From contig NZ_PQVF01000007.1 in the NCBI RefSeq assembly GCF_002920915.1, positions 186,001-250,000 on the forward strand: DNA of 64,000 bases, written 5' to 3'. The notes beneath the pieces were generated by a model that saw only the letters and a program-made list of their open reading frames with translations, ran no database searches and was not told the DNA's origin. This document shows, in pieces, positions 1-64,000 of the stretch; position 1 is the first letter of the stretch, and every line of letters starts with the position of its first letter. The translations under genes and the position numbers were made by a program. Source of the DNA: Solitalea longa (lineage in GTDB: Bacteria > Bacteroidota > Bacteroidia > Sphingobacteriales > Sphingobacteriaceae).

Positions 1-2
1 TT

Positions 3-518
3 TCTACTTCTGAAGGTGTAAGAAATAAAGCAATGCTCGAAATGATGTATGGCAGCGGACTTCGTGTTTCTGAATTGATCAATCTGCAGTTATCATCCTT
101 ATACCTTAATACCGAATTTTTAAAGGTGATAGGGAAAGGCAATAAGGAACGGTTGGTACCCATGAGCTCTTCTTCAATTAAACATTTAACCATTTATCGG
201 GAAACCATTAGAATTCAACAAACGATAAAACCAGGTAATGAAGATATCATCTTTTTAAACCGAAGGGGAAGTAAACTGAGCCGTGTTATGGTTTTTATAA
301 TTATAAAAGAACTGGCTGAAAAAGCCGGAATTCATAAATCAATTAGTCCACACACCTTGCGCCATTCATTTGCAACCCATTTGGTTGAAGGCGGTGCCGA
401 TCTTAGAGCCGTACAAGAAATGCTAGGCCATGAATCGATAACCACCACCGAGATTTACACTCATTTAGACAGGGAGTTTCTGCGACAAACGATCATTGAC
501 TTTCATCCCAGAGCGTAG
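3..518 (+). CDS. xerD: Site-specific tyrosine recombinase XerD (5'-truncated by window edge)
   Basis: The reading frame is open from the first bases, so this is the C-terminal ~171 residues of a ~300-aa protein. It carries the tyrosine-recombinase catalytic set: Arg in GSGLRVSEL, the GKGNKERLVP beta-hairpin with Lys, HTLRHSFATH (His-x-x-Arg), a later His in MLGHESITTT, and the nucleophile Tyr in TTTEIYTHL. The EGVRNKAMLEMMYGSGLRVSEL region and the GKGNKERLVP segment are typical of housekeeping XerC/XerD, which resolve chromosome dimers at dif with FtsK; I infer XerD rather than an element-borne integrase because no mobile-element genes are nearby. XerC versus XerD cannot be settled without the N-terminus. 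It converges with the TlpA-like gene. Confidence 0.85.
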   Translation, partial: STSEGVRNKAMLEMMYGSGLRVSELINLQLSSLYLNTEFLKVIGKGNKERLVPMSSSSIKHLTIYRETIRIQQTIKPGNEDIIFLNRRGSKLSRVMVFIIIKELAEKAGIHKSISPHTLRHSFATHLVEGGADLRAVQEMLGHESITTTEIYTHLDREFLRQTIIDFHPRA

Positions 519-583
519 TTCAGTACTCAAAATTCCTTTTCATACTTCTTACCTCTTAAATCCTACTTCCAAAATCTAAAATC

Positions 584-1282
584 TTACTTCTTAACTCCCA
601 TTAGTTCCCTCTCTATCCAATACTCCAAAATTGATTTAATGGGCGGAAAATAACCACCGACAATAAACTCTGTTTTCCCTTCAGGAGTAATAATTAAATT
701 GGTAGGAAAAGTACCGATTTCCAGATCTTCCAATTGCTGTTCCATACCGGCAACCTGTTGATAGTTGAATGTTTTCTTGGTTAAAAACTGTTGAACCGTT
801 TCTTTTTTATCTGTTGAAAAAGCCAGAAAAACCACATTTTCATTCGATCTATACTTTTCAAACAGTTCGTTTAAATCAGGCATTTCTTTTAAGCACGGAG
901 CGCAGGTTGTAAACCAGAAATTAACAACCACCACCTTACCTTTCAACTGTTCAAAACTCAACGATTTACCCTCAATTGTGGTGAATTTTATGTTAGGAAC
1001 GGGCTCCCCTTTTTTAAAAAAGCGATTTGGTGATATAAGCGAGTTCAAAGAGGCTTCTTTCTCAGCAGATGTCGTTTTTAACAGGCGTATTTCCGAAAAC
1101 TCTCCACTATCGTTTTTCACATTCACCATTTTATAATCACCGGTTAACAACAAATAGCTCATCTCTTCATACGAAATAGCTTTGTTATCTTCACTTAAAA
1201 TCATAATCCCAGCTTTTTTAGGCTGTTGACCACAACTTAATAAGGGAAGTAACCAAAGAAACACCAATAGCTTTTTCATCAC
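584..1282 (-). CDS. TlpA/ResA-like thioredoxin-fold lipoprotein
   Basis: 232 aa. The N-terminus MMKKLLVFLWLLPLLSCGQQ is a lipoprotein signal with lipobox Cys17, so the mature protein is probably membrane-anchored outside the cytoplasm. Residues ~92-225 form an AhpC/TSA-TlpA thioredoxin fold with the redox motif C127-A-P-C130 inside the VVVNFWFTTCAPC segment, and a cis-Pro region (GTFPTNLII). The family reduces disulfides of exported proteins or supports cytochrome c maturation; the substrate here is unknown. The gene lies 9 nt downstream of the thioesterase gene on the same strand, so they may be co-transcribed. Either of two adjacent Met codons could be the start. Confidence 0.85.
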   Translation of the reverse strand: MMKKLLVFLWLLPLLSCGQQPKKAGIMILSEDNKAISYEEMSYLLLTGDYKMVNVKNDSGEFSEIRLLKTTSAEKEASLNSLISPNRFFKKGEPVPNIKFTTIEGKSLSFEQLKGKVVVVNFWFTTCAPCLKEMPDLNELFEKYRSNENVVFLAFSTDKKETVQQFLTKKTFNYQQVAGMEQQLEDLEIGTFPTNLIITPEGKTEFIVGGYFPPIKSILEYWIERELMGVKK

Positions 1283-1291
1283 TCAAAACAG

Positions 1292-1882
1292 TTAAACGTT
1301 TTTGCTGGTTATTATGCTTAACCTGCAACGTTCGTTATCCAACAATCCTATTTGTTCATCCAGGTTTTCCGAACCTTTTACGTTATCAAATTCATCAGCA
1401 TAACGCTTTTTGATCTCTTTACGCTTGATAGCCTCAATAAACCTGCGCAGCTGGTTACGATCTTCTAAAATCAATCCTGGCACCTGTTTAGGTTTTGCCG
1501 TTTGCTCATCTTTAGCCACCATGGTAAAATACGAGGTATTGGTATGTCTAATTTGACGGGTTTTGACATTCTCACTTTCCACCCGAATCCCCACTACCAA
1601 AGAAGTATTACCAACATGGTTTACTGAAGCATGCATTGAAACCAAATCGCCCACTTCTACTGGCGCCAAAAAATTAACCTCATCAACCGATACCGTAACA
1701 CAATAAGTACCGGCATGGCGGGAAGCGCATGCATAGGCCACCTTGTCCATTAATGAAAGTAAAATGCCTCCATGTATCTTACCTCCAAAATTGGCATATG
1801 AAGGTATCATCAATTCGGTAATGGTAGTTTGCGAATACTTTACCGGAAAATAGGTCTCATGGTTTTCAGTGGTTGTGCTCAT
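1292..1882 (-). CDS. Hotdog-fold acyl-CoA thioesterase (YciA/BACH-like)
   Basis: 196 aa, cytoplasmic. The hotdog fold spans about residues 15-135, with NFGGKIHGGILLSLMDKVAY matching the active-site helix region of acyl-CoA thioesterases (Gly-rich loop followed by the catalytic Asp of LMD). VDEVNFLAPVEVGDLV is also typical of the YciA/cytosolic acyl-CoA hydrolase group. The reaction is hydrolysis of acyl-CoA to free acid and CoA; chain-length preference cannot be read. The last ~60 residues are a basic tail beyond the domain. Upstream, the spacer to prmC (about 1883-1967) holds only short degenerate repeats. The gene may be first in a two-gene unit with the TlpA-like lipoprotein. Confidence 0.85.
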   Translation of the reverse strand: MSTTTENHETYFPVKYSQTTITELMIPSYANFGGKIHGGILLSLMDKVAYACASRHAGTYCVTVSVDEVNFLAPVEVGDLVSMHASVNHVGNTSLVVGIRVESENVKTRQIRHTNTSYFTMVAKDEQTAKPKQVPGLILEDRNQLRRFIEAIKRKEIKKRYADEFDNVKGSENLDEQIGLLDNERCRLSIITSKNV

Positions 1883-1967
1883 TATTTATAGTTATGTGTT
1901 TTGTTTGTTAAGTATTATAATCTCCTTCTTCACTAAACACCAAGAGCTAATGACTAATAGCCAACTG

Positions 1968-2831
1968 CTATCTTTTTAAAACGCCTTTTGCCATCCGATC
2001 TTTATCGTACAGATCTTTCTTAACCTCAACATGAGTAAATCCAGCCTCCTCCATAGCCTTGCGTGTTTCATCACCATAAGCTTCATTAATTTCGAAATAC
2101 AAGATCCCGTCGTTTTTTAATGTTTTGGAAGCAAATTCGGCAATTGCCCGGTAAAATACTAAAGGGTTATCATCATCTACAAATAGCGCTAAGTGAGGCT
2201 CATAATCCAGCACATTCTTATGCATTTTTTCCTTTTCAAGATGACGAACATATGGCGGATTACTTACAATGATATCATACTTCGGATCAGGGTCATTCGC
2301 AGCCTTCAAAATATCCTGATGATAGAAGTGGATCTCTGTTTTATTCAGAACCGCATTTTGAGCGGCAGTTTCGAGTGCATGATGCGAAATGTCTAAACCT
2401 GATACATGTGCATTAGGCAAATTCTTTTTTAAAGCTATAGGAATACAACCGCTGCCTGTGCAGATATCAAGAATCTGTATGTCATGTTTGGGATTTCTTT
2501 TCTGATCGGCCAATATCCAATGCACCAATTCTTCTGTTTCAGGGCGAGGAATTAACACATGCTCATTTACCTTAATGGTACAGCTATAAAATTCTGTTTC
2601 ACCCAAAACATACTGAATCGGACGACCTGTTAACAGCTCCTCCTGCACCATTTCTATAGAAGTAATTTGCTTAATGGATAATTCCCGCAAACCATTCATT
2701 GAAAGCTGGGTTTTACTAAAATTAAGGATGTGCATTAACACTAGTTGCGCAATACTACGAGCTTCTAAAGGGTCATAAAGAATTGAAAGCTTGCTAGTAA
2801 GATGATTTTCCAGCTCTTTTACATGTGGCAT
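1968..2831 (-). CDS. prmC: Release factor glutamine N5-methyltransferase PrmC (HemK)
   Basis: 287 aa from the ATG at 2831 (MPHVKELENHL). PrmC uses S-adenosylmethionine to methylate the Gln of the GGQ motif in peptide-release factors RF1/RF2. The N-terminal helical domain (~1-80) is followed by a Rossmann methyltransferase domain with the SAM motif ILDICTGSGCIPIALK and the diagnostic N191-P-P-Y motif (IVSNPPYV) that holds the target glutamine. A GTG two codons upstream is also in frame, but it overlaps the candidate -7 promoter element TAACTTTG, so I prefer the ATG. The gene is divergent from ribD with only 74 nt between starts. Confidence 0.93.
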   Translation of the reverse strand: MPHVKELENHLTSKLSILYDPLEARSIAQLVLMHILNFSKTQLSMNGLRELSIKQITSIEMVQEELLTGRPIQYVLGETEFYSCTIKVNEHVLIPRPETEELVHWILADQKRNPKHDIQILDICTGSGCIPIALKKNLPNAHVSGLDISHHALETAAQNAVLNKTEIHFYHQDILKAANDPDPKYDIIVSNPPYVRHLEKEKMHKNVLDYEPHLALFVDDDNPLVFYRAIAEFASKTLKNDGILYFEINEAYGDETRKAMEEAGFTHVEVKKDLYDKDRMAKGVLKR

Positions 2832-2836
2832 AAACA

Positions 2837-2844
2837 CAAAGTTA
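2837..2844 (-). promoter_or_regulatory. Candidate -7 element of prmC promoter
   Basis: Read on the minus strand this is TAACTTTG, matching the Bacteroidota -7 consensus TAnnTTTG. Only five bases separate it from the prmC ATG at 2831, so transcription would begin at or next to the start codon, giving a leaderless mRNA. The -33 element is poor. This is inferred from the consensus only. Confidence 0.5.
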
Positions 2845-2866
2845 ACATTCCATAAATGATATTTAA

Positions 2867-2897
2867 GTTGTAAAACCTACTCGTGTTCCTATTTTTG
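2867..2897 (+). promoter_or_regulatory. Candidate ribD promoter (GTTG-N19-TATTTTTG)
   Basis: GTTG (2867-2870), 19 nt, then TATTTTTG (2890-2897) fits the Bacteroidota TTTG/TAnnTTTG promoter with one mismatch in the -33 box. The ribD ATG begins 9 bases after the end of the -7 box, so the 5' leader would be only a few bases long. Confidence 0.6.
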
Positions 2898-2905
2898 TAA
2901 TCCGC

Positions 2906-3964
2906 ATGAATGAACATCAACTTTATATAAAGCGCTGTATTGAGCTGGCTTTAAATGGCTTAGGCAATGTAAGCCCCAACCCGATGGTGGGAGCCGTAAT
3001 AGTTTTCGACGGAAAAATTATTGGTGAAGGATATCATAAAAAATATGGAGAAGCACATGCCGAAGTTAATGCTGTTAATTCGGTTTTAAACAACTATTCC
3101 AATGCCGAAGAACTGTTAAAGCAATCGACCATTTATGTAAGCCTTGAGCCCTGTTCGCATCATGGCAAAACTCCCCCTTGCGCCGATCTGATAATAAAAC
3201 ATAAAATCCCTAAGGTGGTCGTTGGCTGTGTTGATCCTTTTGAACGCGTGAGTGGTAAAGGTATTGAACGTTTAAAGGCTGCCGGAATTGAAGTTATAAG
3301 TGGCGTTTTGGAAAAGGAATGTCTTGATCTCAACAAACGCTTCATTACCCAACATACCCAAAAAAGACCCTACATCATTTTAAAGTGGGCACAAACAGCC
3401 GATGGCAACTTTGCTCCGGCAAACGGTTCTCAGCATTGGATAACTGGACCAAGGGCAAAACAATTGGTGCACAAGTGGCGAACAGAAGAAGATGCAATTT
3501 TAATTGGTTCAAGAACAGCTTTAATTGATAACCCTCAATTAACTGCAAGAGAATGGGATGGTAAAAACCCGGTACGGGTTGTAGTTGACCAAAAACTTAA
3601 ACTACCAAGCACTTTAAACATTTTTGACCAATCGGCTAAAACCATTGTGTATAATGAGTTGAAAACGGATGTTAATGACAATATTTACTACAACTCGTTG
3701 GAATTCAACGGGTATCTACCCCAATTCATGATGTACCAGTTGTACTTACAAGACATTCAATCAGTTATAATTGAAGGTGGTGCCAACTTGCTTAATCAAT
3801 TCATCAGTTTTGGCTTATGGGACGAAGCCCGAATCTTCACTTCAAAAAACTCAGCTTCCAACGAAACTGACTGGATCAAAGCTCCTGTTATAAATGGTAA
3901 AATTATTTCGATGGAGAAGCTTGATAATGATGAATTAACAATTATTGAGAATCAAAAGTCATAA
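2906..3964 (+). CDS. ribD: Bifunctional riboflavin biosynthesis deaminase/reductase RibD
   Basis: 352 aa. RibD performs the second and third steps of riboflavin synthesis: deamination of the GTP-derived pyrimidine, then NADPH reduction of the ribosyl side chain. The N-terminal zinc cytidine-deaminase-like domain (~1-145) has H51-A-E53 and the PCxxxxxxPPC-type site E81-P-C83 ... C92 that bind zinc and provide the catalytic Glu. The C-terminal reductase domain (~150-350) starts at RPYIILKWAQTADGNFAP and has VIIEGGANLLNQFI. Both domains look intact and length is normal. No other rib genes are beside it, so the pathway is scattered. The start follows the -7 box by only 8 nt. Confidence 0.94.
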   Translation: MNEHQLYIKRCIELALNGLGNVSPNPMVGAVIVFDGKIIGEGYHKKYGEAHAEVNAVNSVLNNYSNAEELLKQSTIYVSLEPCSHHGKTPPCADLIIKHKIPKVVVGCVDPFERVSGKGIERLKAAGIEVISGVLEKECLDLNKRFITQHTQKRPYIILKWAQTADGNFAPANGSQHWITGPRAKQLVHKWRTEEDAILIGSRTALIDNPQLTAREWDGKNPVRVVVDQKLKLPSTLNIFDQSAKTIVYNELKTDVNDNIYYNSLEFNGYLPQFMMYQLYLQDIQSVIIEGGANLLNQFISFGLWDEARIFTSKNSASNETDWIKAPVINGKIISMEKLDNDELTIIENQKS

Positions 3965-4093
3965 GTCCGAAACAAGTTTTCTGATCGTAATCATTGAGCT
4001 AATTTTTATTGTGTAACTCGGTGCCAATCTGTGGTTAAAACGGTTACAATTTAACAACACAACAATTTACCATTATACCAATCAATCGCTTTC

Positions 4094-4708
4094 ATGCTAT
4101 TTGAAGATACATATCAAACTATAAACCACCCAGCCGAAGGAATATTCAGGGACAAGGGAAGCAAATTCATTGCTTATGCTTTTCCTGTAAAAACTGAAGA
4201 CGAGGTCAAGGAACATTTATTGAAACTCAAAAAAGAGCATCCTACCGCCCGTCATCATTGTTATGCATGGCGTTTTGGAATGGACAGGAATGTTTTCAGG
4301 GTAAACGACGATGGGGAACCTTCAGGAACTGCCGGAAGACCTATTTTAAATGTTTTGCTTTCTAAAGATGTTACCAATATTGTGGTATTTGTAGTACGTT
4401 ATTTTGGTGGCACGTTGTTAGGAGTTCCGGGTTTGATCAATGCCTATAAATCAGCCACTCTCGATGCGCTTGAAAACGCTCAAATCATCCAGAAAACTAT
4501 CAACGATATTTATCGGATTGATTTTGAATATCTTCAAATGAATGATGTGATGAAAGCATTAAAGGACGATGCCGTAGCAATGTTAAACCAACAGTTTGAT
4601 AATGCATGTTCGATTGAATTTGAACTGAAAAAATCAGAAATAAACAGGATCATCGGAAAACTGGAAGACATCGACAGTGTTAAAATTCAATACTTAAGAA
4701 CTGTCTGA
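4094..4708 (+). CDS. YigZ/IMPACT family protein (UPF0029)
   Basis: 204 aa. The N-terminal ~125 residues show the family signature: FRDKGSKFIAYAFPV, ARHHCYAWRFG, NDDGEPSGTAGRPIL and VVRYFGGTLLGVPGLINAY. The C-terminal part is the ferredoxin-like DUF1949 region. YigZ/IMPACT proteins share the ribosomal-protein-S5-like fold; eukaryotic IMPACT binds the translation regulator GCN1, while the bacterial role is not settled. It is followed by a nucleoside phosphorylase gene after 45 nt, possibly co-transcribed. Confidence 0.88.
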   Translation: MLFEDTYQTINHPAEGIFRDKGSKFIAYAFPVKTEDEVKEHLLKLKKEHPTARHHCYAWRFGMDRNVFRVNDDGEPSGTAGRPILNVLLSKDVTNIVVFVVRYFGGTLLGVPGLINAYKSATLDALENAQIIQKTINDIYRIDFEYLQMNDVMKALKDDAVAMLNQQFDNACSIEFELKKSEINRIIGKLEDIDSVKIQYLRTV

Positions 4709-4753
4709 TAAACGAAGGCTTAATTGTAAATTTACTTTCCAATCAATTTTTAA

Positions 4754-5617
4754 ATGATCATTTCAGAAACCGATTTAATTTTAAACCCCGACGGTTCGGT
4801 ATACCATTTAAATCTTTTACCCGCTGAAATTGCCGAAACTATTATTACCGTGGGTGATCCGGATCGGGTGGCTGAAGTATCAAAACATTTCGACCGGATT
4901 GAAGTTAAAAAGCAAAAAAGAGAGTTCATAACACATACCGGTTATGTTGGAAGTAAACGTATTTCGGTAATTTCAACAGGCATCGGTACTGATAATATCG
5001 ATATTGTTTTCAATGAGTTAGATGCATTAGTTAATGTAAACATTGAAACCAGAACCGAAAAAGATCATAAAACTTCATTGGAGATCATTCGTATCGGCAC
5101 CTCCGGTAGTTTACAAAGCCACATTGCAATAGACAGTCTATTGTTCAGCTCTTTCGGAATTGGATTTGACACGTTGATGAACTTTTATGAGTTCGAGAAT
5201 TCGAACAATGAACTGATGATTTTGGATGCACTAAAAGAGCAATTACCAGCATTCAATCCTTATGTATTTGCTGCAGACAGCTCATTAAAAAAGAAGCTCG
5301 CCTTTGACATGCTTGAAGGAATGACTGTAACCTGCAGTGGTTTTTACGGACCACAGGGTCGAAGTGTTCGCGTAAAAAATCAGCATCCCAACTTTATTCA
5401 TCAGCTTAAAAATTTTAATTATAATGGTTTTCTTATTACCAACCTTGAAATGGAAACGGCAGGAATTTTGGGCATGGCACATGTTTTGGGTCATAAAGCA
5501 TGCTCTATAAATGCAATACTAGCGAGTCGTTTAGAGCAAAAGTTTAGCACCAACCCCAATGCTATTATTGAAAAAGCGATTAAACTGGTACTTGAACGCC
5601 TGCAAACTTCAAACTAA
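4754..5617 (+). CDS. Nucleoside phosphorylase (uridine-phosphorylase-like)
   Basis: 287 aa, PNP/UDP superfamily. The N-terminal region VGDPDRVAEVSKHFD provides the phosphate-binding GDPxR loop; STGIGTDNIDIVFNELDAL and RIGTSGSL are the conserved phosphate/ribose elements; ITNLEMETAGILGMAHVLGH carries the Met-Glu ribose-binding motif. The family cleaves nucleosides with phosphate to base plus ribose-1-phosphate for salvage. Uridine phosphorylase is the closest guess from the GTSGSL and EMET motifs, but base specificity is not certain. The protein is cytoplasmic, and the MDR oxidoreductase gene follows 38 nt downstream. Confidence 0.85.
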   Translation: MIISETDLILNPDGSVYHLNLLPAEIAETIITVGDPDRVAEVSKHFDRIEVKKQKREFITHTGYVGSKRISVISTGIGTDNIDIVFNELDALVNVNIETRTEKDHKTSLEIIRIGTSGSLQSHIAIDSLLFSSFGIGFDTLMNFYEFENSNNELMILDALKEQLPAFNPYVFAADSSLKKKLAFDMLEGMTVTCSGFYGPQGRSVRVKNQHPNFIHQLKNFNYNGFLITNLEMETAGILGMAHVLGHKACSINAILASRLEQKFSTNPNAIIEKAIKLVLERLQTSN

Positions 5618-5655
5618 AGATTGAATACAGAAGAAAAAAATTGAATCTATTTAAC

Positions 5656-6657
5656 ATGAAAGCATTAGTATTAAACGGATTAAAAGAACCCCTAACAATC
5701 AGCGAAGTTGATAAGCCTGTTTTAAAGGAAGACGAAGTTTTAGTAAAAATTAAAGCCGCTGCCTTTAACCATCGTGATAAATGGATACAGGAAGGTTTAT
5801 ATGCCGGAATTAAATACCCTATCATTTTAGGGTCTGATGGTGCTGGTATTGTGGCCGAAACAGGCTCCAGCGTTGACAAAAAATGGTTGAATCAGGAGGT
5901 TATTATCAATCCATCGTTCAACTGGGGAAATAATGATAAGGCTCAATCAAAAGATTTTAGGATCCTGGGACTTCCCGACAATGGCACACTGGGTGAATAT
6001 GCATTATGCAAAGCCGAATATTTATATAAAAAACCTGAGCATCTAAGCTTCGAAGAATCGGCAGCTATTCCATTAGCCGGATTAACGGCTTATAGGGCCT
6101 TATTTACGCGCGCGGCAACTCAACCAAGGGAGAAAGTACTTATTAATGGAATTGGCGGTGGAGTGGCTTTATTTGCCCTTCAGTATGCGGTTGCCGAAGG
6201 TTGTGAGGTATATGTAACCTCGAGCTCTGATGAAAAGATTGAAAAAGCTAAGTTTCTGGGCGCCTATGGCGGTGTGAATTATAAAACCACCAGTTGGGTT
6301 GATGACCTAAAAGCCATGGCCGGAGGATTTGATGTTATAGTTGATAGCGCCGCCGGTGAAGGGTTTAAAAACCTCGTAGAATTAGCCAATCCGGGAGGCC
6401 GAATTGTATTTTATGGAGCCACAACCGGAACAATAAAGGAACTGGATCCACGCCGTATCTTTTGGAAACAATTGAACATTTTGGGTTCGACAATGGGTAC
6501 CCAAAAAGATTTTGAGCAAATGCTAAGTTTTATCGACCAGCATAAACTACTTCCTGTAATAGATAAAGTCTTTGCGTTTAACGAAGCTAATGAAGCATTG
6601 GACCGAATGCGTAAATCAGAACAGTTTGGAAAAATTGTTATTAAGGTGGATTTGTAA
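5656..6657 (+). CDS. MDR-family alcohol dehydrogenase / quinone oxidoreductase
   Basis: 333 aa starting at the ATG for MKALVLNGLKEPL; an in-frame TTG five codons upstream is less likely. Medium-chain dehydrogenase/reductase architecture: GroES-like N-terminal domain (~1-125, HRDKWIQEGLYAGIKYPIILG), then an NAD(P)-binding Rossmann fold (~130-300) with INGIGGGVALFALQYA and a C-terminal return strand ending GKIVIKV. The four-cysteine structural zinc lobe is absent, which fits the quinone-oxidoreductase/YogA-type branch. The substrate is unknown. The three genes 4094-6657 are co-directional and closely spaced, and tandem 14-nt units follow. Confidence 0.85.
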   Translation: MKALVLNGLKEPLTISEVDKPVLKEDEVLVKIKAAAFNHRDKWIQEGLYAGIKYPIILGSDGAGIVAETGSSVDKKWLNQEVIINPSFNWGNNDKAQSKDFRILGLPDNGTLGEYALCKAEYLYKKPEHLSFEESAAIPLAGLTAYRALFTRAATQPREKVLINGIGGGVALFALQYAVAEGCEVYVTSSSDEKIEKAKFLGAYGGVNYKTTSWVDDLKAMAGGFDVIVDSAAGEGFKNLVELANPGGRIVFYGATTGTIKELDPRRIFWKQLNILGSTMGTQKDFEQMLSFIDQHKLLPVIDKVFAFNEANEALDRMRKSEQFGKIVIKVDL

Positions 6658-6659
6658 AA

Positions 6660-6702
6660 TAGACCGTGGTTTATAGTCCATGGTCTATAGACTGTGGACT
6701 AT
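6660..6702. repeat. Three tandem 14-nt self-complementary units
   Basis: Units tagaccgtggttta (6660-6673), tagtccatggtcta (6674-6687) and tagactgtggacta (6688-6701) follow one another directly. Each is near-palindromic, and units 2 and 3 together pair as a hairpin. They sit between the convergent MDR and outer-membrane barrel genes and may also act as a weak terminator, although no long T-run follows. Confidence 0.7.
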
Positions 6703-6797
6703 TAAATAAATTTAAATAATAAGTTTATATAATACTCATAAATATCTAATTTTAAATAATTTACGATAAAAACAATATTTTATTTGGCTGCTGTATT

Positions 6798-7592
6798 TTA
6801 GAATCTGTAACCAAATTTCAGCACCGGACCAAATGTATTTACATCATACATAAACCGATCAGCGCCACTACCCTTATCATAATCGATACTGATGAACCTG
6901 TAACCAAAAGTGGTACTGGTGTGCTTACCCATTAGGTAGGTTGCGTAGCCTTGTAATTGCCAAACTAAATTCGAGCCTTCACCTGACCCTCCAATACTAG
7001 CACGAAACTGTGTAAACCATTTTGATGAAAGTGGAAATGTAGCCCTCGCGATAAGCAGAGGATCGACCCAGGTTTCAGTATGTTCTTTCGTACCCGATTG
7101 ATTATTTAGGGGCGGATTTAAATTGAGTGTAATTTCGGCATTAATGCTGTTGTATTGAATCCCAACACCGGCATCAAACCATGGTGCAAACTTCCTTAAA
7201 ACAGCCACCTCCCCACCCAGCTGTTTAAAGATCACTTCTCCCGAATTAATCCGATCAGTTGCAGTAAGATGTTTGCCGAGTTTCATGAACAATACGTCCG
7301 AACTTATGGTCCACTTGTTATTTGTTGCCTCGAGATACAGCATAGCTCCCCACCGTAAATGGCTGAAAATATCACCGGGGTTTTCATCAACAGTAATATC
7401 GGGAAATGTGCCAATTGCGGCTGAGCCCTGCATGTTGGGAAAAAGAAGAAAAGGCTCGATTAAAAAGCTCCATTTTTTTGATGAAACAGTAGAGTCTTGT
7501 GCCCACCCTTTATTTGCAGTAAATAAAACTGAGCAGCATGCTATCAGCATTAACAGCCTGATAGGTATGCATTTTTTAAAAGTAGCTTCCAT
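6798..7592 (-). CDS. Outer-membrane beta-barrel protein, function unknown
   Basis: 264 aa. A signal peptide ends near NKGWAQ (residue ~32). The rest is rich in alternating aromatic/polar strands (WSFLIEPFLLFPNMQGSA, TWVDPLLIARATFPL) and ends in GPVLKFGYRF with the C-terminal Phe typical of BAM-inserted barrels. An eight- to ten-stranded barrel of the OmpW/OprF-like size class is likely. It lies 57 nt after the 2H phosphoesterase gene on the same strand. I do not recognise a specific family. Confidence 0.7.
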   Translation of the reverse strand: MEATFKKCIPIRLLMLIACCSVLFTANKGWAQDSTVSSKKWSFLIEPFLLFPNMQGSAAIGTFPDITVDENPGDIFSHLRWGAMLYLEATNNKWTISSDVLFMKLGKHLTATDRINSGEVIFKQLGGEVAVLRKFAPWFDAGVGIQYNSINAEITLNLNPPLNNQSGTKEHTETWVDPLLIARATFPLSSKWFTQFRASIGGSGEGSNLVWQLQGYATYLMGKHTSTTFGYRFISIDYDKGSGADRFMYDVNTFGPVLKFGYRF

Positions 7593-7649
7593 TTTTTGGT
7601 AATTGTGATCATTAGGTATAGAGTTTTTGTTTTTATAACAGCGTTGTTT

Positions 7650-8363
7650 TTAAAACTTTTGCGACCATAACTCCTTACGAGCAGTACCATGGTCACCAAG
7701 TTGATAGATAGCAATCGCTGAGGGTTTAAAATAGAACAATGAAAAAGGCTCTTGATCAAGTTTATGAAGAAAAGCCGTATCAGCAAGACCAATTGTTAAA
7801 TGAGGTGAATAGTTACTGTTTGAATGCATTGGCACAAATTCATCAACGTACTTAATTATTTTCTGGCCTATTGCTATTCCATTATCGTTAGGAACAAAAG
7901 CCGAAGCATTACCGCCATTTACTGAAAATGGATGAACAGCATTTACAATTTTCTGCTCCAACAGATCCAACTCAAGCGAATTTTCAACTTCTAAAACGGC
8001 AACCCCCTCTGTCTCCCATTTACTTGATTTAAAACCTTTAACTTTTAAATTGAGGCTGTTTGTATCCTTTATCATCTTTGAAACAGCCTGAATCACCTTT
8101 TCTAAGTCACTGACATAGATATATCGCTGAACAAGGGTAATATGAGGCACATGAGTTTCATCCAATGGAAAGCCTTGTACATATTCCTGTAAAAATCTGG
8201 CATTGGTTTGATAAGCAAGTTCAGCCAGCTTTTCATCTGGTTTTAATAAAACATTTATGGCAATAACAGCTGAGTCAGAATTCATTTTATGTTTTGTAGC
8301 TATAGCAGATGGTTGCATAAACTGCCAAAATGATATTACAATAAAAACAAACTGATAATACAT
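7650..8363 (-). CDS. 2H phosphoesterase (2'-5' RNA ligase-like) with N-terminal hydrophobic segment
   Basis: 237 aa. Two His-x-Thr motifs, H74-I-T76 (HVPHITLVQ) and H188-L-T190 (YSPHLTIGL), define the 2H phosphoesterase superfamily (LigT/CPDase/AKAP18-like), which acts on 2',5' or cyclic phosphodiesters. Unusually, the first ~22 residues (MYYQFVFIVISFWQFMQPSA) are hydrophobic and look like a signal peptide or anchor; a start at Met27 would remove them. If exported, its substrate would be extracytoplasmic. The downstream neighbour is an outer-membrane barrel, which weakly favours an envelope role. Confidence 0.78.
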   Translation of the reverse strand: MYYQFVFIVISFWQFMQPSAIATKHKMNSDSAVIAINVLLKPDEKLAELAYQTNARFLQEYVQGFPLDETHVPHITLVQRYIYVSDLEKVIQAVSKMIKDTNSLNLKVKGFKSSKWETEGVAVLEVENSLELDLLEQKIVNAVHPFSVNGGNASAFVPNDNGIAIGQKIIKYVDEFVPMHSNSNYSPHLTIGLADTAFLHKLDQEPFSLFYFKPSAIAIYQLGDHGTARKELWSQKF

Positions 8364-8864
8364 AGTAAATTACCGCTTTAGCTTAAGGTCATTTTTATTA
8401 AAGTATGTTCAGAATTTATAGTTAATAATGTGAATATCTGCTCGGGTAATTTCAAAAAAAGTAAAGGCACCTTTAATTTACTGATATTTTATAAGAAGGC
8501 AGTACCTTAAAAACAAATACCTGTGGTTTTATAACAACAGGTATTAATTTATAATCTAAAAAACTTTATTGCGGATGAAAAGCCTTACTATTCAGTAAAT
8601 CCTGATCCTAATTAACAGTTTAATTTTTAACAACAGACGAATCAAAGTTGATAACATTGTGATAACAGGGATTGCGGGTCTATTTAAATTTAGCGGTTTT
8701 ACAACAGTTGGTTGATATACACACTTTCGATTTCATTTAACTATTTGCTATTCAACAATCTAAATTATCCAGCTTGAAAATTATTAAAAAAAGTATGGAA
8801 ATAACGTTCATTATTCATCTGAAATATGCTTTCTTTATTATTTTAGCAATATTTAAGATAATCT
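8364..8864. other. 501-bp intergenic region between divergent genes
   Basis: AT-rich, with no convincing ORF on either strand. It must hold the promoters for the 2H phosphoesterase (minus) and the YwqK-repeat operon (plus). The only clear structure is a hairpin at 8516-8545 (AATACCTGT paired with ACAGGTATT); on the minus strand it is followed by a T-rich run, so it could end a transcript made from the minus strand of this gap. Confidence 0.5.
8516..8545 (-). terminator. Hairpin with T-rich 3' side on minus strand
   Basis: A 9-bp perfect stem (8516-8524 with 8537-8545) has an inner GTT/AAC that can extend pairing. Minus-strand sequence after it is TTTGTTTTTAAGG. There is no annotated gene upstream on that strand, so it is either a terminator of an unknown small transcript or a regulatory hairpin. 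Confidence 0.3.
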
Positions 8865-11800
8865 ATGAATAAACTACTTACCTTTTTTTGTTGTTTGCTA
8901 TTTTTTGTTAAAACATCTTACTCTCAAAATTCCCGCCCGCAAGTATTTCCGGCAAATTCAAGGGATGTAATTGAAGAGGGCATTAAACTGTATGATGAAG
9001 GCAAATTTGACGACGCCTTATCCAAGCTCAAACAGGTTTCAAAAAGCGACACCAATTATGTGTGGTCGTTATTCGAAACAGCATTGACCTTTAATGCCAA
9101 AGAGCAGTATGATCAGGTAATTAAGCTTTGTATTGAAGGTATTGATCATCATACCAATAATGATCTGAGTTTTTATTGCCTGTTGGGTAGTGCTTACGAT
9201 AACAGTAATCAAACAGACAAGTCGTTAGCCACTTTTGATGAAGCCATAACAAAATTCCCGCAATCCTATCGCCCATACTTCGAAAAGGCCGGCACTTATT
9301 TCAACAAGAAAAATTACGTTGAAGCGGAAAAGCTATACGAAAAATCTATTTCGTTAAACTTTATGCATTTCGGTAGCCATTATAATTTGGCCCGCATTTA
9401 TGCTGCAAATGGCTATATCACCCAAGCTGCTTTATGCTATCAAACTGCCATTTTAATGGATTCACAAAGCAAACGCTCGTATAATGCTTTGCTTGAGCTC
9501 GAAAAAGTGCTGACTGTTTTCAACATTTCCATGGTTGACTCCATAAAAGAATTGAAGATTGACCGAACGCCTTTTGAAGAAATTGAAATGCTATTACAGT
9601 CAAATGCTGCCCTCCAAAAATCATATGAACTTAAATCAGACTTGGATTACAAGTGCTTACGCCAATCGCAGGTTATTCTCGAAAAGCTTGGAGATGTAGA
9701 AGGTAAAGGGTTTGTATTTGATTATTATGTTCCACTTTATAAAGAACTTTGGAAAAACAATTTCTTCCAGCAATTCACCTATTATCAAACCGCTTCCATG
9801 AACAAAAAAGCATATGCATACGTGAATAAGCCTGAAGGTAAAGTAAAAGACTTTTTTGATTGGGTAGTAAAACGATCTAGGGAACTTCGGGATTTACATT
9901 TTAACAAAGATGGAAAGAACTTTTCTACTGAATACTTTAACAACGGTGCTTTAAGTGCTGTTGCCGAGGTGAAAAATGATAAGTTATCAGGGCCTTACCT
10001 CTCCTATTATTCCTCAGGTTACCCTGCAGGAAAAGGCAATTTTAACAATGGAGAAAAAGTAGGTGAATGGACCTATTATGATGAAAACGGCAAGCTTTCA
10101 AAAACAGAAAACCATACTGATTCTAAGAACTTTACGTTCAAAAGTTTTTATGATAACGGCTTTATTGCTCAGGAAGGTGCTTTTGAAAATGATAATTACA
10201 CAGGTTTAATCAAAAATTATTCAAAAAGCGGAGCTCTTTCTCGTGAGCTTACTGCCGTTAATAATCAAATTGAAGGTAAAATGACCAACTTCTATGATTT
10301 TGGCAATAAGAGAAGCGAAGTAAGTTATACTAACGGACAACGGGAAGGTATTTACACCAATTATCACCTCAATGGAGCTATTTTTAATACCGGTACATAT
10401 AAAAATGATAAAGAAACAGGGCCTTATAAAGAGTACTACATTTCAGGTAAAATTAAGGTTGAAGGGAATATGGAAAGCGATGAATATGCCGGCGACTGGA
10501 AATGGTACAATGAAAATGGTACTCTATCTAAAACAGGTTCCTATAAAAACGGTAAAGAAACCGGTGTATGGATATACTATGATGAGGATGGCAAGAAAAA
10601 CTATGAAAACAATTTTATTGCCGGCCAATTAGACGGAATATCCAATGAGATCAAAAATGATAAGATCTACAATCAATTCATTTATAAAAACAGTAAGCTG
10701 AAATCATATACTTCTTTTCTTAACAACTATACCGTTAACTGTTCAGGAAAAACGAATGTCACCATCTATGATGAAAACGGTAAAAAAAATCGTGAGGGAG
10801 TTATGAATGATGGAGAAATGGAAGGCTTATGGCGTTATTATAACATACAAGGAAGTTTAGCAATTGAAATAAACTATTCCAAAGGTCAGAAAGAAGGCAG
10901 TTACAAATATTATCATCCTAACGGAAAGGTTAAGCTTGAAGGTACATATGCAAAGGATAGCGACAATGGCCTTTGCTCCTATTACTTTATCACCGGCATT
11001 TTGCAGGCAACCGGAATGTACGTAAATGGCAACCGCGAAGGCGAGTGGTTTACCTATCAAGGAAATGGAAAACTAAAAACCAAGGAATATTATAATGAGG
11101 GTAAAACCACAGGCATTTCCGAAAATTACCGGAGCGATGGAACCCTGGAGATTTCCACAGAAACGAGCAATGATTATGTAACCAGTTATTCATTGTTTGA
11201 CAATACCGAAAAAAAATACGAAACGGTTAAACTAAAAACAGGTAATGGCAAGTTCCAACCACACCATTTTAACGGCAAGATTTATTGCGACGCTGAATTT
11301 GCGAAAGGCAATAGGGTTGGGAAATCATCTTATTACTACACCAATGGCCAGGTTTCGCGAATTGAAAATTACAATTACCATATAATTCATGGACCTATGT
11401 TGGCTTATTCTCCTGATGGAAAACTAATTTTCAGCGGGAATTATAAATTTGGTAAACAGGATAGTCTTTTCACTTATTTCAATCATTTTACCGGTTTAAA
11501 AGAATCTACCTTTTTGTATAAGAACAATACTGAAAATGGTTTGTCTACCTGGTACAATCATAATGGCAGCATTTCTTCAACCTGTGATTATAAAGACGGA
11601 GAAAGAGATGGATATGCGATCTATTTTGATGAGAATGGTAAAAATGTGAGAATTCGATTCAAGTACTATCAAGGTACAGTAGTTTCTTATAGCTATTTGA
11701 ATAGTAAAGGAGAATTCGTTCCTGAAATTCCAATTAATAAAGACAAAATAGAGGTTAAGGCCTACTATAGCTCAGGAGTTCTTTCCTATCAGGCTGTTTA

Positions 11801-12113
11801 CGAAAATGGATTACGCCAGGATAAGCTGATCTTTTATAATTGGGACGGAAAAATTGGGGAAGAAGAATTTTATATTGACGGAGAGCGAAACGGTTTAAAT
11901 AAAGTTTACTATCCAAATGGCGTACTTCAGCAATCAACAGATTACAGATGGGATGAGCGAAATGGCTTATCAAAATATTATAATGAAAAAGGCGAATTGA
12001 TAGGTGAAGAGGTTTATGAAATGGGCCTTTTAAACGGTGATAGAAAAAAGCTTGCAGAAGACGGCAAAACTATGAAAACAACAAAATTTGCTTACGGAGA
12101 GCCTGTATTATGA
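8865..12113 (+). CDS. Giant exported TPR + YwqK/MORN-type repeat protein
   Basis: 1082 aa. A signal peptide ends at KTSYSQ (~residue 21). Residues ~30-215 are tetratricopeptide repeats (GIKLYDEGKFDDALSKL; SYRPYFEKAGTYFNKKNYVEA). From ~350 to the end there are about 25 tandem units of ~22 aa with the core YY-x-NG-x-L ... Y-x-x-G-x-x-x-G-x-W, the YwqK/MORN_2 repeat (for example YYDENGKL, YYHPNGKV, YYPNGVL). Such repeats stack as a long beta-hairpin solenoid and usually bind a partner or surface; the name 'antitoxin' for YwqK is historical and no toxin is adjacent. The stop overlaps the next start as ATGA, so it is translationally coupled to the transglutaminase. Confidence 0.85.
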   Translation: MNKLLTFFCCLLFFVKTSYSQNSRPQVFPANSRDVIEEGIKLYDEGKFDDALSKLKQVSKSDTNYVWSLFETALTFNAKEQYDQVIKLCIEGIDHHTNNDLSFYCLLGSAYDNSNQTDKSLATFDEAITKFPQSYRPYFEKAGTYFNKKNYVEAEKLYEKSISLNFMHFGSHYNLARIYAANGYITQAALCYQTAILMDSQSKRSYNALLELEKVLTVFNISMVDSIKELKIDRTPFEEIEMLLQSNAALQKSYELKSDLDYKCLRQSQVILEKLGDVEGKGFVFDYYVPLYKELWKNNFFQQFTYYQTASMNKKAYAYVNKPEGKVKDFFDWVVKRSRELRDLHFNKDGKNFSTEYFNNGALSAVAEVKNDKLSGPYLSYYSSGYPAGKGNFNNGEKVGEWTYYDENGKLSKTENHTDSKNFTFKSFYDNGFIAQEGAFENDNYTGLIKNYSKSGALSRELTAVNNQIEGKMTNFYDFGNKRSEVSYTNGQREGIYTNYHLNGAIFNTGTYKNDKETGPYKEYYISGKIKVEGNMESDEYAGDWKWYNENGTLSKTGSYKNGKETGVWIYYDEDGKKNYENNFIAGQLDGISNEIKNDKIYNQFIYKNSKLKSYTSFLNNYTVNCSGKTNVTIYDENGKKNREGVMNDGEMEGLWRYYNIQGSLAIEINYSKGQKEGSYKYYHPNGKVKLEGTYAKDSDNGLCSYYFITGILQATGMYVNGNREGEWFTYQGNGKLKTKEYYNEGKTTGISENYRSDGTLEISTETSNDYVTSYSLFDNTEKKYETVKLKTGNGKFQPHHFNGKIYCDAEFAKGNRVGKSSYYYTNGQVSRIENYNYHIIHGPMLAYSPDGKLIFSGNYKFGKQDSLFTYFNHFTGLKESTFLYKNNTENGLSTWYNHNGSISSTCDYKDGERDGYAIYFDENGKNVRIRFKYYQGTVVSYSYLNSKGEFVPEIPINKDKIEVKAYYSSGVLSYQAVYENGLRQDKLIFYNWDGKIGEEEFYIDGERNGLNKVYYPNGVLQQSTDYRWDERNGLSKYYNEKGELIGEEVYEMGLLNGDRKKLAEDGKTMKTTKFAYGEPVL

Positions 12114-14029
12114 GAAAACTGATCGTTTTAATTCTGCTACTAGAGGCAGGTTTTGTGAATGGGCAGTCGTTGTATGATTATGAAGCACTGAAAAAAACAT
12201 ACCCTTCAGAGGATGTGGTGGTGCTTAATAAAAAGGAAGAGGTTAAACTGGAAGTGATCAAAGGGAAAATAGAGATTGAATCTACTCATTACTTCGAAGT
12301 AATGTTTATGAATGACGGGGCACCTCGTTTTGCAAAAAACGCTGTTGGTTATTCTGAGTATTTTCAAGACATTTTCAACCTTGAAGTTTATAGCCTTCTA
12401 CCCGACGGCGCCGGTAACTATAAAAAAATTGAGGTTAAGAACATTAAAACAACCGATAACCGAAGTAATTCGGTGTTTTTCGATGACCAGAAACAGAAAG
12501 AGTTTGTTTTTGAAGGTGTAAAAAAAGGTGCTATTGGGGTTTATACCTACAAGGAAAAAATAAAGGACCCTCACCTGTTTGGCAGTTTTTTGTTCAAGCA
12601 ATATATTCCCATTTTAAACGCGGAGTATTCGGTTTCTGTTCCTGCTGAGGTGACACTTACTTATAAAACATTTGGCGATCAGTCGCTGGTAAGTTTTTCG
12701 GAGAAAAAAAGCCGAAGCAGAACACAGTATAGCTGGAAAGGAAAAAATTTACCCAAGGTGCCTTATGAAGCAGATGCCCCCAGTTTACAGTATTACGCCC
12801 CGCAAGTATTAACGCTTATTAATTCATATCAGGGTAAAGATGGAAAAGTAGAAGTGTTAAAAGATGTTCATCAATTGTACAATTGGTATGTGGGTTTAAT
12901 AAAAGATGTGAACCAGAAACCGGGCGATGAACTTAAAACCTTGGTCGATTCTTTGGTCAAAGGCAAATCGGAACTGGATAAGATCAAAAGCATTTATTAT
13001 TGGGTTCAGGACAATATTAAATACATAGCATTTGAAGACGGTTTGGGAGGCTTTGTTCCACGCGAAGCCACCTCGGTAGTGAATAAGCGTTTTGGCGATT
13101 GTAAAGATATGGCCGGAACTATTACCACCATGTTAAATGTTGCCGGAATAAAGGCCCACCCTACCTGGATCGGCACCCGTGATATTCCATTTAGATATGA
13201 AGAAAACCCTTCGCCACGAACCGACAATCACATGATCTCATCGATTAACTATAAGGGCAAATGGTACTTTCTAGATGGCACAAACACCTGGCTCGACTTT
13301 GGGATTTCAGCCGAAGCCATTCAGGGTAAAGAAGCGCTGATTATGATCGATCAGGATAATTATGAAATTGTTCAGGTTCCGGTTGAAGATAAAAAGGTGA
13401 ATTATGAAAAAGACAGCATCAACCTTAAACTTACTCCTACAGGTGTTAGCGGAAAAGGGAAAATTGAATTTGGAGGCTTAAAGAAAACTGACATTCTCAA
13501 TCATTATTTCCGCTCAACAGATAAAGAAAGGTTGGATTATTTACAGACCCTTTGTTCAAAAGGAAGTAATAAATGTAAGGTTGCTAATATTAACACTGGT
13601 AATTTCAATAAACGAGATATTCCGGCTGTGGTTAATTATGATTTTACCATTGATGACTATGTTAGAACTATAGACAATGAGATCATGATCAACCCTTGTT
13701 TAAATAAACGATTGTCAAAAGGTATGATCGATATGGAAAACAAAAAACTGGATTACGAAGAAGACTACCATTTTATATCCCAGCAGGTTTTATCAATTGA
13801 AATCCCAAAAGATTATATGATCAGCTATCTGCCAGGTAATGCTTCATTAAAAAAAGAACTGTTTGGCTATAACATTTCGTATGCTGTTTCTGGCGAAAGC
13901 GTGAAGGTTGTAATCGATATCAATGTTGATTACCTTTTATTAAAGCCTGAAAAATTTGGAGAATGGAACGAAATGATCTCGACTTTAAATGAATCTTATA
14001 ACGAATTGATCACCTTTAAGAAAATATAG
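12110..14029 (+). CDS. Exported DUF3857 transglutaminase-like protein, catalytic triad intact
   Basis: 639 aa with signal peptide ending GFVNGQ (~residue 19). DUF3857 occupies roughly residues 45-215, followed by a transglutaminase-core domain (~285-400) and a C-terminal beta region. The papain-like triad is complete: C331 in RFGDCKDMA, H374 in DNHMISS, D389 in FLDGTN. Family members may act as proteases, amidases or crosslinkers; the substrate here is unknown. It overlaps the YwqK-repeat gene by 4 nt and is 5 nt before its degenerate paralogue, so the three are one operon and probably act together in the periplasm or at the surface. Confidence 0.85.
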   Translation: MRKLIVLILLLEAGFVNGQSLYDYEALKKTYPSEDVVVLNKKEEVKLEVIKGKIEIESTHYFEVMFMNDGAPRFAKNAVGYSEYFQDIFNLEVYSLLPDGAGNYKKIEVKNIKTTDNRSNSVFFDDQKQKEFVFEGVKKGAIGVYTYKEKIKDPHLFGSFLFKQYIPILNAEYSVSVPAEVTLTYKTFGDQSLVSFSEKKSRSRTQYSWKGKNLPKVPYEADAPSLQYYAPQVLTLINSYQGKDGKVEVLKDVHQLYNWYVGLIKDVNQKPGDELKTLVDSLVKGKSELDKIKSIYYWVQDNIKYIAFEDGLGGFVPREATSVVNKRFGDCKDMAGTITTMLNVAGIKAHPTWIGTRDIPFRYEENPSPRTDNHMISSINYKGKWYFLDGTNTWLDFGISAEAIQGKEALIMIDQDNYEIVQVPVEDKKVNYEKDSINLKLTPTGVSGKGKIEFGGLKKTDILNHYFRSTDKERLDYLQTLCSKGSNKCKVANINTGNFNKRDIPAVVNYDFTIDDYVRTIDNEIMINPCLNKRLSKGMIDMENKKLDYEEDYHFISQQVLSIEIPKDYMISYLPGNASLKKELFGYNISYAVSGESVKVVIDINVDYLLLKPEKFGEWNEMISTLNESYNELITFKKI

Positions 14030-14034
14030 TACTT

Positions 14035-15993
14035 ATGAAAAAGATCACTTGGATCCTATTTTCGACCCTTTTATTAACGGCTAATTGTTTTGCCCAAAAA
14101 ATGGCCTACATAAACGAAATCGGTCCGATTTCGAACAAACTAAATACCTTAACACCACAGGAAATGAAAGAACCTGCGGTGGTATTGTCAGAAAAGGTAT
14201 TGGTTGAATTCGCTTTTGAGGCTAAAGAACTTTACAAATACCAGTTTTGTAAGCGCAGGGTTCACCTGAATGAAAATACGGCAATTGAGCAGTTTAACCG
14301 TATTTACCTGCCGATTGAAAACAATAATGAGATTGTAGCATTAAAAGCGGTGGCCATTGGCAAAAATGGACAGCAAAAAGAAGTTGGAAAAGATCACGTA
14401 AAACAAATTGAAGAAGAAGGTCGCCAATACAGCATTTTAGCCATTGAAGGACTTGAAGAAGGCGGTGAACTTGAGTATTATTATTGCCTTAAACAAAACC
14501 TTCGTTTATTCGGATCCGAAAGAATTCAAAAAAGCACCTTTATCCGTAACTATCAATTAAGCATTATCAGCCCTGACCATTTAATTTGGGAAGGCAAAAT
14601 TTATAATGCCAGCAAGCCTTTTATCGCCACCATTGATTCTGTGGAGAAAAAGCGAACGATAACCGTTGAACTTAATAATATTGAACAGGCTTACGATGAA
14701 AAATATTCGGCCTCTGATGCTAACCTGATCAGGGCTGAATACAAAATTGCTTACAACAAAGCTAAAAGCGACGACCGTATGTTTACCTGGGCTCAGGCTG
14801 GAAAACGATTTTATGAGATCTACCACGAAGGTCAGCAAGAATCGGAGTCAGTTATCAGCCGTTTGGCAAACGAATTAGGCTTAAAAGGAAAATCCGAAGA
14901 AGATGCTGCCAGAACAATTGAAAATTACATTAAAACCAATATCGTAATTCGTCAAAACTCCGAACCAGCCTCTATTAAAGATGTTTTAACCCGTAAATAC
15001 GGCACTAAGGAAAATGTTTACCAGTTGTATATCTTTTTGTTCGACTATTTAAATATTCCTAATCAAATGGTTTTATGTTCAAATCGCTTTGAGAAAAAGT
15101 TTGATAAGGATTTTGATACCTGGAACTTTTTGGACGATGTGCTATTTTACCTACCGGTTTCTAAAAGGTACATTAGTCCCGACGATATAACTTCCCGCTT
15201 TGGAGCCGCTCCTGATGTATTTGCGGGTTCAGATGCTTTGTTTATCAAAACAACCACTTTAGGAGGTCAAAAAACCGGCATAGCACTTACCAAGAAAATT
15301 GAAGAATTAACCAATACCAATAATAATGATGACATGTGGTTCAATGTTGATTTTTCGGAGAATATGTCACAAATTAAAGCCACTTACAAACGAATGCTGG
15401 ACGGCTATGCTGCTACTGAGATTCGACCATTTTACTTCCTTGCAAATGAAGAAGATCGCAAAATGGCACTGAATAACATTATAAAAGCCTACACGGTTAA
15501 TGATGCTGAGATCAAAAATCCGGTGGTTGAAAACTTTAATTTAAATACAGAAGAAATTAATAAGCCATTTACCATAACTGCTGATATAAACAGCAAAAGT
15601 GTGATTGAAAAAGCCGGCAATAAGATCATTTTAAAGGTGGGTGAATTGATCGGTCCTCAGGTCCAAATGTATAATGAAAAACCGCGTCAAAACCCGATAG
15701 AAATTCAGTTCCCCCACGCTTATCACCGCATAATTACGGTTAATATCCCTAAAGGTTATACGGTAAAAGGTTTGGATGCATTAAAGTTCAACCTGGTTTA
15801 TAAAAACGAAGAGCTGTCAACAATGGGTTTTGTATCGGCCTACACACTTGAAAACAATGTATTGAAGATCGATATCAACGAGTATTATAACAATATAACG
15901 TATCCTAAATCTGCCTACGCAGATTTTGTAAAGATCATTAATGCATCAGCAGATTTTAACAAAATTTCGATTGTTCTCGAAAAAGGCATTTAA
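14035..15993 (+). CDS. Exported DUF3857 protein with degenerate transglutaminase domain
   Basis: 652 aa, signal peptide ending NCFAQ. Overall size and order match the preceding gene: a DUF3857-like beta domain, a helical transglutaminase-like region (~260-400) and a C-terminal beta region. In the segment equivalent to RFGDCKDMA it reads KYGTKENVY, so the catalytic Cys is replaced around K325, and the His and Asp sites are not recognisable (FDTWNFLDD). I infer a pseudoenzyme partner of the upstream transglutaminase, arising from an old duplication. It is the last gene of the operon; a perfect 9-bp terminator stem follows. Confidence 0.75.
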   Translation: MKKITWILFSTLLLTANCFAQKMAYINEIGPISNKLNTLTPQEMKEPAVVLSEKVLVEFAFEAKELYKYQFCKRRVHLNENTAIEQFNRIYLPIENNNEIVALKAVAIGKNGQQKEVGKDHVKQIEEEGRQYSILAIEGLEEGGELEYYYCLKQNLRLFGSERIQKSTFIRNYQLSIISPDHLIWEGKIYNASKPFIATIDSVEKKRTITVELNNIEQAYDEKYSASDANLIRAEYKIAYNKAKSDDRMFTWAQAGKRFYEIYHEGQQESESVISRLANELGLKGKSEEDAARTIENYIKTNIVIRQNSEPASIKDVLTRKYGTKENVYQLYIFLFDYLNIPNQMVLCSNRFEKKFDKDFDTWNFLDDVLFYLPVSKRYISPDDITSRFGAAPDVFAGSDALFIKTTTLGGQKTGIALTKKIEELTNTNNNDDMWFNVDFSENMSQIKATYKRMLDGYAATEIRPFYFLANEEDRKMALNNIIKAYTVNDAEIKNPVVENFNLNTEEINKPFTITADINSKSVIEKAGNKIILKVGELIGPQVQMYNEKPRQNPIEIQFPHAYHRIITVNIPKGYTVKGLDALKFNLVYKNEELSTMGFVSAYTLENNVLKIDINEYYNNITYPKSAYADFVKIINASADFNKISIVLEKGI

Positions 15994-16021
15994 ACTTATT
16001 GCCCAAACAACTATATTAACG

Positions 16022-16052
16022 AAGCAGAACTTTATGTTCTGCTTTTGTTTTT
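16022..16052 (+). terminator. Rho-independent terminator of the YwqK/transglutaminase operon
   Basis: Perfect 9-bp stem AAGCAGAAC (16022-16030) with GTTCTGCTT (16036-16044), 5-nt loop, then a T-rich tail. It separates the operon from the L,D-transpeptidase gene. Confidence 0.8.
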
Positions 16053-16066
16053 ATTGCTCAGTTCAT

Positions 16067-17689
16067 ATGAAAAAGCTTAACTATCTAATCGTTGTCTTGC
16101 TGATTGCTGCTATTTTTTCCGCATGTATAAATACAAACGGGTCGAAGCATGATAATACTCCTAAAGACAGCTTAATGGATGTTATTAAATGGAATAAAAG
16201 CATTATTGGTAATTACAGTCCGCAAACCTCGCTTCGTTTTGACAGCACTGAAATTGACGGGTTTATAAAAACATATCCAAACCTGGCGGTTTATGCAGAC
16301 GACATTCATAAATTTTATAGTAATAGAAAGTTTGCTTATGCATGGTTTGATAAAAAGGGTTTGATTGAACAGGCAGGGAACTTAAATAGCCGCATACAGC
16401 ACCTTGGCGATGAAGGCTTATCTGCAAAGGTACCTTACAGTGAAAAACTCGATACCCTGATGCAGGCCTTAAACGGGAATAAAAAAGATATTACCACAGA
16501 GTTGATGCTTACTGCCAACTACTTTGCGTTTTCTAAAATTGCCTGGCAGGGAAATTTAAATGATAAAGATATCCAATCGATGGACTGGTTCTTACCCCGC
16601 AAAAAGTTAGATTACCAAAAATACCTGGAAGAAATAGTAACTGAACCCAAATCTAAATTACTTAGTAAAGATCCTGCCTTCAGACAATATGAGTTATTGA
16701 AAGGTAATTTAAAAAGGTATAATGATTTAGCGGTTAATGAAAAATGGGAACCGATAAAACTGGAAAAGAAATCGTTAAAGGTGGATGATTCGACATTATC
16801 AGTTAAACAGATAAGACATCGTTTAATGCTGCTTGGGGATCTTAAAACTGATAATGAAAGTGAAAAGTATGATGAAGAACTATTAACAGCTGTAAAACAG
16901 TTTCAATTACGACACGGCCTTACAGCTGACGGAACAATTGGCCCCGGATTTATGTCGAACTTAAATATCAGCCCAAAACAACGCTTTCAACAGATACTTG
17001 TAAATATTGAGCGTAGCCGCTGGGTACCTGAAAAGATAAGCGGAACACACCTTATTGTCAACATACCATCCTTTTCACTCTATGCCTTTCGTTCCGATAC
17101 GCTTGATTGGAGCTGCAATGTGGTAGTTGGCAAAGCTCTTAATCAAACGGTTGTTTTTAACGGTGAACTTAAATACATCGTATTCAGCCCGTACTGGAAT
17201 GTACCTCCAAGCATTGTTCGCAAAGAGATCTTACCATATATGAGATCGAACGCCAATTATTTGGCAAAGCACAATATGGAAATTACCGGCTACCAGGGAA
17301 AATTACCGGTGATACGTCAATTACCGGGAACCTCCAATTCATTAGGACTTGTAAAATTCCTCTTCCCTAACTCATTTAACATCTATTTACATGATACGCC
17401 CTCGAAATCTTTATTTACGGAAGATCAGCGAGCATTTAGTCATGGCTGCGTAAGAGTTGGGGAACCTAAAAAGCTTGCAGCTTATTTGTTGCGCAATGAC
17501 AGCACCTGGACCGATGCCAAAATAACTGCGGCAATGAACGCAGGAAAAGAACGAACCATTACATTAAAGCAAACAGTGCCGGTTTATATCGGTTATTTTA
17601 CCGCATATGTAGATCATAATGGTTTATTAAACTTTAGAAAAGATATTTACAACCGAGATAAACGTTTAGAGGAGATGTTGTATAAATAG
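16067..17689 (+). CDS. L,D-transpeptidase lipoprotein (YcbB/LdtD-like)
   Basis: 540 aa from the ATG of MKKLNYLIVVLLIAAIFSAC; the frame stays open upstream, but that extension crosses the preceding gene and terminator. A lipobox (IFSAC) anchors the mature enzyme at a membrane. Domains: an N-terminal YcbB-type scaffold (~45-235), a peptidoglycan-binding domain (~245-310, LSVKQIRHRLMLLGDL and LRHGLTADGTIGP), and a YkuD catalytic domain (~330-500) with SHGCVRVGEP holding H459 and nucleophile C461. These enzymes form 3-3 meso-DAP crosslinks in peptidoglycan or attach proteins to it. The catalytic set is intact. It is co-directional with the upstream operon but separated by a terminator. Confidence 0.9.
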   Translation: MKKLNYLIVVLLIAAIFSACINTNGSKHDNTPKDSLMDVIKWNKSIIGNYSPQTSLRFDSTEIDGFIKTYPNLAVYADDIHKFYSNRKFAYAWFDKKGLIEQAGNLNSRIQHLGDEGLSAKVPYSEKLDTLMQALNGNKKDITTELMLTANYFAFSKIAWQGNLNDKDIQSMDWFLPRKKLDYQKYLEEIVTEPKSKLLSKDPAFRQYELLKGNLKRYNDLAVNEKWEPIKLEKKSLKVDDSTLSVKQIRHRLMLLGDLKTDNESEKYDEELLTAVKQFQLRHGLTADGTIGPGFMSNLNISPKQRFQQILVNIERSRWVPEKISGTHLIVNIPSFSLYAFRSDTLDWSCNVVVGKALNQTVVFNGELKYIVFSPYWNVPPSIVRKEILPYMRSNANYLAKHNMEITGYQGKLPVIRQLPGTSNSLGLVKFLFPNSFNIYLHDTPSKSLFTEDQRAFSHGCVRVGEPKKLAAYLLRNDSTWTDAKITAAMNAGKERTITLKQTVPVYIGYFTAYVDHNGLLNFRKDIYNRDKRLEEMLYK

Positions 17690-17701
17690 TGAGGAATGGG
17701 G

Positions 17702-18082
17702 TTAAAAAGGAATTAGCTCTTCATAAGCACCACCAAAACCAATATAAGTTACTCGTTTGTTGTTACCATTTAAGGTGGCTTCGTAAAAACGTACACCGGC
17801 ATCAGCAATACCTTGCATAAATTCGGGATAAGTAATTTTTCCTTGCTGGCTTTCCCGAATGGTCTTTACGGTTAGTTCTTTGTTAAAAGCTTCAGCAACA
17901 CTAACTGGCTTAGTTTTGCCTTCATGCAAAAAGGTTATTCCATCTTCAAAACGATAAAGTATGGCTTTCGTTGATACTTCAACCGTGTAAGAAAGCACGC
18001 CTGCTTCAATTAATTTTTTAGCCAGATCTGGATAGTTTGCTGCCGATTTATAGGCAGCTTCAATTTTTTCGTGAGCATACAT
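17702..18082 (-). CDS. DUF1398-family protein
   Basis: 126 aa when started at MYAHEKIEAAYKSAANYPDL; a longer reading to 18157 would run into the upstream barrel gene and adds a spurious hydrophobic head. The sequence (YPDLAKKLIEAGVLSYTVEV, ITYPEFMQGIADAGVRFYEA, KRVTYIGFGG) resembles the DUF1398 family, small cytoplasmic proteins of unknown function. It converges with the L,D-transpeptidase gene (12 nt gap) and may be co-transcribed with the Omp85-like gene. Confidence 0.7.
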   Translation of the reverse strand: MYAHEKIEAAYKSAANYPDLAKKLIEAGVLSYTVEVSTKAILYRFEDGITFLHEGKTKPVSVAEAFNKELTVKTIRESQQGKITYPEFMQGIADAGVRFYEATLNGNNKRVTYIGFGGAYEELIPF

Positions 18083-18153
18083 CTTAATCCAAAAATAACT
18101 GTAGAAAATCGTAATTCGAAAAGAGGTATCAATAAAACTTATTAAGAAGTAAA

Positions 18154-19311
18154 TCAAAAAGCCTCTGTAAAGTTAAAATAGAAGCCACTTGAACCTTTTC
18201 CAATACCATAATCGAGTCGTAAATTCATGCGGGGCTGTACCTCAAAACGAAAACCAACTCCGAAATTGGGAAGCCAATGGGTAAATTCAGAAGGATCGGC
18301 ACCGATCGAACCGGCTGCAAGCCAGCCTACAGCTCCATACTTAGAAGGTTTATTTTCTTTATTGTAAAAGGTGTGCCGGTATTCAGCAATCCCTAACAAC
18401 ATCGTCTTATCGCGATACTGTCCCCACAGATAACCACGAAGATCAAAGGGAGTACCCAATTGCGACATTTCACCATAAGGAACACTCCCTACAGCAAATC
18501 GGCCTTTCACCTGCAAGGCCAGTGTATGAGCCATTTTTACGATCGGATAATATTTTCTCAGATCAAAAGAATACAGCTGGTACGAATTATCTCCTCCTAA
18601 ATAACCACCATAAAACGCTGCCTGGGCTTCAAAAAAAATGCCTTTCCAGGCGTTTACAGCAATATCTCTGGTATCATGCTGAAAAATAAAACCCATACCT
18701 GTATTAAATGGCCTATCATTATACTGTTGGTAAACCGGATCAGCCGCAACGCCTTTGCTTGGTTCCTCCCCTTTTGTATAATTAATATCCATTGTTGGGC
18801 CTACGAAAAATGATTTTTTAAACTGCCACAAAAACCGCGGATTAAGCTGAAACCATTTACGGGTGTATTTAGTGGTAGAGTCAGTTTTGGGTGTATGTTT
18901 ACCATTATCATAGCCAATGCCAAAATAATTGTCCTCCATGTCTTTAAACCATAAATCGGTGTATAGTCGATATTTATCGTGCTTAAAGAAAAGAGCAGTG
19001 CGTGTAGAGAGAAAAAATGATCCGGTTGAACCAACTCCTATGTTAAAAGGAGCCGAAGAACGCTGCAAGGTGGTATCTTGTTTATCAAACCGCCATGAAG
19101 TAAGAATTCCACCGGCAATGGTAAAGCCAAGTTCAGGTGTATAGGCCGGCCCTGCCAAAGGAGTGATCATAAACTTACCTTCACGCTCCTTTTGTTTCTT
19201 TTTTTGTTGTCGCTGTTCTTTTTTGGATAAAGGCTTTTCCTGTGCAAAAGAAATGGTGGCCGAAGAGGATAGTAATAATGATATAATGAGGAGAAGTGAA
19301 AACTTAGACAT
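18154..19311 (-). CDS. Omp85/BamA-TamA-like outer-membrane barrel without POTRA
   Basis: 385 aa with a signal peptide ending TISFAQ, then a short basic linker rich in KKEQRQQKKKQK. The rest resembles the 16-stranded bacterial surface antigen (D15) domain: ITPLAGPAYTPELGFTIAGG near the N-terminus, DTRDIAVNAWKGIFFEAQA (a D15-like motif), and FDLRGYLWGQYRDKTMLLGIAEYRHTF near the last strands (lid-lock-like RGY). The protein ends in Phe. POTRA domains are missing, so it is a 'naked' Omp85 of the patatin-linked/Bacteroidota type rather than BamA. Its cargo is unknown. Confidence 0.78.
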   Translation of the reverse strand: MSKFSLLLIISLLLSSSATISFAQEKPLSKKEQRQQKKKQKEREGKFMITPLAGPAYTPELGFTIAGGILTSWRFDKQDTTLQRSSAPFNIGVGSTGSFFLSTRTALFFKHDKYRLYTDLWFKDMEDNYFGIGYDNGKHTPKTDSTTKYTRKWFQLNPRFLWQFKKSFFVGPTMDINYTKGEEPSKGVAADPVYQQYNDRPFNTGMGFIFQHDTRDIAVNAWKGIFFEAQAAFYGGYLGGDNSYQLYSFDLRKYYPIVKMAHTLALQVKGRFAVGSVPYGEMSQLGTPFDLRGYLWGQYRDKTMLLGIAEYRHTFYNKENKPSKYGAVGWLAAGSIGADPSEFTHWLPNFGVGFRFEVQPRMNLRLDYGIGKGSSGFYFNFTEAF

Positions 19312-19407
19312 AGGGAATTCTGAGCGTTTAAATAATATCTATTTAATTTAACTCAAAATATATGATTTACCAATAGGTAATAAGAGAAGGTGATGAATGC
19401 TAAATTA

Positions 19408-19444
19408 AAAAATTGTTTTATTGTTAAACAATAAAACAATTTTT
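19408..19444 (-). terminator. Long palindromic terminator hairpin
   Basis: About 17 bp of perfect complementarity (19408-19425 with 19427-19444), AT-rich, with T-run on both strands. It lies just after the small lipoprotein gene on the minus strand and before the Omp85-like gene. Confidence 0.75.
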
Positions 19445-19455
19445 CAATTAGTTGA

Positions 19456-19848
19456 TTATTCCCCCGGACAAACTTTTAAACTTTCTTTTAGTTCAGCGCC
19501 GCCATTGCCTGTAAATACATACGAAGCCCTTAACTGGCCTTTAATCGCTGTTCCTTTAGCATTAAGATTTATCATTGTTCCTTTATGAACATTAACCGAC
19601 TGACTAAAGCTTGTATTTGGATTATTTACGGTTACAGCTCCATCAGCGCCAGTGTAGGAAATCGAAGAAATACTGGAATTATCACCGCTAGCAGTTACCG
19701 TATAAGTAACAGTTCCTTCGCTGTTGGTAATATATGATTCGGCACTAATATCACAGGTTTGAGTATCAGCTTCCTCATTTTTACTACAAGAGTTGATAGT
19801 TACACTTAAAATAAGTGCAGTTAAGGTAATGTAAAGGGATTTTTTCAT
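19456..19848 (-). CDS. Small lipoprotein, function unknown
   Basis: 130 aa from the second Met (MKKSLYITLTALILSVTINS). The lipobox TINSC predicts a lipoprotein; the mature part begins SKNEEAD. The remaining ~100 residues look like an all-beta immunoglobulin-like sandwich (EGTVTYTVTASGDNSSISSI, GTMINLNAKGTAIKGQLRA) with few charges. It is single-gene, with its own terminator. I do not recognise a family; similar short lipoproteins are common in this phylum. The upstream Met two codons earlier is an equally possible start. Confidence 0.65.
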   Translation of the reverse strand: MKKSLYITLTALILSVTINSCSKNEEADTQTCDISAESYITNSEGTVTYTVTASGDNSSISSISYTGADGAVTVNNPNTSFSQSVNVHKGTMINLNAKGTAIKGQLRASYVFTGNGGAELKESLKVCPGE

Positions 19849-20031
19849 TATCAATGGGTTTTATTTAATATGCAACCCTGCAAAAATGCAAATAATATGC
19901 CTTAGAGAGAACGAAGCATAACAAGATTATTCCAAATTAAAACTAAACTCCTTTATTTCACCGAAATAGCTCAATCTTCTGATTTAAAATTTCATTAAAT
20001 TTAGTCATCAACCAATTAATTTATACATAAC

Positions 20032-20337
20032 ATGATTGTAGTAAGAAATATTTTTCAGCTTAAGTTTGGCAAAGCCAAAGAAGCGAAAGAGCTATGGAAA
20101 GAAGGAAGAATGATCAATTCTTCGGCTCAGAAACAACCTTATCGTCTTTTATTTGATGCCGTTGGCGATTCGTATACTATGGTTTTTGAAATTACCTATG
20201 ATAGCCTTTCGCAGTTTGAAAGCTCAATGCAAAACGACATGGGAACCCTCGAATGGAAGAACTGGTATGCTAAATTTGTTCCTTTATGCCGAAGTGGAAA
20301 ACGTGAGATTTTCACCATTCATGAAGAGAATAAGTAA
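20032..20337 (+). CDS. Small NIPSNAP-like/dimeric alpha-beta barrel protein
   Basis: 101 aa, no signal peptide. The pattern VRNIFQLKFGKAKEAKELW ... YTMVFEITYDSLSQFE ... WKNWYAKFVPLCRSGKREIF fits a ferredoxin-like dimeric alpha/beta-barrel (NIPSNAP or antibiotic-biosynthesis-monooxygenase-like) fold. No catalytic residues can be assigned, so function is unknown. The stop codon touches a strong bidirectional terminator shared with ppx. Confidence 0.6.
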   Translation: MIVVRNIFQLKFGKAKEAKELWKEGRMINSSAQKQPYRLLFDAVGDSYTMVFEITYDSLSQFESSMQNDMGTLEWKNWYAKFVPLCRSGKREIFTIHEENK

Positions 20338-20368
20338 TCAAGGCTCCGGTAAAATCCGGAGCCTTGAT
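20337..20368. terminator. Bidirectional terminator between NIPSNAP-like gene and ppx
   Basis: Perfect 13-bp stem (20337-20349 with 20356-20368; core AAGGCTCCGG), loop TAAAAT. It sits between the convergent stop codons, directly abutting the ppx stop at 20369. No long T-run follows on the plus strand, but the stem is very stable. Confidence 0.7.
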
Positions 20369-21286
20369 CTATAATGAAGTTTCTTTATGCTCCGTAATAG
20401 AAAGTGCTTTTGGAAAGTTTTTTTCTATTAACAGATGAATAATTCCGTCTACTAAACCCACTTTTGGAACATACATTTGCTTAATTCCGGCCCAGCGCAT
20501 AAGAGTTAAATATATCTCTGAAGCAGGAATAATTACGTCGGCGCGATCTTCTTTTAATCCCAGAACATTTATACGATCCTTAAGTGAAAATGAATTCAGA
20601 TAATCGTACATCGCCTTTAATTTGGTAAAAGTTAAAGGTGTTCCCATTTTTTCTCCTGATATCTTAAATATCTTGTTGATGTTTCCACCTGTACCAATAC
20701 CGAAAATGGTTTTATAGTTTTTAGTATTCTCCTTTATCCAGTTTTTCAGATCTCTCCAGGTTTCGTCTGAATCCTGATTATCGAGCATGCGGATAGTTCC
20801 AATATTAAACGAGTTCGAATCAATTAATATCCCGTTTGAAAACACCGAGACTTCAGTACTGCCTCCACCTACATCAATATATAAATAGGTCCTTCTCGAA
20901 TCGAGATATTTTTCAATATGGCTCGAATAGATGATAGTGGCCTCCCGTTTTCCGTCAACAATTTGTAGATGAATATTGGCCTCATTTGCCATTTTTTCTA
21001 CAATATAGTCCCCGTTCCGCGCCTCCCGCATGGCTGAAGTTGCACAGGCCATGTAATCCTGTACTTTGTAAACATCCATCAGGTTCCTAAAAGCCGACAT
21101 TGACTTTAACAAATCATTTACTTTACGTTCAGAAATCTGCTTATCTAAAAAAGCATCGTCTCCTAAACGCAAAGGCACACGAATAAGCGTGTTCTTTTTA
21201 AAACTAATTTCGTCATTGATCTCTACAATGTCGGCAATTAGTAGCCTAACGGCATTTGATCCAATGTCAATGGCAGCGTATTTCAA
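20369..21286 (-). CDS. ppx: Ppx/GppA-family exopolyphosphatase
   Basis: 305 aa: an actin-like ATPase fold with the phosphate-1 loop AAIDIGSNAVRLLIADI at the N-terminus, ATSAMREARNGD, and the phosphate-2 segment YLYIDVGGGSTEVSVF, plus FGIGTGGNINKIFK. It releases terminal phosphate from polyphosphate or hydrolyses pppGpp. It contains only the two catalytic subdomains, lacking the C-terminal HD-like region of E. coli Ppx, which is the short form. It lies 12 nt downstream of ppk1, so synthesis and degradation of polyphosphate are encoded together. Confidence 0.88.
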   Translation of the reverse strand: MKYAAIDIGSNAVRLLIADIVEINDEISFKKNTLIRVPLRLGDDAFLDKQISERKVNDLLKSMSAFRNLMDVYKVQDYMACATSAMREARNGDYIVEKMANEANIHLQIVDGKREATIIYSSHIEKYLDSRRTYLYIDVGGGSTEVSVFSNGILIDSNSFNIGTIRMLDNQDSDETWRDLKNWIKENTKNYKTIFGIGTGGNINKIFKISGEKMGTPLTFTKLKAMYDYLNSFSLKDRINVLGLKEDRADVIIPASEIYLTLMRWAGIKQMYVPKVGLVDGIIHLLIEKNFPKALSITEHKETSL

Positions 21287-21298
21287 GATATTTATAGT

Positions 21299-23386
21299 TT
21301 AGAGGTTAATTTGTTTGGTCTTTTTTAGTCTGCTTTTTAAAAAGTTGTAGGTGTTAATCTGAGCTCTCACGTTCAACTCGTTCTCGTCCTGCTTCTCTTT
21401 ATAAGTATTGCGTTGTTCCTTATCAATTATCCGAGCCTTGGTATTATCGCTAAGTTGAATGTTGATGATTGATTTGATGATGGCCTTGCTCTCTTTATCT
21501 ATAATCGGAAAAGCCACTTCCACCCTATTATCTAAATTGCGGTTCATCAAATCAGCCGACGAAAGGTAAATCTGTTCCTTACCATTATTTGCAAAGATAA
21601 ATACTCTGGCATGTTCAAGAAATCGGTCAACAATGCTAATTATCTCAATGTTTTCACTTAAACCCTTTACTCCCGGTATCAGGCAGCAAATACCTCTTAC
21701 AATAAGCTTGATGTTTACCCCTGCCTTACTTGCTTCATATAATTTGTAAACCATCCGCTCATCGTTCAAACTGTTCATCTTCAGAATCATGTAGCTTTTC
21801 AATCCTTTTTTGGCGTTGACAATTTCCCGGTCGATCATACGGGTAATCTTTTTGCGCATCTCTAGCGGCGCAACCAGCAAGCATTTGTATGTTGATATCA
21901 GTAATCCTTTTTCGAGATCATTAAACAGGTTATCCATGTCTTTGGTAATGGTCGGATCGGCAGTAAAATAACTGTGATCAGCATAGATGTTTGCCGTTTT
22001 CTCGTTGAAGTTTCCGGTGGCAAGATTACCATAGTGCACCAGTTTGTTATTTTCTTTGCGGGTAATCAAGCATATTTTAGAGTGAACTTTTAGCTGCGAA
22101 ATCCCAAACAACACCTTTATACCCTCTTCTTCCAATTTTTGTGTCCAGTATATATTGTTTTCTTCATCAAAACGGGCCTTTAATTCAAGTAAAACTAAAA
22201 CCTGTTTACCATTTTTGGCGGCGTTTATCAGTGCATTAATGATCCTTGAATTCTGAGCTAACCTGTATAAAGTTATTTTAATTGAAACCACCTTAGGGTC
22301 AATTGCCGCCTCCCTTAAAAAATGAATAACGTAATCGAAACTTTGGTATGGAAGGCTTACCAAAAGATTTCTCTTCGATATTTCATTTAATATGCTTTCG
22401 CCCATTTTAACTTCACGAATAGGCAAAGGCGCCAAACGAGGGTACTCCAACTCTTTGCGCCCTACATTTGGTAATGACATGAAATCTTTGAAGTTATGGT
22501 AATGCCCTCCTGGAATCAAATTCGTGGGTTTTAGTCCAATTCGGCGAACCATGTAAGCCAATAATTCATCAGGCATATCTGCATCATAAATAAAACGGAC
22601 TGGATTTCCTTTTTTACGAAGCTTTATATTTTTAGAAATATTGTCAACAATACTTAAAGTCATGTCGTTCTCCAAGTCCATTTCCGCATCACGCGTAAGC
22701 TTAATGCAATAGGCCCGAAAATCATCGTATTTAAAGATGGAAAACAACTCATCCAAACAATATCGAATGACATCATCTAACAAGATTACATACTTTAAAT
22801 TATTGGTTTCGGGCAGAATTAAAAAGCGGGAATGAGTATCAGTTGGAATTTCAATTAAAGCACGTTTAGGTTTGCTGTTTCCACTTGATTTAGATAATTG
22901 AACCAGTAAATAAATAGACTCATCCTTTAATTCAGGGAACTCAGCCAAACCATCCAGCATAATTGGAACCAGTGTGGAGAGAAGCTTTTCACGGAAATAG
23001 GTTCGCACAAATTGGCCTCTTGAAACATTCAACTGTAAATCGTTAATAATGAATATTTTTTCTTCGGCAAGTTGAGGCAAAATGATATTATTATAAATAT
23101 CCTCAAATCGCACCTGCTGCTTTTTCACTATTTCCTGAATTTCGGCTAAAATACGTGAAGGATTAAAACCCATATTAAAGCGAGTTGCATTTTTAATTTT
23201 GGTTAAACGGGTAACCGTTGCTACTCTTACTCTAAAAAACTCGTCCAAATTAGAAGAAAAAATAGCCAAAAATTTAATGCGTTCAATAAGAGGAACAGTC
23301 GGGTCGCAGGCTTCTTGTAATACGCGGTCGTTAAAAGCCAACCAACTTATCTCCCTATTTATCAATGGCAGTTTCTTTCTTGTCAT
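21299..23386 (-). CDS. ppk1: Polyphosphate kinase 1
   Basis: 695 aa, the usual PPK1 length. It polymerises the gamma-phosphate of ATP into inorganic polyphosphate, reversibly. Domain order: N domain (NREISWLAFNDRVLQEA), head domain, then C1 and C2 phospholipase-D-like domains. The phosphorylated histidine is H435 in LKVHSKICLITR, and H592 is in FLEHARVFIF; both fall at the same numbers as in E. coli PPK1. GNLATGNFNEKTANIYADHS is also diagnostic. It forms an operon with ppx (12 nt gap). The lysine-rich protein gene upstream is separated by its own terminator. Confidence 0.95.
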   Translation of the reverse strand: MTRKKLPLINREISWLAFNDRVLQEACDPTVPLIERIKFLAIFSSNLDEFFRVRVATVTRLTKIKNATRFNMGFNPSRILAEIQEIVKKQQVRFEDIYNNIILPQLAEEKIFIINDLQLNVSRGQFVRTYFREKLLSTLVPIMLDGLAEFPELKDESIYLLVQLSKSSGNSKPKRALIEIPTDTHSRFLILPETNNLKYVILLDDVIRYCLDELFSIFKYDDFRAYCIKLTRDAEMDLENDMTLSIVDNISKNIKLRKKGNPVRFIYDADMPDELLAYMVRRIGLKPTNLIPGGHYHNFKDFMSLPNVGRKELEYPRLAPLPIREVKMGESILNEISKRNLLVSLPYQSFDYVIHFLREAAIDPKVVSIKITLYRLAQNSRIINALINAAKNGKQVLVLLELKARFDEENNIYWTQKLEEEGIKVLFGISQLKVHSKICLITRKENNKLVHYGNLATGNFNEKTANIYADHSYFTADPTITKDMDNLFNDLEKGLLISTYKCLLVAPLEMRKKITRMIDREIVNAKKGLKSYMILKMNSLNDERMVYKLYEASKAGVNIKLIVRGICCLIPGVKGLSENIEIISIVDRFLEHARVFIFANNGKEQIYLSSADLMNRNLDNRVEVAFPIIDKESKAIIKSIINIQLSDNTKARIIDKEQRNTYKEKQDENELNVRAQINTYNFLKSRLKKTKQINL

Positions 23387-23448
23387 ATGCTAATTCTACG
23401 CACAAAAGGCAGTTCTCATGGAGATAAACGATAGTTCTTATTAAAAAT

Positions 23449-23485
23449 AAAAATAGTCCCATTGAAATAAACAGGACTATTTTTT
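23449..23485 (-). terminator. Terminator of the histone-like gene
   Basis: AAAAATAGTCC (23449-23459) pairs with GGACTATTTTT (23474-23485 region); loop ~14 nt. Read on the minus strand it ends in a T-rich tract, so it closes the 23543-24052 gene. Confidence 0.75.
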
Positions 23486-23542
23486 GAATTAAATTATTGT
23501 TAAATAATTATTAACGACGTCAATAAGCTTATTTACATAACA

Positions 23543-24052
23543 TTACGAGTGTCCCAGCTCCTCATCACTGTCAGTATTAACCGATTTTGGTTTTCTTACC
23601 GTTTTAGTACCTTTTTTTTCTGATGCTTTTGAATTGCTTTTAGCTGTTCGTGAAACTGTTCCCGTAACTTTAAGCTGTTTAACAGGTGGAATTGTTGCAC
23701 TGGTGATCAAGGGTTTTTCAGGCGGCTTTTTAGAGCCATCACCTTCAACCTTAGCCACCACTTTTTTAACACGTTCAACCACCTTGGTAGCTCTGGTTTT
23801 TGAAACCTTTGGAGTAAGTGCTGCTTTTGGAGCGGGTTTAGCAGAAACCTTCTTCTTCAATTCCTTATCTACCTCTTTGCTTGCTTTCAAAATCCGTCGC
23901 GCCAGCTTTTTACTGGCATCCTGAATAGTTTTAATCACATTTTTCGAATCGCCGTGCTCAATGTCTTTTAAGGCTTCTTTAATTTTTAACGCTATATTTG
24001 TTTCAAGTATTTTTTTTGAAGTTTTTTTAGCGTCTTTATTCGATGGAGTCAT
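23543..24052 (-). CDS. Lysine/alanine/proline-rich histone H1-like protein
   Basis: 169 aa. The first ~65 residues look helical and amphipathic (NIALKIKEALKDIEHGDSKN, KKLARRILKASKEVDKELKK); the remainder is low-complexity and basic with K, A, P, T and V (SAKPAPKAALTPKVSKTRA, TKTVRKPKSVNTD) and a short acidic tail (DSDEELGHS). Composition resembles bacterial histone H1-like (Hc1/BpH1) proteins that bind DNA non-specifically. Nucleoid binding is inferred from composition only; an RNA-binding role is also possible. Monocistronic, with a terminator. Confidence 0.65.
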   Translation of the reverse strand: MTPSNKDAKKTSKKILETNIALKIKEALKDIEHGDSKNVIKTIQDASKKLARRILKASKEVDKELKKKVSAKPAPKAALTPKVSKTRATKVVERVKKVVAKVEGDGSKKPPEKPLITSATIPPVKQLKVTGTVSRTAKSNSKASEKKGTKTVRKPKSVNTDSDEELGHS

Positions 24053-24155
24053 AGTTTATAAATGTGAAGCTAAATGGTACTTCTTAAAGTTATTTACAAT
24101 TACTTAGTATTCAAATAATTTTATATTAAATAATTTTTATTAAAAGCTTAAGCCT

Positions 24156-24647
24156 ATGCCTTCTTTTGATATAGTAAGTAAAGTTGATGGACAAACTTTA
24201 GATAATGCCATTAATAATGCAAAAAAAGAAATTATCAACCGTTACGATTTTCACGATTCCAAAACAGAGATAGACCTGGATAAGAAAACCAATACCATTA
24301 AAATTCTTACTGAAAACGATATGCGAATGAAAGCCATTCAGGATGTAATAATTGGCCGAATGGTAAAACAACATCTTGACTCCAGTTGCCTTGATTTTGG
24401 TGATGATCATTACGCCTCTGGAAATATGCTGAGAAAAGACATAAAAGTAAAGGAAGGTATTGATAAAGAACTCGCGAAGAAAATCATTAAATCCATTAAA
24501 GACAGTGGCCTTAAGGTTCAGGCATCCATTATGGATGAGCAGGTACGTGTTCAGGGTAAAAAAATCGATGATTTACAGGCTGTTATTTCATTAGTGCGTG
24601 GAGCTAATTTCGATCAGCCACTACAGTATATAAACATGAGGGCATAA
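24156..24647 (+). CDS. yajQ: YajQ-family nucleotide/c-di-GMP-binding protein
   Basis: 163 aa, the normal family length. MPSFDIVSKVDGQTLDNAIN, NRYDFHDSKTEIDLDKK and KIIKSIKDSGLKVQASIMDE with the closing QVRVQGKKIDDLQAVI are hallmark YajQ/UPF0234 segments. Proteins of this family bind nucleotides; a Xanthomonas member binds cyclic di-GMP and a transcription factor. The role here is not shown. Its last codons and stop form part of a terminator hairpin. Confidence 0.9.
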   Translation: MPSFDIVSKVDGQTLDNAINNAKKEIINRYDFHDSKTEIDLDKKTNTIKILTENDMRMKAIQDVIIGRMVKQHLDSSCLDFGDDHYASGNMLRKDIKVKEGIDKELAKKIIKSIKDSGLKVQASIMDEQVRVQGKKIDDLQAVISLVRGANFDQPLQYINMRA

Positions 24648-24662
24648 TGCCTTCATGTTTTT
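24632..24662 (+). terminator. Terminator overlapping the yajQ stop codon
   Basis: ACATGAGGGCA (24634-24644) pairs with TGCCTTCATGT (24648-24658) with one G-T wobble and the stop TAA as the loop; five T follow. The left arm is coding sequence for the last residues NMRA. Confidence 0.75.
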
Positions 24663-24848
24663 CACTCCTAAAGTATAATTTATATCCTCCTCTTTTCGTT
24701 TCCCTCTCCTTTCAACAGGATAAAATTAATTTTCTGGCTTAGCACTAGAGGAGATGGAAAGATTTTATCTACAGATGTATAATGAAAGAGGCGACCCTGG
24801 GCCGCCTCTTACCAAACTAACTAACACTGCTCTACAACTACCAGCTAG

Positions 24849-25301
24849 TTATGAAACTTTAATTTGTTTCGCTTTTAGCTGAGCCTCAGCTTTTTTGGGA
24901 ATACTTAAACTCAAGACTCCATCATTATATTCAGCCCCAATATTTTCACGATCAACGGTTTCAGGTAAGTTAAATGAACGTTTAAACGAAGAAAAACTGA
25001 ACTCTCTACGGTGGTAGTTTTTACCTTCCTCTTTTTTTTGTTCACTTTCCTTTTGAACCGAAACGGTTAACGTATCTTTATCCAGATCAATTGTAAAATC
25101 TTCTTTTTTTAAACCGGGAGCTGCTAATTCAATTGTAAACCCGGTTTCATTCTCCATTACATTTACAGCAGGCGATTTTAAACCGAATTCACCTAAACTC
25201 CCCCCTTTAAATAAATCATCAAAGAATCCATTAAAAACTGGCACAAATGGATTTACTCTTTCATAACCTACCGCTGGGTAATTTCTTTTAATAAGTGTCA
25301 T
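24849..25301 (-). CDS. Small heat-shock protein, Hsp20/alpha-crystallin family
   Basis: 150 aa. The alpha-crystallin domain spans ~45-140: NVMENETGFTIELAAPGLKK, DLDKDTLTVSV, and the conserved ending EYNDGVLSLSIPKK. The short N-terminal arm includes NPFVPVFNGFFDDLF; the C-terminal tail carries the I-x-V/I-like IKVS. sHsps are ATP-independent holdases forming oligomers. A strong AGGAGG ribosome-binding site precedes the ATG. A hairpin with stem AAGAGGCG/CGCCTCTT at 24786-24810 may end the transcript, but its T-run is weak. Confidence 0.93.
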   Translation of the reverse strand: MTLIKRNYPAVGYERVNPFVPVFNGFFDDLFKGGSLGEFGLKSPAVNVMENETGFTIELAAPGLKKEDFTIDLDKDTLTVSVQKESEQKKEEGKNYHRREFSFSSFKRSFNLPETVDRENIGAEYNDGVLSLSIPKKAEAQLKAKQIKVS

Positions 25302-25308
25302 TTTATAT

Positions 25309-25314
25309 CCTCCT
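25309..25314 (-). promoter_or_regulatory. Strong Shine-Dalgarno of hsp20
   Basis: AGGAGG on the minus strand, 7 nt before the ATG at 25301. Perfect SDs are uncommon in this phylum, suggesting high translation. Confidence 0.7.
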
Positions 25315-25380
25315 AATTTTTGTTTTAAATTTTGTATTAAGGATATATCAAGAGCTATACCAGCACAACTTTAAAGAAAC

Positions 25381-25429
25381 AAAAAAGACAAATTGACACA
25401 TAAGTCTGAAAAATACATGTCAATTTGTC
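25381..25429 (-). terminator. Terminator of the methyltransferase gene
   Basis: Perfect 12-bp stem GACAAATTGACA (25387-25398) with TGTCAATTTGTC (25418-25429), followed on the minus strand by TTTTTT. It lies 18 nt after the methyltransferase stop. Confidence 0.8.
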
Positions 25430-25446
25430 CTTAAATAAGTAAATGG

Positions 25447-26133
25447 TTATATCTTCTCTGCTATCCCATAAGCTATATATCGCCAACTGGGAGGGCATAT
25501 TTTGTTCAATAGGGCTTCATCAAGCTTATGGAGCATTTTCTTCTGATCATCACTGCGACCTAATAAACTGGTTACTCCAGTGGTTTGCAAATCAATATTG
25601 GAGTAATCTTTAAGAAAGTGAGGAATTTCACTTAGAGCAACATACCTCCAGGCATTTCTCCATTTATTATTGTTTTTTCTCAAGGTTTGATGAAAAACTG
25701 AAGCTTTTAGATTTTCGGCAAATAAAAGCTTTCCGCCTGGTTTTAAGGCTTTATTTATTTCATCAAACACCTTGAATTGTATTTTCAGATTATCATTCAA
25801 TCCAACACCTCCAATAATTGATTTAAAAGCAATTATATCGAAATGGTTTTCATAGGGGATCTTGGCTGCATCAATATCTTGATATTCTATCAATGAATGA
25901 AGTCCGTATTTAGCATGAAGCTTCTCTGCCTTATACCTTACATCCTTTAAATCTGAACAAATAGTTTTTTTTCCTTTTAATGCCAGCCAAAGAGACAACC
26001 CTCCTTCCCTGCCTCCTAACTCTAAACAGTTTTCTACCTTCTCCCAATTAATATTTTCATCCCAATAAGGTAAAATTTTTGACCAGGAATGAACATCCCA
26101 CTGAATAATGTCTTGAATAAGTTCTTTTTTCAT
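25447..26133 (-). CDS. Class I SAM-dependent methyltransferase
   Basis: 228 aa, cytoplasmic. NCLELGGREGGLSLWLAL is the Gly-rich SAM-binding motif I, followed by KTICSDLKD (acidic end of beta-2) and DIIAFKSIIGGVG and INKALKPGGKLLFAENL (motifs IV-VI). The substrate is unknown; the Trp-rich ends (IIQWDVHSWSKILPYW, KICPPSWRYIAYG) and overall pattern resemble small-molecule or polyketide/sugar methyltransferases. It is monocistronic. An AT-rich gap of 297 bp lies upstream, containing a short palindrome at 26287-26306 but no gene. Confidence 0.75.
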   Translation of the reverse strand: MKKELIQDIIQWDVHSWSKILPYWDENINWEKVENCLELGGREGGLSLWLALKGKKTICSDLKDVRYKAEKLHAKYGLHSLIEYQDIDAAKIPYENHFDIIAFKSIIGGVGLNDNLKIQFKVFDEINKALKPGGKLLFAENLKASVFHQTLRKNNNKWRNAWRYVALSEIPHFLKDYSNIDLQTTGVTSLLGRSDDQKKMLHKLDEALLNKICPPSWRYIAYGIAEKI

Positions 26134-26430
26134 TTTTTGCTTTTTTTAATTACAGCCAATTATACTCCCTGAAAAAAAATGTTTTAAAAGGTAAACAATT
26201 GAGCGAATGATAGTTGTTTAGAGTAAATAAAGGACTCTATACTAAATCTAATAATTTTTTTCAAGTAAGCTCCAAATAAATTTTCACGAACAAAAAAAAT
26301 TGTTCGGAATAAAAAGGCACTAAAAAAGACACTTAATGGTAAGTTTTATTAAGGTTTAAGCACAGGTAAAGGATTGAAAGGGTTCTTCAGTAGGTTTTGT
26401 ATGAATGTCTTAAGAAGAATTTGATGAGCC

Positions 26431-26964
26431 TTATTTTTCTTCGATCAGTTCAATTTCACCGATCAATTTAACTTCATCGCTTACAACTACCCCGCCGGCT
26501 TCTGTTACACCATTCCATAATAAACCGAAAGATTTACGACTGATCACAGCAGTAGCTAAAAATCCCGCACGGGTATTTCCATCCTGGTCGGTAACTACTC
26601 CTCCAAATTCAACAGAAAATATTACCTCTTGGGTTATATCTCTAATGGTAAGTTCTCCTGTTAAACTGCCGTGGTTTTTACTTTTTTCATAGCTTATAGT
26701 AACAAATTTTATATCAGGAAATTGATCCGCATTGAAAAAATCGGGGGATTTAAGGTGGGTGTCCCGTTCGGAATTATGGGTATCAATTGAATTAACTTCG
26801 GCCCTAAAATCAATGTTTAAGGCTTTGTTAAAACTTTCGTTTTCGGTTTCAACATTCAACGAAAACCTGGTAAACCTGCCGGTAACTGTAGAAATCATCA
26901 GGTGTTTCACCCTAAACATAATCTGACTATGATCAGGGTCTATCTTCCATTTAAGTGTTGACAT
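26431..26964 (-). CDS. YceI-family protein (cytoplasmic form)
   Basis: 177 aa without a signal peptide, starting MSTLKWKIDPDHSQIMFRVK. The lipocalin-like YceI fold is recognisable by WKIDPDHS, FRVKHLMISTVTGRF, HLKSPDFFNADQFPDIKFVT, GELTIRDITQEVIFSVEFGG and AVISRKSFGLLWN. YceI proteins bind polyisoprenoid chains; many are periplasmic, but this one lacks an export signal. A second, secreted YceI protein is encoded at 50893-51447. Confidence 0.88.
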   Translation of the reverse strand: MSTLKWKIDPDHSQIMFRVKHLMISTVTGRFTRFSLNVETENESFNKALNIDFRAEVNSIDTHNSERDTHLKSPDFFNADQFPDIKFVTISYEKSKNHGSLTGELTIRDITQEVIFSVEFGGVVTDQDGNTRAGFLATAVISRKSFGLLWNGVTEAGGVVVSDEVKLIGEIELIEEK

Positions 26965-27115
26965 AACATAAAGGGTTAAAAACTTAATGGATGGCTCCTT
27001 TTGATGGAGAATTAGATTGATGGAAATGAAAGTAGCGAAAAATAACTCAATTCAATCATCACTGAAATCAATGAATTGTGCTTTTCTAATTTACACAAAA
27101 GAGCATAAAAAATAA

Positions 27116-27136
27116 AAGCTGTTTGTTCAACAGCTT
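27116..27136 (-). terminator. Terminator of the DUF6452-DUF6048 operon
   Basis: AAGCTGTT (27116-27123) pairs with AACAGCTT (27129-27136), followed on the minus strand by TTATTTTTTATG. It begins 1 nt after the stop of the barrel gene. Confidence 0.7.
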
Positions 27137-27137
27137 C

Positions 27138-27869
27138 TTATTTTACATTTTCAACAGTTCCTGTTTTACTTTTAGCTTTGCCCATTGGAAGCATGTAACT
27201 TAATGTATAATTAAAATTAAACATGAAGTTCTTTTTAAAACCTAAACCCGGTATATAAAGATTTTCATACCCATCAGTGGTGGCTTTATTAACAATGGGA
27301 AACCCACCTCTGATCGACCAGCCGGTGAAAAAATTCTTCAGCAATTCAACCTTAATACCTAACAACAACTCGAGACTGTAAACAGTTGAGTTATCAGTAA
27401 AAGAACCGCTCACATCTCCCGGCCAATCCTTTTGGTTAATGGTATAATTATAAACATCAGTATTTAATACGCTGATCACAGCCCTGGCACCTGCGTAAAC
27501 CGAGTTGTTACTTGCTTTTTGAAACTTGATCAGGTTTCGGTTAGCGCCAAGCTTTAAATATCCCCCTTTAGTATTATAAGAAATATAACTGTTTTCCTGC
27601 GAGGCATCGGCGTAGCCTGCTTCCACTGCTGCATACCAATTGTTATTGAATCGAAAGTCGGCCACTACTTCAAAAACCTTTTCATCCTTATTAAAGGCAT
27701 ACCTGATCGGATAACTGATATCTATTCCCAAGGTAAGAGCCTTAGGCAATAAGTAACTTACTGTATCTTTTTTAATCCTCACTGAACTTGTATCCTGAGC
27801 CCAACCCCTGGTTGAATGCATCAGGCAAAAACTACTTAAAATAAATCCTAAGAGCAGTTTGGCCTTCAT
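27138..27869 (-). CDS. DUF6048-like outer-membrane beta-barrel protein
   Basis: 243 aa from the ATG of MKAKLLLGFILSSFCLMHS; a longer frame to 27926 lies inside the upstream gene and lacks a signal-like start. The signal peptide ends RGWAQ. The mature part has alternating strands (YLLPKALTLGIDISYPIRYA, WYAAVEAGYADASQENS, GYLKLGANRNLIKF) typical of the DUF6048 family found next to DUF6452 in Bacteroidota. Function unknown. The start overlaps the 3' end of the DUF6452 gene by 38 nt, so translation is probably coupled. Confidence 0.75.
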   Translation of the reverse strand: MKAKLLLGFILSSFCLMHSTRGWAQDTSSVRIKKDTVSYLLPKALTLGIDISYPIRYAFNKDEKVFEVVADFRFNNNWYAAVEAGYADASQENSYISYNTKGGYLKLGANRNLIKFQKASNNSVYAGARAVISVLNTDVYNYTINQKDWPGDVSGSFTDNSTVYSLELLLGIKVELLKNFFTGWSIRGGFPIVNKATTDGYENLYIPGLGFKKNFMFNFNYTLSYMLPMGKAKSKTGTVENVK

Positions 27870-28350
27870 TCGTAATGTCTTTTTGCAATGTTTCAAGAGA
27901 ATCAAATCGGTTTTCTGTTGCTTCAAACGTAGTATTTAAAAAATCGAACTTAAAGCCACACTCATGTGATACAAATTGTGACTTCCGTTCGTAAGTAAAT
28001 TTCAATTCATCTTTGGTCATCTCCCTAACTCCTGACTTCGGATTTAATTTATAAATCGTAAAAACATAGGTACAGTTGTCTGTCATGATGTTAGGAGGCA
28101 ATAAAACCCTTTGAAGATTACGTTCCGGTTTAACCACAATTGAATCGGTACCAACTCCTTGAACCGTTAACGTATCGGGTAAAGTGTATTTAAATACATC
28201 ATGCTTGCCCGTTTTTTTATTGATCGTATCTTTATAGAACTCTACCGCTACAGAAGGACTTGGCGTTGAATCGGAGCAAATTTTATCACTTGAACACGAT
28301 AATATACCAACAGCTGCTAATGTGAAGATGAGCTTTATCAAAAACTTCAT
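27832..28350 (-). CDS. DUF6452-like lipoprotein
   Basis: 172 aa. MKFLIKLIFTLAAVGILSCS is a lipoprotein signal with lipobox ILSC. The mature part has several Cys (C24 region, TDNCTYVF, HECGFKF), DSIVVKPERNLQRVLLPPNI and ends in YFK. The pattern and the position directly before a DUF6048 barrel match the Bacteroidota DUF6452-DUF6048 pair; function is not established. A candidate -7 box TATGTTTG lies 20 nt upstream. Confidence 0.72.
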   Translation of the reverse strand: MKFLIKLIFTLAAVGILSCSSDKICSDSTPSPSVAVEFYKDTINKKTGKHDVFKYTLPDTLTVQGVGTDSIVVKPERNLQRVLLPPNIMTDNCTYVFTIYKLNPKSGVREMTKDELKFTYERKSQFVSHECGFKFDFLNTTFEATENRFDSLETLQKDITNEGQTALRIYFK

Positions 28351-28369
28351 TCAAATTGAGTTTATAGGC

Positions 28370-28377
28370 CAAACATA
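28370..28377 (-). promoter_or_regulatory. Candidate -7 element for DUF6452-DUF6048 operon
   Basis: TATGTTTG on the minus strand fits TAnnTTTG; the -33 box is only partial (TTAG at N19). It implies a leader of about 14 nt. Confidence 0.45.
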
Positions 28378-28410
28378 GGAAAATTAAGATAGATAGCTAA
28401 GCTTATAGCG

Positions 28411-28440
28411 AAAAAAAGCCTTCCGGTTATCGGAAGGCTT
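28411..28440 (-). terminator. Terminator of the thrS-infC-rpmI-rplT operon
   Basis: Perfect 10-bp stem AAGCCTTCCG (28416-28425) / CGGAAGGCTT (28431-28440), loop GTTAT, followed on the minus strand by TTTTTTT. It sits 21 nt after rplT. Confidence 0.88.
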
Positions 28441-28461
28441 TATATTAATTTTAAACTTGAA

Positions 28462-28806
28462 TTACTTCACAGCGTCAACAACTGCTTTAAAAGCTTCAGG
28501 ATTATTCATTGCTAAGTCAGCTAAAACTTTACGGTTTAGACCAACATTTTTAGAGTGAACTTTACCCATGAAGGCAGAATATGACAAGCCATGCTGACGA
28601 ACACCAGCGTTGATACGCTGAATCCATAATGCACGGAATTCGCGTTTTTTAACTTTTCTGTCACGGTATGCATATTGCAAACCTTTTTCTACGGTGTTTT
28701 TAGCAACCGTAAATACTTTACTTCTTGAACCCCAGTAGCCCTTGGCTAATTTCAGGATCTTTTTTCTGCGACGGCGAGCCGCAACAACGTTAACCGATCT
28801 AGGCAT
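28462..28806 (-). CDS. rplT: 50S ribosomal protein L20
   Basis: 114 aa. [60 protein letters not shown] and [20 protein letters not shown] are canonical L20. L20 binds 23S rRNA early in assembly and in other bacteria represses its own operon by binding an mRNA mimic. Here a 121-nt spacer from rpmI contains a foldable element that could serve that role. It is the last gene of the operon. Confidence 0.98.
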
Positions 28807-28825
28807 TTTTTTACGTTTTTAGTAG

Positions 28826-28875
28826 TCAGCGTCCTTTTCAGGAACTTATGTCCCGATACTATCGGGTCGGGCTGA
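28826..28875 (-). promoter_or_regulatory. Candidate structured leader before rplT
   Basis: On the minus strand, UCAGC/GCUGA closes two hairpins: CCCGAUA-G-UAUCGGG and GUUCC-UGAAAA-GGAC, giving a three-way junction ending 19 nt before the rplT start codon. Its location matches ribosomal-protein autoregulatory leaders. The central 15-nt palindrome also resembles short repeats seen elsewhere in Bacteroidota, so this is inference. Confidence 0.4.
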
Positions 28876-28927
28876 ATCCTTGGTTAATAATTAATTAAAT
28901 AATTCTCTTGGAGATTAAGTTTTGAAC

Positions 28928-29128
28928 TTATTTACCAATACAAAGCATACGTTTAACGTTACCCATATCAGCATTAGCAACTAAAGCTGTATTAGTAAGG
29001 TTACGTTTTTGCTTAGTGGTTTTTTTAGTCAAAATGTGGCTTTTGAAAGCACATTTTCTCTTAATCTTACCGGTTCCAGTTAAGCTAAAACGTTTTTTAG
29101 CGCTGGAGTTGGTTTTCAACTTAGGCAT
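28928..29128 (-). CDS. rpmI: 50S ribosomal protein L35
   Basis: 66 aa. [40 protein letters not shown] and [10 protein letters not shown] match L35. It lies 27 nt downstream of infC and 121 nt upstream of rplT, the conserved infC-rpmI-rplT order. It is highly basic and short, of normal length. Confidence 0.97.
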
Positions 29129-29155
29129 TACTCGTCTTTATTTATTAGTTTAAAA

Positions 29156-29728
29156 TTATTTCTTATTCTTTGGAGCAACGATCAAGAACATACGTTTACC
29201 CTCAAGCTTAGGTAATTGTTCTACTTTTCCTACTTCTTCCAAAGCTTGCGCAAATTTTAACAAAAGAATTTCACCTTGTTCTTTATACACAATAGCGCGG
29301 CCTTTGAAGTGAACGTATGAACGTACCTTTTCTCCGGCTTCCAAAAACTTGATGGCATGCTTAAGCTTAAACTCAAAATCGTGATCATCAGTATTAGGTC
29401 CGAAACGAATCTCTTTGATAATCGTTTTTTGAGCGTTGGCTTTAATTTCCTTTTGCTTTTTCTTTTGCTCGTAGATGAATTTATTATAATCAACTACTCT
29501 ACAAACAGGTGGCTCAGCATTAGGCGAAATTTCAACCAAATCCAAACCTAATTCCTCAGCAACTTCCAAAGCTTTCGCCAATGGAAACACACCCTGTTCA
29601 ACATTCTCGCCCACTAAGCGAACGGTGTCAACACCGCGTATAAATTCGTTGATTCTGTGTTCTGCCTGTCTTTTGGTCGGCATAGGCCGCGGTCCACGTG
29701 GACCTCTGCCAAAACTTTGCTGTGCTAT
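29156..29728 (-). CDS. infC: Translation initiation factor IF-3 (probable AUA start)
   Basis: 190 aa if started at ATA (29728); 175 aa from the first ATG (29683). IF-3 binds the 30S subunit and checks start-codon/initiator pairing. The N domain ([40 protein letters not shown]) is followed by a basic linker and the C domain ([40 protein letters not shown]). A perfect AGGAGG lies 5 nt before the in-frame ATA, whereas no such site precedes the ATG. The added N-terminus ([14 protein letters not shown]) is basic and glycine-rich. infC is known to use rare AUU-type starts, giving feedback control by IF-3. It is preceded by thrS (13 nt gap). Confidence 0.9.
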
Positions 29729-29733
29729 AGTAA

Positions 29734-29739
29734 CCTCCT
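29734..29739 (-). promoter_or_regulatory. Shine-Dalgarno that decides the infC start
   Basis: AGGAGG, minus strand, 5 nt before ATA at 29728 and 50 nt before the first ATG. It starts 2 nt after the thrS stop codon. Confidence 0.75.
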
Positions 29740-29741
29740 GA

Positions 29742-31667
29742 TTAAATTGCTGTTTCTTTTTTTATGATCTCAATAAACTGGTCAATGGATAAAGAACCTA
29801 AATCACCTGCTCCGTGTTTACGAACGGAAACGGTGTTTTCTTCTTGTTCTTTTTCACCAACGATCAGCATAAAAGGAATCTTTTTAATTTCGGCATCACG
29901 AATCTTTTTGCCGATCTTTTCATCCCTATTATCTATCAAGCCGCGAATATCGGAAATATTTAACTCTTCTGAAAGTTTTTTTGCATAATCAGCATATTTT
30001 TCACTGATAGGCAAGATGATGTATTGCTCGGGCGTTAACCATAATGGGAAGTTTCCTGCACAATGTTCAATCAATACCGCAACAAAACGTTCCATCGATC
30101 CAAAAGGTGCTCGGTGAATCATAACCGGGCGGTGTTTTTGGTTATCACTTCCGGTATATTCAAGCTGAAAACGCTCAGGCAAGTTATAATCTACCTGAAT
30201 GGTACCCAACTGCCATTTACGTCCCAAGGCATCTTTCACCATAAAATCAAGCTTAGGCCCATAAAAAGCTGCCTCACCTAATTCAACAACGGTTTTCAAG
30301 CCTTTTTCTGCTGCAGCTTCAATAATGGCAGCTTCGGCTTTCTGCCAATTTTCGTCAGAGCCAATATATTTATCCTTATTCTCCGGATCTCTTAAAGAAA
30401 CCTGTGCAGTGTATTCTTCAAAACCTAAAGCATTGAATACATGCAGTACCAGGTCTATAACTTTTTCAAACTCTTCCTTAACCTGATCCGGACGGCAGAA
30501 TAAATGCGCATCATCCTGAGTAAATCCACGAACACGGGTTAAACCATGTAACTCTCCACTTTGTTCATAACGATAAACAGTACCAAATTCAGCATAACGA
30601 ACTGGCAGATCTTTATATGAACGAGGCTTTGATCTATAAATCTCGCAATGGTGCGGACAGTTCATTGGCTTTAACAAGAACTCTTCATCTTCATTTGGAG
30701 TACGAATAGGCTGGAATGAATCCTTACCATATTTTTCATAGTGTCCTGAAGTGATATACAGCTCTTTTTGAGCAATATGAGGAGTGATTACCTGCTCATA
30801 ACCTGCTTTAACTTGTGCTTTTGATAAAAATTGCACCAAACGCTCACGTAATGCAGCTCCTTTAGGTAACCATAACGGCAAGCCAGCTCCCACTTTTTCA
30901 GAAAAAGTAAACAACTCAAGCTCTTTGCCTAATTTACGATGGTCGCGTTTTTTTGCTTCTTCAAGCAATGTTAAGTAATCAGAAAGCTCACTTGCTTTGG
31001 GAAAGGTAACTGCGTAAATACGTGTTAACTGTTTGTTTTTCTCATCCCCTCGCCAATAAGCACCGGCAACACTCATCAATTTAGCCGCCTTAACAAAACC
31101 GGTATTCGGAATGTGCGGACCTCGGCATAAGTCGGTAAAATTACCTTGCTCATAAAAGGTAATGCTGCCATCCTCCAAACCATCGATCAATTCTAATTTG
31201 TATTGATCTCCCTTTTCCGTAAAATAGTTTATTGCATCAGCTTTTGAAACATCTGACCGTTTAAACTCTTCTTTGGTTTTAGCCAATTCGATCATCTTTT
31301 TTTCAACTTTTTCAAAGTCATCAGATGAGAATTGATGGTCACCAAAATCGATATCGTAGTAAAAACCAGTTTCAATGGCAGGGCCAATACCTAATTTAAT
31401 ACCCGGATACAAAGCTTCCAAAGCCTCGGCCATTAAGTGTGCTGATGAATGCCAAAAGGTTGATTTACCTCCCTGATCATTCCATGTTAATAATTTAATG
31501 GCTGAATCGTTATTAATTGGGCGTGTAGCATCCCATATTTCACCATTAATTTCGGCGGCCAAAACGTTACGGGCTAATCCTTCACTAATGGATTGTGCTA
31601 CCTGTAAGCCTGTTGTGCCTTTTTCATACTCGCGGACTGAACCGTCGGGAAGTGTAATTTTAATCAT
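29742..31667 (-). CDS. thrS: Threonyl-tRNA synthetase
   Basis: 641 aa, full bacterial length. N-terminal TGS domain ([20 protein letters not shown]), second additional (editing) domain with [11 protein letters not shown] and [10 protein letters not shown], class II catalytic core with motif 2 [20 protein letters not shown], zinc/threonine region [10 protein letters not shown], motif 3 [10 protein letters not shown], and an anticodon-binding C-terminal domain ([15 protein letters not shown]). It charges tRNA-Thr and edits Ser. It is first in the thrS-infC-rpmI-rplT operon. No T-box is seen in its short leader. Confidence 0.98.
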
Positions 31668-31710
31668 AGATCTTTCTTATTTACCTACAAACGTAATTTT
31701 TGAAGAATCG

Positions 31711-31742
31711 CAAATTTAGTTTTTCAAAAGTGTATACCGAAA
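31711..31742 (-). promoter_or_regulatory. Candidate thrS operon promoter
   Basis: Minus strand TTTC (31742-31739), 20 nt, TAAATTTG (31718-31711), a near match to TTTG-N19/20-TAnnTTTG. A second TAnnTTTG (TACGTTTG) lies at 31695-31688. Confidence 0.45.
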
Positions 31743-31874
31743 CGATTTGGCAACATAATCACTAAAACAATTTTACTTTTTTGGCAAAGGATTTGTAAAT
31801 GAGCAAGGAATTACGCTCTTAACTGAACATTAATGTATTTAGCATTAGTGCATAATCTACTGTACGCCTAAGTT

Positions 31875-33836
31875 ATGAGCCAATTAACTTTTCCTCTTTT
31901 TGAGAACGATATTTCATCTCAATCAAAACCAAAGTTATTAAGCAACTCACAAAAAGAAGTGCTGGATCAGATTCCATTTGCAATATTCGATTTAGATCAG
32001 GAAGGGATGTGTCATTATGCAAATAGTGAGTGTGAGCGCCTTATAGGCTTCCCGCGTTATCTTTTATTGCAGGAAAAATGGAAAGATTTTATCCACCCGG
32101 AAGATAATGAAACAGTACTTGCCGCTCTTGCTGAAAATGTCAAAAGAAAAAGCGATTACACGATTACTTACCGAATCCTGCATCCTTCAGGAGTCTTAAA
32201 ACACATCCATGTAGTAATGCGCCTTGTTCCTGAATCTGTACCAGGAATAGTCCACTTTTTAGGAACAGCTATAGATATTACTGAACAAAAACTGAGCGAA
32301 GAGAAAATTAAGCGTAATGATGCTCAGCTACAAGCACTAATCAGATCATTAAACGACATTGTTTTTGAGATCAATGAAAACCTGGAGTATGAAAATGTCT
32401 GGGTAAATGACGAATCTATCTTATTTACTTCTAAAGACCAGATCTTACATAAAAAAATAAGCGCAGCCATCCCAAGTGAATTTGGTAAAAGAATGGAATC
32501 ATTAGCGCAGCATGTATTAGATACCGGAGAGACTATCAATTGTGAATATCCTGGTGTGCTAAATAATACAAATGTTTGGTATAACGCTAAAATATCGCTG
32601 ATCCATGATGATGTCCATTCGTCGAAACGTTTATTGATAACCATTCAGGATATAACGCTGCAAAAGAACTTCGAAAAAGAACTTATACGAGCCAAAGAAG
32701 CCGCGGAGCAAGCTGCTAAAGCCAAAGAAGAGTTTTTATCGGTTATGAGTCACGAAATTCGTACCCCTATTAACTCGGTTATTGGCATTGCCCATTTGTT
32801 ACTGGATGAACAGTGTGATCCTGAACAACAAGAAACATTGACGATTTTAAAATCATCGGCCGAACATTTATTGGGCTTGGTAAATGAAATTCTTGATTTT
32901 AATAAGATTGAAACCGGAAAAATAGAGTTGGAAAAAGTAAGCTTCAATATAGCCGAATTCATCAGAAATACCTGCAAACCCTTTATTTTAAAAGCCAGAG
33001 AAAAGAATATTCAGTTTGAACTGGATCTTGATGAAAAGATTCCGGGAATTTTGGTTGGTGATCCTATCCGCCTTAATCAAATTCTGACCAATCTTTTAGG
33101 AAATGCCTTGAAGTTTACCCTCGAAGGTTTAGTGCATTTAAAGGTTCAGGTGATCTTTGAAACGGAAAATGATGTTGAACTGCGATTTGTGGTAAGTGAT
33201 ACGGGCATTGGTATTGCCGAAGATGATCTTGAACGGGTATTCGAAAGTTTTACACAAGCCGAATCATCGACAACACGTAAATATGGAGGTTCAGGACTGG
33301 GACTTGCCATTACCAAACGCCTTTTATTGCTTCATAACAGTCAAATAAAAGTGAATAGTACCCCTGGAAAAGGTTCAATATTTACTTTTGACGTACGTTT
33401 TCCTAAGTTATATTACGCCCTTTCAGAAGCGGAAGAAAGTAATAGAAAATCGGCTAAAACATATAGTTTACCCGGAATGAAGGTGCTATTAGTGGAGGAC
33501 AACCGCATGAATGCCCTTGTAGGAAAACGTTTTTTGACCAAATGGAACATTGATGTTGAAGTTGCGGAAAATGGTCTTATTGCTGTTAATAAAAGTAAGC
33601 TGAAAGATTATGATATGATCATCATGGACCTTCAGATGCCTGAAATGGATGGTTACCAGGCCAGTATTGAAATCAGGAAGTTTAATAAGGTTATCCCGAT
33701 CATTGCTTTTACGGCTGATGTAATGCCACACATAACCGAACGCATTGAAAAATGTGGTATGAATGATTATTTGGCTAAACCGTTTATGCCGGATATCCTT
33801 TATAATAAAATCTCTAAATATTATGTGAATTGTTAA
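31875..33836 (+). CDS. Hybrid sensor histidine kinase with two PAS domains and receiver
   Basis: 653 aa, soluble (no transmembrane segments). PAS1 (~28-140, IFDLDQEGMCHYANSECERL) and PAS2 (~150-260) are followed by a short coiled coil (AKEAAEQAAKAKEEF), HisKA with phospho-accepting H293 (SVMSHEIRTPINSV), HATPase_c (N box LLGNALKFT, G1 VSDTGIGIAEDD, G2 GGSGLGLAIT) and a C-terminal receiver with D585 (IIMDLQMPEMDGYQ) and K in YLAKPF. The signal is unknown; PAS could bind a cofactor. There is no adjacent output regulator, so it probably phosphorylates a partner encoded elsewhere. It is divergent from thrS. Confidence 0.92.
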   Translation: MSQLTFPLFENDISSQSKPKLLSNSQKEVLDQIPFAIFDLDQEGMCHYANSECERLIGFPRYLLLQEKWKDFIHPEDNETVLAALAENVKRKSDYTITYRILHPSGVLKHIHVVMRLVPESVPGIVHFLGTAIDITEQKLSEEKIKRNDAQLQALIRSLNDIVFEINENLEYENVWVNDESILFTSKDQILHKKISAAIPSEFGKRMESLAQHVLDTGETINCEYPGVLNNTNVWYNAKISLIHDDVHSSKRLLITIQDITLQKNFEKELIRAKEAAEQAAKAKEEFLSVMSHEIRTPINSVIGIAHLLLDEQCDPEQQETLTILKSSAEHLLGLVNEILDFNKIETGKIELEKVSFNIAEFIRNTCKPFILKAREKNIQFELDLDEKIPGILVGDPIRLNQILTNLLGNALKFTLEGLVHLKVQVIFETENDVELRFVVSDTGIGIAEDDLERVFESFTQAESSTTRKYGGSGLGLAITKRLLLLHNSQIKVNSTPGKGSIFTFDVRFPKLYYALSEAEESNRKSAKTYSLPGMKVLLVEDNRMNALVGKRFLTKWNIDVEVAENGLIAVNKSKLKDYDMIIMDLQMPEMDGYQASIEIRKFNKVIPIIAFTADVMPHITERIEKCGMNDYLAKPFMPDILYNKISKYYVNC

Positions 33837-33916
33837 AGGAATGATTAGAGCTATTTCTTCTGTTTATTTTCCAACCATTACCGACTAACAATTTTAATAA
33901 AAGTCAAAAATAAAGC

Positions 33917-34543
33917 TTACCGTTCCCACTTTACCCAAGCTTTGTGTTTACGACTGTGCATACTGTTGATCCATTTTTGGCCCCTGTAAGTAAGGTAAGC
34001 ACAACCGCTTCCTAATAGAGCCCCTGCCACTACATCTGAAGGGTAATGAACACCTAAATAGCATCTGGAAACGCCTACTGCCGTGGCCCAGGTATAAGCT
34101 GGTGCAACCACATACCATTTTTTAAATTGAAGGCTTAAGGATGTGGCTGTTGAAAAAGCCTTGGATGTATGCCCTGATGGAAATGAGTATCCAATTGGAT
34201 AATCTACAGGATGAATGGTGCTATAAGTTACAAAGGGCCGGTCGCGATGAACAGTTGCTTTAAGTGTGTGAGTAAGAATTGTTGTGGCAACTAATGATAC
34301 TCCAATTTGCAACGATGCATCTTTTATCGATTTGTCTTTGGTTATAACCCCATCAATAAATAAACCTACCGGAATGGCAATGCAAATGGGCCCTGCAGTT
34401 TTAGAAATAAATGCGAAACCGTTTTCAAGACCAGGATTACGATGTTCCTGTAACTCAATCAGCGTTTCCACATCCAGATTTTGAGAATAGGAATTGAATC
34501 CGCTTAAAAGAAGAAACAGTGCCAATAAATACCTAAACATCAA
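33917..34543 (-). CDS. PAP2-family phosphatase, exported/membrane
   Basis: 208 aa with a signal sequence ending FNSYSQ. The three acid-phosphatase motifs are present: KATVHRDRPF (KxxxxxxRP), SFPSGHTSKAFS (PSGH) and SRCYLGVHYPSDVVAG (SRxxxxxHxxxD). Members dephosphorylate undecaprenyl-PP, phosphatidate or lipid A. With a cleavable signal and few further transmembrane helices (a VSLVATTILTHTLKAT-like segment and a C-terminal AGALLGSGCAYLTY), it is probably periplasmic or loosely membrane-bound. The substrate cannot be assigned. Confidence 0.88.
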   Translation of the reverse strand: MMFRYLLALFLLLSGFNSYSQNLDVETLIELQEHRNPGLENGFAFISKTAGPICIAIPVGLFIDGVITKDKSIKDASLQIGVSLVATTILTHTLKATVHRDRPFVTYSTIHPVDYPIGYSFPSGHTSKAFSTATSLSLQFKKWYVVAPAYTWATAVGVSRCYLGVHYPSDVVAGALLGSGCAYLTYRGQKWINSMHSRKHKAWVKWER

Positions 34544-34613
34544 CTTGTTATATTTATAAAATTAAACAAAATTGCGTCCAAGAATATTATTTTGGCACTA
34601 TTTAGTATGCAAC

Positions 34614-35018
34614 TTATTTCAAATTGGCATCAAGGGAATATTTGCCAGGGCCGGTAAGAAACAAAGTAAAAAAGGCTGTCAAATACAATAGATCTAATTC
34701 TTTGCCTGCAAGCGGATCATTTTTATGAATCATAAAAAAAGCTACCGACATAACTACAATCAGGCAGAATAATGCTAATCGACTTGCCAAACCGATGACC
34801 AATAACAATGAACAGAAAACTTCAGCAAAAATATCAGCAATCAACGAGTATTTAGAGCCTATTCTTAGTACATCAGGGAAGGTTGACGCTTTTTGAGAGA
34901 AATGCATCAATTTAGGTAGTCCGTGTATTAAAAACATGGCGATCCCAAATCCGGCACGTAAAATAAAAAGCCCGAAATCGAGCGCAAATGGTTTTACTGA
35001 AAATAAAAATTTCTTCAT
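34614..35018 (-). CDS. DoxX-family membrane protein
   Basis: 134 aa with four predicted transmembrane helices (FGLFILRAGFGIAMFLIHGL; LIADIFAEVFCSLLLVIGLA; ALFCLIVVMSVAFFMI; LLYLTAFFTLFLTG). The HGLPKL motif after helix 1 and GPGKYSLD near the end are typical of DoxX. The family is loosely linked to quinone/thiosulfate or redox metabolism in some bacteria, but function in this phylum is undefined. It lies 37 nt downstream of the LutA-like gene, possibly the same transcript. Confidence 0.85.
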   Translation of the reverse strand: MKKFLFSVKPFALDFGLFILRAGFGIAMFLIHGLPKLMHFSQKASTFPDVLRIGSKYSLIADIFAEVFCSLLLVIGLASRLALFCLIVVMSVAFFMIHKNDPLAGKELDLLYLTAFFTLFLTGPGKYSLDANLK

Positions 35019-35055
35019 TGGCTTGTTTAATTGTTAACGATTTAATGTGAATAGC

Positions 35056-35775
35056 TTACCATCCGCTCGATAAAACATCAGCAATGTGCATAGTTTTTAT
35101 CGGCAAATTATTTTTATCAATATAGCCCTGCAAATGCATCAGGCACGATGTATCGGTAGAAATAATATAATTGGCTCCTGTTGCCAGGGCATTGTTTATC
35201 TTTTGTTCGGCCATGGCAGTTGAAATAGATTCAAATTTCACTGAAAAGGTACCTCCAAATCCGCAACAAACTTCCACATCGTTCATTTCAACTAATTCAA
35301 GCCCTTCAACATTTTCCAGTAAAACTCTTGGTTCTCTTTTGATCTTGCACTCACGCAAAGCACCACATGAATCGTGATAAACAGCTTTCCCTTCAAGTTT
35401 AGCTCCCACACTTTCCTTTTTCAAGACGTTGACAATAAAATCGGAAAGCTCATAAATTGAATTTTGAACTGCCCTACATTTATTATGCGCAATCGCATTG
35501 TTAAACAAATCGTTATAATAATTTTTAACCATTCCTACACATGAGCCTGAAGGCCCAACAATGTAGTCCTGTGCTGTAAAATCATCAAGAAATTTCATTC
35601 CTACCGTTTTTGCCTCATCCCAAAAACCAGAATTAAAAGCAGGCTGTCCACAACAGGTTTGATTTTCATTATAAGTAACCTTGCATCCAAGTTTTTCTAA
35701 AACTTTAATGGTATTAAATGCCGTTTCAGGGTGAATTTGATCAATAAAGCAAGGGATAAATAATTCAACTTTCAT
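35056..35775 (-). CDS. LutA/GlcF-like cysteine-rich (CCG) iron-sulfur oxidoreductase subunit
   Basis: 239 aa with the two CCG domains: C41-C42-G43 (NQTCCGQPAFNSG) and C170-C171-G172 (EVCCGFGGTFS), plus C137 (HDSCGALREC). These motifs bind [4Fe-4S] or related clusters in LutA, GlcF and HdrB. LutA normally works with LutB and LutC in L-lactate oxidation; here neither partner is adjacent, only a DoxX gene downstream. I infer a LutA/YkgE-type protein; the substrate is uncertain. Confidence 0.85.
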   Translation of the reverse strand: MKVELFIPCFIDQIHPETAFNTIKVLEKLGCKVTYNENQTCCGQPAFNSGFWDEAKTVGMKFLDDFTAQDYIVGPSGSCVGMVKNYYNDLFNNAIAHNKCRAVQNSIYELSDFIVNVLKKESVGAKLEGKAVYHDSCGALRECKIKREPRVLLENVEGLELVEMNDVEVCCGFGGTFSVKFESISTAMAEQKINNALATGANYIISTDTSCLMHLQGYIDKNNLPIKTMHIADVLSSGW

Positions 35776-35816
35776 TTACTGAGTAATAAGATTAGATAGC
35801 GTTACGGATAAAAAAA

Positions 35817-37127
35817 TTAAGCTTTTATTGTTTTAGTAATAGCTTGCAACGAAGGAACTTTTACCAAACGTATTAATAAGAACAAACCTAAGATAAATAC
35901 CATGGTAAAAAATAATACCGAGCCGCGCATGCTGCCTGTAAGAACTTCAATATAACCGTATAAAAACGTTCCGATAACCAGTGATATTTTCTCGGTTACG
36001 TCATAAAAGCTGAAGTAAGAGGTCGTATCAACGGTTTCAGGCAACAGTTTGGAGTAAGTGGATCTTGACAAGGCCTGAATTCCACCCATTACCATTCCCA
36101 CGAAAAAGGCCAGTAAAATGAACTGGCCGGCAGTTTGGATAAAATAAGCTGCAGATCCGATACCTATCCAAACCAATACGGCGATGATCAATGTTTGAAT
36201 ATTACCAATTAACGCTGAAAGTTTAGCAAACAGATATGCGCCTACAATGGCTACCAATTGAATAATAAAAATGGTCATGATCAACTGGGTATCCTGCATT
36301 TTCAATTCCTTGGTTCCAAACAGTGTGGCAACATACATAATGGTTTGAACGCACATATTGTAAAAGAAGAAGGCCAGCAAAAAGCGCTGTAAGCGAGGCA
36401 ATCCCTTTAATTCGTTCCAAACTTTTTGCAGTTCCTTGTATCCGTTAAATAAAATACGGGCATTCAGCTTATTTTCTTTTGATGCTTTAGGCAGTCGCGC
36501 AAAGGTAATTTGAGCAAATCCGGCCCACCATAACCCTACAGCAAGAAAAGAAATTCGTGCAGGTAAATCGGTATTAGGCAAATGAAACACTTGCGGAAAC
36601 TGGATCATCAGCAGATTTATTAATAAAAGTATTACGCTGCCAATATAACCATAGGCATATCCCTTAGCTGAAACCGAATCTTGCTCATTTGGTTGGGCAA
36701 TCTCGGGTAAATAAGCATTGTAAAACACCAGGCTACCCGTGTAACCAATACAGGCCAATGCACTGCATATTATTCCCAGTTCTACGGTATTCTTATTAAA
36801 AAAGAATAAACCTATACAAGCCAGTGAGCCCATATAACAGAAAAACTTCATAAAAGCCATCTTTTTACCGCTATAATCGGCTATACCTGATAAAAGCGGA
36901 CTGATTATGGCCACTACCAAAAAAGCAAATGAAATAGCATATGAATAAAGGGCTGTATTTACGAACTCTATTCCAAAGAATTTAACCTTATCGCTACCAT
37001 TAGAAGAGGTAACAGCTGTATAGTAAACGGGGAAAACTGCAGAGGTAATGGTTAGTGAGTAAACCGAATTTGCCCAGTCGTACATAGCCCAGGCATTAAT
37101 AGTTTTTTTGTTTGATTTAGTAAGCAT
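35817..37127 (-). CDS. UMF1-family MFS transporter (copy 1)
   Basis: 436 aa, about 12 transmembrane helices. The UMF1/Atg22-like signature is INAWAMYDWANSVYSL at the N-terminus, followed by SAVFPVYYTAV, a helix-2/3 loop GIADYSGKKMAFMKFFCYMG, and GGIQALSRSTYSKLLPE near helix 10. UMF1 ('unknown MFS 1') substrates are unknown; the yeast homologue effluxes amino acids from vacuoles. It has exactly the same length as the neighbouring copy, 58 nt away, showing a tandem duplication. Confidence 0.88.
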   Translation of the reverse strand: MLTKSNKKTINAWAMYDWANSVYSLTITSAVFPVYYTAVTSSNGSDKVKFFGIEFVNTALYSYAISFAFLVVAIISPLLSGIADYSGKKMAFMKFFCYMGSLACIGLFFFNKNTVELGIICSALACIGYTGSLVFYNAYLPEIAQPNEQDSVSAKGYAYGYIGSVILLLINLLMIQFPQVFHLPNTDLPARISFLAVGLWWAGFAQITFARLPKASKENKLNARILFNGYKELQKVWNELKGLPRLQRFLLAFFFYNMCVQTIMYVATLFGTKELKMQDTQLIMTIFIIQLVAIVGAYLFAKLSALIGNIQTLIIAVLVWIGIGSAAYFIQTAGQFILLAFFVGMVMGGIQALSRSTYSKLLPETVDTTSYFSFYDVTEKISLVIGTFLYGYIEVLTGSMRGSVLFFTMVFILGLFLLIRLVKVPSLQAITKTIKA

Positions 37128-37185
37128 AACGTTTGACTAAAGTAACAATATTTGGATTTATATCACCCAATGTTAGTTTTTTTAG

Positions 37186-38496
37186 CTACAGATTAATCTT
37201 TTCTGTTTGATTTTCAATAGAAGAAAATTTTAAAATACTGAGCAATAAAATCAAACCAATTAATAAGAAGGAGGCAAAAACCAATACCGAGGCCCTCATG
37301 CTATGGGTAAGCACTTCTAAATAGCCAAATAAAAACATTCCAAGGGCGATGCAAAAGCGTTCAATGAGGTCATAAAAAGTAAGAAAATCGTTACTTGCTG
37401 AATCCTGAGGAAGCAACTTTGTGAACGTAGTTCTCGAAAGGGCAAACACCCCTCCCAAGCCAAGCCCTAATCCAAAAGCAAGTACCATAAACTGAACCGG
37501 AGTATTTACAAAATAAGCGGAGGAATCAACCATGATCCAAATCAGAATGGCTAATGTCAGTGTTTGAAGGTCGCCTATTTTAGTTGCCAGCCGATTAGCC
37601 AGAAATGCACCCAACACGGCCACTACCTGAATAATAAAAATGGTTGGAATAAGCTCCTCATCCTTCATATGTACCTCTTTTATCACAAATAAGGTTGCAG
37701 CATACATTACGGTTTGTATACTCATTATGTAAAGAGCAAAGGCACAAATAAACCGCTTGGCATTAGGGTAACTACTAAGGTTTTTATAAGTTTTAATTTG
37801 ATGATGATAACTTTCAATTATCGCTTTTACATTAATTTGTTCCTTTGCTTTTGATTTTGGAAGGAAATAAAAGGTCCATTGAGCAAAAGCTATCCACCAT
37901 AAACCCACCAGTAAAAATGTTATACGCACAGCAATAGTATCCACTGATATGTAGAACCAATGAGGATTCAAAATCATTAGTATGGCGATAATCAATAGTA
38001 ATGTGCTACCAATATAACCAAGTGTAAATCCTTTAATTGCGGCTGATTCCTGTTCATCGGGGTGTGCAATTTCCGGTAAAAATGCAAAATAGAAAATAAG
38101 GCTTCCGGCATAACCCAAACAAGCCACACTGCTGCAAATAATTGCCAATTCAATATTTGATCCGGTAAAGAAATATAAACCGGCACAGGCCGATGCTCCC
38201 AGGTAGCAAAACAGCTTAAAGAAAAATACCCGTTTAACAGCACAGTGGGTAAGTTTATTTAAAACCGGACTAAAAACTGCCAAAAGAAAAAAAGCTACTG
38301 CAATTGAATAGGCATATAGGGAAGTATTAACATATTCGGAACCAAAGAACACCACTTTGTCATCCTGTCCATGCGTAGTTAACTGTAGATAGTAAATAGG
38401 AAAAATTGCCGAAATAATGAGCAAGGTATACACCGAACTTGCCCAATCATACATGGCCCAGGCAAAAATTGTTTTATTGTTTGATTTTAATGACAT
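37186..38496 (-). CDS. UMF1-family MFS transporter (copy 2)
   Basis: 436 aa, same topology as copy 1: IFAWAMYDWASSVYTLLIIS, AVFSPVLNKLTHCAVKRVFF, GGVFALSRTTFTKLLPQDSA. Compared with copy 1 the helix 2-3 loop has lost the usual D-x-x-G-x-K/R pattern (NKLTHCAVKR versus IADYSGKKMA), suggesting altered function. It probably precedes copy 1 on the same transcript. The substrate is unknown. Confidence 0.87.
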   Translation of the reverse strand: MSLKSNNKTIFAWAMYDWASSVYTLLIISAIFPIYYLQLTTHGQDDKVVFFGSEYVNTSLYAYSIAVAFFLLAVFSPVLNKLTHCAVKRVFFFKLFCYLGASACAGLYFFTGSNIELAIICSSVACLGYAGSLIFYFAFLPEIAHPDEQESAAIKGFTLGYIGSTLLLIIAILMILNPHWFYISVDTIAVRITFLLVGLWWIAFAQWTFYFLPKSKAKEQINVKAIIESYHHQIKTYKNLSSYPNAKRFICAFALYIMSIQTVMYAATLFVIKEVHMKDEELIPTIFIIQVVAVLGAFLANRLATKIGDLQTLTLAILIWIMVDSSAYFVNTPVQFMVLAFGLGLGLGGVFALSRTTFTKLLPQDSASNDFLTFYDLIERFCIALGMFLFGYLEVLTHSMRASVLVFASFLLIGLILLLSILKFSSIENQTEKINL

Positions 38497-38670
38497 AGCT
38501 ATCGCCGAATGTAATAATGTTTCAACATATATTTACCATCCGGTAATTAATTCTGAAAACTTAACTTTGGCTTCGTTTGTTAATAAAAAGTACTTTTAAT
38601 AAAACATGAATACTACATTAACAACGTAGATAATTAATTCTAAATCAATTTAAAAATTTAAAATAAGTTT

Positions 38671-38678
38671 TAACTTTG
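38671..38678 (+). promoter_or_regulatory. Candidate -7 element for the GNAT gene
   Basis: TAACTTTG matches TAnnTTTG 57 nt before the ATG at 38736; the upstream -33 position is AT-rich without a clear TTTG. Confidence 0.4.
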
Positions 38679-38735
38679 CGCCGCCTAAAACTAAGCGCTC
38701 TCAGTTAAATTGTTAGATCCGAACAGAACGGCATC

Positions 38736-39173
38736 ATGCATGTAAAATTTATTTCGGTGGAAGATACTTTTAATCTTCGCCAGCAGATTTTGAAACCCGG
38801 TTGTGCTATTACCTCTTGTTATTTTCCAAAGGATAATGAGCCGGAAACATTTCATTTAGCAGTGATTGATAACGAGGAGATCGTTAGTGTAGGTTCATTT
38901 AACCGCTCGAGTCTTCCTTTTTTCGCTAATACCTCGCAGTATCATTTAAAAGGTATGGCCACGTCCTTGTCATACAGAGGAAAAAATGCCGGCAGCACTT
39001 TGGTGAAATTCGCTATGGATTATCTAAAACAAAAAGAGGTGAATTTACTATGGTGCAATGCTCGGGTAACAGCGGTTGGTTTTTACCAAAAGCTTGGTTT
39101 TACCAGCATTGGCGACACATTCGAAGTAGAGGGTATTGGTCTTCATCAAACTATGTATATCAATTTGAATTAA
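38736..39173 (+). CDS. GNAT-family N-acetyltransferase
   Basis: 145 aa, cytoplasmic. The acetyl-CoA-binding motif A is YHLKGMATSLSYRGKNAGSTLVKFAM (the RGKNAG loop stands for Q/RxxGxG/A), followed by the late motif LLWCNARVTAVGFYQKLGFT and a final strand. The substrate is unknown. A very strong terminator follows, and it converges with the RND operon. Confidence 0.85.
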   Translation: MHVKFISVEDTFNLRQQILKPGCAITSCYFPKDNEPETFHLAVIDNEEIVSVGSFNRSSLPFFANTSQYHLKGMATSLSYRGKNAGSTLVKFAMDYLKQKEVNLLWCNARVTAVGFYQKLGFTSIGDTFEVEGIGLHQTMYINLN

Positions 39174-39195
39174 TTTTACTTTTTTCTATAAGCAC

Positions 39196-39230
39196 AAAAA
39201 GCAAATACTCCATCGGTATTTGCTTTTTTT
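39196..39230 (+). terminator. Terminator of the GNAT gene
   Basis: AAAAAGCAAATAC (39196-39208) pairs perfectly with GTATTTGCTTTTT (39216-39228); T-run follows. Confidence 0.88.
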
Positions 39231-39248
39231 ATGTTTTCTGCTTATCAT

Positions 39249-39280
39249 AAAAAAGCCTTCCTGTTTGCACAGGAAGGCTT
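39249..39280 (-). terminator. Terminator of the RND efflux operon
   Basis: AAGCCTTCCTGT (39253-39264) pairs with ACAGGAAGGCTT (39269-39280), loop TTGC; minus-strand T-run TTTTATGATA follows. It lies about 25 nt after the RND stop. Confidence 0.85.
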
Positions 39281-39304
39281 AAACACAAAAAATCAAAGAT
39301 TTTA

Positions 39305-42300
39305 TTAGTCAGCCATTGCTACTTCAACAGCTTTTGTTTTAGTTTTTTTGGTGATTTTGGCTTTAGCACTGTAAACCAGGTAATACATTACCGGAACCAG
39401 GATCAACGTTAAGAACGTTGCAAAGGCTAATCCGAAAATCATTGTCCATGACAACGGTCCCCAGAATGCAACGCTATCACCTCCGAAGAAAATATGAGGA
39501 TTCAGTTCGGTGAATAAAGTCACAAAGTCAATATTCAAACCTACCGCTAATGGAATCAGACCTAGCATGGTAGCCGAGGCGGTAAGAATTACCGGAGTCA
39601 TACGGGTTCTTCCAGCTTCAATAATTGCCTCTTTAAGTTCCATACCTTGCTCTAGCAACAGGTCTGTAAACTCAACCAGCAAAATACCGTTACGAACCAC
39701 AATACCCGCCAGCGCCACAATACCAATACCTGTCATAACAATAGAGATATCCATTTTAAAGATCGAAAAGCCTAATAATACCCCTGTTATACTGAAGATG
39801 ATCTCCGAAAGGATAATGATCGGTTTACCTACCGAGTTGAACTGAGTTACCAAAATAAGGAAGATCAACCCTAAAGAAACCATCATTGCCGTAGCTAAGA
39901 ATGCACCGGTTTCGGCCTGATCTTCTTGCTCACCAGTCATTTTAATAGTTATCCCTTCAGGTGCATTAAAATCGGCAATGGCACTTTGGATCTCTCCTAC
40001 TACTTCATTTCCGTTATAGCCACCAAGAACGTTTGAAGAAAGCGTAATTAAACGTTTCTGATCTTTACGCTTAATACCAGCGTACGATGTTGAATAATGA
40101 ATATCAGCTACTGATGATAAAGGAATTTGACGAATAGCACCTCCCATATTCATATCACGGTAAGTGATCTTCATGTTCATCAGTGAGTTGATGTTATTAC
40201 GCTGATCTTCTTTTACACGAACATAAATAGGGTAATCATCCTTATCATCTCTGAATTTTGAAATCTCATAACCAAAAATGGCCGTGCGCAACTCCATACC
40301 GATTTGTCCGGTAGTTATACCTTCTCTTCCTGCACGTTCACGATTAATGTCCACAACAATTTCAGGCTTATTACTTTCAAAATCGGACTTTAACTCTTCC
40401 ACTCCACCAATTTGTTTTTGGTCGAGGTATTTTTTCAAATTATTAGCCCCTAGTGTTAACTGGTCAAAATCATCACCAGAAATTTCGATATTAATTGGTT
40501 TACCTGTAGGCGGACCGTTTTGTTCCTGATCAACCGAAATCTCAGCACCTGGAATACCTTTTACGGCATTACGGATCTTATTTAAGTAATCACTCGTTGA
40601 TTCACCATTACGTTTGGCAAATTCAACAAAGGCTACTCCTACTTTACCTAAATGCGGTTGGGCGTTATTTCCAGACATCTGGTCTTCGCTGGCACCTACG
40701 GCCACATTCGAGATCACTGATTCAACAATTGGATCCATCTTGCCACCTTTATCCAACACTTTGAAAATCCGTTTCTCAACTACCTGGGTAATTGAATCGG
40801 TATATTTTTGATCGGTGCCAATTGGTAAACGTATATACGTATAGATAAAGTTAGGTTCGCTCTGCGGAAAGAAAACCACTTTAGGCTGTCTGATTCCAAA
40901 GAAAACAAAGGAGAATACCAAAAGGCCTAAAGTGCTTAAGAGTAATAAAGCAGGTCTTCTCTTTCCTAAAGCCCATGTTACCAATTCTTTATACCTATCC
41001 TGAACTGCGGGCCAATGTTTTTCCTGAAAATTGCGAATAACTCCGGTAAGTACGAATCGGTTTAATGAATACAAACCGAACATGGTAAGTATAAAGTTAC
41101 CCATGCCGATAGTTCCACTTAGGTAAAATAACACTGCCAAACCAACCATTACCAAGGCTGTAACTTTATACCCTTTAGTAATTTGTTTTGATTTGACATG
41201 GTCATCATCATGATGTGGCTTCATGAAATCAACAGCGAAAACCGGGTTAATAATATAGGCAACCACCAACGAAGCCAGCAAGGTTACAATAAGTGTAATT
41301 GGCAGATAGAACATGAATTTACCAATTACGCCTTGCCAAAAAGCCAATGGAATAAATGGTGCCAGTGTGGTTAATGTACCTGACAATACGGGAAGGAAAA
41401 CCTCACCGGTAGCCGTTTTTGCGGCCTGCTTTATCGGTATACGACCATTATCAAAAATACGGTGAGTATTTTCAATTACTACGATCGCGTCATCCACCAC
41501 AATTCCCAATGCTAACAAGAACGAGAACAATACGATCATGTTTAGGGTGAAACCAAGCCAAGGCATCACCAAAAAGGCAATGAACATTGACAAAGGAACA
41601 GACATCGCAACGAAAATAGCATTCGTTGTTCCCATGAAGAACATCAGAATAATGGTTACCAAAATGAAACCGATAATAATGGTGTTGATCAGGTCATGCA
41701 AGGTCACACGGGTTTGATCAGACTGATCACCGGTAATAACCACTTTTAAACCATCAGGAAACTTGGTTTTCTGCATCTCCTTTACAATATCATTGATTTT
41801 GTCAGAAGCATTGATCAGGTTTTCGCCGCTGCGCTTAATTACGTTCAGGGTAATTACATTTTGTCCATCCAAACGAGCGTAGCTTTCTTTTTCTTTAAAA
41901 CTGTCCTTAACTTCGGAAATGTCTTTCAGAAACACTGTAGCACCTGAAGCCCCACGAATAATTATGTCTCCAATGGTTGCGGCATCTTTAAACTGACCAT
42001 TAACACTTAAGGTTCGTTTAATACCATCCATTGCCATTAAACCACCTGTAATGTTAGCATTCTCTCTTCCAACTGCCATTTCAATATCGTTGAATGAAAT
42101 GTTTGCAGCCATCATTTTATACATGTCGACATTGATTTGGAATTCTCTGTCAAGAGCTCCAACCAAATCAACACGAGTGATCTCTTTTAAACTTTCAATC
42201 CGATCTTGTAAGTCTTCTGCATATCTTTTCAACGTTACCAGATCATAATCACCTGATAAGTTTACATTCATAATTGGAACCTCCGAAACATCGATACGGA

Positions 42301-42709
42301 TCACCTGAGGCTGAAACGTTAAGTCTGATGGAAGGTCATCTTTGGCCTTATCCACTGCATCTTTTACCTTTTGTTGGGCCACATCCACATCCACATCGGT
42401 ATTAAACTCAACAATTACATTCGAAAAATCCTGAACCGAATTACTGGTTACTTTTTTTACACCGGAGATCGATTTTACCTGCTTCTCAATTTGCTTGGTT
42501 ACCAAGTTCTCCATATTGGTAGGAGAAACGCCCTGGTAAATAGTAGCAATGTACATTTGCGGAAATACAACTTCCGGAAACTGCTCTTTTGGCAATTTTA
42601 TATATGATAAAATACCGGCCAGCGTAATGATAACGGTAAGTACATAAATACTTGTTTTGTTATCAATTGCCCAACTGGAAGGCTTAAATTCTTTTGAAAC
42701 GTCTTTCAT
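39305..42709 (-). CDS. RND-family efflux permease (AcrB/MexF-like)
   Basis: 1134 aa, inner-membrane proton-driven exporter. It has 12 transmembrane helices and two large periplasmic loops: first helix TSIYVLTVIITLAGILSYIK, KLPKEQFPEVVFPQ after it, and LLALGIVVDDAIVVIENTHR in helix 4 with the two Asp of the proton relay. A duplicated second half has GIVALAGIVVRNGILLVEFT and MTPVILTASATMLGLIPLAV. It is longer than AcrB (~1050 aa): extra residues lie around 500-560 (HHDDDHVKSK, with an added hydrophobic segment). It is last in tetR-tolC-adaptor-RND; the substrate is unknown, and drug or metabolite export is likely. Confidence 0.93.
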   Translation of the reverse strand: MKDVSKEFKPSSWAIDNKTSIYVLTVIITLAGILSYIKLPKEQFPEVVFPQMYIATIYQGVSPTNMENLVTKQIEKQVKSISGVKKVTSNSVQDFSNVIVEFNTDVDVDVAQQKVKDAVDKAKDDLPSDLTFQPQVIRIDVSEVPIMNVNLSGDYDLVTLKRYAEDLQDRIESLKEITRVDLVGALDREFQINVDMYKMMAANISFNDIEMAVGRENANITGGLMAMDGIKRTLSVNGQFKDAATIGDIIIRGASGATVFLKDISEVKDSFKEKESYARLDGQNVITLNVIKRSGENLINASDKINDIVKEMQKTKFPDGLKVVITGDQSDQTRVTLHDLINTIIIGFILVTIILMFFMGTTNAIFVAMSVPLSMFIAFLVMPWLGFTLNMIVLFSFLLALGIVVDDAIVVIENTHRIFDNGRIPIKQAAKTATGEVFLPVLSGTLTTLAPFIPLAFWQGVIGKFMFYLPITLIVTLLASLVVAYIINPVFAVDFMKPHHDDDHVKSKQITKGYKVTALVMVGLAVLFYLSGTIGMGNFILTMFGLYSLNRFVLTGVIRNFQEKHWPAVQDRYKELVTWALGKRRPALLLLSTLGLLVFSFVFFGIRQPKVVFFPQSEPNFIYTYIRLPIGTDQKYTDSITQVVEKRIFKVLDKGGKMDPIVESVISNVAVGASEDQMSGNNAQPHLGKVGVAFVEFAKRNGESTSDYLNKIRNAVKGIPGAEISVDQEQNGPPTGKPINIEISGDDFDQLTLGANNLKKYLDQKQIGGVEELKSDFESNKPEIVVDINRERAGREGITTGQIGMELRTAIFGYEISKFRDDKDDYPIYVRVKEDQRNNINSLMNMKITYRDMNMGGAIRQIPLSSVADIHYSTSYAGIKRKDQKRLITLSSNVLGGYNGNEVVGEIQSAIADFNAPEGITIKMTGEQEDQAETGAFLATAMMVSLGLIFLILVTQFNSVGKPIIILSEIIFSITGVLLGFSIFKMDISIVMTGIGIVALAGIVVRNGILLVEFTDLLLEQGMELKEAIIEAGRTRMTPVILTASATMLGLIPLAVGLNIDFVTLFTELNPHIFFGGDSVAFWGPLSWTMIFGLAFATFLTLILVPVMYYLVYSAKAKITKKTKTKAVEVAMAD

Positions 42710-42751
42710 CTTTTTAGCTATTATAATGTTAGCTGATAGGTTAATTGCAGA

Positions 42752-43873
42752 TTAAAACTTAATGGCTTCACCATTATTTAAGCCCTGGTAACCTACAACA
42801 ATCAATTTATCCCCTGCTACTAAACCACTGGTGATCTCAGCCTGGCTATTGTAAGTACGGCCCACTTTAACCGCTTTTTTAGCTGCTACATCTTTGCCGG
42901 CCTGTTTCTCTGCCACCAATACAAATGTTTCATCATTCACATTTTGAACCGCATTAATAGGCACCGCAATAGCGCTTGCTGATGAATAGTCTACAATTTT
43001 CAATACGGCAACCATGTTAGCACGATAAGACGCTTCTGAAGGCAATTTCGCCTCAACCGTAAATGAACGAGTTAGTGGATCGATAGAACGGCTTACAAAG
43101 GTCACTTTAGCATCAACCTCTTTATTTAAGTCAGGAAGCAAAACTTTAACCTGATCGCCTGCTTTAATACTTGCAGCATAACTTTCTGCTACAGTGGCGC
43201 GAGCTTTAAGATTAGAAGCATTTACCACTCTAAAAGCCGGTACTCCAGGAGAAGCAGCATCACCTAATTTAGCAAAAACCGCATCAATGGTTCCGTTAAT
43301 TGGCGATTTGATCTTTGACAAATCAATCTGATCTTTCATAGTGGCAAGCTGACGCTCTAATCCTTCTTTATTTGCCTGAGCTTGCAAATATTGAATCTCC
43401 GTACCAATTTTTTGATCCCAAAGTGCTTTTTGACGGCTATAAACTGTATTAGCTAACTCAAGATTAGTTTTAATAACCTCAACCTGGCTTAACAATACTG
43501 CATTATTTAATTGAGCTAAAACCTGTCCTTTTTTTACCGCTTGTCCTTCAGTAACATAAAGATTGGTAATAGTGCCAGGCATTTGAGCCGAAACATTTAC
43601 ATTTTCAATGGCTTCAATTTTACCCTGAATATCGATATAGTGCTTAAAGTTTGATTGTGCTACATTAGCAACTTCCACATAACGGATCTTTTTGGTTGTT
43701 GAAGTATCATTATTAGCCAACTCTTCTTCAATTTCCTTAATCTGTGCCGAAATTTTAGCTTGCTCCTTTTTCAGGGTTTCAAGTTTTTCCTTTTTATTAT
43801 CTGAGTTAGTGCTTCCGCAAGCGGCCATTAACCCTGCAAGAGCAATAACCGATAGTGATTTATACTTATTCAT
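42752..43873 (-). CDS. RND efflux periplasmic adaptor (membrane fusion lipoprotein)
   Basis: 373 aa from the ATG of MNKYKSLSVIALAGLMAACG; a longer frame reaches into tolC and is not used. The lipobox LMAAC predicts an inner-membrane lipoprotein. Domains: helical hairpin (KKEKLETLKKEQAKISAQIK, a coiled coil), a biotinyl-lipoyl half (VTEGQAVKKGQVLAQLNNAV), an alpha-hairpin, the second lipoyl half (IKSPINGTIDAVFAKLGDAA), then beta-barrel and membrane-proximal domains. It bridges the RND pump and TolC. It starts 22 nt after the tolC stop. Confidence 0.92.
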   Translation of the reverse strand: MNKYKSLSVIALAGLMAACGSTNSDNKKEKLETLKKEQAKISAQIKEIEEELANNDTSTTKKIRYVEVANVAQSNFKHYIDIQGKIEAIENVNVSAQMPGTITNLYVTEGQAVKKGQVLAQLNNAVLLSQVEVIKTNLELANTVYSRQKALWDQKIGTEIQYLQAQANKEGLERQLATMKDQIDLSKIKSPINGTIDAVFAKLGDAASPGVPAFRVVNASNLKARATVAESYAASIKAGDQVKVLLPDLNKEVDAKVTFVSRSIDPLTRSFTVEAKLPSEASYRANMVAVLKIVDYSSASAIAVPINAVQNVNDETFVLVAEKQAGKDVAAKKAVKVGRTYNSQAEITSGLVAGDKLIVVGYQGLNNGEAIKF

Positions 43874-43895
43874 TTGAGTAGCTTTAGTCGTTAGT

Positions 43896-45302
43896 TTAGT
43901 TATTATAATTTCCCATTGCTTTTTGAAGATCGATCCATGCCAGGATCGCATCATAAACAGCTGTATAATAGTTATTTTGTGAAGTTCGTAAATCAGATTC
44001 GGCGGTGGTTACCTCTAAACTCGAACCAACCCCCTGGCTGTATTTAATTTTGCTTACGCGTACAACTTCTGATGCCAGATCCATGTTTTTACGCTGGTTC
44101 TCCACCTGATCTTTATTATTTTGAAACGTAATTGCATTTGCTTTAAGATCAAGTTCCAATGAATTTTTTAACGATGTCATATCATTCACTGTTTTATTCA
44201 GGTTGAACTTAGCTTGATTTATACGTTGCTTCCGTTGTCCACTGCTCCAAATTGGAATGGTAAAGTTTACTCCAACGATATTAGTTGGGAAAAACTTTTT
44301 AAATGTTTCGTAAAAAGCATCGTTTTGTCCGGTTTGACCAAAGCTGGCATAAGCGCCTACAGATGGAACATACGCTAATTTATAACGTTTTAAATCATAC
44401 TCCAGCAATTGTTTCTGAGTTTGTAACATGGAGTATTCAATTCTGTTTTCAACTTTAACACTCTCAAGAGCAGGAAGTGTAGCGTCAAGCTTCATATCAT
44501 CAAGCTTCTCGTTTACAACCAATTGCTCTCCAATTGGCATCCCCATCTGGAATTTAAGCAAATTGGTATTAAGCTCCGCCATGCGGTCGAGATTGCGTTT
44601 CTGCGTTTCAGCATTATTCAATAACACCTGTAAACGGTCCACGTCAATTTTCTCTACCATTCCTGATTTATTCAGGGCTTCGGTTTGCTTTAATGTTTCC
44701 TTTAAACGATCAATAGTTGATTCGAGTGTATTTTGAAACGCATTGTATACAATAACATTGTAGTAGGCTTTTGAAACAGCAATACGTGTATCAATCTCTG
44801 TGCGTTTTACATTTTTAGATGACAATTCTTTATACACCCCGGCCGCTTTCAATCCCATTAAATAAGTTCCATCAAAAAGTAGTTGAGTTATTTGAATGGT
44901 TCCGGTAAAAATATTTTTAGGTTGAAAACTTATATCAACTGTTGCCGGAACATCTCCAGGAATTGTAATATCTGCATTAGTTAAACTATTTTTTACATGC
45001 TGGTTTTCCAAAATTCTATACATTTCATAGGTTGGATTACCAAAAGGGACAACTGGAGAATTAATAAAATGTTGGAAGCTAACTGTTCCATCAACTTGAG
45101 GCAAACCAATAGCTATGGTTTCTTTTACTTTAGATTTGGCAATCTCTTCATCCAGTTTGGCATTCTGTAAATTGCTTTGATGAGTGTATGCATAGTTCAG
45201 ACAATCTTCCAGTTTAAAAACATGGGTTTGTGGTTGTTCCTGAGCCAGAACAGCACCGCTTGTCATGACACCTGCAATAATCAATGTTAGTAGAGGTTTC
45301 AT
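43896..45302 (-). CDS. TolC-family outer-membrane efflux protein
   Basis: 468 aa with signal peptide ending AVLAQ. Two repeated OEP halves: FKLEDCLNYAYTHQSNLQNA at the N-terminus with long coiled-coil helices (e.g. STIDRLKETLKQTEALNKSG) and VSKIKYSQGVGSSLEVTTAE in the second. It forms the trimeric outer-membrane channel for the adaptor and RND pump encoded downstream. It lies 7 nt after tetR, so regulator and pump are on one transcript. Confidence 0.92.
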   Translation of the reverse strand: MKPLLTLIIAGVMTSGAVLAQEQPQTHVFKLEDCLNYAYTHQSNLQNAKLDEEIAKSKVKETIAIGLPQVDGTVSFQHFINSPVVPFGNPTYEMYRILENQHVKNSLTNADITIPGDVPATVDISFQPKNIFTGTIQITQLLFDGTYLMGLKAAGVYKELSSKNVKRTEIDTRIAVSKAYYNVIVYNAFQNTLESTIDRLKETLKQTEALNKSGMVEKIDVDRLQVLLNNAETQKRNLDRMAELNTNLLKFQMGMPIGEQLVVNEKLDDMKLDATLPALESVKVENRIEYSMLQTQKQLLEYDLKRYKLAYVPSVGAYASFGQTGQNDAFYETFKKFFPTNIVGVNFTIPIWSSGQRKQRINQAKFNLNKTVNDMTSLKNSLELDLKANAITFQNNKDQVENQRKNMDLASEVVRVSKIKYSQGVGSSLEVTTAESDLRTSQNNYYTAVYDAILAWIDLQKAMGNYNN

Positions 45303-45309
45303 ATATAGT

Positions 45310-45936
45310 TTATTCGTCTTCCGTTACTTGTAAATATTTGTTAATTAGTTTATGGCCCTTCAATGTGGCTACGCCATGCATAAAATGCTCGCTTAATTGA
45401 TATTGTACATCGCTGATATTAAAACGACTTGAAGGATAATACATCGGATTGAAAACACTTGAGACTTGGATAACCCGGGTATGAGCCAAAATTTCAAGGT
45501 TTATTTCTTTACGGTAAATGCCCTGGTCAATTCCCTTTTTCAGATTTTTTAAGATACAGTTGTACATGTATTCGTTCTTAAATTCTTCAAACAAGATCCA
45601 GGCATTGGGATGATATTTCTGCATATCATAAAACATGCTTGGATTCACCGGCCTTAACATCTTCTCTATTTGATCGAGCATCAAAAATATCTCATGAATT
45701 GGATCTTTACTTTTCAATTCACTTTCAGCCATTTCCTGCTGATGCACATTAAGAACGGAACTCATTAATTGAGTTACCAAATCATCCTTATCATTATAAT
45801 AGAGGTAGATGGTTTTTTTCGACATGGCCAATTCCCTGGCTATATCGTCCATAGTAATACTTTTTACTCCATAAGTGCTGAACAACTTAAAGGAAGCATC
45901 GAGTATACGCTGACGTTGGAGTTCTTCTTTTTCCAT
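45310..45936 (-). CDS. TetR/AcrR-family transcriptional repressor of the efflux operon
   Basis: 208 aa. The N-terminal helix-turn-helix is RILDASFKLFSTYGVKSITM then DDIARELAMSKKTIYLYYND; the C-terminal ligand/dimer domain (~55-208) resembles those of other Bacteroidota RND-linked TetR proteins. As first gene of the tetR-tolC-adaptor-RND operon it very likely represses its own promoter. An inverted repeat TGGAAAC-N16-GTTTCCA lies 16 nt upstream and is the obvious operator candidate. The inducer is unknown. Confidence 0.9.
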   Translation of the reverse strand: MEKEELQRQRILDASFKLFSTYGVKSITMDDIARELAMSKKTIYLYYNDKDDLVTQLMSSVLNVHQQEMAESELKSKDPIHEIFLMLDQIEKMLRPVNPSMFYDMQKYHPNAWILFEEFKNEYMYNCILKNLKKGIDQGIYRKEINLEILAHTRVIQVSSVFNPMYYPSSRFNISDVQYQLSEHFMHGVATLKGHKLINKYLQVTEDE

Positions 45937-45951
45937 TTCATATCAAAACTA

Positions 45952-45989
45952 TGGAAACATTTTTAACTTCAAAAGTTTCCAGTGTTTCC
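45952..45989. promoter_or_regulatory. Putative TetR operator (TGGAAAC-N16-GTTTCCA)
   Basis: Perfect 7-bp inverted repeats at 45952-45958 and 45975-45981, partly extended by a TTTT/AAAA, with a further GTTTCC half-site at 45984-45989. It is located directly upstream of tetR, where a repressor would block transcription. Confidence 0.55.
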
Positions 45990-46144
45990 GTCACACCATT
46001 TTTACATGATGGCAACAATAAATGGTTCAACATCACAATTACCTTGGCAGTAACAAACATTGCATAATAAATGAAAATGAAGGTTATGCTAATAAATTGG
46101 TGTTTTTTTGGCATCTTTGCGCTTTCAAAAAAATCGTTCCTTTT

Positions 46145-47488
46145 ATGTTGGTAAATACACTTACGGCTATCTCTCCTGTTGACGGCCGCTATAGAAATGC
46201 TACTCATGAACTTGCCGCTTATTTTTCTGAGGCTGCGTTAATTGAATACCGTGTTCGTGTAGAAATCGAATATTTTATTGCCCTTTGTGATCTTCCTCTT
46301 CCGCAACTAGCTGATTTCGATAAGTCGAAATATGAGCAGCTTCGTGATATTTATAAGGATTTTAGTGAGAGCGATGCCGAGCAAATAAAAGAAATAGAAA
46401 AAACGACCAACCACGATGTTAAAGCCGTTGAGTATTTCATTAAGGAGCAATTTGACAATCTTGACCTTGAAAAATATAAAGAGTTTATTCACTTCGGATT
46501 AACATCTCAGGATATTAATAATACGGCAACTCCCTTAATGCTTAAACATGCTATAGAGAGTGTTTATCTTCCACAACTGAATAATCTTGTTAACCGTTTA
46601 AAGGAATTGCGCACTGAATGGGCCGAAATCTCAATGATGGCCCGTACTCATGGACAACCTGCCTCTCCTACTAAATTGGGTAAAGAGATTGGTGTGTTTA
46701 TCGAACGTATTGAGTCACAGCTTAATTTGTTTAACCAAATTCCGTATTCGGCTAAGTTTGGTGGCGCTACAGGTAACTTTAACGCTCATAAAGCAGCTTA
46801 TCCTGCAACTGATTGGATTGCATTTGGAAATAAATTTGTGAACGAGCAATTGGGTTTATACCGTTCGCAGCTTACCACGCAAATTGAACATTACGATAAC
46901 TTTGCCGCTCATTGCGACAATCTTAAGCGTATCAACAATATCTTAATTGATTTAGATCGAGATTTCTGGACCTATATTTCGATGAATTATTTCCGCCAGA
47001 AAATTAAAGCCGGAGAAATCGGGTCATCAGCCATGCCACACAAGGTTAATCCCATCGATTTTGAAAACTCAGAAGGAAACCTTGGAATTGCAAACGCTTT
47101 ATTGGAGCACTTTGCTGCGAAGCTTCCTATTTCACGCTTACAACGTGATTTAACTGACTCGACCGTATTAAGAAACATTGGTGTTCCATTAGCGCATACA
47201 GTTATCGCCTTTAAAGCTACTTTAAAAGGGTTGAATAAGTTATTATTAGATAAAGCTACCATTGATGCCGATTTGAACAACAACTGGGCGGTGGTTGCTG
47301 AAGCTATTCAAACAGTACTTCGTCGTGAGGGTTATCCCAAACCATATGAAGCATTAAAGGAATTGACTCGTACCAACGAACAGATCAATGAAAAAAGCAT
47401 TAAAACCTTTATTGACGGTTTAAAGGTAAGTGAGGCTGTTAAAGAAGAGCTACGCTTGTTTAGCCCTCATTCATATACCGGTTATTAA
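46145..47488 (+). CDS. purB: Adenylosuccinate lyase
   Basis: 447 aa, started at MLVNTLTAISPVDGRYRNAT, which matches the family N-terminus; the frame is open 41 codons further upstream but that part is unlike PurB. It catalyses SAICAR to AICAR and adenylosuccinate to AMP, both releasing fumarate. The fumarase/aspartase superfamily signature GSSAMPHKVNPIDFENSEGN carries the catalytic Ser loop; TSQDINNTAT and MMARTHGQPASPTKLGKE carry the catalytic His. The subgroup resembles the long E. coli-type PurB. A strong terminator follows. Confidence 0.97.
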   Translation: MLVNTLTAISPVDGRYRNATHELAAYFSEAALIEYRVRVEIEYFIALCDLPLPQLADFDKSKYEQLRDIYKDFSESDAEQIKEIEKTTNHDVKAVEYFIKEQFDNLDLEKYKEFIHFGLTSQDINNTATPLMLKHAIESVYLPQLNNLVNRLKELRTEWAEISMMARTHGQPASPTKLGKEIGVFIERIESQLNLFNQIPYSAKFGGATGNFNAHKAAYPATDWIAFGNKFVNEQLGLYRSQLTTQIEHYDNFAAHCDNLKRINNILIDLDRDFWTYISMNYFRQKIKAGEIGSSAMPHKVNPIDFENSEGNLGIANALLEHFAAKLPISRLQRDLTDSTVLRNIGVPLAHTVIAFKATLKGLNKLLLDKATIDADLNNNWAVVAEAIQTVLRREGYPKPYEALKELTRTNEQINEKSIKTFIDGLKVSEAVKEELRLFSPHSYTGY

Positions 47489-47510
47489 TCCTATTTAATA
47501 TTAGATAAAG

Positions 47511-47540
47511 AAAAAGGTTGTTCTATGAACAACCTTTTTT
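47511..47540 (+). terminator. Terminator of purB
   Basis: AAAAAGGTTGTTC (47511-47523) pairs with GAACAACCTTTTT (47527-47539), 3-nt loop, T-run. Confidence 0.87.
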
Positions 47541-47562
47541 ATTTTCTGAAAATAACTTTAAC

Positions 47563-47589
47563 AAAAAAGGCTGTCCAAGATGGACAGCC
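47563..47589 (-). terminator. Terminator of serC-serA
   Basis: GGCTGTCCA (47569-47577) pairs with TGGACAGCC (47581-47589), followed on the minus strand by TTTTTT. Confidence 0.85.
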
Positions 47590-47614
47590 CTCAATATATA
47601 AACTAGAATCTTTA

Positions 47615-48565
47615 CTATTTTTTGAAGAAATCAATGATCAAATTGGCAAGTTCGGTACCAATTCGCTCCTGAGCTTCTACTGTTGATGCTCCAATATGTG
47701 GAGTTAATGAAATTCTCGGATGAGTTAATAAAGCCGATAATGGTTGAGGTTCGTTTTCAAAAACATCAAGTCCTGAAAAAGCAACTTTGCCACTTTCTAA
47801 AGCCGCCAACAGAGCAGTTTCATCAATTACACCACCTCGTGAAGCATTTACAACAAACACTCCATCTTTCATTTGAGCAAACTCTTCAGCACCCAACTCT
47901 GGTTTTTCAACAGCTGGTGTGTGTACCGAAATGAAATCACTATTCTTCAATAGTTCTTCTTTGGTAGCTACTTTTACATGCAGTTTTACTTTTGAAGCTC
48001 CCATGAAGGTAAGTTCTACTTCAGGATTAAAGGCATATAAGTCGTAGGCTAAAACTTCCATTCCGAGACCTAAGGCAATTTTGGCCACTTCGCGACCAAT
48101 GCGGCCGAAACCTAAAATACCAATGGTTTTGCCACGAAGTTCAATACCTTTTGTATAGGCTTTCTTCAAATCATTGAATTTACTATCACCTTCAACCGGC
48201 ATTTTACGGTTGGCATCCTGCAAAAAGCGAACACCGGTAAACAAGTGTGCAAAAACCAGTTCAGCTACTGAAAGAGATGATGAAGCAGGAGTGTTAATTA
48301 CAGCCAAACCTTTTCCCCTGGCGTAATCAACATCAATATTATCCATCCCAACCCCACCGCGACCAATTAACTTAATGTTAGGAGAAGCATCAATTAAATC
48401 TTTACGAACTTTTGTTGCCGATCGAACGGTAATCGCATCGTATTCATTTAAACGAGAGACTAACTGATCCTGTGGTATATTTTGTGTATCAACTGTATGT
48501 CCGGCACGCTCCAGCATGGTTTTACCAATCGGGTCGATACCATCGTTTGCTAATATTTTTGCCAT
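47615..48565 (-). CDS. serA: D-3-phosphoglycerate dehydrogenase, short form
   Basis: 316 aa, without the C-terminal ASB/ACT domains found in long SerA, so not expected to be feedback-regulated by serine through ACT. It oxidises 3-phosphoglycerate to 3-phosphohydroxypyruvate with NAD. Substrate/NAD-binding elements: GRGGVGMDNID, ILGFGRIGREVAKIAL (Gly-rich NAD loop), NASRGGVIDE (Arg), DVFENEP (Glu) and LTPHIGAST (His), making up the Arg-Glu-His site. It follows serC by 6 nt; together they give the first two steps of serine synthesis. SerB is not in the window. Confidence 0.93.
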   Translation of the reverse strand: MAKILANDGIDPIGKTMLERAGHTVDTQNIPQDQLVSRLNEYDAITVRSATKVRKDLIDASPNIKLIGRGGVGMDNIDVDYARGKGLAVINTPASSSLSVAELVFAHLFTGVRFLQDANRKMPVEGDSKFNDLKKAYTKGIELRGKTIGILGFGRIGREVAKIALGLGMEVLAYDLYAFNPEVELTFMGASKVKLHVKVATKEELLKNSDFISVHTPAVEKPELGAEEFAQMKDGVFVVNASRGGVIDETALLAALESGKVAFSGLDVFENEPQPLSALLTHPRISLTPHIGASTVEAQERIGTELANLIIDFFKK

Positions 48566-48571
48566 ATATAA

Positions 48572-49666
48572 TTAGGTCAATGAATTTAAAGGTTGATTAA
48601 TTTTTTTTAACTGCTCGAATTGTTGCATTACGCTTACTAAATGATCGATGCTGCTTTGAGGCAACGCATTGTAAATGGATGCGCGGAAACCGCCAACACT
48701 TCTGTGGCCTTTTAATCCAACGATATCTGCTTTTTTAGCAAAATCAAGGAATTCTTTTTCCTCCTCAGCATTATCCATTACAAAACAAACGTTCATGCGC
48801 GAACGATCTTCTACCGCACAGGTTCCTTTGAATAAAGGATTTCTGTCAATTTCGGCATATAAAGTGGCTGCTTTTTGATTATTGATCTTTTCCATAGCAG
48901 CAACACCACCCTGTTCTTTCACCCAACGCAAGGTTAACATTGCCACGTAGATAGCGAAAACAGGAGGCGTATTATACATCGAACCATTATCAGCATGCAA
49001 CTGATAGTTAAACATTGATGGAATCTTACGATCAATTTTACCTAAAAGATCTTTTCTTACAACTGCCAATGCTACCCCTGCTGCTCCCATATTTTTTTGC
49101 GCCCCTGCATAAATCAACCCAAATTTATTGGCATCGAACACACGGCTAAAAATATCAGATGACATGTCACTCACCAACGGAATTGGAGATTCAGGGAATT
49201 CATGTAATTGAGTACCATAAATGGTATTGTTTGAGGTTACATGAAAATACTTCGCATCTGTTGGAATGGTATAACCTTTAGGAATATATGAGTAGTTAGC
49301 CTCTTTTGAAGATGCTACAACATTTACATTGCCGAAAAATTTAGCTTCTTTAAGTGCTTTGCTTGCCCAGGTTCCTGAATCGAGGTAAGCTGCGGTTTCA
49401 CCTTCGCCTAGTAAATTATAAGGCACCATGGCAAATTGTGTACTCGCACCCCCGTGTAAGAATGTGATAGCGTAATCGTCATTCAAATTCAATAACTCTT
49501 TTACCAAACTGCAAGCTTCGGAAACAACGGATTCAAAGTCGGCGGTACGATGGGAGATCTCTAAAATAGATAATCCACTGTTATTAAAATTCAATACTGC
49601 TTCAGCAGCTTGTTTAAGTACCTGCTGCGGTAAAATACCAGGACCGGCTCCGAAATTGTGTTTCAT
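48572..49666 (-). CDS. serC: Phosphoserine aminotransferase
   Basis: 364 aa, class V PLP aminotransferase, cytoplasmic. HNFGAGPGILPQQVLKQAAE, LEISHRTADFESV, FLHGGASTQFAMVPYNLLGE and the PLP-lysine segment IYAGAQKNMGAAGVALAVVR are typical SerC motifs. It transaminates phosphohydroxypyruvate with glutamate; it can also act in pyridoxine synthesis. First gene of the serC-serA unit. Confidence 0.96.
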   Translation of the reverse strand: MKHNFGAGPGILPQQVLKQAAEAVLNFNNSGLSILEISHRTADFESVVSEACSLVKELLNLNDDYAITFLHGGASTQFAMVPYNLLGEGETAAYLDSGTWASKALKEAKFFGNVNVVASSKEANYSYIPKGYTIPTDAKYFHVTSNNTIYGTQLHEFPESPIPLVSDMSSDIFSRVFDANKFGLIYAGAQKNMGAAGVALAVVRKDLLGKIDRKIPSMFNYQLHADNGSMYNTPPVFAIYVAMLTLRWVKEQGGVAAMEKINNQKAATLYAEIDRNPLFKGTCAVEDRSRMNVCFVMDNAEEEKEFLDFAKKADIVGLKGHRSVGGFRASIYNALPQSSIDHLVSVMQQFEQLKKINQPLNSLT

Positions 49667-49736
49667 GATTTTTACTTAAGATTATTAATTTAACAGTTTA
49701 ACATTGCTATTTCTAACAATTACCAGTTATTATTGA

Positions 49737-49744
49737 CAAATTTA
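49737..49744 (-). promoter_or_regulatory. Candidate -7 element of serC-serA promoter
   Basis: TAAATTTG on the minus strand, 70 nt before the serC ATG; a T-rich stretch ~20 nt upstream could supply the -33 box. Confidence 0.4.
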
Positions 49745-49811
49745 TCAATTTTAAACTAATATTTTAAAAAAAGTTCAATTACAAGAATAAATAGGTACTT
49801 ATGATGAAAAA

Positions 49812-49850
49812 ATAAAAAAGATATTCCGTCATATTAATTAACGGAATATC
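49812..49850 (-). terminator. Terminator ~200 nt downstream of rpe
   Basis: GATATTCCGT (49820-49829) pairs with ACGGAATATC (49841-49850), followed on the minus strand by a T-rich run (TTTTTTATTTTT). It is the first terminator after rpe on that strand. Confidence 0.7.
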
Positions 49851-50054
49851 TCAATCAAATATCAAATAGATTTAGGAACAAAGCTATTCCTTACTAATGA
49901 ATAAATAAATCAAACAAGGTAGATATATCCGAAACTCAAAATCTATATAATCAATAGATTTAAAACCAAATCTTGTTTATACAATTGATTATCTTCTTAT
50001 TACGATAAATCCTTAACTGTTATAAAAACAAGATTCAAAATTATGCCAAACCGA

Positions 50055-50726
50055 TTAGGCTTGTAGAGCTTCGATGTTTATTTTCTTTAATTCGGCAATT
50101 TCTGCAATAGGGTCTTCAGCCGAAAAAACTGCATTACCGGCAACCAAAGCATTTGCTCCTGCTTTTAATAGCGCTGCCGTGTTATTTTTATTTACACCAC
50201 CATCAACTTCAATAATTACGCTGGCATTTTTACGTTCACACAACTGACGAAGTGTTCTGATTTTTTCGTAAGTATTTTCAATGAATTTTTGTCCGCCAAA
50301 TCCAGGGTTCACCGACATGATCAGCACCAAGTCAAGGTCATTAATAATGTCTTCCAAAACATTCACAGGAGTATGTGGATTTAAGGCTACTCCAGCTTTC
50401 ATACCCAATTCTTTGATCTTACTTACCGTACGATGCAAATGGGTACACGCTTCGTAATGAACAGTTAATATTTGGGCACCTGCTTTCTTGAAATCTTCTA
50501 AATAACGATCAGGATCAACGATCATCAAATGAACATCCAACGGTTTTTTAGCATGATGATTTACGGCTGTAACTACCGGAAAGCCAAATGAAATATTCGG
50601 AACAAACACACCGTCCATAACATCCACATGAAACCAGTCGGCACTGCTTTCATTGATCATTTCGATATCATCTTGCAAGTTGGCAAAGTCGGCCGATAAA
50701 ATTGAAGGGGCAATAATATGTTTCAT
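50055..50726 (-). CDS. rpe: Ribulose-phosphate 3-epimerase
   Basis: 223 aa TIM barrel. IIAPSILSADFANLQDDIEM, ADWFHVDVMDGVFVPNISFG (metal-binding His and Asp), HLMIVDPDRYLEDF, SVNPGFGGQKFIENTYEKIR (catalytic-loop and phosphate-binding), IIEVDGGVNKNNTAAL (second Asp) and ANALVAGNAVF are standard Rpe motifs. It interconverts ribulose-5-P and xylulose-5-P in the pentose phosphate pathway. Monocistronic; a candidate promoter (TATTTTTG) lies 59 nt upstream. Confidence 0.97.
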   Translation of the reverse strand: MKHIIAPSILSADFANLQDDIEMINESSADWFHVDVMDGVFVPNISFGFPVVTAVNHHAKKPLDVHLMIVDPDRYLEDFKKAGAQILTVHYEACTHLHRTVSKIKELGMKAGVALNPHTPVNVLEDIINDLDLVLIMSVNPGFGGQKFIENTYEKIRTLRQLCERKNASVIIEVDGGVNKNNTAALLKAGANALVAGNAVFSAEDPIAEIAELKKINIEALQA

Positions 50727-50784
50727 TATTTTTTTGTTTTACCACGAAAACGGTACTTTTTTGGCTGTACTTTTCATGAATGCG

Positions 50785-50792
50785 CAAAAATA
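50785..50792 (-). promoter_or_regulatory. Candidate -7 element of rpe
   Basis: TATTTTTG on the minus strand fits TAnnTTTG; CTTT occurs 18 nt upstream as a partial -33 box. Confidence 0.45.
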
Positions 50793-50892
50793 CTTATTGT
50801 AAAGTTGATTAAAGAGATAAAAGGATAATTTCTGTTTGCTTTACCTGTATTGCCGAATAAAACAATTGTAAACTTAATTTGTAATTGTCTTT

Positions 50893-51447
50893 ATGAAGAT
50901 CTACTTATTATTAATTGCGACCTTGTCCATGACATTTCATGCTTATGGTCAAACTCTATTCACCTCAAAAAATTTAAATATTTCATTTATTTCTGATACA
51001 CCTTTAGAAAGTATCAGGGCTCAAACGACCTCAGCAATTGCGGTTTTAAACCTGGAGAAAAAGGAAATTGCTTTTGAAGTTCCTGTAAGCAGTTTTGAAT
51101 TTGATTTGCCGCTAATGCATGATCATTTTAATGACCTCTACCTCGAAAGCGACCGTTTTCCTAAAGCGACCTTTCACGGACAATTTAATAGTGAAATTGA
51201 CTTCATGAAAAACGGAGTTTATCCAATTACCGCTGAAGGAAAGCTTTATATAAAGGGAATTTCTAAATCGCGTACCATTCAGGGTTTTATTACTATTAAC
51301 AATGGAATGATCAGTTTTTCATCAACTTTTTCAGTTAATTGTAAAGATCATAATATTAAGATCTCCAAAATGGTATCCGACAAAATTGCCAATACAATTG
51401 ATGTAAGTGTTAAAGGTGAATTTTCGGCTTATTTGGCCACGAAATAG
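50893..51447 (+). CDS. Secreted YceI-family lipid-binding protein
   Basis: 184 aa with signal peptide MKIYLLLIATLSMTFHAYG-Q. Residues ~22-180 are a diverged YceI fold: LNISFISDTPLESIRAQTTS, ALMHD/LPLMHDHFNDLYLESDRFP, KATFHGQFNS and YPITAEGKLYIKGISKSRT. It probably binds a lipid or isoprenoid in the periplasm. It is a distant paralogue of the cytoplasmic YceI at 26431-26964. Monocistronic. Confidence 0.83.
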   Translation: MKIYLLLIATLSMTFHAYGQTLFTSKNLNISFISDTPLESIRAQTTSAIAVLNLEKKEIAFEVPVSSFEFDLPLMHDHFNDLYLESDRFPKATFHGQFNSEIDFMKNGVYPITAEGKLYIKGISKSRTIQGFITINNGMISFSSTFSVNCKDHNIKISKMVSDKIANTIDVSVKGEFSAYLATK

Positions 51448-51489
51448 TTTAACAGGTTATTACCACATTAGTAACTTGCACCTTTTCTT

Positions 51490-51681
51490 TTATGCTCTTA
51501 AACTAAAACGCTTCTTTTGATATGATGAAAGCACATGCATAATTCTACAAGCCTTCTTCCAATCAAACATGACCCACAAAGTAATTTTAATCAACCCCGC
51601 CTTTGATTTAAGCCATCCGATAACAATTTGATTTACACTTTCGAGTTCAGCGATTATTTCATCTATTGTAGAAGTGTGCAT
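51490..51681 (-). CDS. Possible small protein, 63 aa
   Basis: 63 aa in a 321-bp gap between the secreted YceI and pnp. It starts MHTSTIDEIIAELESVNQIV with an amphipathic helix, then IGWLKSKAGLIKITLWVMF and a basic end. A weak AGGA lies just before the ATG. No family is recognised; Trp and Cys content and the basic tail do not look random, but the frame could be spurious. Confidence 0.35.
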   Translation of the reverse strand: MHTSTIDEIIAELESVNQIVIGWLKSKAGLIKITLWVMFDWKKACRIMHVLSSYQKKRFSLRA

Positions 51682-51717
51682 AGTCCTATTGTTTCAATTT
51701 GAAGTAAGAAAAAGGCA

Positions 51718-51749
51718 TAAAAAAACGCCCCGACAATGCCGGGGCGTTT
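51718..51749 (-). terminator. Terminator of pnp
   Basis: AAACGCCCCG (51723-51732) pairs with CGGGGCGTTT (51740-51749), followed on the minus strand by TTTTTTTATG. Confidence 0.9.
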
Positions 51750-51768
51750 CGTATTTGCATGTATCAGC

Positions 51769-53955
51769 TTATTGAGGCTGATTACTGTTGGTGTTTTCTT
51801 TCTTTTCGCCAGCCGGACGCTCAGGACGAGGAATTAAAACCTTGCGAGATAATTTAAGTTTGCCAGTTTTCTTATCGATATCAAGCAATTTAACTTTAAT
51901 TTTCTCACCAATTTCTAATACACCATCCATTGTTTCAAAGCGTTTCCAGTCGATCTCTGAAATGTGTAATAAACCATCTTTACCCGGTAAAATTTCAACA
52001 AAAGCACCGAAAGGCTGAATGTTTTTAACGACACCTTCATACACCTCACCAATTTCAGGAACTGTAGTGATGCCCTTGATCTTAGCAACCGCTCTGTCAA
52101 CACTTTCTTTTTCAGTACCAAAGATTTGAACTTTACCAAATTCACCAACTTCTTCGATATTGATCGTCGCGCCAGTTTCGCGTTGCATTTCCTGAATTAC
52201 TTTACCACCTGGGCCAATAACAGCACCAATAAACTCACGAGGAATCAATATTTCGATAATACGTGGAGCATGAGGTTTGTAATCTTCGCGTGGAGCAGAT
52301 AGGGTTTTATTCATTTCGCCCAAGATATGTAAACGGCCCTCACGAGCTTGGTTTAATGCCTGAGTTAATGTTTCGTATGATAAACCATCAATTTTAATGT
52401 CCATTTGGCAAGCGGTAATACCATTAGCAGTACCGGTTACTTTAAAGTCCATATCACCTAAATGATCCTCATCACCTAAGATATCTGATAAAATAGCAAA
52501 TTTACCAGTTTCACTGTCTGAGATTAAACCCATTGCGATACCAGAAACTGAGCCTTTAAGCTTAATACCTGCATCTAATAATGCTAAAGTACCAGCACAA
52601 ACCGTTGCCATTGATGAAGAACCGTTAGATTCTAAAATATCCGAAACGATACGGATGGTATAAGGATTTTCGCCTTCAACAGGTAATACTTGTTTCAATG
52701 CGCGCATGGCAAGGTTACCATGACCTACTTCACGACGACCCGGACCGCGGTTAGGACGAACTTCACCAGTTGAGAAACCAGGGAAATTATAGTGTAATAA
52801 GAATTTGTTGTAACCGAAGAAAATTGCGCCATCGATCATTTGCTCATCATCTTTAGCACCTAATGTTACAGTTGTTAAAGATTGAGTTTCACCACGTGTG
52901 AACACAGCTGAACCATGTGCAGCAGGTAAATAATCAACTTCTGACCAAATAGGACGAACTTGAGTTACGCTACGACCATCTAAACGAACGCCTTCGTTTA
53001 AGATCATATTACGCATTGCTTCTTTTTCGATATCGTGATAGTAACGTTTAATAAGCATTACCGTTACATCATCTAAACCTTCTTCACCTTTTGCCGCTGT
53101 TTCCTTTTCAATAAAGGCATCACGTACTGCTTTAAAAGCAACAGCGCGTTCATCTTTATTAGTACCACCTTTAGCTACTTCGTAAATTTGAGCATAAAGT
53201 TCTTCTCTGATGCGGTTTTTAAGATCAGCATCATTGTCTTCGTGGTTATATTCACGTTTAGGCTTGTTGCCTGTCAATTCACGTAAGTCTAATTGAGCCT
53301 GAACTTGAATTTTGATCGCATTGTGACCAACTTGGATCGCCTCAATCATATCTTGTTCAGAACACTCTTTCATCTCCCCTTCCATCATTACGATGTCTTT
53401 TGCAGAACCGGCAAGCATGATATCCATATCTGCTAATTCCAATTCTTTAATAGTAGGGTTTACTACAAATTTACCATCGATACGAGCGACACGTACTTCA
53501 GAGATAGGGCCATTAAATGGAATATCACTGATAGTAATGGCAGCTGAAGCAGCTAAGGCAGCTAATGCGTCTGGCATAATATCTTTATCAGCAGAAATTA
53601 AGCTGATCATTACCTGAGTATCAGCATGATAATCATCAGGGAACAAAGGACGTAATGCACGGTCAACTAAACGGCTAATCAACACTTCATAGTCTGAAAG
53701 ACGTGCTTCACGACGTAAAAAACCACCGGGAATACGACCGGCAGATGCATATTTTTCTTGATAATCAACAGACAACGGTAAAAAATCGGTACCTGGTTTA
53801 GCTTCTTGAGCCGAAACAACAGTAGCCAATAACATGGTATCACCCATTTTCACAACTACGCTGCCATCAGCCTGCTTAGCCAGTTTACCTGTTTCGATTG
53901 ATACTAGTCTTCCATCACCAATATCAAACGTTTTTGTAATTCCAATTTGCGACAT
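51769..53955 (-). CDS. pnp: Polyribonucleotide nucleotidyltransferase (PNPase)
   Basis: 728 aa, full length. It degrades RNA 3'-5' with phosphate and can add tails; trimeric, cytoplasmic, often in the degradosome. Order: RNase PH domain 1 ([36 protein letters not shown]), helical linker, RNase PH domain 2 ([36 protein letters not shown]), KH domain ([17 protein letters not shown]) and S1 domain ([20 protein letters not shown]). A short basic/Asn tail follows. It lies directly downstream of rpsO, the classic rpsO-pnp arrangement, here with a terminator between. Confidence 0.98.
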
Positions 53956-54120
53956 ATTTATTTTTCTACAACTTATTTGCGATTAAAAATAAGTAAAACT
54001 TCATTACTTATCCGGTTAATCGCGATTTATATTTATGGACTTTTAATTTATAGTTTAGTTGAAAACCAAGTCTTTTTCAGAAAGAAATATTTATATTAAA
54101 TTGTAAGGCAGAGATAAACG

Positions 54121-54156
54121 AAAAAGAGCCGTCAAATATAAAAGACGGCTCTTTTT
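54121..54156 (-). terminator. Terminator of rpsO
   Basis: AAAAAGAGCCGTC (54121-54133) pairs perfectly with GACGGCTCTTTTT (54144-54156), followed on the minus strand by a T-run. It separates rpsO from pnp, so pnp needs read-through or its own promoter. Confidence 0.9.
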
Positions 54157-54170
54157 AATAAAATCTTAAA

Positions 54171-54440
54171 CTATCTTCTTAAATCTAGTTCTTTGATAAT
54201 TGCACGGTAACGAGCAATGTCTTTCTTCATTAGATAATCTAATTGTGAACGACGTTTACCAACTAGTTTTTGAACGGCTAACTGCGTACCAAAGTCTTTT
54301 TTATTTTTCTTTAAGTGTTCAGTCAAATGTTTAATGCGGTGTGTGAACAATGCGATTTGACCTTCGGCAGAACCAGTGTTAGTTTCACTCTGGCCGTGTT
54401 TTTTAAAGATTTCCTTCTTTACTTCTGAACTTAAATACAT
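54171..54440 (-). CDS. rpsO: 30S ribosomal protein S15
   Basis: 89 aa. MYLSSEVKKEIFKKHGQSET, NTGSAEGQIALFTHRIKHLT, EHLKKNKKDFGTQLAVQKLV and GKRRSQLDYLMKKDIARYR are S15. S15 binds the 16S rRNA central domain; in E. coli it represses its own mRNA. The promoter is a full consensus match at 54485-54515; the leader is about 40 nt. Confidence 0.98.
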   Translation of the reverse strand: MYLSSEVKKEIFKKHGQSETNTGSAEGQIALFTHRIKHLTEHLKKNKKDFGTQLAVQKLVGKRRSQLDYLMKKDIARYRAIIKELDLRR

Positions 54441-54484
54441 TCTTGAATAGTACTAAAGTGTTAAACAATTAATTAATTGAGGCG

Positions 54485-54515
54485 CAAAGATAAAATTAAA
54501 ATAACCGAAAACAAA
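54485..54515 (-). promoter_or_regulatory. rpsO promoter, TTTG-N19-TATCTTTG
   Basis: Minus strand TTTG (54515-54512), 19 nt, TATCTTTG (54492-54485): an exact match to the Bacteroidota -33/-7 consensus. The best promoter in the window; the following GCGCC fits a start about 5-7 nt further. Confidence 0.75.
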
Positions 54516-54539
54516 AAGCGCCCATTAATTAATATACAC

Positions 54540-55010
54540 TTATTTTACTAAAGGGATGGAGCCTGCTAAATCATACTTAACAATCGCATCCAGTTTATTT
54601 TCGGTTTGAAAGTATTTGGCCACCACTTTACCAGGTAAAACCTTGGCAAATTTTTTAATGTATTGATTTTGAAGGGAAAGCTGTTGTTTTTGTACTGATT
54701 GAAATTGCTTTATTAATTGCAAGGCCTGATCATCGGTCAAATTTTCGTAAGAATTTGCATAATCTTCAATCAACTTAATGCTTTGATCATTTAATGTAGC
54801 CTTTGCATTTTGAAATTCCCGATACAAAGGCCAAAATTTAGCTGACTGTTCATCTGTTAAATTCATTGCTTGTGTAACAACGTCTTGTTTCATTGTTTGA
54901 AGAGCACTTCGGGTTAGTTCAAGCTGTGATTTTGCATCCTGGGCATAGCTTCGTTGCACTAAACCGGCACATAGTAAAAGTGCAAAAATAGAGAGCGTGA
55001 TTTTTTTCAT
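54540..55010 (-). CDS. Periplasmic LTxxQ-like helical protein
   Basis: 156 aa, signal peptide ending RSYAQ. The rest is almost all helix: ALQTMKQDVVTQAMNLTDEQ, SAKFWPLYREFQNAKATLND and ENLTDDQALQLIKQFQSVQK, with two LTDxQ motifs reminiscent of the Spy/CpxP LTxxQ group. Such proteins can be periplasmic chaperones or stress sensors; this is inferred. Monocistronic; no terminator was seen downstream. Confidence 0.65.
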   Translation of the reverse strand: MKKITLSIFALLLCAGLVQRSYAQDAKSQLELTRSALQTMKQDVVTQAMNLTDEQSAKFWPLYREFQNAKATLNDQSIKLIEDYANSYENLTDDQALQLIKQFQSVQKQQLSLQNQYIKKFAKVLPGKVVAKYFQTENKLDAIVKYDLAGSIPLVK

Positions 55011-55346
55011 ACGAAATACTGAGTTAAATTATTGACACTATCAATTTACTTAAAATTAGGGATAGTATTCCGCCTTTCTTTCGATTTATTTTATTGTTGT
55101 AAATGTGTTGTAGAACAACCATTGGTGTTGTTTTTGGCTTATTAGTAATATAATAAATGATTTGAAAAAGGTAGCAATTGAGGTGGTGGTATCCTTAAAG
55201 AAGTTTTAATATAAATGGTTAGCTAAGAAACCTGGAGGAGACAAACTTACTATTGGGCAGGTATGAAGATAAGCAGGCAGAAGATCAACAGATTATTCTG
55301 TAAAAATAAAGTCCGATCGTAAGGATCGGACTTTATTTTTTACATC
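55011..55346. other. 336-bp gap between LTxxQ-like gene and ctp
   Basis: The last part is the strong ctp terminator (55302-55340). The remainder is AT-rich, without a convincing ORF; a GGAGGAG purine stretch at about 55232-55238 is not followed by a usable start nearby. Confidence 0.5.
55302..55340 (-). terminator. Terminator of ctp
   Basis: 17-bp perfect stem (55302-55318 with 55324-55340), core AGTCCGATC/GATCGGACT, loop GTAAG; A/T-tracts flank both sides. Confidence 0.9.
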
Positions 55347-57452
55347 TTATTTATGCGTTTGGGCATTTTCATTGATCATATCGTAAATCACATTGAGTGT
55401 TTCAGCAATATAATGATCACTTTTATACGCTTTCAGTATGTCTTTATTGGTATCCAACCAATAAGTATTACCCTCCATGGCAGCAATATCGTTTTTCATG
55501 TTTACCATGTCTAACTTCGGATCCAGCCCCTTCAATTTATTCTGCTTATCAGATTGCATTGAATTCGCTTTTTTCGCGGCCATAAAAGCTTTCATATTTA
55601 ATGGCACCGTTTTATCCAGGCTTTTTTTCTTATACAGCTCAATATTCTCGTCAATTAATTTAAAAGCCTGGTTTGCAGCTACCCTTTTTTGGCTCTTTTC
55701 TTTCAGCAATTCAACATTCACAGGGTTGCTCCATGTAGTATAGTTTGAAGGAGTGATTTCATCCCAATTCATTACAAATGGCTCATTCTTCTCTGCGGTA
55801 TTAAAATACTGATCTTTTAAAACGATATCTGGAGTAACACCTTTCAACTGAGTAGAACTTCCGTTAACACGATAAAACTTTTGAATGGTTAATTTTGTAG
55901 CACCCAAATCGGTATCATCCTGGTTCGAATTTGGAAGAAGTGCTCCTTTTAAGTCAAATACACGTTGAACAGTTCCTTTACCAAATGTATTCGGACTACC
56001 TACAATAACTGCCCGTTTATAATCTTGCATACATGCAGATAAAATTTCAGACGCAGAAGCACTCATTTCATTTACCATTATAGCCAGTGGACCGTCATAT
56101 GCTACTTCCGGATTTTTATCTTCCACAATTTGAGCCTTTCCATCACGTGTACGCACCTGCACCACCGGACCTTCCGGTATAAATAATCCGGCAATATTAA
56201 CCACATCGGCCATAGATCCCCCCCCATTGCCACGAAGGTCAATGATGATACCTTCTACATTTTCATTTTTTAATTTCTGAACCTCCTTGGCCATATCATA
56301 AGAACTACTTCCCGGCCCAAGAGGATTTTTTGGATTCAGATAAAATTCGGGCAATACAATCATTCCGATCTTGTGTTTACCGTTGAAAACGAAAGAACGT
56401 GCAAAAACATTATCCTGCTTCAATTCGTCACGTATCACACTGATCGATTTAATTGTATTGTCAGATCGTTTCACCATTAGGGTTACCGAAGTTCCTTTAG
56501 CTCCCCTTGTAAGCTTAACTAATTCTTCAATAGAATAACCCGAAACATCCACCAGCTCCTTACCGGTTTCACCAACCTTCATGATCAAATCACTAGCTCT
56601 TAGCTCTCCCTGTTTCCAGGCAGGACCGCCAATTCTCACATCTTCAATCTTCACATAATCGTCTTGTTCCCTTAAAACAAGGCCAATTCCGAAATAAGTG
56701 CCCGACACACGCTCCGTCCAACTACGTTGGCTCACTGGCGACATATATGCCGAATGGGGATCCATGATAGTAGCAATGTTGTTGGCGTATATCTCGAAAC
56801 GTGTTTGTTTATTTAAAACATTTGCAAGACTAGTAAATAGTTTATCGTAGCGTTTTTTCACTTTGGCCCTTGCTTCTGATTCCATTTCCACCGTGGATTT
56901 AGCAGCTTCGCTAGTTTGTTTCTGCAAATCCATCATATCGGTTAATTTCATCAGGGTGCTATACTTGGCCGATTTAGCCCAATATTTTTCAAGCTCAGTA
57001 ATATCTTTTGCATAAGAAACTTTGCTATAGTCGAGCTGAAGAACTTCCTTTTCAGTAAAACTGAACGGTTTTTCAAATGTTTTTGAATAGAACTTCGACA
57101 CCTGGCCAATTCTGATATCCATCAGGGAGTCAGCAGCTTTCAAAAAGCTTAATTGCTGTTCATTATTAATTTCATCATCCAGTTGAAGTTCATATTTCTT
57201 CAAATAATCAATATCCTGCTGTAAGAAATATTTCTTTTCAACATCCAGTTTACCAATATAGCTCCAGAATAATTTTTTTGAGAAATCATCATTTATTTTC
57301 TGCGGATCATAATGCATGAACCTTATCATTCTGTTCAGCAATGAAATAATCTGCTTATCATTTTGGGGAAATTCATTAGTGGGCGTATCAAAAGCCATCA
57401 AACTCCCGGCAAGGCCAATACCAAGCAACGCAAGGCTACATTTAAACTTCAT
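55347..57452 (-). CDS. Tail-specific C-terminal processing protease (Prc/Tsp, S41)
   Basis: 701 aa, signal-like start MKFKCSLALLGIGLAGSLMAF. Long N-terminal helical domain (~30-215), PDZ domain (~245-330; SGTYFGIGLVLREQDDYVKI, ASDLIMKVGE), S41 catalytic domain with Ser in NEMSASASEILSACMQDYKR and Lys in GSPNTFGKGTVQRVFD (Ser-Lys dyad), and C-terminal DUF3340-type region. It degrades or trims envelope proteins with exposed C-termini and can regulate murein hydrolases. All catalytic motifs are intact. Monocistronic. Confidence 0.92.
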   Translation of the reverse strand: MKFKCSLALLGIGLAGSLMAFDTPTNEFPQNDKQIISLLNRMIRFMHYDPQKINDDFSKKLFWSYIGKLDVEKKYFLQQDIDYLKKYELQLDDEINNEQQLSFLKAADSLMDIRIGQVSKFYSKTFEKPFSFTEKEVLQLDYSKVSYAKDITELEKYWAKSAKYSTLMKLTDMMDLQKQTSEAAKSTVEMESEARAKVKKRYDKLFTSLANVLNKQTRFEIYANNIATIMDPHSAYMSPVSQRSWTERVSGTYFGIGLVLREQDDYVKIEDVRIGGPAWKQGELRASDLIMKVGETGKELVDVSGYSIEELVKLTRGAKGTSVTLMVKRSDNTIKSISVIRDELKQDNVFARSFVFNGKHKIGMIVLPEFYLNPKNPLGPGSSSYDMAKEVQKLKNENVEGIIIDLRGNGGGSMADVVNIAGLFIPEGPVVQVRTRDGKAQIVEDKNPEVAYDGPLAIMVNEMSASASEILSACMQDYKRAVIVGSPNTFGKGTVQRVFDLKGALLPNSNQDDTDLGATKLTIQKFYRVNGSSTQLKGVTPDIVLKDQYFNTAEKNEPFVMNWDEITPSNYTTWSNPVNVELLKEKSQKRVAANQAFKLIDENIELYKKKSLDKTVPLNMKAFMAAKKANSMQSDKQNKLKGLDPKLDMVNMKNDIAAMEGNTYWLDTNKDILKAYKSDHYIAETLNVIYDMINENAQTHK

Positions 57453-57595
57453 AATTCGGTTTAGGATTATTGGTTACAACGTAAAAGGCAGGAACCTCTT
57501 ACGGAACAGGCGTAAAGGTATATAATTTAGGTTTAAATAATCAAGAACAACATTTGAGAAACATAAACTTAAATAGTGATTATAAGACTATAAGC

Positions 57596-57630
57596 AAAAA
57601 GAGGCTTCCAGTAATTGGGAGCCTCTTTTT
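57596..57630 (-). terminator. Terminator of proS
   Basis: AAAAAGAGGCTTCC (57596-57609) pairs with GGGAGCCTCTTTTT (57617-57630) with one G-T pair; T-rich on both sides. Confidence 0.85.
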
Positions 57631-57647
57631 AATTCATTTAAAAATGC

Positions 57648-59123
57648 TTAATAAGCAATTGCAAACAACACTCTTTGAGTTGAAGGTTTGCCTGTTAAAA
57701 TACATTTACCTTCTTCTAAAGGATTATCTAAAGGAATACAACGGATCGTTGCTTTGGTTTCGTCCTTAATTTGTTGCTCTGTTTCCGGTGTTCCATCCCA
57801 ATGGGCCGAAACAAAACCTGCTTTATTGGCAAGCACTTGTTTGAACTCTTCGTAGGTATCCACTTTGGTAATGCTATCCGTTCTGAAGGCTTTCGCTTTC
57901 TGATATATATTATCCTGAATTTCTTCCAATAAGTGTTCAACCTTGTTAGCAAGATCATTCATTTGGAGCACCATTTTCTCTTTAGTATCACGACGAGCTA
58001 CTTCTACCGTTTGGTTTTCGAGATCGCGGGCACCAATGGCAATACGAACCGGAACTCCTTTCAATTCCCACTCCGCAAACTTAAAGCCAGGACGTTGCGT
58101 ATCACGGTTATCATATTTAACAGAAATTCCTTTATCCTCCAGATCTTTCTTAAGCTTCTTCACCACTTCAGTTATCTTATCAGCTTCTTCGTCGCTTTTA
58201 TAAATAGGAACTACCACGACTTGAATCGGAGCTAATTTTGGAGGCAATACCAACCCATCATCATCTGAGTGAGCCATAACCAATGCTCCCATCAAACGGG
58301 TAGAAACGCCCCATGATGTGGCCCAAACATAATCTAACTTTCCATCTTTTCCGGTAAACTTAACATCGAAAGCTTTTGCAAAATTTTGACCTAAAAAGTG
58401 AGACGTTCCCGCTTGTAAAGCCTTTCCATCCTGCATTAATGCTTCAATACAATAAGTATCCAAAGCTCCGGCAAAACGTTCATTCGGAGTCTTTCTTCCT
58501 TTTACCACCGGCAATGCCATCCAATTTTCAACAAAATCAGCATATACATCCAGCATTTGTTCAGTTTCAGCAATAGCTTCCTCAGCAGTAGCGTGAGCAG
58601 TATGTCCCTCCTGCCATAAAAATTCGGCAGTACGTAAAAACAACCGGGTACGCATTTCCCAACGTACCACATTGGCCCACTGGTTAACCAAAATCGGTAA
58701 ATCGCGGTATGATTGAATCCAACCCTTGTAAGTATTCCAAATAATGGTTTCCGAAGTTGGACGAACAATTAATTCTTCTTCCAGTTTAGCTTCCGGATCA
58801 ACAATCACTCCACCGGTTTCCGGATCTGTTTTCAAGCGATAATGCGTTACTACCGCACATTCTTTGGCAAAACCCTCCACATGAGCAGCTTCCTTAGATA
58901 AAAATGATTTGGGGATAAATAATGGAAAATAAGCGTTGCTGTGCCCGGTGTCTTTAAACTTCTTATCCAAAACAGCTTGCATTTTTTCCCAAATTGAGTA
59001 GCCGTAGGGCTTAATAACCATACAACCACGAACAGATGAATGTTCGGCCAAATCAGCTTTAGAAACTAATTCATTATACCACTGCGAATAATCATTTTCT
59101 CTACTTGTGAGATCTTTTGCCAT
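57648..59123 (-). CDS. proS: Prolyl-tRNA synthetase, archaeal/eukaryote-like type
   Basis: 491 aa. It lacks the ~180-aa insertion (editing) domain of E. coli-type ProS and instead is the shorter class II type 3 form with a C-terminal domain ending FAIAY (terminal Tyr). Motifs: [20 protein letters not shown], motif 2 [57 protein letters not shown] (motif 3). It charges tRNA-Pro. A candidate for ancient transfer, as in other Bacteroidota. Monocistronic. Confidence 0.96.
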
Positions 59124-59263
59124 ATGTTGTTTAAACCTTTATTAAAAATTATTGTCTAATTTTTTGTAAATACTATGTTAATTTTTAGCTTTTGAGCAAC
59201 CAAAAATAGAAATTTGTCATCTAAGTATTGAATGATTATTTTTAGAAACTTATAATTCAAGCC

Positions 59264-60184
59264 ATGAAAAGGTTCCTTATACTCGCGATGCTATCAACAA
59301 TTTTGATGAGTTCGTGCTCATCAAGTAAAATGGCTCAAAATACCCCTTCTAAAGAATCGGTAGATAATGATCTATATTTCACTAATGTAAAGCTGTCAGA
59401 AAAACCAGTTTATTCCAGTTCTTCTCAAAACACGACACCCACAGAAGATCAAGGTACTTTAACCCGTTATTACGATCAAAATGACCCTGATTACTATTAC
59501 GCTAATCGTTTAAGCAAGTTCTATTACCCTAATTCTTATAATGCTTATTTCGATGATTATTACAACCCTTATTACTATCACCCAGGCACATCATGGTCAT
59601 TTGGAGTAAATTCATATTGGGGTTCTCCATATTACGGTGCTTCTTATGGTTACAGTCCATATTATATGCCTTCAACCTACTTTTCGATGTCATTTGGCTT
59701 CGGATCTCCGTATTACGGTTATGGCTATAACCCATATTATTACAATAATTATTTAGGTTACTATTATAATCAACCGTATTACTCGGGAGCTTACTACCCT
59801 GGTTATTATGTTTATAATGTAGCACCAACAAACACTTATAGCAATTATGGTCCACGTTCATCAACCAACGGAACAAACTTAAACCGTCCGCGCACTTATC
59901 GTGGTAATGGCGATGCTTATGTTCCTTCAAATCCAAGGGTGAACGAAGTAGGTTCAACTAATACTCGTCCTGCATGGAGACCGGATAACGCTACAGGCAC
60001 CAGTCAAACTCCCCAATCGGAAGCAAGACCACGCGAACGCTCTTATGATGGAGGCTCTTCTACACGCGAAAGTCGTCCAACCTATGTTGCCCCACGATCA
60101 ACTGAAGGCAGCAGAAGCACGGGTGGAGAAAGAAGCAGTGGCGGAAGTAATAGCGGCAGTGCCAGACCACGTGGAAGAAATTAA
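59264..60184 (+). CDS. Tyr/Asn/Ser/Gly-rich low-complexity lipoprotein
   Basis: 306 aa. MKRFLILAMLSTILMSSCSS is a lipoprotein signal (lipobox MSSC). Residues ~65-190 are extremely Tyr/Pro/Asn-rich (YYDQNDPDYYYANRLSKFYY; SPYYGASYGYSPYYMPSTYF), residues ~190-306 are Arg/Gly/Ser/Pro-rich and probably disordered (GERSSGGSNSGSARPRGRN). Similar Tyr-rich lipoproteins occur in Bacteroidota with unknown function; a surface adhesive or matrix role is only a guess. A stem with a long loop and T-run follows. Confidence 0.72.
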   Translation: MKRFLILAMLSTILMSSCSSSKMAQNTPSKESVDNDLYFTNVKLSEKPVYSSSSQNTTPTEDQGTLTRYYDQNDPDYYYANRLSKFYYPNSYNAYFDDYYNPYYYHPGTSWSFGVNSYWGSPYYGASYGYSPYYMPSTYFSMSFGFGSPYYGYGYNPYYYNNYLGYYYNQPYYSGAYYPGYYVYNVAPTNTYSNYGPRSSTNGTNLNRPRTYRGNGDAYVPSNPRVNEVGSTNTRPAWRPDNATGTSQTPQSEARPRERSYDGGSSTRESRPTYVAPRSTEGSRSTGGERSSGGSNSGSARPRGRN

Positions 60185-60197
60185 TTAAAACACTTAT

Positions 60198-60249
60198 ATA
60201 CTGCACATTCAGGATACGCTCAAGTAATTTGATTGTGCAGTATTTTTTT
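60198..60249 (+). terminator. Terminator of the Tyr-rich lipoprotein gene
   Basis: ATACTGCACA (60198-60207) pairs perfectly with TGTGCAGTAT (60234-60243), 26-nt loop, then TTTTTT. Confidence 0.7.
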
Positions 60250-60307
60250 GCCCGATCTATTTACGCCATAACAGTTCATTAAAGACGATCTAACTTCAAG
60301 GAATAAA

Positions 60308-61807
60308 ATGAAATCTAAGAAAATACTCTATCTGCTTCCTTTTTTAGCCTTTCCAGTAGCAGTTAAAGCACAGTACGCAGAAGACGGTTTAAAATTTACT
60401 CAGCAAACATTAAGCGGAACGGCAAGATATCAATCAATTGGCGGAGCACACACTTCATTAGGCGGAGATTTAGGTTCTTTAAGTGGAAACCCTGCCGGTG
60501 TGGGAATGTTTCGTAAATGCGACATCTCCCTGAGTCTGCAGTATAATGGCAATCAGGCAAACGCCAGTTACCTTGCATCTCCTAAGCAATCATCCAACTC
60601 CAGCAATTTCAAATTAAGTAATTTAAGTTTAGCACTGCCGGTATATGTCAACCGCGAAAAAGTGAATGAGATAAGCAATGAATGGGTTGGTGTAACATTA
60701 GGAATTGGATATAACCGAACCAATGACTTTTATTCAGACTATAATTTCGGGGGTAAAAATGCGGGTAATTCCATTACTCAGTCGTATTCCCAACAAGCAA
60801 GCGCCTTGGGTGTGCCCAACGAAGACTTGCCCCTTAATCTTGGATTTGCTTATGATAATTACCTGATAGATGAAGATGGGGTTGATCCTAATACCGGTAA
60901 AATTCTATACGTTCCAATTTCAACGGGAAATGTAGATCAACTGATCCAGAATAACTATAAAGGAGGTCAGTCGGAGACCAATATTGTTATTAGTGCCAAT
61001 TATGGAAACAAACTTTACATTGGAGGCTCCCTAACTTTTTCAAATCAGAACTACGAAGTTGAAAGTTTCTTTAGAGAGAGTGGCATCAACAGTATTTTCC
61101 AAGACCCATCTACCAGTGTGGTAATGATGAATCAAATTCAAACCCAAAAAGTAAACGGTAGCGCATTTTCAGGAAAAATTGGAGTTATCTACCGCCCTGT
61201 TGACCAGTTTAGAATTGGTGGTTCCATTAATTTTCCAACTTCATGGAACATGAAAGAAGATAACGGTTATGATCTTAACTCTACAACAAAAAATGGCACT
61301 TTCTATGAGCCTGAATCTCCAGACTTATTTAATTTCGATTATAAATTAACCACACCTTTCAAGTATAACGTGGGTGCTTCTTATTTCATTGGCAAGCAGG
61401 CCTTTGTAACCGCTGATTTCGAGTTTGTAGATTATTCATCCATTAAATTCGAATCATCAGATTTCGATACCGATCAAAACTTTAAAAACGATATTAAACA
61501 ATTTTATCGCTCCGCAGTAAATATGCATTTGGGTGGTGAGGTTAAATTTAATCAGTTAAGTGTGAGAGCAGGATTTGCTCAATATGGGAATCCATTCACT
61601 GATAATTCAACTAATGATGGCAAACGCAACTATTATACAGGAGGCTTAGGCTACCGTATCAATAATTTTTATATTGATGCGGCTTATGTCAATTCATCAT
61701 ATAAAACTACCTACCGTCCTTATCTTTTAAATGACTTTAGCGAACCGGTGGTCAATATCAAACAAAGCACTAATTCGGTTGTTCTTACGGTTGGAACCCG
61801 ATTCTAA
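60308..61807 (+). CDS. OMPP1/FadL/TodX-family outer-membrane channel
   Basis: 499 aa. Signal peptide ends AVKAQ. Near the mature N-terminus, SGTARYQSIGGAHTSLGGDL and SGNPAGVGMF match the N-terminal hatch region of FadL-like proteins (NPAG motif). The rest has many beta strands (GGSLTFSNQNYEVESFFRES, FTGGLGYRINNFYIDAAYVN) and ends VLTVGTRF with C-terminal Phe. FadL proteins import long-chain fatty acids or other hydrophobic compounds by lateral diffusion; the substrate is unknown. A perfect-stem terminator follows. Confidence 0.88.
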   Translation: MKSKKILYLLPFLAFPVAVKAQYAEDGLKFTQQTLSGTARYQSIGGAHTSLGGDLGSLSGNPAGVGMFRKCDISLSLQYNGNQANASYLASPKQSSNSSNFKLSNLSLALPVYVNREKVNEISNEWVGVTLGIGYNRTNDFYSDYNFGGKNAGNSITQSYSQQASALGVPNEDLPLNLGFAYDNYLIDEDGVDPNTGKILYVPISTGNVDQLIQNNYKGGQSETNIVISANYGNKLYIGGSLTFSNQNYEVESFFRESGINSIFQDPSTSVVMMNQIQTQKVNGSAFSGKIGVIYRPVDQFRIGGSINFPTSWNMKEDNGYDLNSTTKNGTFYEPESPDLFNFDYKLTTPFKYNVGASYFIGKQAFVTADFEFVDYSSIKFESSDFDTDQNFKNDIKQFYRSAVNMHLGGEVKFNQLSVRAGFAQYGNPFTDNSTNDGKRNYYTGGLGYRINNFYIDAAYVNSSYKTTYRPYLLNDFSEPVVNIKQSTNSVVLTVGTRF

Positions 61808-61829
61808 TAATTAGTTTTTGAACGAAATG

Positions 61830-61869
61830 ACAAAGGTTACGTTTTTTTGACGTAACCTTTGTTATTTTT
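61830..61869 (+). terminator. Terminator of the FadL-like gene
   Basis: ACAAAGGTTACG (61830-61841) pairs with CGTAACCTTTGT (61851-61862), then TATTTTTG. Confidence 0.85.
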
Positions 61870-61918
61870 GACCTTTCTTTGGCGTTTTCATCTTATCGTT
61901 TTACAATTATTCTGAGAA

Positions 61919-63832
61919 ATGGCTTATAAAAATCTTCAGCACTTCATAGATACACTGGAAAAAAATAATGAACTGGTTAGAATTAAAGAGTATGTGAATC
62001 CGGAATTGGAGATCACTGAAATTACTGACCGCATTTCAAAAGTGTATGGCCCTGCCCTATTATTCGAAAACACGGGTTATGATTTTCCATTGTTGATTAA
62101 TTCGATGGGTAATTATGAGCGTATGTGCATGGCGCTGGGAGTTAAACACATGGATGAGATCACCACAGAGATTGAAACCTTGTTTAAAACGCTAACAGGA
62201 CCGAAGGAAGGCTTGTTAGATAAATTAAAAATGCTGCCTAAGCTGAGTCAGATTGCTTCCTGGATGCCGAAAGTTATTTCAGGCAAAGGTGAATGCCAGG
62301 AAGTGGTAATGACCAATCCTGATATTACCAAATTCCCGGTGTTAAAGTGTTGGCCTGAAGACGGTGGACCCTTTATTACTTTACCGGTCATTCATACCAA
62401 AGACCCATTAACAGGCATCAGAAACGTTGGGATGTACCGCATGCAGATATTTGGACCTCAATTGACGGCCCTGCATTGGCATAAGCACAAGGTATCTGCC
62501 CGCCATTTTAACGAATACAAAAAACTGGGTCAGAAAATGCCTGTAGCCGTTGCTTTAGGTGGAGATCCTGTGTACACCTATGCAGCCACAGCACCACTTC
62601 CTGATGGCATTGATGAATACATGTTAGCCGGTTTCTTGCGTAAAAAGAAAGTTGAACTGGTTCAATGTTTAACACAAGATTGTCAGGTACCTGCTGATGC
62701 CGATATCATTATCGAAGGTTATGTGGATCCGGAAGAAGATTTCATCTGGGAAGGTCCTTTTGGTGATCATACAGGTTACTATTCATTAGCTGATTGGTAT
62801 CCGAAATTCCATATCACCGCTATCACTCACCGCAAAAACGCTGTTTATCCTGCTACAATTGTAGGCATTCCTCCGCAGGAAGATGCATGGATCGGCAAAG
62901 CTACAGAACGTATTTTCCTGGGCCCTATTAAAATGACAATGGTACCTGAGATTGTCGACATGGTGTTGCCAATGGAAGGTGTTTTCCATAACCTGGTTAT
63001 TGTTAAAATTAAAAAAGATTACCCAGGTCAGGCTTTGAAAGTGATGAATTCGATGTGGGGTGCCGGCCAAATGATGTTTACCAAAATGATCATTGTGGTT
63101 GATGGAGAAGTAGATATTCAGGACAATGTGGCTGTAGCCAAATACATTTCCGAAAATGTGGACCCTCAGAACGATATTATCTTTACTCAAGGCCCAATGG
63201 ATGTACTCGATCATTCTTGTTCAAAAATGGCATTTGGTGGTAAAATGGGTATTGATGCCACTAAAAAACTTGAAGAAGAGGTTCGAAGCACCACATTACT
63301 TGAAAAAAGCAAAACCCTTGATCTGAATATTTCTATTTCGGAACTTCAATCTAAATTCCCTGAAATTAACGCTATCAATGATGCTTTGTTAAAAATTGGG
63401 GTTTCATTGATATTTATCTCCGTTGAAAAAAACAGAAAAGGTCATATTGAAGAACTGAATAAACAACTGTTTGAGTCGGGCTTGCTTAAGAATATTAAAG
63501 TTGTTATTTATTTAGAACACACTATTGATATTTCAGATATTGCTGATGCCGTTTGGCGTTTTTCAAACAATGTTGATCCTCGCCGCGACAGTTTTGTAGT
63601 CAAAGCTGAAAGTGCAAACGATTTATCACACATTGGTTTGGATGGAACTCGTAAAACCAAAGAACTTGACGGTTTTGAACGCGACTGGCCAAATATTTTG
63701 GCTTCCACCACCGAAACAATTCAACATATCGACCGGATTTGGGATAAGTTAGGTCTTGGAAAATTCATCCCTTCTCCTTCATTGAAATACCAAAAACAAT
63801 TATACAAAGGTGGAGCAGTTGCTGAAGAATAA
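61919..63832 (+). CDS. UbiD-family prenylated-FMN decarboxylase
   Basis: 637 aa, cytoplasmic. RNVGMYRMQIFGPQLTALHW is typical of UbiD, as are VAVALGGDPVYTYAATAPLP, WEGPFGDHTGYYSLADWYP (the conserved E-G-P-F-G-D-H region), PPQEDAWIGKATERIFLGPI and GHIEELNKQL. It decarboxylates an aryl acid using prFMN made by UbiX. In this phylum a UbiD homologue of this size is often annotated as menaquinone-pathway decarboxylase; the exact substrate is not shown by the sequence. It is longer than E. coli UbiD (~497 aa). The last gene begins 59 nt downstream. Confidence 0.88.
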   Translation: MAYKNLQHFIDTLEKNNELVRIKEYVNPELEITEITDRISKVYGPALLFENTGYDFPLLINSMGNYERMCMALGVKHMDEITTEIETLFKTLTGPKEGLLDKLKMLPKLSQIASWMPKVISGKGECQEVVMTNPDITKFPVLKCWPEDGGPFITLPVIHTKDPLTGIRNVGMYRMQIFGPQLTALHWHKHKVSARHFNEYKKLGQKMPVAVALGGDPVYTYAATAPLPDGIDEYMLAGFLRKKKVELVQCLTQDCQVPADADIIIEGYVDPEEDFIWEGPFGDHTGYYSLADWYPKFHITAITHRKNAVYPATIVGIPPQEDAWIGKATERIFLGPIKMTMVPEIVDMVLPMEGVFHNLVIVKIKKDYPGQALKVMNSMWGAGQMMFTKMIIVVDGEVDIQDNVAVAKYISENVDPQNDIIFTQGPMDVLDHSCSKMAFGGKMGIDATKKLEEEVRSTTLLEKSKTLDLNISISELQSKFPEINAINDALLKIGVSLIFISVEKNRKGHIEELNKQLFESGLLKNIKVVIYLEHTIDISDIADAVWRFSNNVDPRRDSFVVKAESANDLSHIGLDGTRKTKELDGFERDWPNILASTTETIQHIDRIWDKLGLGKFIPSPSLKYQKQLYKGGAVAEE

Positions 63833-63891
63833 TGCATAATAATAACTATAAGATTTCTTTTAATACCTTTATAGAATCCATTTATATTATT

Positions 63892-64000
63892 ATGAAAGTT
63901 TTAAAAAATCTACTGATTGGCCTGGTATCAATCGTTCTTTTACTTTATGTTATTTCATTTTTTTTACCGTCGGAATACACAGTTACCAGAACTGCTGTAA
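63892..64000 (+). CDS. Start of an SRPBCC/polyketide-cyclase-like membrane-anchored protein (truncated)
   Basis: 36 codons remain before the window edge. The N-terminus is one hydrophobic helix (VLKNLLIGLVSIVLLLYVIS) followed by FLPSEYTVTRTAV, a pattern common at the start of SRPBCC (START-like) proteins anchored by a single helix. The family call rests on this short match. It starts 59 nt after ubiD, possibly the same transcript. Confidence 0.5.
   Translation, partial: MKVLKNLLIGLVSIVLLLYVISFFLPSEYTVTRTAV

Follow-up and report, generated by a model that had tools for sequence, protein, structure and literature searches.

A three-gene set in Solitalea longa encodes a giant repeat protein of near-constant length, a transglutaminase-type enzyme, and a look-alike of this enzyme without an active site, and in a scripted survey of 99 genomes exactly one member with the catalytic Cys and His, hereafter the live member, was present in all 34 tandem clusters of DUF3857-transglutaminase genes, the other members being dead. 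The window that we analysed is a stretch of 64,000 nucleotides, and the set lies on its forward strand. The first gene (8865..12113) codes for P1, an exported protein of 1082 aa with TPRs and MORN_2/YwqK repeats (open reading frame, Pfam, and structure model), the second (12110..14029) for P2, an exported DUF3857 and transglutaminase-core protein of 639 aa (Pfam and triad), and the third (14035..15993) for P3, an exported protein of 652 aa with a DUF3857/transglutaminase fold (Pfam, model, and alignment). The coordinates bear out the predicted operon, with an ATGA overlap between the P1 and P2 reading frames and a gap of 5 nt between P2 and P3. A terminator had been predicted at 16022, and the top terminator-like site of the region is a hairpin at 16021..16045 (+ strand, 10 pairs followed by a T-rich tail). 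This site was called by consensus only, and since the whole scan gave 10 sites versus 7.5 ± 3.0 in shuffled sequences, the terminator alone is weak evidence.

P2 is the live member. It matches PF12969 (DUF3857) with 63.5 bits and PF01841 with 33.8 bits (cut-off 23), and the triad of Cys331 (putative catalytic residue, codon TGT at 13100..13102), His374 (13229-13231), and Asp389 (13274-13276), located on the + strand from sequence and alignments, is intact. The same three residues were found in 61 of 61 full-length P2 proteins (those from 60 of the 80 loci described below, with more than 90% model coverage, and the window's own), and conservation peaks at the active site (3.64 bits). With a PF01841 match above the cut-off and a Cys-His-Asp triad, P2 looks by its sequence like an enzyme of the transglutaminase-like superfamily; no Pfam match to the LapG family was found for it.

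P3 has the same overall predicted fold as P2. Its model superposes on 3kd4 with a Z score of 23.6 (474 residues aligned, rmsd 4.0), and PF12969 matches 73 of 75 P3 orthologues at E ≤ 0.01, the window's own P3 being without a match; by these orthologue matches and the fold, P3 belongs to the DUF3857 proteins. Its PF01841 score equals the cut-off of 23.0 exactly. Lys325 (codon at 15007..15009, + strand) takes the place of the catalytic Cys in the alignment (GDCKD/GTKEN), and none of the 80 orthologues (79 of the 80 loci with more than 90% model coverage, and the window's own) has a Cys at this position, nor is there any alignment column in which the majority of rows hold a Cys. P3 thus lacks the catalytic Cys of the transglutaminase-like superfamily and, judged from the alignments, is a pseudoenzyme that is conserved across its orthologues. 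The original prediction had spoken of a transglutaminase pair, which holds for P2 with its intact triad but not for the pseudoenzyme P3, since without catalytic residues in P3 only one of the two can be a transglutaminase. Conservation in P3 is highest in the C-terminal domain (about 3 bits), residues 521-580 (a hot spot at 15595..15774, + strand, defined by conservation across orthologues) and 621-652 being among its most conserved parts, and the family-b partners share this domain with P3.

The 34 tandem clusters of the survey comprised 23 pairs and 11 triples, and one further live/dead pair (L140) was read by eye. The survey considered open reading frames of at least 400 aa with a score above 40 bits against a model of tandem members and the P2 and P3 of the window. 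Seventeen live and four dead members were found alone, so the pairing is not absolute; with these length and score limits, a single gene may have a more diverged partner that escaped detection. Two of the dead singletons (L170 and L171) come from genomes without any other DUF3857 match. Enzyme-pseudoenzyme partnerships are known in principle, and the best literature matches listed contained no report of a rule of one live member and dead others for exported proteins with a transglutaminase fold.

To describe the conservation of the set we used 80 loci, an uneven sample because they rank highest among 102 relatives matching either of two peptide patterns; several come from genomes that also belong to the order and phylum samples. 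In 47 of the 80 loci a full-length P1 is the neighbour of P2 and P3; all three proteins are full length in 45 of these, and P2 is broken in L072 and L115. The remaining 33 loci showed a split or cut P1 (8 loci: L044, L063, L064, L075, L087, L092, L104, and L105), a short P1 (L119), P2 and P3 too close to a contig end for P1 to be seen (9 loci: L065, L068, L070, L074, L085, L088, L101, L111, and L113), P2 and P3 with room for P1 yet without it (4 loci: L066, L073, L079, and L107), P3 alone locally (9 loci, L045-L053), or P3 at a contig end (L043 and L076). In a sample of 345 genomes of the phylum, P2 and P3 orthologues occurred in the identical 12 genomes, with cut-offs of at least 400 bits for P2 and at least 215 bits for P3 that were chosen after the results were seen. 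Below these cut-offs, seven more genomes carried P2 relatives at 254-328 bits; in six of them a C-terminal match resembling P3 was present as well, at 42-60 bits, and in one (G272) it was not. Full-length P1 was present in 7 of the 12 carriers, adjacent to P2 and P3 in all seven, and was not seen without P2-P3 in any of the 345 genomes; it was absent from the other five carriers, although absences are soft in this sample, as only the top two or three candidates per genome were scored. The operon is therefore genuine, and its conservation extends far past close relatives, which answers the question of co-occurrence across Bacteroidota raised with the original prediction. That prediction would lose ground where the repeat protein is missing from orthologous operons, and this is the case in a minority of lineages.

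The Runella clade is one such lineage. All seven genomes tested, one of which is also among the five P1-less carriers of the phylum sample, keep P2 and P3 without P1, with P2 and P3 not adjacent: a full P2 is present in each genome and was not found in the examined 7 kb flanking P3. The P2 triad is intact in the six genomes examined for it, and their P3 lacks the Cys. Since this clade holds P2 and P3 apart and without P1, P2 and P3 are the core of the system. A role of P1 as obligatory substrate is not supported by this clade, nor by the five P1-less carriers. The distances of P2 and P3 are correlated (r 0.97); common ancestry and linkage could account for this correlation and for the co-occurrence. 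The non-adjacent arrangement of P2 and P3 was seen in one clade.

P1 matches MORN_2 (PF07661), the YwqK repeat, with 117.7 bits (cut-off 29.6) and belongs to the MORN_2/YwqK repeat proteins. An N-terminal TPR domain (residues 32-217, 8958..9515, + strand; Pfam TPR_2 52.2 bits, helices in the model) resembles in its predicted structure the TPR folds of MamA (Z 17.4) and OGT (Z 17.8), and is followed by a conserved helical linker that matches no named family (residues 235-347, 9567..9905, + strand). The rest is a beta-repeat array with a period of 24 residues (residues 352-1076, 9918..12092, + strand; repeat model and structure model). About 25 repeats had been counted originally, a number in line with the 24 stretches that our repeat model, built from P1 and three orthologues, detects at a loose threshold (21 scoring positive); nine stretches pass E ≤ 1 individually in Pfam, and the predicted structure shows near-continuous beta strands in about 30 slots of 24 residues. 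Searched by sequence against solved structures, the array alone gave no match, and the VIA-align rows for P1 concern the TPR part only and carry no information on the array. TPRs also occur fused to DUF3857-transglutaminase domains in one polypeptide; there are six such chains, about 1250 aa long, and all four of those scanned showed the fusion.

Full-length P1 orthologues in the 47 loci measure 1076-1169 aa, and in these and the window's own P1 (48 proteins, model match spanning more than 90% only) the repeat region is 724-739 aa long (sd 3.4 aa), with mostly 23-29% identity to that of the window. The P1 of Plebeiobacterium, with 419 aa and few repeats, is an exception. P1 is conserved from end to end. 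Repeat units at the same position in different species share 0.24-0.31 identity versus 0.18-0.21 elsewhere, and the diagonal was the best match for 36 of 182 units where about 7 are expected; from these identities a repeat-by-repeat orthology is only weakly apparent, and we did not adopt it. The suggested role in self-recognition is not supported, the near-constant repeat region being the opposite of the variable array expected for recognition. A fixed repeat number would also be explained if the repeats of P1 closed into a beta shell like those of Rhs proteins and teneurins, which would enclose a cargo or process it, instead of forming a rod or ruler, and the top of the Foldseek list is indeed taken by teneurins and Rhs core shells (the latter at E 3.9e-16). 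However, the global superposition on these shells is poor (TM 0.09, rmsd about 31). The local geometry of beta-hairpin repeats is common to P1, these shells, and MORN1 of apicomplexans and trypanosomes; the sequence family of P1 is MORN_2, and MORN1 structures match at E of about 1e-6 with TMt of 0.4-0.5. We consider a closed shell improbable.

Among named YwqK/MORN_2 proteins, the LIC20035 adhesin family shares PF07661 repeats with P1; P1 was rejected as a member (NF033566 112.8 bits, cut-off 250), and the N-terminal TPRs, near-constant array, and tie to an enzyme pair set it apart. Whether the locus could be a toxin-immunity or kin-recognition system resembling YwqJ-YwqK was also considered, as MORN_2 is the YwqK repeat, and ywqJ and ywqK of Bacillus subtilis have been described as a putative toxin-antitoxin pair (PMC8321402). 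The Pfam matches of P1-P3 include no toxin family, no cognate toxin was found there or among widely shared neighbours, and PADLOC gave no match for P1-P3 at E ≤ 0.01, by which a phage-defence system was likewise rejected. Together with the signal-peptide-like N-terminus of P1, its end-to-end conservation, and its near-constant array, this makes such a locus very improbable.

In the 22 largest neighbour clusters of 81 loci, only P1-P3 were widely shared; none of the other clusters covered more than 8 of the 81 loci, most of these from one lineage, and no window gene besides P1-P3 was in any of the 22. The L,D-transpeptidase gene behind the hairpin, which most likely starts at ATG 16067, can therefore accompany at most 5 of the 81 loci, and the functional link proposed for it is not supported by conservation.

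A simple hydropathy rule, used in place of a trained predictor, called signal-peptide-like N-termini, as had been predicted for all three proteins, in 46 of 48 P1, 61 of 61 P2, and 79 of 80 P3 proteins (the window's own included). NCBIfam contains models of T9SS C-terminal sorting domains, and none of these families was found for P1-P3 at E ≤ 1; lipobox-like sites were present in few orthologues, and no clear internal membrane helix was seen in the orthologues. These results speak against the surface assembly that had been proposed, in which the transglutaminase would crosslink P1 as its substrate or scaffold. P1 and P2 do share an operon, and TgpA of Pseudomonas aeruginosa, which has a periplasmic transglutaminase-fold domain, showed transglutaminase activity in vitro (PMC3507681, available part), but several lineages keep P2 and P3 without P1, P3 lacks the catalytic Cys, and no surface-export signal was found in P1-P3, which leaves crosslinking of P1 a doubtful explanation. 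TgpA also differs in being a membrane protein, and a dead partner is not mentioned in the available part of that paper (PMC3507681).

The explanation that we favour, and to which we give an even chance, is that the live enzyme and its pseudoenzyme partner form a complex, probably in the periplasm, that is positioned by a repeat adaptor of fixed length. In this three-subunit exported system P2 would be the catalyst, a cysteine enzyme acting as protease, amidase, or transamidase, and P3, a paralogue in which the fold is preserved but not the active site, would be a non-catalytic partner that acts as scaffold of the heteromer, as regulator, or by holding the substrate; its conserved C-terminal domain would probably mediate this role. 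P1, with a protein-binding TPR head and a long beta-repeat body, may dock the P2-P3 complex at, or space it from, a substrate or a structure of the envelope.

A special case of this explanation is that P2 is a protease to which P3 and P1 present or gate the substrate, by analogy with adhesin control by LapD-LapG. In the Lap system, LapG is a periplasmic protease with a transglutaminase fold and non-catalytic partners. Partner-controlled proteases of this kind thus exist, and, as far as the available sources on LapG-type proteases go, the present set would likewise combine an exported transglutaminase-fold cysteine enzyme with non-catalytic partners; moreover, the search by sequence gave a single solved relative, 3kd4 (Parabacteroides distasonis BDI_1141), and its title is 'putative protease'. 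However, no LapD or LapA neighbour was recognised here, the partner being a dead paralogue, and since no other neighbour gene is widely shared, there is no indication of an adhesin or receptor, so we regard the protease function as possible but rather unlikely. As a DUF3857-transglutaminase protein 3kd4 is a single chain, while P2, which contains both PF12969 and PF01841, has a dead neighbour and a repeat protein beside it; no paper on 3kd4 was found in the literature searched.

In that literature DUF3857 was met in one paper, only as a neighbour gene, the available part of PMC7159879 mentions transglutaminase-like peptidases once, for a different system, and the best matches listed contained nothing on DUF3857 function, pseudo-transglutaminase partners, or exported YwqK arrays in Bacteroidota. 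Nothing on the cassette itself was found there, in agreement with the original view of the operon as a candidate for an undescribed system. The live/dead finding provides a testable handle on DUF3857, a widespread family (PF12969 in 39 of the 99 sampled genomes), as well as on P1, whose array stays near-constant in length across distant lineages. In a straight rod, about 30 repeats would extend over an estimated 30 nm or so. We tentatively speculate that the exported DUF3857-transglutaminase proteins encoded in tandem across Bacteroidota work as hetero-complexes in which one live member joins one or two dead paralogues, and that in one branch the complex is mounted on a TPR/MORN_2 rod of fixed length that acts as a periplasm-spanning ruler; if true, they would constitute an undescribed class of envelope-modifying machine.

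The three-gene arrangement described in the original prediction proved correct. The genes for P1 (8865-12113; 1082 aa, TPR and MORN_2/YwqK repeats), P2 (12110-14029; 639 aa, a DUF3857-transglutaminase) and P3 (14035-15993; 652 aa, a paralogue of P2) lie on the same strand, the P2 start overlaps the end of the P1 ORF (ATGA), P3 follows after a 5-nt gap, and a terminator-like hairpin is located at 16021-16045. The nearest named relative, Solitalea agri, has a P3 that is 78% identical. Apart from P1-P3, no genes were widely common to the neighbourhoods compared, the next clusters reaching 8 of 81 loci. Downstream of the operon, at 16067-17689, lies an L,D-transpeptidase gene (YkuD, PG_binding_1 and Scaffold domains); in S. 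agri, too, a gene (546 aa) comes after the operon.

Of the Pfam families, P2 scores 63.5 bits against DUF3857 and 33.8 bits against Transglut_core, and its triad, Cys331-His374-Asp389, is complete in all 61 full-length P2 proteins. The Transglut_core match of P3 is exactly at the cut-off (23.0 bits), and DUF3857 is matched by 73 of the 75 members of the P3 alignment, the window's own P3 being without it. None of 80 P3 proteins has a cysteine at the Cys position, and in a joint alignment His and Asp occupy their positions in 3 and 13 of 80 rows, respectively. The structure model of P3 (75 sequences, mean pLDDT 92.5) superimposes on 3kd4, a solved DUF3857 protein of Parabacteroides distasonis, over 474 residues (Z 23.6), the next match reaching Z 11.9 over 177 residues. 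The absent cysteine and this superposition together indicate that P3 is a paralogue that has lost its catalytic residues. Conservation has shifted along the chain: in P2 it is highest at the active site (3.64 bits; transglutaminase domain 2.80 versus 2.20 and 2.24 in the flanks), and in P3 it is highest in the C-terminal domain (~3.0 at residues 521-560, 3.27 at 641-652), the former active site (2.32) being nothing special.

All DUF3857 loci listed for 99 sampled genomes of the phylum were retrieved, leaving out the window's own operon, and neighbouring members were grouped. DUF3857 occurred in 39 of these genomes and formed 34 tandem clusters (23 pairs and 11 triples), three of which (L122, L126 and L131) belong to the P2/P3 subfamily. 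Every cluster had exactly one member with Cys and His ("live") and one or two without Cys ("dead"), a count in which related clusters are not independent trials; an additional pair, read by eye, fits the same rule. Single genes comprised 17 live and 4 dead copies. Two of the dead singles are in genomes that also bear a cluster, and no partner turned up for the other two. Six live singles encode chains of ~1250 aa, and the four that were scanned all combine TPRs, DUF3857 and a transglutaminase-like domain, a fusion that supports a TPR protein acting with the enzyme.

Solitalea longa itself has a second, three-gene cluster of this type (contig C2, ~152.5-158.6 kb), in which one member is live and the two dead ones carry S and A in place of the Cys; none of the P1 matches of the order search falls within it. 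Another family of live/dead pairs (~626 and 740 aa; "family b"), to whose partners the C-terminal part of P3 provides the link, occupies ten loci (L031-L040), none with P1. One of these, L031, has a second dead partner next to the first, and the gene adjoining the pair in six of the ten is presumably alaS-like, judged by its N-terminus.

A sample of the order (151 genomes) showed P3 at full length in seven, and P2 of the same subfamily in the same seven; six of these have P1 (split over two contigs in G045 and into two ORFs in G112), and G120 lacks it. Among 345 genomes of the phylum, P3 (at least 215 bits) and P2 (at least 400 bits) were again found in the same 12, using thresholds chosen after the scores were known and the best two to three candidates per genome. 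Full-length P1 (>500 bits) was present in seven of the 345, all within these 12 and all adjacent to P2 and P3; four other genomes of the sample (G265, G273, G486 and G170) have P2-P3 without P1 beside them. Below the thresholds, P2 relatives scoring 254-328 bits were seen in seven genomes, six of them with a P3-like C-terminal match (42-60 bits), and in G397 the P1 match is limited to the TPR part. Two peptide patterns found 102 relatives in 84,980 species genomes, and in the best 80, full-length P1 precedes P2 and P3 in 47 loci, all three being full length in 45. Co-occurrence of the trio across Bacteroidota was borne out for several lineages, P1-bearing records including Sphingobacteriaceae, Chitinophagaceae, Fulvivirgaceae, Hymenobacteraceae, Flavobacteriaceae, Marinilabiliales and others (many are metagenome assemblies, with taxa by record label).

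Nine loci of the Runella clade have P3 with neither P1 nor P2 nearby. In the seven genomes tested, full-length P2 was present (597-622 bits) and P1 was not found (E ≤ 1e-20). Matching contigs by name, length and coordinates in six of these seven (all except G491) placed P2 on another contig than P3 in four, and roughly 150 and 250 kb away, on a contig of equal length, in two; the triad is kept in all six P2 proteins fetched (L132-L135, L137, L138). Four more loci (L066, L073, L079, L107) lack P1 despite upstream room, their genomes containing partial P1-like matches or none. On the P3 tree, a quick tree with some long branches and 73 of 83 rows labelled, P1 presence changes at least five times, three of these forced by well-supported branches. 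P2 and P3 are the core, and P1 is optional. The proposal that the repeat protein could be the substrate of the transglutaminase is weakened, because the P2-P3 pair persists where P1 is missing.

P1 carries TPRs at residues ~39-210, where TPR_2 scores 52.2 bits, and also matches MORN_2/YwqK repeats at 117.7 bits; our own repeat model marked 24 repeat stretches, 21 scoring positive. Orthologues measure 1076-1169 aa (median 1098, n=47). Over 48 proteins, including the window's, the repeat region spans 724-739 aa (sd 3.4 aa), a spread smaller than one 24-residue unit, although identity to the window's P1 is 23-29% in all but that of S. agri (69%). One known exception in length is Plebeiobacterium marinum, where a P1 of just 419 aa (3777-5036 of locus L119), lying immediately before P2 and P3, has the TPR part but no more than a couple of repeats. 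Units within the array average only 20% identity (highest 50%), which makes it look old rather than homogenised. In the structure model (48 sequences; pLDDT 89.2, pTM 0.75), a helical linker joins a superhelix of TPRs to a beta meander with hardly a break. In Foldseek the array matched MORN1 structures; its matches to Rhs and teneurin shells had the better E-values but did not superimpose globally, and it may be either a rod or a shell. Proteins of ~350 aa whose likeness to P1 is confined to its TPR half (residues 32-340, 26% identical) are encoded elsewhere in the genome (contig C12, 19654-20601) and in several relatives, sometimes in tandem.

In the P3 tree, the window's copy groups with those of Cytophagales/Spirosomataceae, apart from other Sphingobacteriaceae. 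A single Sphingobacteriaceae group was rejected (p-AU 1.9e-34, 30 rows) in a test that used a quick tree and a group picked after the first tree was seen. The order sample included one more genome of this genus, G150, and it has no P3 match. This suggests horizontal gain or old paralogy of P3 in Solitalea.

No T9SS tail family was among the family matches listed for P1-P3. Beyond the N-terminus, hydropathy (19-residue mean) peaks at 1.0-1.1 in the window's proteins and reaches at most 1.61 in any orthologue, and lipobox-like sites are few (3/48 P1, 3/61 P2, 8/80 P3); the simplest inference is that all three would be soluble and periplasmic. In the literature searched, DUF3857 turned up in a single paper, as a gene next to lolA (PMC6341742), TgpA illustrates that a periplasmic protein of this fold can have transglutaminase activity (PMC3507681), and ywqJ-ywqK of B. 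subtilis is described as a putative toxin-antitoxin pair (PMC8321402). We found no publication on the P2-P3 pair or the trio in a search that covered neither most subscription journals nor bioRxiv preprints. The analysis shows that the genes are conserved and co-occur, which members keep their catalytic residues, and what folds are predicted; the complex, its place and the roles are what we infer from them. The best-supported reading is that live P2 and the pseudoenzyme P3 would form an exported hetero-complex, for which P1 would serve as an adaptor of fixed length.
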